Below, one piece after another: positions 1-33,121 of a stretch of 33,121 nt of DNA. Under the pieces are notes generated by a model. That model had not been told where the DNA came from. It was given only the letters and a program-made list of their open reading frames with translations, and did not search any database. Position 1 is the first letter of the stretch, and every line of letters begins with the position of its first letter. This DNA comes from Gammaproteobacteria bacterium (GTDB lineage: Bacteria; Pseudomonadota; Gammaproteobacteria; Steroidobacterales; Steroidobacteraceae): NCBI GenBank assembly GCA_020851435.1, contig JADZCS010000124.1:1-33121 (forward strand), read 5' to 3'. Both the position numbers and the translations under genes were made by a program.

Positions 1-2571
1 CCCGGCCGCACCTTCCGCGACGACCTGTTCGAGCAGTACAAGGCGCACCGTCCGCCGATGCCGGACGACCTGCGCGCACAGGTCGGGCCGCTGCTCGAGG
101 CCGTCGAGGCCATGGGCCTGCCGTTGCTGCGCATCGCCGGCGTCGAGGCCGACGACGTGATCGGCACGCTCGCCCGGCGCGGCGCGCAGTCCGGGCTGGA
201 GGTGCTGATCTCGACCGGCGACAAGGACATGGCGCAGCTCGTCTCGGACCGCATCACGCTGGTCAACACCATGACCAACACGCGGCTCGACCGCTTGGGC
301 GTCAAGGCCAAGTTCGACGTCTTTCCCGAGCAGATCGTCGACTACCTCGCGCTGGTGGGCGACAGCTCCGACAATATCCCCGGCGTTCCCAAGGTCGGGC
401 CGAAGACCGCGGCCAAGTGGCTCAACCAGTACGGCAGCGCCGACGAACTCGTCGCGCACGCGGCGGAGGTCGAGGGCAAGGTCGGCGAGAGCCTGCGCGA
501 GAACCTCGAGACGCTCGCGCTGTCGCGCCGGCTGGCGACCATCGCCTGCGATCTCGAGCTGCCGCTGGGCCCGCAGGACCTCGAGCAGCGCGAACCGGAC
601 GTCGAGCGGCTGCGCGCGCTGTACCAGCGCTATGAAATGAGCTCGCTGCTGCGCCAGCTGTCCGGCGGCACCGAGGCGCCCACGGCTCGCGCTGCGACTC
701 CGCCCGTGCAGACTGCTGCATCCGATACACCGCCCGACCCCGCCCTTCCCGCCGCGCCGGACCGCCGCGAGTACGACACCGTGCTGAGTCAGGCGGCGCT
801 GGATGACTGGCTGAAGCGCCTTGCATCCGCGCCGCTGGTGACCTTCGACACCGAGACCACGAGCCTCGACTACATGCAGGCGGAGATCGTCGGCGTGAGC
901 TTCGCCATCGAACCGGGACACGCCGCGTACGTTCCGCTCGCCCATCGCTACGCCGGCGCGCCCGAGCAGCTCGATCGCAGCGCCGTGCTCGAGCAACTGC
1001 GGCCCCTGCTCGAGGACGCCGCGCTGCCGAAGCTCGGTCACCACCTCAAGTACGACGCGCACGTGCTGCTGAACCACGGCATCCGGCTCGCCGGCATGCG
1101 CTACGACTCCATGCTGGAGTCCTACGTGCTGAATTCCACCGCGACGCGGCACGACATGGATTCCTGCGCGCAGAAGTACCTCGGCATCAGCACCATCCAT
1201 TACGAGGACGTCGCCGGCAAGGGCGCGAAGCAGATCAGCTTCGACCAGGTGCCCATCGAAACCGCGGCCGAATACTCGGCCGAGGACGCCGACGTCACCC
1301 TGCGCCTGCACCAGGCGCTGTGGCCGCGCATCGAGGCCGAGCCCGAGCTGAAGAAGCTGTACGAGGAGGTCGAGCAGCCGCTCGTGCCCGTGCTGGTCGC
1401 GATGGAACACCACGGCGTGCGGGTCGATCGCGAGGTCCTGCGGCGCCAGAGCAGCGAGCTCGCCTCGCGCATGCTGGAACTCGAGGCCGAGGCCCACCGC
1501 CTCGCGGGCCAGCCGTTCAACGTCAACTCGCCCAAGCAGCTGCAGGAGATCCTGTACGGCAAGCTCGGGCTGCCCGTCACGCAGAAGACCTCGACGGGCC
1601 AGCCGTCGACGGCCGAGGACGTGCTCGAAGAACTGTCCGCGGCCTACCCGCTGCCGCGCGTGATCCTCGACTACCGCGGCCTCGCCAAGCTGCGCAACAC
1701 CTACACCGAGCGCCTGCCCGAGCAGATCGACGCGCGCACCGGCCGCGTGCACACCTCGTATCACCAGGCGATCGCCGTGACCGGTCGCCTGTCGTCCACC
1801 GACCCGAACCTGCAGAACATCCCGATCCGCACGGCCGAGGGCCGGCGCATCCGCCAGGCCTTCATCGCAGGTCCCAGCCAGGTGCTGCTCGCGGCCGACT
1901 ACTCGCAGATCGAGCTGCGGATCATGGCCCACCTGTCGCGCGACGCGAGCCTGCTCGCCGCCTTCGCCGGCGATCGCGACGTTCACCAGGCGACGGCGGC
2001 CGAGGTGTTCGGCGTGCCGCTGGCGAACGTGAGCGGCGAGCAGCGCCGCGCGGCCAAGGCCATCAACTTCGGGCTGATCTACGGCATGTCGGCCTTCGGC
2101 CTGGCCAAGCAGCTGGGCATCGACCGCGGCTCGGCGCAGCGCTACGTCGACACCTACTTCGAGCGTTACCCGGGCGTGCGCCGCTACATGGACGAGACGC
2201 GCGCGCAGGCGCGCGAGCGCGGCTACGTGGAAACGGTATTCGGCCGGCGCCTGTACCTTCCCGACATCCGCTCCCGCAACAAGCAGCTGCAGCAGTACGC
2301 GGAACGCAGCGCGATCAACGCGCCGATGCAGGGCACCGCGGCCGACATCATCAAGCGCGCGATGATCACCGTGCACGCATGGCTCGTCGAATCGCGGCTG
2401 CCGGCGGTGCTGGTCATGCAGGTGCACGACGAACTCGTGCTCGAAGTGGACGTGGGTGCCGTCGACGAGGTTCGGGCCGGGGTCGTCGAGCGCATGTCCG
2501 GGGCTGCGGAGCTGGCCGTTCCGCTCAGGGTCGACGTGGGAACCGGGGCCAACTGGGACGAGGCCCACTGA
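1..2571 (+). CDS. polA: DNA polymerase I, 5' end outside the window
   Basis: Frame stays open upstream of the listed ATG at 58 (PGRTFRDDLFEQYKAHRPPMPDDLRAQV). 5'-3' exonuclease, 3'-5' exonuclease (TFDTETTSLDYM) and Pol A motifs (LLAADYSQIELRIMAHLS, VMQVHDELVLEV) are present. Confidence 0.97.
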   Translation, partial: PGRTFRDDLFEQYKAHRPPMPDDLRAQVGPLLEAVEAMGLPLLRIAGVEADDVIGTLARRGAQSGLEVLISTGDKDMAQLVSDRITLVNTMTNTRLDRLGVKAKFDVFPEQIVDYLALVGDSSDNIPGVPKVGPKTAAKWLNQYGSADELVAHAAEVEGKVGESLRENLETLALSRRLATIACDLELPLGPQDLEQREPDVERLRALYQRYEMSSLLRQLSGGTEAPTARAATPPVQTAASDTPPDPALPAAPDRREYDTVLSQAALDDWLKRLASAPLVTFDTETTSLDYMQAEIVGVSFAIEPGHAAYVPLAHRYAGAPEQLDRSAVLEQLRPLLEDAALPKLGHHLKYDAHVLLNHGIRLAGMRYDSMLESYVLNSTATRHDMDSCAQKYLGISTIHYEDVAGKGAKQISFDQVPIETAAEYSAEDADVTLRLHQALWPRIEAEPELKKLYEEVEQPLVPVLVAMEHHGVRVDREVLRRQSSELASRMLELEAEAHRLAGQPFNVNSPKQLQEILYGKLGLPVTQKTSTGQPSTAEDVLEELSAAYPLPRVILDYRGLAKLRNTYTERLPEQIDARTGRVHTSYHQAIAVTGRLSSTDPNLQNIPIRTAEGRRIRQAFIAGPSQVLLAADYSQIELRIMAHLSRDASLLAAFAGDRDVHQATAAEVFGVPLANVSGEQRRAAKAINFGLIYGMSAFGLAKQLGIDRGSAQRYVDTYFERYPGVRRYMDETRAQARERGYVETVFGRRLYLPDIRSRNKQLQQYAERSAINAPMQGTAADIIKRAMITVHAWLVESRLPAVLVMQVHDELVLEVDVGAVDEVRAGVVERMSGAAELAVPLRVDVGTGANWDEAH

Positions 2572-2604
2572 TGGTAACAATCGTGCCTGGCACGATTGTT
2601 ACCA
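2572..2604. repeat. Near-perfect palindrome, 16-bp arms around one T (TGGTAACAATCGTGCC-T-GGCACGATTGTTACCA)
   Basis: Arms 2572-2587 and 2589-2604 are exact reverse complements. Starts 1 nt after the polA stop; no T-tract follows. Confidence 0.9.
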
Positions 2605-2613
2605 GGAAATGCC

Positions 2614-2641
2614 GGAACTTTCCCGCAGGCCCCGTGTCTCA
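2614..2641 (+). promoter_or_regulatory. Candidate sigma-E/AlgU-type promoter for an intergenic sRNA
   Basis: GGAACTT (2614-2620), 16-nt spacer, TCTCA (2637-2641). Resembles GAACTT-N16/17-TCTGA with one -10 mismatch. Confidence 0.55.
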
Positions 2642-2647
2642 TTCAGT

Positions 2648-2762
2648 GAGTCCCGAAATGGACTGCCCGCGACCTCCCTGCGCGGGTCAACCCGGACAGC
2701 TTTCCCCCCAAAGGCCGGGTTCGTGACCCGGCGGCTCGCAGGAGCCGCCGGGTTCTTTTTTT
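2648..2762 (+). ncRNA. Candidate sRNA in the polA-engB intergenic region (Spot 42/ErsA-syntenic), C-rich loops
   Basis: Hairpin 1 CCCGCG-ACCTCCCTG-CGCGGG (2666-2686). Hairpin 2 AACCCGG-acag-CTTT-CCCCCC-AAAG-g-CCGGGTT (2689-2721). Terminator 2726-2762. 5' end inferred from the promoter-like motif. Confidence 0.6.
2726..2762 (+). terminator. Rho-independent terminator
   Basis: ACCCGGCGGCTC-gcag-GAGCCGCCGGGT followed by TCTTTTTTT. Confidence 0.92.
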
Positions 2763-2771
2763 GTCGGGGCG

Positions 2772-3377
2772 TTACCCGCTGACCGGATCGGCCGGCCCCG
2801 CGAGCATCAGCTCCATGGCCTTGCGGGCCTCGTCCACACCCTCCTTGGATATCGACGAGAACAGCTGCACGGTCGCGCTGTCGCCCAGCGTCACGCGGGC
2901 CTCGCGCAGCACCTTGGTGGATTCGTTGCGCGAGAGCTTGTCGCACTTCGACAGCAGGATGTGCACGGGGCAGCCCCGCGAGGTGGCGTAATCGATCATC
3001 TGCAGGTCCGTGGGACCCAGCGACCGGCGGCTGTCGACGATGATCAGCAGGCCCACAAGTGATTGACGCTGCTTGAAATATGCGCCGATCAGGTGGCGCC
3101 AGTGCTGCTGCATGGCGGGCGGCACCTTGGCGAAGCCATAGCCCGGCAGGTCGACCAGCCGACGGCCCTCGTCGAGCTCGAAGAAGTTCACGAGTTGGGT
3201 GCGCCCCGGGGTCTTGCTGGTTCGCGCCAGGTCCTTGCGGCCGGTCATCACGTTGAGCGCGCTGGACTTGCCGGAATTGGACCGGCCGGCGAAAGCGACC
3301 TCCACGCCCAGGTCCTCATGGAAGTGGACGGGCTCCTGGGCGCTCTTCAGAAATCTTACGTTTGGGTAGGCTGCCAT
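2772..3377 (-). CDS. engB: Ribosome biogenesis GTP-binding protein YihA/YsxC/EngB
   Basis: MAAYPNVRFLKSAQEPVHFHEDLGVEVAFAGRSNSGKSSALNVMTGR; Walker A, DLPGYGFAKVP and LLSKCDKLS motifs. Start moved from the 3737 ORF start to ATG at 3377. Confidence 0.95.
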   Translation of the reverse strand: MAAYPNVRFLKSAQEPVHFHEDLGVEVAFAGRSNSGKSSALNVMTGRKDLARTSKTPGRTQLVNFFELDEGRRLVDLPGYGFAKVPPAMQQHWRHLIGAYFKQRQSLVGLLIIVDSRRSLGPTDLQMIDYATSRGCPVHILLSKCDKLSRNESTKVLREARVTLGDSATVQLFSSISKEGVDEARKAMELMLAGPADPVSG

Positions 3378-3409
3378 GGCTCGGGTAGTGGCCGGTCGGG
3401 GGACTCGCG

Positions 3410-3415
3410 TATAAT
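3410..3415 (+). promoter_or_regulatory. Candidate -10 element (TATAAT) upstream of the diheme cytochrome c gene
   Basis: Exact TATAAT; no good -35 seen. Would give a leader of about 150 nt. Confidence 0.35.
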
Positions 3416-3567
3416 CCCGAGCCTGACGGGTGCCATGCTGCGGTGTGACACGCCGCCAGAGCCCTCGCGAAAGACCTGTTGTCTCAAATGCTTGCTGGTG
3501 TCGGCCGGCGCAGTGTAGCACCCTGCGGTGCCGCAGCCCGACCACCCCGGACGGAGTCCTTGCACCG

Positions 3568-4191
3568 ATGAAGTACCTGCTCGCTGCCGCCGGCCTCGTT
3601 TCCACCCTCCTCGCCGTGCCTGCCTTCGCGGCCGGCAACGCCGAAGCCGGCGCCGCCAAGGCGCTCGCCTGCATCGGCTGCCACGGCGCGAACGGCAACA
3701 GCACCATCGTCCCCGAATTGCCGTACACCCCGCCCAATATCGCCGCGCAGGGCCCGATCTACATCGCTGCCCAGCTGAAGCTGTTCAAGGAGGGCGTGCG
3801 TACCAACCCGTTCATGATGGGGTCGGCGGCGGCGCTCACGCCCGAGGACATGCTGGACCTCGCAGCCCATTTCTCGACCCAGGCGCTCACCGGCCTCGAG
3901 GCCGACCCGGCGCTGGTTCCGGCCGGGCAGAAGCTGTACCGCTTCGGCGATCCGGCACGCAACATTCCGGCCTGCACGGGCTGCCACGGCCCCGACGGCA
4001 GGGGCGTCGACGTGTCCCGCTATCCGTCGGTCCGCTCGCAGCACGCCGCGTACTCGTACATCCAGCTCAAGGCGTTTGCCTCGGGCGAACGCAAGCCGCT
4101 GGCCGGCAACGAGCAGATGCAGCAGATCGCCGCCAGGCTGAGCGACGACGAGATGAAGGCGCTCTCCTCGTACGTGCAGGGTCTGCGCTGA
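3568..4191 (+). CDS. Diheme cytochrome c (cytochrome c4-like)
   Basis: MKYLLAAAGLVSTLLAVPAFA signal peptide; two CxxCH motifs (CIGCH, CTGCH). Confidence 0.9.
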   Translation: MKYLLAAAGLVSTLLAVPAFAAGNAEAGAAKALACIGCHGANGNSTIVPELPYTPPNIAAQGPIYIAAQLKLFKEGVRTNPFMMGSAAALTPEDMLDLAAHFSTQALTGLEADPALVPAGQKLYRFGDPARNIPACTGCHGPDGRGVDVSRYPSVRSQHAAYSYIQLKAFASGERKPLAGNEQMQQIAARLSDDEMKALSSYVQGLR

Positions 4192-4200
4192 TGCATCGCG

Positions 4201-4233
4201 CGGGGGTGGCCATTGAACTTCCGGCCGCCCCCG
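4201..4233 (+). other. Intercistronic hairpin between cytochrome c and dsbA-like genes
   Basis: CGGGGGTGGCC (4201-4211) pairs with GGCCGCCCCCG (4223-4233), one G.U pair; no T-tract. Confidence 0.6.
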
Positions 4234-4271
4234 TCGCTCCAATCAACCGGACTTCGCCCCGGGAACCCCGC

Positions 4272-5156
4272 ATGAACAGACTCGTCGCCCCGCTCGCCCT
4301 CACCCTCGCACTGCTCGCCGGTTGCGGCCAGGAAGCTCCCTCCACGGCCCAGTCGGGTCCCGAGGCTGCGCCTGCCGTGCCGACATCCGCCCAGCCAGCC
4401 ACGACAGCGCCCAAGGGCAAGGCCGACGCCGCCGCCGTGGTCGCCTCCGCCGGCGACAACAACGAGAGCGTCGACGAGACGACGATCGACGTGAGCCCGA
4501 TCGCGGCCGCGGTCGCGGCCAACACCCCGGCGCCGACCGCGCCCGCGGCACCCTTCCGCTGGAAGGAAGGACAGCACTTCAACCCGCTGCCGGTCGCGCA
4601 GCCCACGTCGGTGGCGCCCGGCAAGGTCGAGGTCACCGAGATCTTCTGGTACGGCTGCGGTCACTGCTTCACGCTCGAAACCCGGCTCGACAGCTGGGAC
4701 AAGAAGCAGCGCCCCGCCTTCGTGCAGCTGATTCGCCTGCCGGTCATCTGGAACGAGGTCACGCGCGAGGATGCGCGCACCTACTACACGCTCGAGGCAC
4801 TGGGCCGGCTGGACGACCTGCACGCCGCGGTGTTCCGCGAGCTGCACGTCAACCGCTCGCCGCTCGTGGTGGTCAACGGGCAGAACGTCGACAAGGCCGC
4901 CACCGAACGCAAGGTGCGCGAGTTCCTGACCCGCAACGGCGTCGCGGAAGCCGACGTGGCGCGCACCTACCGCTCGTTCGCCGTCGAGAACAAGCTGCGC
5001 CAGGCCGAGAACCTCTCGCGCCGGTACCTGGCCGACCACACGCCGATGGTGGTGGTGAACGGCCGCTACACGGCCGACGTCAGCACCGCGGGCGGCCCGG
5101 ACCCGCTGTTCCAGCTCATCAACGACCTCGCCGCCCGCGAGCGCGGCGCGCGCTGA
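4272..5156 (+). CDS. DsbA-family thiol:disulfide interchange protein, predicted lipoprotein with long Ala/Pro-rich linker
   Basis: Lipobox-like LLAGC; about 85-residue low-complexity linker; FWYGCGHCFTLE (CGHC active site); HTPMVVVNGRY cis-Pro region. Confidence 0.9.
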   Translation: MNRLVAPLALTLALLAGCGQEAPSTAQSGPEAAPAVPTSAQPATTAPKGKADAAAVVASAGDNNESVDETTIDVSPIAAAVAANTPAPTAPAAPFRWKEGQHFNPLPVAQPTSVAPGKVEVTEIFWYGCGHCFTLETRLDSWDKKQRPAFVQLIRLPVIWNEVTREDARTYYTLEALGRLDDLHAAVFRELHVNRSPLVVVNGQNVDKAATERKVREFLTRNGVAEADVARTYRSFAVENKLRQAENLSRRYLADHTPMVVVNGRYTADVSTAGGPDPLFQLINDLAARERGAR

Positions 5157-5181
5157 GGGCGAACAGGCAACGGCACTACGT

Positions 5182-5215
5182 GCGCCCGCGGCCCAAGGCT
5201 GCGGGCGCTTTCGTT
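5182..5215 (+). terminator. Rho-independent terminator after the dsbA-like gene
   Basis: GCGCCCGCGGC-ccaag-GCTGCGGGCGC followed by TTTCGTTT. Confidence 0.75.
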
Positions 5216-5247
5216 TCAGGGGCGTGATCGATACCGCGGAGCCTTGA

Positions 5248-6219
5248 ATGCTCAACTGCTTCGTCCCGGAACCGCAGGGCCTCACGCGCCTGGACCCGGC
5301 CCCCGCCGTCGTGCCGGAGCACTGCCTGTGGGTCGATCTCGTCGAACCCACGCTGGACGAAGAAAAATCGGTCGAGCAGTTCCTCGCCATCGAGGTCCCG
5401 ACCCGCGAGGAAATGAAGGAGATCGAGGCGTCGAACCGCCTCTACGAGGAAGACGGCGCGCTCTACATGACCGCAACCGTGGTCACGAAGATCGACACCG
5501 AGAGGCCGGAGTCCTCGGCGATCACCTTCATCCTCGTGCGCAACAAGCTGATCACCAACCGTTACGCGGACCCGCTGCCCTTCCGCCGCTACATCGCCTA
5601 CGCGGAACGCCACCCTTCCGTGTGCGCCTCGGCCACGACGGTGCTCGCGGGACTGCTCGAGACGATCATCGAGCGCATCGCCGACGTGCTCGAGCGCGTG
5701 GGCAACGACCTGGATGAACTGTCGGCGGGCGTGTTCGCGCCGCCGCGGCGCAAGAAGACGGTGACGCGCGACCTGCGCGCCGTGATGGAACGCATCGGCC
5801 GGGCGGGCGACCTGACCTCGAAGGCGCGTGAGAGCCTGGTGACCCTTGGCCGCCTGCTGACCTTCGTGCAGCAGTCGAGCTCGGTGAGCCTGCCGCCGGA
5901 CCTGCGCTCGCGCTTCAAGACGCTGACCCGCGACGTCCAGGCGCTGTCCGATCACGCGAGCTTCGTGTCCAACAAGCTGTCGTTCATGCTCGAGGCGACG
6001 CTGGGCCTGATCAACATCGAGCAGAACTCGATCATCAAGATCTTTTCGGTGGCCGCGGTGGTGTTCCTGCCGCCCACGCTGATCGCGAGCATCTACGGCA
6101 TGAACTTCGAGCACATGCCCGAACTCAAGTGGATGGTGGGCTACCCGTTCGCGCTCGTGCTGATGGTGGTGTCGGCGATCCTGCCGTACTGGTACTTCAA
6201 GCGGCGCGGCTGGCTGTAG
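5248..6219 (+). CDS. corA: CorA-family magnesium/cobalt transporter
   Basis: C-terminal YGMNFEHMPE (GMN motif) followed by the second TM and basic tail YFKRRGWL. Confidence 0.92.
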   Translation: MLNCFVPEPQGLTRLDPAPAVVPEHCLWVDLVEPTLDEEKSVEQFLAIEVPTREEMKEIEASNRLYEEDGALYMTATVVTKIDTERPESSAITFILVRNKLITNRYADPLPFRRYIAYAERHPSVCASATTVLAGLLETIIERIADVLERVGNDLDELSAGVFAPPRRKKTVTRDLRAVMERIGRAGDLTSKARESLVTLGRLLTFVQQSSSVSLPPDLRSRFKTLTRDVQALSDHASFVSNKLSFMLEATLGLINIEQNSIIKIFSVAAVVFLPPTLIASIYGMNFEHMPELKWMVGYPFALVLMVVSAILPYWYFKRRGWL

Positions 6220-6232
6220 CGGCCTCGCGCGC

Positions 6233-6745
6233 TTACTGCGCCACCATGTAGTCCACGGCCTGGCGCACCAGGTCTTCGGTCAGGTCGGGACGGCCACCCT
6301 TCGCCGGCATCACGCCCGCCTTGCCCGTGAAGCCTTCCAGCGCGTGCTTGTACAGCAGATCGGTGCCCTGCGCCTTGCGCGGCGCCCAGGCTGCGGCATC
6401 GCCCAGCTTGGGGGCGCCACCGATGCCGGCGCCGTGGCACACGCCACAGATGGCCTTGTAGGTTTCCTCGCCGTTCGCGGGAAGGGCCGCGACGACGGCC
6501 GGCGCAGCGCCCGGCGGCGGCGCGATCACGAGGGCCGAATTGTCCTGTCCTGCGATGGCCACGCGGCCGATCGGAGCGGTTCGCTCGGTCACGCCTGCCT
6601 GCCGCAGGGGGTCGATGACGGCATGCGCGCTGGACTCGGCGCCGCCGAGCATCCGCGCGTACACGAAGATGCCGATGGTGATTGCGATCAGGATGCCGAT
6701 CACACTACTGAAAACGTTGAAGAAATGACTGTCCTGATTGCTCAC
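6233..6745 (-). CDS. Membrane-anchored class I cytochrome c (c5-like)
   Basis: VSNQDSHFFNVFSSVIGILIAITIGIFVYARML anchor; CGVCH heme motif; MPAKGG Met ligand. GTG start at 6745 inferred; the listed ORF begins at 6802. Confidence 0.88.
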   Translation of the reverse strand: MSNQDSHFFNVFSSVIGILIAITIGIFVYARMLGGAESSAHAVIDPLRQAGVTERTAPIGRVAIAGQDNSALVIAPPPGAAPAVVAALPANGEETYKAICGVCHGAGIGGAPKLGDAAAWAPRKAQGTDLLYKHALEGFTGKAGVMPAKGGRPDLTEDLVRQAVDYMVAQ

Positions 6746-6901
6746 GAGGATCCCCGGGCCGAGCCAGAAACGGCCGCGAAGTATAGCCGCAGCGCGCCCC
6801 ATTGCGAAAGCTTCTCATTGGACGCATCCGGCCCCGGGCGGGTATCATTGGCGCCGCCCGCGGACCGACCTAGCCACCGTCCTCGGGCCTGTCTCCACCG
6901 C

Positions 6902-6978
6902 GCGCCCGTAGCTCAGCTGGATAGAGTGACGGTCTCCGAAGCCGTAGGTCGTGGGTTCGACTCCCGCCGGGCGCGCCA
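6902..6978 (+). tRNA. tRNA-Arg (anticodon CCG), CCA encoded
   Basis: Acceptor GCGCCCG/CGGGCGC; anticodon arm ACGGT-CTCCGAA-GCCGT; T arm GTGGG-TTCGACT-CCCGC; 3' GCCA. Confidence 0.95.
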
Positions 6979-7002
6979 TCCTCGTTCCGCTGCAGGCTCC
7001 CC

Positions 7003-7269
7003 ATGCCCAAGCCCGCCGTCGTCTCCGCCATCGTGTCGGCTGCCGTCGTGGCCCTGGCCTTCGTGCTGAACCCGTCCGCCGAGCGGCACCGCGCCGAGAT
7101 CCGCGAGGCCATTGCTGAGCGCAGCCCGATCGCCGGCGTGTTCGGTGTCGGGGCCATCACCGCCTTCGTGTCGACCTACCACCCGCTGGGTGTCGCGTCG
7201 TACACCACGGTGGACGGCAAGGTCGTCTCGATCGGCGCCTTCGGCGTGGTCTACGTCCTCCAATCGTGA
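7003..7269 (+). CDS. Small conserved-looking protein of unknown function with N-terminal hydrophobic segment
   Basis: 88 aa ORF MPKPAVVSAIVSAAVVALAFVLNPSAERHR..., overlapping the next gene by 4 nt. Confidence 0.7.
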   Translation: MPKPAVVSAIVSAAVVALAFVLNPSAERHRAEIREAIAERSPIAGVFGVGAITAFVSTYHPLGVASYTTVDGKVVSIGAFGVVYVLQS

Positions 7270-7685
7270 TGCTGATGCGCCAGGCACGACGCGCCGACAT
7301 CCCGGGCATGCACCGGGTTCGCAAGGCGGTGCGCGAGAACCGGCTGACCTCCAGCGTCATCCGCGAGGAACACTACGTTCCCGAGATCGAGGTCACCGGG
7401 CGTGGCTGGGTCATCGAGGACGAGGGCGAGATCGTCGCGTTCGGGATCGGCAACCGGGACACGCAGAGCATCTGGGCCCTGTTCGTCGACCCGGACCACG
7501 AAGGCAAGGGCTACGGGCGCCGGCTGCACGACGCCGTGGTCGACTGGCTGTTCAGCCAGGGCCTGCAGCGCATCTGGCTCTGCACGGAGCCGGGCACGCG
7601 CGCGCAGCGTTTCTATGAAGCGGCCGGGTGGTCCTTCCAGCGGGTGCTGCCCGACGGCGAAAACTATTACGAGCTGAGCCAGTGA
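7266..7685 (+). CDS. GNAT-family N-acetyltransferase
   Basis: GNAT core ALFVDPDHEGKGYGRRLHDAVVDWL and RAQRFYEAAGW. Start ambiguous (GTG 7266, ATG 7269 or 7275). Confidence 0.9.
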   Translation: MMLMRQARRADIPGMHRVRKAVRENRLTSSVIREEHYVPEIEVTGRGWVIEDEGEIVAFGIGNRDTQSIWALFVDPDHEGKGYGRRLHDAVVDWLFSQGLQRIWLCTEPGTRAQRFYEAAGWSFQRVLPDGENYYELSQ

Positions 7686-8872
7686 CGCTCTCGCGCCGCA
7701 GCATCCTGCTCCATGGCGCGGCGTTCGCGGGCAGCTGTCTCGCAGGGCCGGCCATCGCGGCGGCCCTCGACCCGCGCGCGCTTCCGCCGGGAGACCTCGA
7801 GAGAGTCGCGACCCTCGTCGACCAGTCAGTGTCTTCCGGGCAGACACCCGGCATTTCGCTCGCCGTCTGGCGGGGCGGCACGGACATACTGTCCCGGAAC
7901 GCCGGCCTCGCGAACCTCTCACCCGCGAACCGGGTGGCCGGGGACAGCGTGTTCCGCGTCGGCTCCCTGACCAAGCAGTTCGTGGGTGCGCTGGCGCTGA
8001 AGCTCGAGTCGCTGGGCAAGCTGTCGCTCGCGGCGCCGGCCCGCGACTACCTGCCGTTCCTGGCGGCACACGAGCCCTTCACGGTGCTCGAACTCCTGAA
8101 CCACACGGCCGGCGTTCGCGACGGCGACTACGACACCAGCACGCTGCAGACGCGCTCACAGATCGAACAGGCCCGGCGCATCGCACAGCAACAGCCCTTC
8201 TTCGACTTCGCGCCCGGCAGTGCCTGGCTCTACAGCAACGCGAACTACATCCTGGTCGGGGCGATCATCGAGCAGGTCACGGGAACCTCGCTCGCCGAGG
8301 CCGCGGCCGCGCTGCTGTTCGGACCGCTGGGCCTGCGCGACACCGCCTTCGACTCCGTGAGTGACGTCGTTCCAGGCCGCGCGAATGGCTATACCCCGTG
8401 CGACGAGCCCGGCAGGGCTTTCGTCGACGCCGACTACCTGGACGTGAGCCTGGCGGGCGCCGCGGGCGCGATGCGTTCGACCGCAGCCGATCTGCGGCGC
8501 TGGCAGCGCGCGTTGTTCCAGGGGCAGGCCGTCTCGCCGGCCCTGGCCGCGAAGATGATCGAGCCGGGCAGGCTGCGGAACGGGCAGCTGGCGAGCACCC
8601 ACCGTTACTCGGACAACGACAGGGCGATGGGCGACACGCAGTACGGGCTTGGCCTGATGCTCGACACCTCGACCATCGACGGCTCGCTGATCGCGCATCA
8701 TCACGGCGGCATCAACGGCTTCGCCTCGTACCTGGCCACCCACGTGCCATCGGGCCTCGGCCTGGCCTGCCTGTGCAACGTGGACACCCATCCCGGGCTG
8801 CCGTTTCGCGACATCCGCAGGATCGTGTTCCGCGAGTTCCTTCAGCCTCCCCCGCGGTCCAGCCGCCGATAG
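7682..8872 (+). CDS. Serine hydrolase, beta-lactamase/class C family, with Tat-like signal
   Basis: VTLSRRSILLHGAAFAGSCLAGPAIA signal; SLTK (SxxK), YSNAN (YxN), HHGGINGF. GTG start inferred; overlaps the GNAT stop by 4 nt. Confidence 0.88.
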   Translation: MTLSRRSILLHGAAFAGSCLAGPAIAAALDPRALPPGDLERVATLVDQSVSSGQTPGISLAVWRGGTDILSRNAGLANLSPANRVAGDSVFRVGSLTKQFVGALALKLESLGKLSLAAPARDYLPFLAAHEPFTVLELLNHTAGVRDGDYDTSTLQTRSQIEQARRIAQQQPFFDFAPGSAWLYSNANYILVGAIIEQVTGTSLAEAAAALLFGPLGLRDTAFDSVSDVVPGRANGYTPCDEPGRAFVDADYLDVSLAGAAGAMRSTAADLRRWQRALFQGQAVSPALAAKMIEPGRLRNGQLASTHRYSDNDRAMGDTQYGLGLMLDTSTIDGSLIAHHHGGINGFASYLATHVPSGLGLACLCNVDTHPGLPFRDIRRIVFREFLQPPPRSSRR

Positions 8873-10344
8873 CGCAGCGCCTCGCCAACCTCAACGTTGC
8901 CAACATCGTCCACCCCGGCGAGATCGGCGATCGTCCGCGCCACACGCAGCACACGGTGGCAGGACCGTGCCGAGAGCCCGAACTTTTCCACCGCGACCCC
9001 GAACAGGCGCCGGGTGTCGGCCGGCATCCGCACCGCGTCTTCCAGTACGGCCGGCGCCAGTGCGGCGTTGAGCCCGCCTCGCGCCAGCTGGCGCTCGCGC
9101 GCCGCGGCGACCCGCGCGGCCACGACCGCGCTCGACTCCCCCGGCGCGGCTCCGCCCAGGCTCGCGTACTTCAGGCGCGCCACGGGCACGTGCAGGTCGA
9201 TGCGATCGACGAGCGGACCTGAAATGCGGCCGACGTAGCGCTCGACGAACGCCCTGGGACAGCGGCAGCGGCCCGACTCGTCGCCGTGATAGCCGCAGGG
9301 ACAGGGGTTCATGGCGGCGACCAGCTGGAACCGCGCCGGGAAGCTGGCCTGGCGCGCGGCGCGCGAGATGTGCACGCAGCCGGTTTCCAGGGGTTCGCGC
9401 AGCGCCTCGAGCACGTCGCGCGCGAATTCCGGGAATTCGTCGAGGAACAGCACGCCGTGATGCGCGAGCGAGATCTCGCCGGGCCTCGGCCGGCCACCGC
9501 CGCCGATCAGCGCGATGGCTGAGGTCGTGTGGTGGGGCGCGCGGAACGGCCTGAGACGCCAGTGTTCGACGGGCGGCAGGTCGCGCCCCAGCGACTGGAC
9601 CGAAGCCGCCTCGAGCGCCTCGTCATCGGCGAGCGGGGGCAGGATTCCCGGCAGGCGCGCGGCCAGCATGCTCTTGCCGGCGCCCGGTGGCCCGATGAAC
9701 AGCAGGCTGTGCCCGCCGGCGGCGGCCACTTCCAGCGCGCGCCGCGCATCGGCCTGGCCGCGCACGTCGGCAAGGTCGACGCCGCGGTACGCTGGCGGCG
9801 GGACCAGCGTGCCGCAACCGAAGGCCAGCGGCCTTTCCCCGCGCAGGTGCAGGCACACGTCGAGCAGGCCGCGCGCGCCGGCGACGCGCGCATCGCGCAC
9901 CACGCCCGCCTCGCGCTCGTTCGCCGCCGGCACCACGACGGCATGACCCTCGCGCGTCGCGTGCAGGCAGGCCGGCAGCGCGCCATGGAAGGGGCGCAGT
10001 TCACCGGCCAGCGACAGCTCGCCGAAGAACTCGCAGCCGGCGAGCCGCTCCTGCGGCAGCGAACCGGCGGCGGCCAGCACGCCGAGCGCCACGGCCAAGT
10101 CGAAGCGCCCACCCTCCTTGGGAAGGTCGGCAGGCGACAGGTTGACCGTGACCCGGCCGTCGGGGAACCGGAATCCCGTGGACACCAGGGCCGCGCGCAC
10201 GCGATCGCGGCTTTCGCGCACGGCGGTGGCCGCGAGCCCGACGATCGAGAACTGCGGCAGTCCGCCGCCGACGTGCACGTCGACGCGCACGGGCGGGCTG
10301 TCCATGCCGAACTGGGCACGGGAAAGGATCGTGGCAACGGTCAC
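8842..10344 (-). CDS. comM: YifB/ComM-family Mg chelatase-like AAA+ ATPase
   Basis: GLPQFSIVGLAATAVRESRDRVRAAL, GPPGAGKSMLAARLPGILPPL, FRAPHHTTSAIALIGGGGRPRPGEISLAHHGVLFLDEFPEF. Confidence 0.96.
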   Translation of the reverse strand: MTVATILSRAQFGMDSPPVRVDVHVGGGLPQFSIVGLAATAVRESRDRVRAALVSTGFRFPDGRVTVNLSPADLPKEGGRFDLAVALGVLAAAGSLPQERLAGCEFFGELSLAGELRPFHGALPACLHATREGHAVVVPAANEREAGVVRDARVAGARGLLDVCLHLRGERPLAFGCGTLVPPPAYRGVDLADVRGQADARRALEVAAAGGHSLLFIGPPGAGKSMLAARLPGILPPLADDEALEAASVQSLGRDLPPVEHWRLRPFRAPHHTTSAIALIGGGGRPRPGEISLAHHGVLFLDEFPEFARDVLEALREPLETGCVHISRAARQASFPARFQLVAAMNPCPCGYHGDESGRCRCPRAFVERYVGRISGPLVDRIDLHVPVARLKYASLGGAAPGESSAVVAARVAAARERQLARGGLNAALAPAVLEDAVRMPADTRRLFGVAVEKFGLSARSCHRVLRVARTIADLAGVDDVGNVEVGEALRYRRLDRGGG

Positions 10345-10389
10345 GCGGCAAGCCCTCCGGGCCCCGCGCCTGCAGAAAAAAGCCGCGAA

Positions 10390-10644
10390 TCAGGCGCGCC
10401 GCGATGGATCCTGTTCGATGGCGGCGAGTCGCGACTCGAGTTCGGCGAGCCGCTCACGCGTGCGCCTGAGCACGCCCGCCTGCACGTCGAACTCCTGGCG
10501 GGTGACCAGGTCGAGGCGCGCGAGGCCTGACTGCAGCACTGCCTTGAAATTCTGCTCAAGGTCGCGCCGGGCGGCAGCCAGTCCCTCGGGCATGGATTCG
10601 GACAGCCGACGGGCCAGGTCGTCGAGCATCTTGGGATCGATCAT
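10390..10644 (-). CDS. ubiK: Ubiquinone biosynthesis accessory factor UbiK (BMFP/YqiC family)
   Basis: MIDPKMLDDLARRLSESMPEGLAAARRDLEQNFKAVLQSGLARLDLVTRQEFDVQAGVLRRTRERLAELESRL. Confidence 0.92.
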   Translation of the reverse strand: MIDPKMLDDLARRLSESMPEGLAAARRDLEQNFKAVLQSGLARLDLVTRQEFDVQAGVLRRTRERLAELESRLAAIEQDPSRRA

Positions 10645-10750
10645 CGCGTGACTCCGGTGACGGGCGTGCCGAGGGGGGCACGCAAGCTTTGCGGCTGCCC
10701 CGCGCCGCGTCAAGCCACGCCCCGGATTCACGCAAGGCCCACGACGCGAC

Positions 10751-10765
10751 GCGCCAAAACGGTGC
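10751..10765 (+). promoter_or_regulatory. Candidate NtrC binding site
   Basis: GCGCCAAAACGGTGC versus consensus GCACCAAAATGGTGC, 13/15 identical, dyad-symmetric. Centred about 95 bp upstream of the inferred sigma-54 start. Confidence 0.6.
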
Positions 10766-10828
10766 GCCCGCCTGCGACCGGCCCGCCGCCCGTCACCACA
10801 AGTGCTTGATTCGTCGGACCTCCCTGCG

Positions 10829-10844
10829 TGGCACGGTTCCTGCA
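10829..10844 (+). promoter_or_regulatory. Sigma-54 promoter (-24/-12)
   Basis: TGGCACGGTTCCTGCA versus TGGCACG-N4-TTGCA. One mismatch, exact GG/GC spacing, 57 nt upstream of the PII ATG. Confidence 0.8.
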
Positions 10845-10901
10845 AAACACCCTTCGAGGCTAGCGCCCCCGGGCGTCCACGGGTCGGCACATTTCTTCCG
10901 C

Positions 10902-11258
10902 ATGGAGACAGAAAAGGCCGTGAAGCTCATCACCGCGACCATACGCCCCTGGCGCCTGGACGACGTGCGTGAGGCCGTGGCGGCGATGGGACTGCAGGGC
11001 ATGACGATCACCGAGACCGAGGAGTACGGCGTGCGCGAGCCGCATACCGAGGTCTACCGGGGAGCGGAGTACCGCGTGGAGTGGGCCGGGCGCATCCGGC
11101 TGGAACTCGCGGTCGACGACGTAGTGGTGGACCAGGTGGTCGAAGCGATCTGCAACATCGCCCGCACCGGCCGCCGCGGGGACGGCCGGATCACCGTCGC
11201 GCCGCTCGCGGAGGCACTGCGCATCCGCACGGGAGAGATGGGACGGGACGCACTGTAG
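10902..11258 (+). CDS. Divergent PII-family nitrogen regulatory protein (GlnK-like)
   Basis: PII fold landmarks VYRGAEY and ALRIRTGE conserved; T-loop and ligand residues altered (EYGVREPHTE). Immediately upstream of amtB. Confidence 0.9.
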   Translation: METEKAVKLITATIRPWRLDDVREAVAAMGLQGMTITETEEYGVREPHTEVYRGAEYRVEWAGRIRLELAVDDVVVDQVVEAICNIARTGRRGDGRITVAPLAEALRIRTGEMGRDAL

Positions 11259-11303
11259 GTGCACTTAATTTTTTCGAAGCACGAGACCGCTGGAGGGAGA
11301 CCT

Positions 11304-12716
11304 GTGACGAATTCGACCACGACCTCGCCGCCGGCCCGCTGGGCCAGGCCACTGATCGCCGCACTCGCGCTGGCCGCGCCTGCGCTGGCGCTTGCGCAGG
11401 ACGCGCCGACGCCCGACAAGGGCGACACCGCCTGGCTGCTGACATCCACGATCCTCGTGATCCTCATGACCATCCCTGGGCTTGCCCTGTTCTACGGCGG
11501 CATGGTCCGCTCGAAGAACGTGCTCTCGGTGCTCATGCAGGTCTTCGTGACGTTCTGCCTGATCTCGCTGCTGTGGGCGATCTACGGCTACAGCCTGGCG
11601 TTCACGCAGGGCAGCCCGTTCATCGGCGGCCTGGACCGGCTGTTCCTCAACGGACTGGCCACCGACTCGCTGGGCGCCACCTTCAGCAAGGCCACGCCGA
11701 TCCCCGAATACGCGTTCTTCGTGTTCCAGCTCACGTTCGCGGCGATCACGCCCTGCCTGATCGTCGGCGCGTTCGCCGAACGCATCAAGTTCGCCGCCGT
11801 GCTGGCGTTCGTGGTGCTCTGGTTCACCTTCTCCTACCTGCCCGTCGCGCACATGGTCTGGTTCTGGGCCGGCCCCGACGCGATCACCGATGCGGCCTCG
11901 CTCGACGCGGTTGTCGGCGGCGCGGGCTTCCTGTGGGCCAAGGGCGCGCTCGACTTCGCGGGCGGCACGGTGGTGCACATCAACGCCGGCGTCGCGGGCC
12001 TGATCGGGGCCATCCTGATCGGCAAGCGGCTGGGTTACGGCCAGGCGGCCATGCCGCCGCACAACCTGCCGCTGGTGATGATCGGCACCTGCCTGCTGTG
12101 GGTGGGCTGGTTCGGCTTCAACGCCGGCTCGAACCTCGAGGCCAACGGCCTGACCGCGCTCGTGGTGGCCAACACCATCCTCGCGACCGCCGCCGCGGCG
12201 CTGGCGTGGATGTTCACGGAATGGATGCTCAAGGGTTCCCCGACCATGCTCGGCGCCGCCTCGGGCGCAGTGGCCGGACTGGTCGCCGTGACGCCGGCCT
12301 GCGGCTTCATCGGGCCGATGGGCGCCATCGCGCTGGGCCTCATCGCCGGCATCGTCTGCCTGTGGGCGGTGACCTGGCTCAAGCACAAGCTCAACTACGA
12401 CGACTCGCTCGACGTGTTCGGCGTGCACGGCGTCGGCGGCATCATCGGCGCGCTGCTGACCGGCGTCTTCGCCTCGCCCGACCTGGGCGGCACCGGCGTC
12501 TGGGACTACGTGACGAACGGCGTGGCCGAGGGCTACTCGATCGCGACCCAGGTGAAGATCCAGGCGATCGGCGTGGGGACGACCATCGTCTGGTCGGCGG
12601 TGGTCTCGCTGGTCGCCTTCAAGCTCGTCGACCTCGTCATCGGGCTGCGCATGCCCGAGGAGCGGGAGCGCGAGGGGCTCGACACCACCGAGCACGGCGA
12701 ACGGGCCTACAACTGA
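11304..12716 (+). CDS. amtB: Ammonium transporter Amt with N-terminal signal peptide
   Basis: GLALFYGGMVRSKNVL, WVGWFGFNAGSNL, DVFGVHGVGGIIGALLTGVFA. GTG at 11304 preceded by GGAGGGAGA. Confidence 0.95.
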   Translation: MTNSTTTSPPARWARPLIAALALAAPALALAQDAPTPDKGDTAWLLTSTILVILMTIPGLALFYGGMVRSKNVLSVLMQVFVTFCLISLLWAIYGYSLAFTQGSPFIGGLDRLFLNGLATDSLGATFSKATPIPEYAFFVFQLTFAAITPCLIVGAFAERIKFAAVLAFVVLWFTFSYLPVAHMVWFWAGPDAITDAASLDAVVGGAGFLWAKGALDFAGGTVVHINAGVAGLIGAILIGKRLGYGQAAMPPHNLPLVMIGTCLLWVGWFGFNAGSNLEANGLTALVVANTILATAAAALAWMFTEWMLKGSPTMLGAASGAVAGLVAVTPACGFIGPMGAIALGLIAGIVCLWAVTWLKHKLNYDDSLDVFGVHGVGGIIGALLTGVFASPDLGGTGVWDYVTNGVAEGYSIATQVKIQAIGVGTTIVWSAVVSLVAFKLVDLVIGLRMPEEREREGLDTTEHGERAYN

Positions 12717-12734
12717 TTCACCGGGCGTGAGTAA

Positions 12735-13220
<486 letters not shown>

Positions 13221-13256
13221 ACCGCCGCGACCGCCGCGGCTTCGGGAGAAACTGGG

Positions 13257-13727
13257 ATGATCTCGAGACTCCTCACCGCTATCGTCATGGCAGGACTCGC
13301 GCTGACGGCGAGCGCCGGCACTGTCTACAAGTGGATCGACACGAAGGGCCAGGTGCACTACACCGACAGGCCGCCGAGCGCGGCGGACGCCCGGGTGATC
13401 GCCGTGTACGAAGAACATTCGGGCGAGGCCGAACCGGCCGCCGATTCGCCGCCGGGCGATGAACCGCCGGCAGACGCCGAAGGCGCGGACGACGCCTCGC
13501 CGGCCGCCGAGACCCCGCCGACCCGCGAACAGGTGGCGGCCGTCCAGCAGGACGTGGCCAAGCTGCGCGCCGAGCGCTGCAAGAAGGCACAGGACCGCTA
13601 CAAGTCATACGTCGAGTCGCAGCGGCTGTACCGGATGAAGGACGGCAAGCGCGAGTACCTGACCGAGGCCGAGCTGACCGCCGCCCGGGCCAACGCCAAG
13701 CGCGACGTGGACGAGAACTGCCGCTGA
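13257..13727 (+). CDS. DUF4124 domain-containing exported protein
   Basis: Signal peptide then AGTVYKWIDTKGQVHYTDRPPS, typical of DUF4124; acidic Pro/Ala linker. Confidence 0.85.
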   Translation: MISRLLTAIVMAGLALTASAGTVYKWIDTKGQVHYTDRPPSAADARVIAVYEEHSGEAEPAADSPPGDEPPADAEGADDASPAAETPPTREQVAAVQQDVAKLRAERCKKAQDRYKSYVESQRLYRMKDGKREYLTEAELTAARANAKRDVDENCR

Positions 13728-13745
13728 CCCAAATCCGGCACAATG

Positions 13746-13777
13746 TCCGCTCGGCGACCGCTGCGGTCGCGAGCGGA
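13746..13777. repeat. Strong inverted repeat upstream of the HIBADH-family gene
   Basis: TCCGCTC(g)GCGACCGC-t-GCGGTCGCGAGCGGA: 15 bp paired with a one-base bulge. Confidence 0.85.
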
Positions 13778-13788
13778 GCATTCCTCGG

Positions 13789-14673
13789 ATGAAAACCGGA
13801 TTCATCGGACTCGGCGCCATGGGCATGCACATGGCGCGCAACCTCCAAAAGGCCGGCCTGCTGGCCGGCGCCTGGAACCGCACCCCCTCGAAGGCCACTG
13901 CGCTCGCCGCCGAGACGGGCTGTCGCAGCTACGATTCCCCTGCCGCCCTCGCGGCCGACTGCGATGCCATCGTGTTGTGCGTCTCCGCGGACACCGACGT
14001 GCTCGCGGTCGTCGCGGAACTGTGCACGGCCATCCGGGCCGGAAGCCTGGTCATCGACTGTTCGACCGTCAGCGCTGGAACCGCGCGCCACGCCGCCGGC
14101 AGCCTCGCCGCGCACGGTTGCGCGTTCCTCGACTGCCCCGTCAGCGGCGGCGTCGAGGGCGCGCGCGATGCGACGCTGGCGATCATGTGCGGCGGCGACG
14201 CGGCCGCCTTCGGCAGCGCGAGGCCGGTCCTCGCGGCCATGGGCCGCACGGTGGTGCACCTCGGCCCCTCGGGCTTCGGCCAGGCCACCAAGGCCACCAA
14301 CCAGATCATGTGCGCCGGCATCATCCAGGCCGTCGGCGAGGCCATGGCCTTCGCGCGTTCGGAGGGCTTGCCGCTGGATCGCGTGATCGAGACCCTGGGC
14401 AAGGGCGCGGGCTCGAGCTGGTACTTCGTCAACCGCGCGCCCTTCATGGCCCGCGAGCACTTCCCGGCCGGTTTCCGCGTGCGCCTGCACCAGAAGGACC
14501 TCGGCATCTGCCGCGACATGGCCGCGCGCCACGGCGCGACCCTGCCCGTCGTGGAGTCGACGCTCGCGCAGTACGCCGAACTGATCGCCGAGGGTCACGG
14601 CGACGAGGACATCTCGAGCATCTACCGGCTCAAGTCGCGACTCTTCGACGACGGCGGTGAAAGCGAGGCCTGA
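13789..14673 (+). CDS. NAD(P)-dependent oxidoreductase, 3-hydroxyisobutyrate dehydrogenase family
   Basis: MKTGFIGLGAMGMHMARNL, DCPVSGGVEGARDATLAIMCGG, GFGQATKATNQI. Confidence 0.92.
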   Translation: MKTGFIGLGAMGMHMARNLQKAGLLAGAWNRTPSKATALAAETGCRSYDSPAALAADCDAIVLCVSADTDVLAVVAELCTAIRAGSLVIDCSTVSAGTARHAAGSLAAHGCAFLDCPVSGGVEGARDATLAIMCGGDAAAFGSARPVLAAMGRTVVHLGPSGFGQATKATNQIMCAGIIQAVGEAMAFARSEGLPLDRVIETLGKGAGSSWYFVNRAPFMAREHFPAGFRVRLHQKDLGICRDMAARHGATLPVVESTLAQYAELIAEGHGDEDISSIYRLKSRLFDDGGESEA

Positions 14674-14676
14674 ACG

Positions 14677-15744
14677 ATGGCGGCAGCCGGGCAAGGCGGG
14701 CAATCTCGCGGGGGTTTCTACCTCCCCGACTTCTGCACGGCGCGCAGCGTGCTGGCGATCGTGCTCATCGCCGAGCTTGCCGCGCTGCTGCTGACGCTCG
14801 CCCGCTACGGCATCGCGCAGCGTTTCTGGGGCGACCTCGCGCGCACCTCGCTGTTCATGCTCTGGATCGGTCTGGGCTCCGCGGCCCTGCTGTGCTGGAC
14901 CAGGCCCTGGCTGCAGCGGCAGGGCCTGCTGCTGGGCAGCAGCGTCGCGCTCGGACTTCTGGTCGGGGCCACGCTGGCGGTCAGCGAAGCGGCCTGGCAG
15001 CTGCTGGGCTCGAGCCTGCTCGAGTTCAGCGACGCCAGCCTCACCGGCAGCCACGCGGCGTTCCTGTGGCGCAATCTCGCGGTGGGCGCGATCATCGGCG
15101 GCCTCGCGCTGCGCTACTTCTACGTCCAGCAGCAGTGGAAGCGCAACGTCGAGGCGGAGGCGCAGTCGCGCGTCCGCGCCCTGCAGTCGCGGATCCGACC
15201 GCACTTCCTGTTCAACAGCATGAACACGATCGCAGCGCTGACGCGGTCCGACCCGGCGCGCGCCGAGGAAGCGGTGACCGACCTCGCCGACCTGTTCCGC
15301 GCGGCGCTGCGCGAGTCGCGGAACAGCATCACGCTGGCCGAGGAACTGGAGATCGCCCGCACCTACGAGCGCATCGAGCGCCTGCGGCTCGGCGACCGGC
15401 TGACGGTGGACTGGCAGGTACGCGACGTGCCCGGCGACGCCATCGTGCCCGCGCTGGTGCTGCAGCCCCTGCTGGAGAACGCCGTGGGCCATGGCATCGA
15501 GCAGCTGGCCGAGGGCGGCACCATCAGCGTGACCGGCCGGCTGGTCGGGCGGCACGTCGAACTCTGCGTCGACAACCCGGTCTCCGGCTCGTCGAGCAGC
15601 GGCAGCGGCGACCGCGTCGGCCTCGACAGCGTCCGCCAGCGCCTCGAACTCATGTACCCCGGCGAGGCCGGCCTCGAGGTCGTCGAGCCGCCGGGCCGCT
15701 TCGTGGTCACGATGCGTTTCCCGGCCGGCGGGCGGGACCGCTGA
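14677..15744 (+). CDS. algZ: LytS/AlgZ-type sensor histidine kinase
   Basis: N-terminal TM segments; LQSRIRPHFLFNSMNTIAAL (His_kinase); LVLQPLLENAVGHGIEQL. Adjacent to an algR-like gene and hemC. Confidence 0.92.
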   Translation: MAAAGQGGQSRGGFYLPDFCTARSVLAIVLIAELAALLLTLARYGIAQRFWGDLARTSLFMLWIGLGSAALLCWTRPWLQRQGLLLGSSVALGLLVGATLAVSEAAWQLLGSSLLEFSDASLTGSHAAFLWRNLAVGAIIGGLALRYFYVQQQWKRNVEAEAQSRVRALQSRIRPHFLFNSMNTIAALTRSDPARAEEAVTDLADLFRAALRESRNSITLAEELEIARTYERIERLRLGDRLTVDWQVRDVPGDAIVPALVLQPLLENAVGHGIEQLAEGGTISVTGRLVGRHVELCVDNPVSGSSSSGSGDRVGLDSVRQRLELMYPGEAGLEVVEPPGRFVVTMRFPAGGRDR

Positions 15745-15745
15745 C

Positions 15746-16471
15746 GTGCGCATCCTGATCACGGACGACGAGGCCCCGGCGCGCGAGCGCCTGCGCCGCC
15801 TGCTTGCCGACGTGGCCTGGGTCGAAGTCGTCGGCGAGGCCGCCTCGGGCGAGGAGGCGCTGGCCCGCACCCGCGACCTGGAACCGGACATCGTCCTCAT
15901 GGACGTTCGCATGCCGGGCATGGACGGCCTCGAGGCGGCCCAGCGCATCGCGTCGCTGCCGGAACCGCCGGCGGTGATCTTCGTGACGGCACACGAGGAA
16001 CACGCGCTCGCGGCATTCGATTCGAACGCTGCGGGCTACCTGCTCAAGCCGGTACGTGCCGAGAAGCTGGTCGCCGCGATCGAGCGCGCCCAGCGGTTGA
16101 CTCGTGCGCAGGCAGCCGGCGCCGCAGCCCCGGTCGCGCGCCGGCAGATAACGGTCAGGCTCCGCGACCAGCTGCGCCTGATCCCCGTCGAGGACGTGCT
16201 GTCCTTCGTGGCTGACCAGAAATACGTCACGGTCCGGCACCTCCAGGGCGAGGACCTGCTCGACGAGTCGCTGAAGGCGCTGGAGGACGAGTTCGCGGCC
16301 GAATTCGTGCGCATCCACCGCAATGCCCTGGTCGCCATCCGCCACCTGGAGGCCCTGGAGCGCGGCCAGGACGGCCAATACACGGCTGTGCTGCGCCATG
16401 GCGGGGGCAGGCTGCCGGTCAGCCGCAGGCTGGCTGGCGAGGTCCTGCGACGGCTGCGCACGGCCGCCTGA
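15746..16471 (+). CDS. algR: LytTR-family response regulator AlgR
   Basis: Receiver domain DIVLMDVRMPGMDGLEAA; LytTR domain QKYVTVRHLQGEDLLDESLKALEDEF...RIHRNALV. Confidence 0.93.
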   Translation: MRILITDDEAPARERLRRLLADVAWVEVVGEAASGEEALARTRDLEPDIVLMDVRMPGMDGLEAAQRIASLPEPPAVIFVTAHEEHALAAFDSNAAGYLLKPVRAEKLVAAIERAQRLTRAQAAGAAAPVARRQITVRLRDQLRLIPVEDVLSFVADQKYVTVRHLQGEDLLDESLKALEDEFAAEFVRIHRNALVAIRHLEALERGQDGQYTAVLRHGGGRLPVSRRLAGEVLRRLRTAA

Positions 16472-16502
16472 AGGCAGCCTCCCGCCAAAAATGCCTTCGT
16501 CC

Positions 16503-16518
16503 GTGGCAGAATTGCCAC
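16503..16518 (+). other. Short inverted repeat abutting the hemC start codon
   Basis: GTGGCA-gaat-TGCCAC immediately followed by ATG at 16519. Confidence 0.7.
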
Positions 16519-17457
16519 ATGAATCACACACTCAGGATCGCCACCCGCCGCAGCAAGCTGGCGCTGTGGCAGGCAGAGCACGTCTCCGCCCTGCTCAGGG
16601 CCGCCCACCCCGGCCTGACCGTCGAACTGGTACCCATGGTCACCGAGGGCGACCGCATCCAGGACCGCGCGCTCGCCGAAGTCGGCGGCAAGGGCCTGTT
16701 CATCAAGGAACTCGAGGTGGCGATGTTCGAGGGCCGCGCGGATCTCGCCGTGCACTCGATGAAGGACGTGCCGGCCGACCTGCCCGAGGGCATGGTGCTG
16801 ACCGCCGTGCTCGAGCGCGTCGACGCGCGCGACGCGTTCCTGTCGCTCAAGTACAAGTCGTTCCGTGACCTGCCCGCCGGCGCGCGCGTGGGCACCTCCA
16901 GCCTGCGCCGCCAGTGCCAGCTCAAGCACCTTCGCCCCGACCTCGAGATCGTGCAGCTGCGCGGCAACGTCGACACGCGCCTGCGCAAGCTCGACGAGGG
17001 CCAGTTCGACGCCATCATCCTCGCCGCCGCCGGCCTCAAGCGGCTGGGCCTCGGCGAGCGCATCACCTCGCTGATCGAGACCGACGACTCGCTGCCCGCC
17101 GTAGGCCAGGGCGTGATCGGCATCGAGTGCCGCTCGGCCGACACCACGACGCAGTCCTACCTGTCGGTGCTCGAGCACACGCCGACGCGCCGGTGCCTGA
17201 CGGCGGAGCGCGCGCTCGCGGCGAGGCTCGAAGGCAGTTGCCAGTCACCCGTGGCGGGCTTCGCCGAGCTGCAGGGTGGCGGGCTGCGCATGCGCGGCCT
17301 GGTCGGCTCGCCCGACGGCCTGACGATCTTCGCCGACGAACTGCGCGGCGGCGCCGACGAGGGCGCCGCGCTGGGCACCGCGCTCGCCGACAAGCTGCTC
17401 GCGGCCGGTGCCGGCGCGCTGCTCGACGCGCTGCGAACCAGCAAGGCGCCTGCGTGA
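16519..17457 (+). CDS. hemC: Hydroxymethylbilane synthase (porphobilinogen deaminase)
   Basis: LRIATRRSKLALWQAEHV, VGTSSLRRQCQL, LRGNVDTRLRKLDEG, AALRLE-type Cys region LEGSCQSPVAGFA. Confidence 0.97.
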   Translation: MNHTLRIATRRSKLALWQAEHVSALLRAAHPGLTVELVPMVTEGDRIQDRALAEVGGKGLFIKELEVAMFEGRADLAVHSMKDVPADLPEGMVLTAVLERVDARDAFLSLKYKSFRDLPAGARVGTSSLRRQCQLKHLRPDLEIVQLRGNVDTRLRKLDEGQFDAIILAAAGLKRLGLGERITSLIETDDSLPAVGQGVIGIECRSADTTTQSYLSVLEHTPTRRCLTAERALAARLEGSCQSPVAGFAELQGGGLRMRGLVGSPDGLTIFADELRGGADEGAALGTALADKLLAAGAGALLDALRTSKAPA

Positions 17458-17458
17458 G

Positions 17459-17507
17459 CCCGCAGCGCGCCACCCTCCTGCGAACGCGCCGCACGGCGCG
17501 CTGCGGG
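17459..17507 (+). other. hemC-hemD intercistronic stem-loop, 13-bp perfect stem
   Basis: CCCGCAGCGCGCC (17459-17471) is the exact reverse complement of GGCGCGCTGCGGG (17495-17507); 23-nt loop. Confidence 0.85.
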
Positions 17508-17509
17508 GC

Positions 17510-18283
17510 GTGAACGCGCTCGCCGGCATCGGCGTCCTGGTCACCCGCCCGCAGCTGCAGGCGGGCAACCTCTGCAGGCTCATCGAGGCCGAGGGCGGCA
17601 CGGCGATCCGCTTCCCCGCCCTCGATATCCGCCCGCGCGCCGACCGTGCAGCCACGCGCGCAGCCGTCGGCCCCGTCGACCGCTACCAGCTCATCGTCTT
17701 CGTCAGCGCCAACGCCGTGCGCTACGGCGCGGACATGCTCGGCCAGAAGCGCGACCTGCGCATCGCCGCCATCGGCAACGCGACGGCGCAGGCCCTCAAC
17801 GCCGCCGGTCACCGGGTGGCACTGTTGCCCACGGACGGCTCCGACACCGAAGCCTTCCTGAAGCTGCAGGAAATCCAGCACCTGGACCGGCAGCGCGTGC
17901 TGATCGTGCGCGGCACCGGTGGACGCGAACTGATGGGCGAGACCCTGGCCCAGCGCGGCGCCGAAGTCGTCTATGCCGAGGTCTACGAGCGGCTTCGCGC
18001 CGACCCGGGCCCGCAGGTGCTCGCCGAACTCGAGCGGCTGTGGGCCCAGGGCGGCGTGCACGTGTACACGGCGACCAGCACCGACCTGCTCGAGAACCTC
18101 ATCGACATCCTGACGCCGGCGGGCAAGGAACTGCTGCAATCCACGCCCATGCTGACCGGCGCGCGCCGCGTGGCCGAAGCGGAAGCGCGCCTGGGCATCC
18201 GCTCCCCGGTGATCCTCGCCGAAGGGCCCGGCGACGCGGCGCTGGTGGAAGCGCTGGTGGCCTGGCGCAGCAAGCCGGCCTGA
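17510..18283 (+). CDS. hemD: Uroporphyrinogen-III synthase
   Basis: VNALAGIGVLVTRPQLQAGNLCRLIEAEGGTAIRFPALDI; position after hemC; TATSTDLLENL. GTG start inferred. Confidence 0.9.
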   Translation: MNALAGIGVLVTRPQLQAGNLCRLIEAEGGTAIRFPALDIRPRADRAATRAAVGPVDRYQLIVFVSANAVRYGADMLGQKRDLRIAAIGNATAQALNAAGHRVALLPTDGSDTEAFLKLQEIQHLDRQRVLIVRGTGGRELMGETLAQRGAEVVYAEVYERLRADPGPQVLAELERLWAQGGVHVYTATSTDLLENLIDILTPAGKELLQSTPMLTGARRVAEAEARLGIRSPVILAEGPGDAALVEALVAWRSKPA

Positions 18284-18308
18284 GCGAGCGGCCTGCGCGA
18301 GCCGGCGG

Positions 18309-18905
18309 TCAGTCCAGCGGCCCCTCGATGCGCAGCAGCGTCCCGCGGCCAAGTCCCGAGAACACCTGCTCCGTGCAGGGGTCGTCCGGCGCACGAGCGA
18401 CGTGCAACTCGATGAGCGGACCCTGGCCGGGCAGGTTGGCGATCGCCAGCCGCCGCCGGCTCCCGTCGGGCAGGGTCAGCTCGACGGACTGGCCTGCGCG
18501 CCACGTGAAGTCCTCGACCGCCGGCCACCTGAGCCACAGGCCCATGACGCCTGCCGCGATGGGTTCGACGCGATCGACGCGGCACGGCAGGCTGCGGACC
18601 TGCACCTCCGCGACGCTCACCTGCTCACGGGTCTCCACCACGAGGTCGGTGAGAGCCGTTGCCTGGCACAGCAGGATCCAGCCGTCGGCCGCTTCCGCGG
18701 CCGAGAGCCCGAGGGGATCGCCGCGGCGATACTCGATGCGGCCGCGCAAGAGCCTGGCCCGGCACGATCCGCAGCGCCCGCCCCTGCAGCTGTGAGGCAG
18801 GTTCATGCCCGCGCGCAGGGCTGCCTCGAGGACGGACTCGCCTGCCTGCGCCTCGCAGCTGCGACCGGACGGCAGGATGCCGACCTTCACTCGGATGGTG
18901 TCCAC
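18309..18905 (-). CDS. 2Fe-2S ferredoxin plus partial flavin-reductase domain, lacking the NAD-binding domain
   Basis: SCRGGRCGSCRARLL...LLCQA (2Fe-2S ligands) and ELHVARAPDDPCTEQVFSGLGRGTLLRIEGPLD, then stop. GTG start at 18905 inferred. Confidence 0.8.
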   Translation of the reverse strand: MDTIRVKVGILPSGRSCEAQAGESVLEAALRAGMNLPHSCRGGRCGSCRARLLRGRIEYRRGDPLGLSAAEAADGWILLCQATALTDLVVETREQVSVAEVQVRSLPCRVDRVEPIAAGVMGLWLRWPAVEDFTWRAGQSVELTLPDGSRRRLAIANLPGQGPLIELHVARAPDDPCTEQVFSGLGRGTLLRIEGPLD

Positions 18906-18952
18906 GCAGGGGCTATCATGGGACCCGATGATATAGCCAGGGAGGCTGCGGC

Positions 18953-19831
18953 GTGACCACCAACGGCATCGTGATCGGCGCGGGCTACACGGGCGCCCGC
19001 CTCGCTGCGCAACTGGGCGCCTACGGACCCGTGATCGCCGTGACCGGCTCCGACGCATCGGCCACGCGACTCGCGATGACCGGCCTCGACGCGCGCGCCT
19101 GGAATCTCGACAGTGAACAGCCGGCACCGTTCGCGGCGGCGGAGATCGGCGGCGTAACGCTGTGGTATCTCGCGCCGCCCCCGGACGCCGGCGACGACGA
19201 CCCGCGCCTGCGCAACTGCCTTGATCGCCTGCCCGCTGTGCCGCGGCGGATCGTGTACGCGAGCACCACGGGCGTCTACGGCGATGCCGCGGGCGGCACG
19301 GTCACCGAGGACACGCCGATCGCGCCGGGCAACGAGCGCAGCCAGCGGCGCGCCGCAGCGGAAGCCCTCGTGCAGCAGTACGCCGCGCGCAGCGGCGCCG
19401 AGTGGGTGGTGCTGCGCGTTCCCGGCATCTACGGCCCGGGCCGGCTGCCGCTGGAGCGCATCCGGCGCGGCGGGCCGGTGATCGCCGAGGCCGAGGCAGG
19501 CCCCGGCAACCGCATCCACGTCGACGACCTCGTGCGCTGCTGCCTGGCCGCAGGCACCACCCTGCGGGTCGCCAACCGCGTCTTCAACGTCGGCGACGGC
19601 GAGCACGCGAGCACCAGCGAGTATTTCCGCAAGGTCGCGCAGGCCGCGGGCCTGCCCCCGCCGCCGCAGCTCACGCGCGCCGAGGCGCAGCAGCGGCTGT
19701 CGGAGGGAATGTGGAGTTTCCTCGCCGATTCGCGCCGCGTGGACACGACGCGCATGCGCAGCGAGCTCGGCGTGCTGCCGCGCTGGCAGGACCTGGACGA
19801 AGGCATCCGCGCGAGCCTCGGCGCCGATTAG
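18953..19831 (+). CDS. NAD-dependent epimerase/dehydratase-family (extended SDR) protein
   Basis: GIVIGAGYTGARLAAQLG, RIVYASTTGVYGD, VLRVPGIYGPGR, NRIHVDDL. RBS GGGAGG upstream of GTG. Confidence 0.88.
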   Translation: MTTNGIVIGAGYTGARLAAQLGAYGPVIAVTGSDASATRLAMTGLDARAWNLDSEQPAPFAAAEIGGVTLWYLAPPPDAGDDDPRLRNCLDRLPAVPRRIVYASTTGVYGDAAGGTVTEDTPIAPGNERSQRRAAAEALVQQYAARSGAEWVVLRVPGIYGPGRLPLERIRRGGPVIAEAEAGPGNRIHVDDLVRCCLAAGTTLRVANRVFNVGDGEHASTSEYFRKVAQAAGLPPPPQLTRAEAQQRLSEGMWSFLADSRRVDTTRMRSELGVLPRWQDLDEGIRASLGAD

Positions 19832-19867
19832 GCATCGCCTTCCACAGCGGAGGCGTAGCCTGAACCA

Positions 19868-21031
19868 ATGGGTACTTTGCCCCGCAATCTTGTGACCGAC
19901 CTGCTCGGGGCGGGCCGCCTCGCGGCCGACGCCACGCTGGGCGTCACGGGCGTCGTCGAGTCCATGCACGGCACCATCGCCCGCGGCTCGCCCATCGCGG
20001 GCCTGGTCTATCGGTCGATTCGCGGCGTGACCGGCCTGGTCGGCAGCGGCGCGGACCTGGCGATGAGCGTGCTGGCGCCGAAAGCCGTGGACGAGCCCAG
20101 CTCGCCGCGACGCGAGACCCTGCTCGCGGTCCTCAACGGGGTCTACGGCGACCACCTCGCCGCCACCGGCAACCCGCTGGCGATCCCCATGCAACTGCGG
20201 CGCGACACTGCAGGCCCGGCAAGCACGGTTCCCCGCGCGACCGGGCGCGTCGTCGTGCTGGTGCACGGCCTGTGCATGGCCGACCTGCACTGGGACAAGG
20301 GACAAAAGACTCTCAGCCGCGTGCTGGCGCGCGACCTCGGCTACACGAGCGTCAAGCTGCACTACAACACCGGCCTGCACGTCTCGAGCAATGGCCGCGA
20401 ATTCGCGGCACTGCTCGAGGAACTCGTCGCGGCGTGGCCGGTGCCGGTCACCGAACTCGCGATCGTCGGTCACAGCATGGGCGGGCTGGTCGCGCGCAGT
20501 GCGACCTACTATGGCCGCGAGGCGGGTCACCGCTGGACACGCCTGCTCAGGTCGATGGTGTTCCTGGGCACGCCGCACCACGGCTCGCCGCTGGAACGCG
20601 GCGGCAGCATCGCCGACCTCCTGCTGTCGCTGAGCCCCTACTCCGCGCCCTTTGCGCGCCTCGCAGGCGCCCGCAGCGCGGGCATCCGCGACCTGCGCCA
20701 CGGCAACCTGCTCGACGAGGACTGGCAGGGCCGCGCGCAGGGGCACCTGCGCGATCACAGGCATCCCGTGCCGCTGCCGGAAGGCGTGCGATGCTACGCG
20801 ATCGCCGCGATCAAGAGTCGCGAGCCCGGCTCACTGCAATCGCGCCTGCTCGGCGACGGCCTGGTGCCGGTGAAATCCGCGCTGGGGCAGCATCGCAGCC
20901 CGCGCTTCGCGCTGGCGATTCCTGAATCGCAGCAGTGGGTCGGCCACGGGCTGGGGCACCTCGAGTTGATGTCGAACCCTCTCGTCCACCGGCGCGTCAG
21001 CGACTGGATCGGCGCGAAGACCCGCTCCTAG
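19868..21031 (+). CDS. Alpha/beta hydrolase (lipase/PGAP1-like)
   Basis: VVVLVHGLCMADLHWD; nucleophile elbow GHSMGGLVARS; FLGTPHHGSPLERGG. Confidence 0.88.
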   Translation: MGTLPRNLVTDLLGAGRLAADATLGVTGVVESMHGTIARGSPIAGLVYRSIRGVTGLVGSGADLAMSVLAPKAVDEPSSPRRETLLAVLNGVYGDHLAATGNPLAIPMQLRRDTAGPASTVPRATGRVVVLVHGLCMADLHWDKGQKTLSRVLARDLGYTSVKLHYNTGLHVSSNGREFAALLEELVAAWPVPVTELAIVGHSMGGLVARSATYYGREAGHRWTRLLRSMVFLGTPHHGSPLERGGSIADLLLSLSPYSAPFARLAGARSAGIRDLRHGNLLDEDWQGRAQGHLRDHRHPVPLPEGVRCYAIAAIKSREPGSLQSRLLGDGLVPVKSALGQHRSPRFALAIPESQQWVGHGLGHLELMSNPLVHRRVSDWIGAKTRS

Positions 21032-22498
21032 TCAGCGGATCCCGAGTTCGTCCCACAGGCCGTCGATGCGGCGACGCACGGCCTCGCTCATCTCGATCGG
21101 CCGGCCCCACTCGCGGCTGGTCTCGCCCTGCCACTTGTTGGTCGCGTCGAAGCCGACCTTCGAGCCCAGCCCCGACACCGGCGAGGCGAAGTCCAGGTAG
21201 TCGATGGGCGTGTTCTCGATCATCACCATGTCGCGCACGGGATCCATGCGCGTGGTCATCGCCCAGATCACGTCCTTCCAGTTGCGCGCGTCGACGTCGT
21301 CGTCGGTGACGATCACGAACTTGGTGTACATGAACTGGCGCAGGAAACTCCAGACGCCCAGCATCACGCGCTTGGCGTGGCCAGGGTACTGCTTCTTCAT
21401 CGTCACCACGGCGAGCCGGTACGAGCAGCCCTCGGGCGGCAGGTAGAAGTCCGTGATCTCCGGGAACTGCTTCTGCAGCAGCGGCACGAACACCTCGTTG
21501 AGCGCCACGCCCAGCACCGCCGGCTCGTCGGGCGGACGGCCCGTGTAGGTGCTGTGGTAGATCGGCTTCGCGCGCTGCGTGATGCGCTCGATGGTGAACA
21601 CCGGGAAGGTGTCGACCTCGTTGTAGTAGCCGGTGTGGTCGCCGAAGGGCCCTTCCTGTGCGACGTCGCCGGGCTGGATGTGACCCTCCAGCACGATCTC
21701 GGCGCTCGCCGGCACCTCGAGCTCGTTGCTCAGGCATTTCACGAGTTCGGTGCGGCTGCCGCGCAGCAGCCCGGCGAACGCGTATTCGGACAGGCTGTCG
21801 GGCACCGGCGTGACCGCGGCGAGGATGGTGGCGGGATCGGCGCCGAGGGCGACCGCGACCGGGAAGGGCTTGCCGGGATTCGCCTTCTGCCAGTCGCGGA
21901 AGTCGAGCGCGCCGCCGCGATGCGACAGCCAGCGCATGATCACGCGATTGGGACCGATCACCTGCTGGCGATAGATGCCCATGTTCTGGCGCGACTGCCC
22001 GGGGCCGCGCGTCACCGTCAGTCCCCAGGTGATCAGCGGGCCCGCATCGCCGGGCCAGCAGGTCTGGATCGGGTAGCGCGCGAGGTCCACCTGTGCGCCC
22101 TCGAACACCTGCTCCTGGCAGGCGGCGTTGCGCACGTGCCTGGGCGCCATGTCCAGCACCTTGCGGAACAGCGGTAGCTTGTCCCAGGCATCGCGCAGGC
22201 CCTTGGGCGGATCAGGTTCCTTGAGCGCGGACAGCAGGCGGCCCACTTCGCGCAGGTCGTCGATGGATTCCTGGCCCAGCGCGCGCGCCACGCGCTGCGT
22301 CGTGCCGAACAGGTTGCCGAGCACGGGCATGTCGTAGCCGGCCGGCTGCTCGAACAGCAGCGCCGGACCACCGCGCTTGAGCGTGCGGTCGCAGATCTCG
22401 GTCATCTCGAGCACCGGGCTGACAGGCGTGCCGATGCGCCTGAGTTCGCCACCCGCCTCGAGCTGCTGGATGAAGTCACGCAGGTCACGGTATTGCAT
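21032..22498 (-). CDS. ubiD: 4-hydroxy-3-polyprenylbenzoate decarboxylase UbiD
   Basis: [88 protein letters not shown]. Confidence 0.97.
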
Positions 22499-22512
22499 GG
22501 TTTAGCCCAGGT

Positions 22513-23499
22513 TCAGCGCAGGTCGAACACGACCTTGCCGTCGCGGTCCCCGCCGGTGCGCGCGGCCTGCGCAAAGGCCTCACGCCACTGCGTGAGATCG
22601 TAGCTCGCCGCGATGCGCGCGCGCAGGCGTCCATCGCCGATGCGCAGCGCGAGTTCGACGCCGACGGCGCGCTGCTCCGCGAGGCTGCGGCGCTGCATCT
22701 GGCGCTTGAAGTTGAGCCCCGCCAGGCCGACGTCGCGCATGAACATCGTATAGAAGCTGAGCCGGCAGGGCTCGCCGCTCATCTCGCCGTAACTCACGAC
22801 CTTGCCACCCGGCGCCACGCACTCGGCCAGGCGCTGCGTGGCAGCGCCGCCGACCGCGTCGAAGGCGACGCGCGGGGCTGAGCCGTTCGTCGCGGCCAGC
22901 ACGCGCGCCGCGAGATCTTCGCCGTCGACCAGCACCACGTCCGCGCCGAGTTCGACCAGGTCGGCGCCCAGCTCGGGCCGCCGCACCAGGTTGACGGTCC
23001 TGAGCCCGCGCTCTTTCGCGAGCGCGATCAGGTAGCGGCCGCAGTTGGAGTTGGCGGCGTTCTGCAGGATCCAGCTGCCCGGTTCGAACGCGGCAAAGTC
23101 GTCGACCATGACCCAGGCCGTCGTGCCGTTGATCGTCGCGAGCGCGAGCTGCAGGGCGTCACCCTCGGGCGCCGGCAGGCAGTCCTCGGCCCGCACGCAA
23201 TGTTCCTCGGTGAAGGTGCCGGACCCCGACGGAGGCAACAGTCGGTCGCCGACCGAGACGCCCTCGACCCCGGGACCGACCCGCAGCACGCGCCCGATGC
23301 CCTCGAAGCCGGGCGTGCGCGGCAGCGCGTGGCCGAACAGCTGGCCGCTCTGGACCGAACGGATGTCCGCGATGTGCATGGCGGCCGCCTCCATGCGCAG
23401 GACGACCTGCCCGGGCCCGGGCTCGGGCGGGTCGAACTCCTCGAGGCGCAGGACGTCGTCGGGCTCGCCGAAGCGGTCATGACGCAGACGGATGGGCAT
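22513..23499 (-). CDS. MDR-family zinc-less oxidoreductase, 2-enoyl-thioester reductase (MECR)-like
   Basis: MPIRLRHDRFGEPDDVLRLEEFDPPEPGPGQVVLRMEAAAMHIADI; INGTTAWVMVDDF..SWILQNAANSNCGRYLIALAKERGLRTVNLVRR. Start trimmed to ATG at 23499. Confidence 0.88.
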   Translation of the reverse strand: MPIRLRHDRFGEPDDVLRLEEFDPPEPGPGQVVLRMEAAAMHIADIRSVQSGQLFGHALPRTPGFEGIGRVLRVGPGVEGVSVGDRLLPPSGSGTFTEEHCVRAEDCLPAPEGDALQLALATINGTTAWVMVDDFAAFEPGSWILQNAANSNCGRYLIALAKERGLRTVNLVRRPELGADLVELGADVVLVDGEDLAARVLAATNGSAPRVAFDAVGGAATQRLAECVAPGGKVVSYGEMSGEPCRLSFYTMFMRDVGLAGLNFKRQMQRRSLAEQRAVGVELALRIGDGRLRARIAASYDLTQWREAFAQAARTGGDRDGKVVFDLR

Positions 23500-23513
23500 C
23501 TGGGGTGCGTTCC

Positions 23514-23870
23514 TCAGTATTCGTCGTACTTGCGCGCCTGGCCCCGGACTTGGTCGGCCGGGTACTTGCGCGCGTTGTCCTGGAGCTTGCGGGCGGTGAC
23601 CGCCAGCAGGTCCACGTCGAGCTGGTCGGCCAGGCGGACGAGGTACACGAGCACGTCGGCCAGCTCGTCCTCGATCCGGCGCCGGCGGGCGTCGTCGAGC
23701 CCGGCGCTCTCGGCCTCGGTCAGCCACTGGAACTGCTCCACGAGTTCGGCGACCTCGACCGACAGGGCCATGGCCAGGTTCTTCGGACTGTGGAATTTCG
23801 CCCAGTCACGCTCGGCGACAAAGGAACGCAGGCGCTGCTTGAGGTCTTCGAGGTCTGCGAGGGTATCCAT
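23514..23870 (-). CDS. MazG-like nucleotide pyrophosphohydrolase
   Basis: MDTLADLEDLKQRLRSFVAERDWAKFHSPKNLAMALSVEVAELVEQFQWL...DELADVLVYLVRLAD. Confidence 0.92.
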   Translation of the reverse strand: MDTLADLEDLKQRLRSFVAERDWAKFHSPKNLAMALSVEVAELVEQFQWLTEAESAGLDDARRRRIEDELADVLVYLVRLADQLDVDLLAVTARKLQDNARKYPADQVRGQARKYDEY

Positions 23871-23996
23871 GGCCGCATCGTCGCATGACAGCCACGGACT
23901 GTGCAGCAGCGTTCTCGCTGGAAGGCCCATTCGTTGCCCCACGGCAACACCTCGCGACAAGCCTCAAGTAACCATGCGGGTTTACCGCAGGCGGAT

Positions 23997-24045
23997 GCGC
24001 ATTGTGCGACGGGCAACCCGCGCAATGCGCTATCGCTGCGCGTTG
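23997..24045 (+). other. Overlapping, mutually exclusive inverted repeats upstream of ompW
   Basis: GCGCATTGTGCG (23997-24008) pairs with CGCGCAATGCGC (24019-24030). CAATGCGC (24023-24030) can instead pair with GCGCGTTG (24038-24045). Confidence 0.6.
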
Positions 24046-24121
24046 GTCGCGACTGTCTTGAACACCCCTCCTGCCGCACACTGCAAGCCAGTTTTTGATT
24101 CTCCCCTCAGGATGACTACAC

Positions 24122-24781
24122 ATGAAAACCAAGACCATCGCCGCCAGCATCGCCGCCGCCCTCAGCCTGGCCGCGTTCGCCCCCACGGCCTCCGCCGAAG
24201 CCGGGCAGTGGTTCGGCCACCTGCGCCTGGCGTACATCGACCCGGCTGATGAATCGACCGCGATCCCCGCCCTTGAAGCACCCGCCGACGTGATCGATGT
24301 CAGCAGTGAATATGCGCCGGACATCTCGATCGGCTACTTCTTCACCAACAACTTCGCGCTGGAACTGCTGCTGACCATTCCCCAGCAGCACGCCGTCTAT
24401 GTGAAGGCCCCTGGTGACGACGTCTACCTGGGTCACTTCACCCACCTGCCGCCGACCCTGTTCGCGCAGTATCACTTCGCCCCGGAAGGCAAGATCAACC
24501 CGTACATCGGCGTTGGCCTCAACCTGACGTGGATCATGGATGACGAGCTGGCCGTCGACGGCGGCGAACTCGGCGTCCTGCCGCTGGCACTCGACAGCAG
24601 CAGCATCGGCCCGGCCCTGCAGGTCGGCGTCGACTTCGCCATCACCGACAAGATGTCGATCAGCGCCGACATCAAGAAGATCTGGATCAGCAGCGACGTG
24701 ACGGTGCCGGGCGTCGGCAAGGTCACCCAGGTCGACGTTGACCCGTACATCTACTCGATCGGTATCGGCTACAAGTTCTGA
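24122..24781 (+). CDS. ompW: OmpW-family outer membrane protein
   Basis: Signal peptide; ISIGYFFTNNFALELLLTIPQQH; PTLFAQYHFAPEGKINPYIGVGLNLTW; C-terminal YSIGIGYKF. Confidence 0.93.
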   Translation: MKTKTIAASIAAALSLAAFAPTASAEAGQWFGHLRLAYIDPADESTAIPALEAPADVIDVSSEYAPDISIGYFFTNNFALELLLTIPQQHAVYVKAPGDDVYLGHFTHLPPTLFAQYHFAPEGKINPYIGVGLNLTWIMDDELAVDGGELGVLPLALDSSSIGPALQVGVDFAITDKMSISADIKKIWISSDVTVPGVGKVTQVDVDPYIYSIGIGYKF

Positions 24782-24807
24782 TCTAAGAATCCGAAGAACC
24801 CCTCGAT

Positions 24808-24843
24808 GCCCCCGCCCGGGAAACCGGCGGGGGCCTTTTTTTG
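24808..24843 (+). terminator. Rho-independent terminator after ompW
   Basis: GCCCCCGCCCGG-gaaa-CCGGCGGGGGC (one bulge) followed by CTTTTTTT. Confidence 0.88.
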
Positions 24844-24911
24844 CGCCAAGCCACCGTCCGGGGCAGAATCGGCCACCGCCACGGGCGCGCGCCGCGCCCC
24901 GGAGACCGCCG

Positions 24912-26948
24912 ATGCGACCGACGATCCGCCTTGCCGCCCTGGGCCTCGCACTTTTCGCGGGCCTCGCCCACGCCGCCACAGCGCCTGCGCCGCTCACGGC
25001 CGAGACCATCTGGGAGATGAAGCGCCTGGGTGCGCCGGTGCTGTCGCCGGACGGCCGCTTCGCGGTCCTCACCGTGACGCAGTTCGACGTCAAGGAGAAC
25101 AAGAGCGCCACCGACCTCTGGCTCGTGCCGACGGCCGGCGGCGCCGCGCGGCGCCTGACCAGCGACAACGCGACCGACGCGGAGCCCGCCTGGAGCCCCG
25201 ACGGCACGCGCATCGCCTTCGTCTCCAGGCGCGGCGACGACAAGCAGTCGCAGCTGTACGTGATCCGCCTGGACGGCGGCGAGGCCCAGCGCGTCACCAC
25301 GCTACCGACCGGCGCGTCCGGCCCGAAGTGGTTCGGCGACTCGAAGCGCATCGCCTTCATCAGCCGCGTATGGGCGGACCTCAAGACCTTCGACGAACAG
25401 GCCCAGCGCCTCAAGGAGCGCGAGGACTCGAAGGTCAACGCGCTCGCGTGGAGCAAGGCGCCGATCCAGTACTGGGATCACTGGCTCGACGATCGCCAGT
25501 CGCAGGTGTACTGGGTCTCCGCCGAGGGCGGTCCGGTCACCGCGATCACGCTGGGTTCCGGCTACGAGCTGTCGAAGCAGACCGCGGACCGCGACGCCTA
25601 TGACATCTCGCCCGACGGCACCGAGATCGCCTTCGCGGCCGACGTCGACCGCACGGGCACGGACTCGAACTACGACGTGTTCGTGATGCCGGTGGCCGGC
25701 GGCCCCGCGCGCAACCTGACGGCCGGCAACAAGGCCGACGACCGCAGCCCGCTGTACAGCCCGGACGGGCGCTGGCTCGCCTTCGTGCGCCAGGTCATGC
25801 CGCGCTTCTACGCCGAGCGCGAGCGCCTGGTGCTGCACGACCGCGCCGCCGACACTTCGCGCGTGATGACCGAGGACTGGGACCGCGACGCGCGCGGGCT
25901 CGTCTGGCTGCCAGACTCGAAGGCCCTGTACGGCTCCATCGAGGATGCGGGCACGATTCGCCTCTACCGCTTCGACATCAAGGGCGGCAAGCCCGTCGCG
26001 ATCACGCACTCGCCCTCGATCGGCGAGGTCGACGTCGCGGGCAAGCCAAACGTGGTCGTCGGCCTGCGCCAGTCGTTGGGCGAGCCGCCCACGCTGGTGC
26101 GCGTCTCGCCGCGGGACGGGGCGATGACGCAGCTCAGCACCTTCAACGACGCGATCCTCTCCGGGGCCGCGATCGGCCGCAGCGAGAGCGTGACCTACAA
26201 GGGCGCGGACGGCGACGACATCCAGATGTGGGTCACCTATCCGCCCGGCTTCGATCCCAGCAAGAAGTACCCGGTGTTCCTGCTGCTTCACGGCGGCCCG
26301 CACAACGGCATCAGCGACTCCTGGACCTTCCGCTGGAACTCGCAGGTATTCGCCGGCTGGGGTTACGTCGTCGCCTGGCACAATTTCCACGGCTCGAGCG
26401 GCTTCGGCGAGAAGTTTACGGACTCGATCAACCCGGACCGCATCTCCAAGCCCTACGAGGACACGATCAAGGCCGCGGAATGGTTCGCGGCGCAGCCCTG
26501 GACCGACACCTCGCGCATGGTTGCCGGCGGCGGCAGCTACGGCGGCTTCCTGGCCGCGACGCTGCTCGGCCGCCCGCACCCGTTCAAGGCGCTGATCGCG
26601 CACGCGGCCGTGTACAACGAGTACACGCAGTACGGCTCAGACTACGGCGCCGACAAGCGCCGGCACTTCGAGCACTGGGACAAGCCCGAGGAATTCCTGC
26701 GCTACTCGCCGCACGCGAGCGCCGGCAACTTCGTGACGCCGACGCTGGTCCTGCACGGGCAGGTCGACTACCGCGTGCCGCTCAACAACGGCGTCGAACT
26801 GTTCAACACGCTGCAGAACCGCGGCGTGCCGAGCCGGTTCGTCTACTTCAAGGACGAGAACCACTGGGTGCTCAAGCCGCAGAACTCGCTGTACTGGTAT
26901 CGCGAGGTCAAGGACTGGGTCACGCACTACGCGCCGCCGAATCCCTGA
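24912..26948 (+). CDS. S9-family (prolyl oligopeptidase-like) exported peptidase
   Basis: Signal peptide MRPTIRLAALGLALFAGLAHA; WD40-like propeller repeats; GGGSYGGFLAATLL, GQVDYRVPLNNG, FKDENHWV triad regions. Confidence 0.93.
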   Translation: MRPTIRLAALGLALFAGLAHAATAPAPLTAETIWEMKRLGAPVLSPDGRFAVLTVTQFDVKENKSATDLWLVPTAGGAARRLTSDNATDAEPAWSPDGTRIAFVSRRGDDKQSQLYVIRLDGGEAQRVTTLPTGASGPKWFGDSKRIAFISRVWADLKTFDEQAQRLKEREDSKVNALAWSKAPIQYWDHWLDDRQSQVYWVSAEGGPVTAITLGSGYELSKQTADRDAYDISPDGTEIAFAADVDRTGTDSNYDVFVMPVAGGPARNLTAGNKADDRSPLYSPDGRWLAFVRQVMPRFYAERERLVLHDRAADTSRVMTEDWDRDARGLVWLPDSKALYGSIEDAGTIRLYRFDIKGGKPVAITHSPSIGEVDVAGKPNVVVGLRQSLGEPPTLVRVSPRDGAMTQLSTFNDAILSGAAIGRSESVTYKGADGDDIQMWVTYPPGFDPSKKYPVFLLLHGGPHNGISDSWTFRWNSQVFAGWGYVVAWHNFHGSSGFGEKFTDSINPDRISKPYEDTIKAAEWFAAQPWTDTSRMVAGGGSYGGFLAATLLGRPHPFKALIAHAAVYNEYTQYGSDYGADKRRHFEHWDKPEEFLRYSPHASAGNFVTPTLVLHGQVDYRVPLNNGVELFNTLQNRGVPSRFVYFKDENHWVLKPQNSLYWYREVKDWVTHYAPPNP

Positions 26949-26971
26949 TCGCGGACCTGGGGAGAGAACGC

Positions 26972-28063
26972 ATGGATCGCAGGAACACGCTGAAAATGCT
27001 GGGCGCGGCGGCCCTCGCCACCGCGGCGCCCTTTGCGCGCGCAGCCGCACGCGGCGCGGGGAAAAGGCTGCTGATCCTGGGCGGCACCTCGTTCCTGGGC
27101 CCCGCCATCACGGACATCGCGCTGGCGGACGGCTGGACGGTGAGCCACTTCAATCGCGGCAAGCGGCTGCCGGGCGGCATGCCCGGCGTCGAGCAGCTGC
27201 TGGGCGACCGCGACGGACAGCTCGACGCGCTGAAGGGCCAGCGCTGGGACGCAGTGGTAGACACCTCGGGCTTCGTGCCGCGGCACGTGCGCCTGTCGGC
27301 GGAACTGCTGGCGCCCGCGACCAGCCACTACGTGTTCATCTCGACCATCTCGGTCTACGCGAGCATGGCCACGCCCGCGGGCGAGGACGCCCCGGTCGGC
27401 AAGCTGGCCGATGAGTCAGTCGAACAGGTGACTGGCGAGACCTATGGCCCGTTGAAGGCGCTGTGTGAACAGGCGGCCGAAAAGGCCATGCCCGGTCGCA
27501 CGACCGTGATCCGGCCGGGCCTGATCGTCGGTCCGCGCGACCGAACCGACCGGTTCACCTACTGGCCGGTGCGCGTGGCGCGCGGCGGCGAGTTCATCGC
27601 CCCGGGCACGCCGGCCGACCCGCTGCAGGTCATCGACGTGCGCGACCTCGCCGCGCTCGTGATGGGCTGCGTGTACGCGCGCAAGATGCAGGTCATGAAC
27701 GCCGTGTCGCCGCCGCGCCTGTTCACGATGGGCGGCCTGGTCGACACCTGCGTGAAGGTGGCCGCGAACGACGCGCGCCCGGTGTGGATGCCCGCCGATT
27801 TCCTCGCTGAGCACAAGGTCATGCCCTGGTCCGACATGCCCGCGTGGTTCCCGCCCACCGGCGACGAAGCCGCCGGCGCGCTCACGCCCGTCGACCGCGC
27901 CCTCAAGGCCGGCCTGAAGATCCGCCCGCTCGAAGACACCGTGCGCGACACCCTCGCCTGGCACACCACCCGCCCCGCCAGCGAGCGCGAGAAGCTCCGC
28001 GCCGGCATCACCCCCGAGCGCGAGTCCCAAGTCCTGGCAGCCTGGAAATCGCGCAAAGCCTGA
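26972..28063 (+). CDS. NAD-dependent epimerase-family protein with Tat-like signal
   Basis: MDRRNTLKMLGAAALATAAPFARAA then Rossmann motif RLLILGGTSFLGPAI; RPGLIVGPRDRTDRFTYW. Confidence 0.85.
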   Translation: MDRRNTLKMLGAAALATAAPFARAAARGAGKRLLILGGTSFLGPAITDIALADGWTVSHFNRGKRLPGGMPGVEQLLGDRDGQLDALKGQRWDAVVDTSGFVPRHVRLSAELLAPATSHYVFISTISVYASMATPAGEDAPVGKLADESVEQVTGETYGPLKALCEQAAEKAMPGRTTVIRPGLIVGPRDRTDRFTYWPVRVARGGEFIAPGTPADPLQVIDVRDLAALVMGCVYARKMQVMNAVSPPRLFTMGGLVDTCVKVAANDARPVWMPADFLAEHKVMPWSDMPAWFPPTGDEAAGALTPVDRALKAGLKIRPLEDTVRDTLAWHTTRPASEREKLRAGITPERESQVLAAWKSRKA

Positions 28064-28075
28064 GCGCGCGCGGCG

Positions 28076-28130
28076 CCTGAGCGTGGGGTGGTGAATCGCA
28101 GGCGCGTAAGTCGCCTGGGCGTGGTGTGGT
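28076..28130 (+). repeat. Pair of imperfect 17-bp direct repeats (15/17)
   Basis: CCTGAGCGTGGGGTGGT (28076-28092) and CCTGGGCGTGGTGTGGT (28114-28130). Confidence 0.7.
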
Positions 28131-28197
28131 CACCCCGCAGCAATCAGGCGCGCGTCCGCGCGCCGCGGAGGGGTGACTACACCAGGACCAGGCGACT
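28109..28197. repeat. Large imperfect palindrome with a nested perfect 8-bp palindrome
   Basis: 28110-28136 versus reverse complement of 28170-28196: 23/27 identical. Nested GGCGCGCG-TC-CGCGCGCC at 28147-28164. Confidence 0.85.
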
Positions 28198-28205
28198 CCG
28201 ACGTG

Positions 28206-28925
28206 TCACCAGGGCAATTCACCACCGTCATACGTCAGGAACTTCCCCGCCTGCGACGCATCAAGTCCAGCGATGACCTTGCGCACGCCAGTCACGCTGT
28301 CGACGGGATCGACCGGGGCGTTGGGACCGCCCATGGAGGTCCGCGCCCAGCCCGGATGCACCGGCACGCAGATCACGCCCTGCGGCGCCAGGTCGACCGC
28401 GAGGCCCTTCATGACCATGTTCAGGGCGGCCTTGCTGCTGCGATAGCTGTAAAGCCCGCCGCGCGTATTGAGCGCCACCGAGCCCACGATGCTGCTGAGC
28501 GTCACGATCTTGCGCTGGGTGCCCGCCAGCACGTGCGGCAGGAAGACCTCGGCCATCCTCATCGGCGCCAGCAGGTTGATGCGCAGCGTCTCGATCCAGT
28601 CAGCGTAGTCGATCGCGCCGAAGCAGTCGTCCTGCATGCCCTTGTTCGCGAAATCGCCCGCGCCCATCGTGCCGGCATTGTTCAGCAGCACGTCGATGGC
28701 CGTCCCCTCCAGCGACTTTGCCAGCGCATCGATGCTCGCGAGGTCGCTCATGTCGGCCCGGTGGACCGTGACGAGTCCGGCGGACGCCGCCGCGATCGCC
28801 GCCAGTTCCGTGGCACGGGCAGGATCGCGCGCGACCGCGAGCACGCGCCAGCCGTCGGCGAGGTACTGGCGGACGAACAGGAGGCCGAGTCCGCGGCTGG
28901 CGCCTGTGACGAGTACGGTGGGCAT
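28206..28925 (-). CDS. Short-chain dehydrogenase/reductase (C-factor-like)
   Basis: VLVTGASRGLGLLFVRQYLADGW, DVLLNNAGTMG, YSYRSSKAALNM, PVHPGWARTSMGG. Confidence 0.92.
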   Translation of the reverse strand: MPTVLVTGASRGLGLLFVRQYLADGWRVLAVARDPARATELAAIAAASAGLVTVHRADMSDLASIDALAKSLEGTAIDVLLNNAGTMGAGDFANKGMQDDCFGAIDYADWIETLRINLLAPMRMAEVFLPHVLAGTQRKIVTLSSIVGSVALNTRGGLYSYRSSKAALNMVMKGLAVDLAPQGVICVPVHPGWARTSMGGPNAPVDPVDSVTGVRKVIAGLDASQAGKFLTYDGGELPW

Positions 28926-29035
28926 GGTCGGAGCATCCTGTTGCGTTGAAGCGGCCCGGCATTATGGAGCCCGCGCGTCGATCGCGGTCAACGGCGTTGA
29001 GCGTCGCGCGTTGTGGACTCGAAGACCACACAAGG

Positions 29036-30145
29036 ATGTCACCCGTCATGCATCGCAAGCTCCGCGCGGGCCTCACTGCCCTGTGTCTCGCCCTCTCGCT
29101 GGGCGCCTGTGGCGGCGGAGGCGACGGTGGAGGCGGTGGCACTTCGCCACCCCCGACGGTCGACGCCTTCGCGGAGGTCGACCGCCTCGCCGCAGCCACG
29201 TTCGCCCGCCAGGCCATCCCCGGCATGGGCGTGGCGATCTACGATCGCAACGACCGCAAGGTCTTCGAAAAGATGTATGGGGACTTCGCGCCGGACCGGC
29301 GCGTCGCGGTCGCCTCGGCGTCCAAGATGGTCTCGGGCCTCGTGATCTTCCGGCTCATCGACCAGGGCTTCCTGTCGCTCGATTCGACCACGGCCGCGGT
29401 ACTCGGCTGGACCGGGCCACAGGGTGCGATCACGCTGCGTCACCTGCTGTCGTTCACCTCTGGCCTGCCACCCATCGCCGCCTGCATCTCACAGGCGGCC
29501 ATCACCCTCGCCGAGTGCGTCGCGCAGATATCGGCCCTGACCCCCGTCGCTGCGCCGGGAACGCGCTTCTACTACGGCAACACCCACCTGCAGGTTGCCG
29601 CGCGAATGGCGGAGGTGGTCACCGGGAGCAGCTGGAATACAATCTTTGCTCAACAGCTGGGACAGCCGCTGCGACTGCCCGCCGCGGTGAGCTACTACAC
29701 CGCGCCGCGCCTGGAGGCCGGCACCAGCAACCCGCTGGTCGCAGGCGGCCTGCGTGCCTCGATGAACGAGTACGCGAGCCTGCTGTCGGTGGTGTTCCAT
29801 CACGGCACCTGGGAGGGCCAGCGTCTCGTCGCCGCGTCGCTGTTCGAGGCGCAGGCCCGCGAGCCCTTCCCCGGTGTCGTCATCGGCTACTCGCCGATGT
29901 CCGCGCTCGCCTTCAATTTCCGCTACGGCCTGACGGCCTGGCTGGAGTGCGCCACGCCGGCCACTGGCTGCGCGGTCATCTCGTCGCCTGGCGCCTTCGG
30001 CTGGACGCCCTGGGTGGACCTGGGCGGCGGTTACTACGCGATCATCGGCATGGAAGTCGGCGATGCGACGGACGGGGTCGTCAACTTCAGCGTCCAGCTT
30101 GCGCAGGACCTGAAGCCCGCGATCCGGCGCGCGCTCGGTACCTGA
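29036..30145 (+). CDS. Serine hydrolase (beta-lactamase family) lipoprotein
   Basis: Lipobox LSLGAC followed by GGGGDGGGGG linker; SASK (SxxK); YGNTH (YxN). Start 29036 or 29048. Confidence 0.87.
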   Translation: MSPVMHRKLRAGLTALCLALSLGACGGGGDGGGGGTSPPPTVDAFAEVDRLAAATFARQAIPGMGVAIYDRNDRKVFEKMYGDFAPDRRVAVASASKMVSGLVIFRLIDQGFLSLDSTTAAVLGWTGPQGAITLRHLLSFTSGLPPIAACISQAAITLAECVAQISALTPVAAPGTRFYYGNTHLQVAARMAEVVTGSSWNTIFAQQLGQPLRLPAAVSYYTAPRLEAGTSNPLVAGGLRASMNEYASLLSVVFHHGTWEGQRLVAASLFEAQAREPFPGVVIGYSPMSALAFNFRYGLTAWLECATPATGCAVISSPGAFGWTPWVDLGGGYYAIIGMEVGDATDGVVNFSVQLAQDLKPAIRRALGT

Positions 30146-30160
30146 CGGGATCCACGCGGC

Positions 30161-31249
30161 TCAGTCGATGAGTACCACCGGCTTGATCGCGCGGTGCGCC
30201 GTCGCATCGGCCAGCGCCATGGGCAGGTCGGCGAAAGAATAACGCGAGAGCAATCGCTCGTAGGGCAGCTGCCCGGAACGCTGCAGCTCGATCAGCCGCG
30301 GGATGAACTGGTCCGGAATACTGTTGCCCTCGATCACGCCCGTCAGCGTGCGTCCCTGCAGGATGGGCATCGGCGCGAACGGGAACGGCTGGCCCAGCTT
30401 CGGGACCGTGAGCAGCGCGCAGATGCCGCGCCGGTGCGTGGCGGCGATGGCCGACTCGAAGGACTGGACCGCGCCGGCGCACTCGATCGTGTAGCGCGCG
30501 CCGCCGCCCGTGAGTTCGACGATGCGCGCGACGACATCGTCGCTCGCCGCATTGAGGACTTCAGTCGCGCCCAGCTCGGCGGCGAGCGCGAGCCGCTCCG
30601 GCAGGACGTCGACCGCGATCAGGGGATTGCAGCCCGCGATGCGGGCGGCCATGACGGCAACCAGCCCCACCGCGCCGGCGCCGAACACGACCAGGCTCTC
30701 GCCGCGCCGCGGCTGCAGCGCGTTGAGCACCGTGCCCGCGCCCGTCTGGATGCCGCAGCCCAGCGGCGCGGCGAGATCGAACGGGAAGTCGTCGGGGATC
30801 TTCACGACGTTGCGCTCGGTCGCCAGCGCATGCCTTGCAAACGAGGACTGCTGGAAAAACGACCCGGCCACGGCACCTTGGTCGCTACCCATCGTTACCG
30901 TGCCATCCTCGCGCGTGCCGCCGAACTGCAGGTGGTGAGAGTCTGTGCAATAGGCTGGGCTGCTGCCCATGCAGGCAGGGCACTGCCCACAGGAGCCAAA
31001 CGTGAGCACCACGCGATCGCCTGGCACGACCTTGGTCACCGCGTTGCCGACCCGCTGGACGACGCCCGCACCCTCGTGGCCGAAGACGGCCGGCAGGCCG
31101 AACACCACCGGCGCAAACAGGTCCGTGTGGCACACGCCGACCGCGGCTATCCTGACCACAACCTCGTTGGGCGCGGGTGCACCCAGCGTGATCCGCTCGA
31201 GCTGCGGCGGGGAGTCCTTGTCGCGGTGAACCCAGGCCTCGGTCTGCAT
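30161..31249 (-). CDS. Zinc-dependent NAD(P) alcohol dehydrogenase
   Basis: GVCHTDLF, GHEGAGVV, structural Zn ligands CGQCPACMGSSPAYC, Rossmann GAGAVGLVAV. Confidence 0.92.
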   Translation of the reverse strand: MQTEAWVHRDKDSPPQLERITLGAPAPNEVVVRIAAVGVCHTDLFAPVVFGLPAVFGHEGAGVVQRVGNAVTKVVPGDRVVLTFGSCGQCPACMGSSPAYCTDSHHLQFGGTREDGTVTMGSDQGAVAGSFFQQSSFARHALATERNVVKIPDDFPFDLAAPLGCGIQTGAGTVLNALQPRRGESLVVFGAGAVGLVAVMAARIAGCNPLIAVDVLPERLALAAELGATEVLNAASDDVVARIVELTGGGARYTIECAGAVQSFESAIAATHRRGICALLTVPKLGQPFPFAPMPILQGRTLTGVIEGNSIPDQFIPRLIELQRSGQLPYERLLSRYSFADLPMALADATAHRAIKPVVLID

Positions 31250-31264
31250 GTCATCCTGCCTCGT

Positions 31265-31687
31265 TCACCACGTGCCCGTGTTGGGCATCGACAGCCAGGG
31301 CTCGCGCGGCGGCAGCGCGCCGTCCTTCTGCAGCAGCTCGATCGAGATGTTGTCGGGCGAGCGCACGAAGGCCATGCGGCCCTCGCGGGGCGGGCGGTTG
31401 ATCGTGACGCCGTCGGCCATGAGCTTCTCGCACAAGGCGTAGATGTCGTCGACCTCGTAGGCCAGGTGGCCGAAGGCGCGACCGATGCCGTAGTCCTCGG
31501 GGTCCCAGTTGTAGGTGAGTTCGACCAGCGCACGCTCCTCGTCACCGGGCGCCGCGAGGAACACCAGCGTGAAGCGGCCCTTCTCGTTCTCGTAGCGCTT
31601 GACCTCGGTGAGGCCCAGCTTGTTGCAGTAGAAGTCGAGCGACTGTTCGAGGCTGGTCACTCGGACCATCGTGTGCAGGTAACGCAT
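31265..31687 (-). CDS. gloA: Lactoylglutathione lyase (glyoxalase I)
   Basis: [47 protein letters not shown]...LELTYN-like [27 protein letters not shown]. Confidence 0.95.
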
Positions 31688-31729
31688 GCGAGGCTGTCCT
31701 GTCGGTGTCAGGACGTCATCATGCACCAG

Positions 31730-32944
31730 TCACAGTTCGAGCAGCCAGCCGGCAGTGGCGCCGGCCGGGATGACCCAGTGCGAGGCGACCCGCGTCCGGG
31801 TGAGAACCGCGAGCGCGATCAGCGCCAACACAGCGAGCGGCCACCGGAAGTGGCCCACGCCCTCGGGCAGCAGCACCGCCCTCCCGAATCCGATGGCGAC
31901 GCTCGCGATCGCGGCGACCGCCACCGCGGTCACCGCACCCAGCGCGCCGGCCAGGCGCGCATTCGAGGTCAGGCGCTCGACGTAGGGCGCGCCCACGAAG
32001 ATGAACACGAAGGACGGCAGGAAGGTCGCGTAGCTCGCCAGCGCGGCGGCCAGAGTGGCGCTGGTCGCGGGATCGAGAGGACCCGCCTGGTTCCAGCCCG
32101 CCATGAAGCCCATGAACTGCAGCACGATGATCAGGGGCCCGGGGGTCGTCTCGGCGAGGGCGAGGCCCGCGACGGCCTGCGAGGCCGTCACCCACTGCAG
32201 GCTCTCGACCAGCGCCTGGTTCACGTAGGCCAGCACCGCATAGGCGCCGCCCCAGGTCAGCAGCGCCGCCTGCGTGAAGAACCCATAGACCCTGGCGTGC
32301 AGCGAGCCCGGGCCCAGCGTGGTCCACACCGCGACGGCCGGCAGCAGCCACAGCAGCAGGCCGACCAGCAGCGAGCGCCACGGAAACGCCAGCGCCGAGC
32401 CGGCAGCCGGCGACGGCCCGCTGCGTGCGAGCGCCAGCCCGGCCAGCCCGGCGACCGCAACCACCAGCGGGAACGGCACCGACAGGACCACAAGCGCGAC
32501 CAGGGCCGCCGCTGCGATCAGCACGTGGAGCCCGCTCCCGAGGGCGCGCCGGCCGAGCTTCCAGACGGCGTGCAGGATCATCGCGATCACGACCGCCTTG
32601 AGCCCGGCGAATGCGGACTGCACGGCGGGAACCTCGCCGAAGGCGACGTAGAGAAAGGACAGGCCCAGCAGCAGGAAGGCGGCCGGCAGGATGAAGCTGA
32701 GGCCCGCCGCAAGCCCGCCCGCCACGCCGTGCATGCGCCAGCCGAGATAGATCGCGAGCTGCAGCGCCTCGGGACCGGGCAGAAGCGTGCAGAAGTTCAG
32801 CGCCCGCAGGAACGCGGCCTCGTCGATCCAGCGCCGCAGTTCCACGACCTCGCGATGCATGATCGCGATCTGGCCGGCCGGGCCGCCGGAGGAAATGAAC
32901 CCGAGCCGCAGCCAGAAGCGCAGCGCTTCCGCGCGCGTCGGCAT
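31730..32944 (-). CDS. chrA: Chromate transporter ChrA family
   Basis: [44 protein letters not shown]; two homologous halves with multiple TMs. Confidence 0.92.
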
Positions 32945-32945
32945 C

Positions 32946-33121
32946 TCAGAACATTTCGGAGGAATCGGGCGCCTTCGGCTCGACCACGTTGCGTGACGGG
33001 ATGAAGTCGCCGGTGATCATCTCTTCGTAGGGCTGCCCCGGGCCGACCATCGGGTAGACGCCGGCATCGGGGTCGATGATCACCTCGAGGAAGGCCGGCC
33101 CCTTGAACGCGATGAAGTCGG
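32946..33121 (-). CDS. C-terminus of acetolactate synthase-like TPP enzyme (partial)
   Basis: [61 protein letters not shown] region typical of acetolactate synthase large subunit. Not in the ORF track. Confidence 0.75.

Follow-up and report, generated by a model that had tools for sequence, protein, structure and literature searches.

Among the closest described systems is ncS04, the anti-hemB RNA of Burkholderia cenocepacia, an expressed sRNA without an assigned function, which is 105 nt long, has a 3' end determined by RACE and is documented by Northern blots and co-purification with Hfq (PMC5688073, PMC4603805). Its neighbours on either side are BCAL0264 and BCAL0265, in the arrangement <- -> <- (PMC4603805), its transcription start has been mapped (J2315, replicon 1, 292949), and its level shows no significant change in seven conditions, osmotic stress and low pH included (PMC5688073). 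In sX13, C-rich loops mediate the repression of mRNAs that carry G-rich motifs close to the start, and Hfq is not required (PMC3771888). ErsA, which is AlgU-dependent (PMC5819304), pairs with its targets in an unstructured interior domain and not through C-rich loops (PMC5819304, PMC8575079).

The sequence-only reading of the DNA analysed here (a stretch of 33,121 nt, referred to hereafter as the window) had placed a sigma-E-driven sRNA with C-rich loops between polA and engB, and had taken it for a relative or positional analogue of sX13 and ErsA, possibly too diverged for existing covariance models.

A predicted sRNA gene between polA and engB

The locus comprises the following features (alignment A1 and model R2 are defined below).

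58..2571, + strand: polA (DNA polymerase I), an ORF whose frame is open at the window start; upstream same-strand neighbour
2573..2603, no strand: REP-like perfect palindrome between polA and the promoter, outside the sRNA
2614..2620, + strand: -35 box GGAACTT of a sigma-E-type promoter (sequence; conserved in relatives)
2637..2641, + strand: -10 box TCTCA of the same promoter (spacer N16; transcription start predicted near 2647-2648)
2648..2762, + strand: predicted sRNA of ~115 nt, anti-hemB/sX13-type (RF02837 and R2 matches, fold z)
2649..2664, + strand: 5' hairpin AGTCC-cgaaat-GGACT (helix 1 of A1, 96.2% paired, two-sided changes in 3 of 5 pairs)
2666..2686, + strand: hairpin 1, CCCGCG-ACCTCCCTG-CGCGGG, with loop ACCTCCCTG (helix 100% paired in A1)
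2689..2721, + strand: hairpin 2, AACCCGG...CTTT-[CCCCCC]-AAAG-g-CCGGGTT, with loop CCCCCC at 2704-2709 (helix covaries)
2726..2762, + strand: intrinsic terminator, hairpin plus T7 (sequence, fold, alignments)
2772..3377, - strand: engB (ysxC/yihA GTPase), an ORF; convergent downstream neighbour

The open reading frames agree with the earlier assignment of polA and engB as the flanking genes (polA on the + strand ending at 2571, engB on the - strand with its stop at 2772-2774), and 76 nt separate the polA stop from the predicted start region of the sRNA. The nearest named relatives of engB are from proteobacterial MAGs and Aromatoleum, which makes a betaproteobacterium the probable host. The palindrome at 2573-2603, which follows directly on the polA stop and reads GGTAACAATCGTGCC-t-GGCACGATTGTTACC, is present in about 37 copies in the genome, whose GC content is ~69% in the part examined.

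Folding of the RNA returns exactly these hairpins (MFE -58.9 kcal/mol, z = -3.7), and none of 200 shuffles was as stable. The promoter boxes, hairpins 1 and 2, the terminator and its T7 tract all lie where the sequence-only reading had put them; the three hairpins that it named are real, but it missed the 5'-terminal hairpin at 2649-2664. The loop of hairpin 1 carries a near-invariant CTCCCT (2674-2679), and the terminator is built on a 12-bp stem, ACCCGGCGGCTC-GCAG-GAGCCGCCGGGT (2726-2753), with the T7 tract at 2756-2762. Most relatives have a C-rich terminator loop, the window RNA GCAG. The RNA was also considered as the carrier of a conserved small ORF, which was rejected: the ATG at 2658 falls within the 5' hairpin, and relatives do not retain it.

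Homology to anti-hemB

In the sRNA region every Rfam family stays below its gathering score. The best sub-threshold match is to anti-hemB (RF02837), which aligns to 2664-2761 over all model positions 1-81 at 39.4 bits (E=1e-7), below the gathering threshold of 49.5 bits. This full-length alignment, together with recovery of the locus by R2 (64.4 bits, E=2.7e-12), a model trained without the window, shows homology to the family. The supposition that the RNA might be too diverged for existing covariance models is hence not sustained, RF02837 (unnamed in the earlier reading) being matched, if below its threshold. Further Rfam families match the stretch below threshold (6C, ncS037, DnaX, groES), too weakly (E 0.9-3) to be retained.

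The window RNA and anti-hemB have in common hairpin 1 with its CCUCCCUG loop, a second hairpin and a GC-rich terminator, and adjoin engB in many relatives. The window RNA differs in an additional 5' hairpin that the Rfam model does not cover, in its second loop (CCCCCC) and in lying downstream of polA, whereas in Burkholderia the neighbours on either side are opposite-strand genes. By these comparisons, the predicted RNA is an unannotated member of the anti-hemB (Burkholderia RNA 7) kind that has an extended 5' hairpin and a promoter of defined class. A DNA search of plasmid records for a named copy returned none.

Conservation of structure and synteny

RF02837 has matches in 77 of 100 relatives and, across the order, in 199 of 298 genomes; 16 and 23 of these, respectively, exceed the cut-off. 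All 32 distinct order-level loci examined adjoin polA and/or engB. The sequences upstream of the homologues are polA C-termini (62-79% identical), at distances of tens to hundreds of nt, and engB is also found downstream in relatives. Aromatoleum, a culturable relative, has the homologue beside engB (L039, L041; 59 bits). A1, an alignment of 32 transcripts that includes the window and leaves out the promoter, supports four helices, with 96.5% of cells paired and two-sided changes in 18 of 27 pairs; none of 500 shuffles was as good, and sliding controls gave 32-50%. The 5' hairpin takes the forms AGTGC/GCACT, AGCGC/GCGCT and AACGT/ACGTT in relatives, and the CTCCCT of loop 1 is invariant in all 32 sequences.

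A model built from A1 (R1, which therefore has the window in its training set) was run on 387 genomes from across the class, representing 289 genera, and matches 153 of them, in 119 genera; 26 of the 29 best-scoring R1 loci examined adjoin polA and/or engB. A second, class-wide alignment of 42 sequences (A2) comprises distant gammaproteobacterial loci and excludes the window. Here too the four helices are preserved, and 26 of the 27 pairs covary; the fitting of A2 to the model favours this result, but controls made by sliding drop to 33-47%. The loops persist over this distance, with CTCCCT in loop 1 of 39 of the 42, CCCC in loop 2 of 37 and CCCC in the terminator loop of 29. A few of the A2 loci had initially come up as matches to sX13 or ErsA below the threshold; R1 matches every one of these. 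R2, the model made from A2 and to which the window was thus unseen, gave no match at E<10 away from the polA/engB sRNA loci within the loci set (103 kb).

Both of the C-loop hairpins for which the sequence-only reading had proposed a covariation check do covary, in A1 and in A2. The comparative evidence indicates that the predicted sRNA gene between polA and engB is real and conserved.

Tandem arrays of two to four diverged sRNA copies, each with the structure, lie downstream of polA in L093, L107, L099 and L101; in L093 the best-scoring model differs by copy, being sX13, anti-hemB or ErsA.

A sigma-E-type promoter at a fixed distance

The motif GGAACTT-N15-17-TCTNA has one site in the 33-kb window, none in 100 shuffles of it and two in the whole 3.27-Mb genome. 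Scored against the consensus GGAACTT-N15-17-TCNNA (maximum 11), the promoter reaches at least 9.5 in 46 of 50 relatives, as compared with 0.2% of shuffles and 0 of 100 control regions, and in all 50 the -10 box stands 3-7 nt before the 5' hairpin. Because the alignment and the model were built without the promoter, its conservation constitutes a separate test. Class-wide, 24 of 29 loci score at least 8 (7.2% in shuffles), and a few loci are without the promoter.

The site upstream of the sRNA therefore has what is expected of an RpoE-regulon promoter: a consensus sequence, the right spacing and conservation in relatives. Two RpoE proteins of the genome score above the curated cut-off, and an RseA-like gene comes after each of the two rpoE genes; since the promoter is conserved and RpoE is encoded together with RseA-like genes, we strongly infer that the sRNA is under RpoE control. 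Covarying hairpins, a promoter at fixed distance, synteny and encoded RpoE/RseA together uphold, at the level of sequence, the original proposal of a sigma-E-driven sRNA with C-rich loops at polA-engB, and the C-loops, the stems and the -35/-10 boxes, on whose conservation that proposal had been staked, are all three conserved in relatives.

The other exact GGAACTT-N15-17-TCTNA site of the genome is L143 (G000 C107:13683-13711, - strand). The strict motif was also sought in the regions upstream of the two rpoE genes, for comparison with the sRNA promoter, and none was found there. Both rpoE-rseA modules (L145 and L146; G000 C7 and C43) lie near a succinate dehydrogenase iron-sulfur gene, and they may be paralogues or may reflect contamination, for which the listed value of the assembly is 6.4%. 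Within the window, a second sigma-E-like site, TGAACTTCCGGCCGCCCCCGTCGCTCCAA (4214-4242, + strand), immediately precedes a gene whose product is a DsbA-like exported protein bearing a CGHC motif.

Candidate targets and proposed mode of action

The loop sequence CUCCCU is complementary to AGGGAG and overlaps the 16S anti-Shine-Dalgarno sequence CCUCC. A duplex-energy ranking of targets over predicted genes was discarded, gene calling being too poor in this GC-rich MAG; targets were counted as exact ribosome-binding-site complements upstream of ATG-initiated ORFs in ~1.06 Mb (a third of the genome). Exported-type N-termini follow 8 of 14 CAGGGAG sites as against 73 of 340 other GGAG sites (Fisher p=0.005), and 11 of 24 AGGGAG sites (p=0.009), in an exploratory comparison that relies on heuristic gene and signal-peptide calls, tried several patterns and counts two paralogues among the eight genes. 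The exported candidates include two MtrC/MtrF-like outer-membrane cytochromes (the paralogues), a TonB-type beta-barrel, a glycine-zipper 17-kDa antigen-like protein, a SnoaL-like lipoprotein and a DUF4845 protein on an rpoE contig. MicA and RybB, RpoE sRNAs of E. coli, lower envelope-protein synthesis, and the enrichment fits an RpoE sRNA that would act likewise.

We consider it probable that the locus specifies a trans-acting sRNA of ~115 nt, with its own RpoE promoter and terminator, whose C-rich loops silence mRNAs for envelope and exported proteins; its most likely role is that of an RpoE-induced, trans-acting repressor of envelope-protein mRNAs. In the proposed chain of events, envelope stress would free RpoE from RseA, RpoE would transcribe the sRNA from its own promoter as far as its own terminator, and the loops, above all CUCCCU, would pair with purine-rich Shine-Dalgarno regions (AGGGAG). 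Pairing would block ribosome binding, mainly on mRNAs for envelope and exported proteins, and fewer such proteins would be made during stress. That the targets would be repressed rather than activated is extrapolated from sX13. Counted against this explanation are the third loop of the window RNA, which is not C-rich, unlike that of most relatives, and the flat level of ncS04 in the conditions tested (PMC5688073), which leaves RpoE induction putative for every anti-hemB member.

The behaviour of ncS04 would suit a different account, in which a genuine sRNA of this family is constitutive, or driven by another ECF sigma factor, and acts as a broad anti-Shine-Dalgarno RNA in housekeeping or general stress with no envelope focus. 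The known targets of sX13, which are signalling, motility and virulence genes and not mainly envelope genes (PMC3771888), would suit it too, as would the CAGGGAG sites that also occur before sdhB, a GST gene and a T6SS FHA gene. We hold this account to be unlikely, given a promoter close to the RpoE consensus with conserved spacing and distance, a genome that encodes RpoE with RseA, and the AlgU dependence of ErsA, the counterpart at the same locus (PMC5819304).

Much less probable again is that the element belongs to the polA 3' UTR, as a read-through product, terminator or stability element without a start of its own; it is co-directional with polA, has its predicted start region 76 nt beyond it and ends in a strong terminator, but relatives keep a dedicated promoter at constant spacing from it, their polA genes lie anywhere from tens to hundreds of nt away, and tandem copies each carry the structure. 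The Burkholderia homologue, moreover, has a mapped 5' start site and, from its <- -> <- orientation, therefore no co-directional gene upstream (PMC4603805). Chance occurrence of stable GC-rich hairpins and a functionless promoter-like string, for which the GC-rich genome (~69%) might speak, is refuted by covariation, synteny, the conserved promoter and a promoter match found only twice in the genome, and retains a negligible probability.

Relation to sX13, ErsA and Spot 42

Scanning the window with the Rfam models for Spot 42, ErsA and sX13, as the sequence-only reading had proposed, gave no match: sX13 (RF02232) has none at E<=5, ErsA/Pseudomon-1 (RF01719) has none in the window or elsewhere in the genome to which the window belongs, and Spot 42 (RF00021) has none in the window. 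Intermediate models do, however, connect the predicted sRNA to sX13. R2 finds three Rfam-confirmed sX13 loci (L128-L130) at 41.6-44.7 bits (E=5e-8 to 2e-7) and matches 34 of 41 Xanthomonadaceae genomes; in G326, G488 and G603 the match is the Rfam sX13 locus, and polA is upstream in 9 of the 10 Xanthomonadaceae R2 loci fetched. Weak R2 scores may be inflated by C-rich loops and GC-rich terminators, and synteny is independent support. Because R2 matches coincide with sX13 loci and have polA upstream, sX13 belongs with the family of the window sRNA, and anti-hemB and sX13 appear to share ancestry.

The likeness to sX13, linked via R1 and R2, extends to a size of ~115 nt, several stem-loops with apical C-rich loops, a GAAC-type upstream element and a site downstream of polA (in the window, polA stop 2571 and sRNA from ~2648). 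sX13 differs in the longer, different loop of its hairpin 1 and in its C-rich terminator loop (GCAG in the window); the window RNA displays two C-rich apical loops where three characterize sX13.

ErsA presents a different balance of evidence. R2 matches Rfam-confirmed ErsA weakly (30 bits, E=7.5e-5 in 103 kb) and only 4 of 40 Pseudomonadaceae genomes, with polA upstream in 1 of 5 matches examined. Locus (polA-engB) and promoter agree, the latter being a sigma-22 (AlgU) promoter of the same type (GAACTT...TCATA), and both RNAs have C-rich stretches; ErsA, however, pairs through its unstructured domain, whereas the window RNA displays its C-rich loops in hairpins. The earlier reading had treated pairing by C-rich loops as common to both described RNAs, which holds for sX13 (PMC3771888) but not for ErsA (PMC5819304, PMC8575079). 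Its description of the locus as a relative or positional analogue of sX13 and ErsA is likewise supported for sX13, by R1, R2 and the Xanthomonadaceae matches, while homology to ErsA is weakly supported. A different conserved hairpin RNA (GTCAGTATCTTTACGGCG...), found at L280 and L282 as a weak Pseudomonadaceae match away from polA, lies outside the family of the window sRNA.

E. coli Spot 42 (spf) does sit between polA and yihA/engB, on the polA strand, as the earlier reading had it. It is a cAMP-CRP-controlled RNA, differing from the window RNA in its promoter and in having no C-rich loop set, and it was rejected as a homologue, R1 and R2 both missing spf; by these comparisons Spot 42 is only a positional counterpart.

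A possible wider family

On balance we lean towards the view that one ancient envelope-stress sRNA family may occupy polA-engB across the Beta- and Gammaproteobacteria, with anti-hemB, sX13 and possibly ErsA as its branches, each copy fired by RpoE and equipped with a loop, CUCCCU, that hardly varies, partly mimics the 16S anti-Shine-Dalgarno and silences AGGGAG-type sites, many of them on exported proteins. RF02837, RF02232 and perhaps RF01719, which Rfam lists apart and without a clan, should in that case be grouped. Its most interesting part is the uniting of anti-hemB with sX13, a grouping that we did not find in the literature searched. For anti-hemB/ncS04 the comparison predicts an RpoE-type promoter, and hence a likely inducing signal, and supplies a nearly invariant seed. 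The sX13 loci L128 and L130 also match, below the cut-off, the alphaproteobacterial Atu_C7 (33.6 bits) and ar14 (32.8 bits), which hints at a still wider group.
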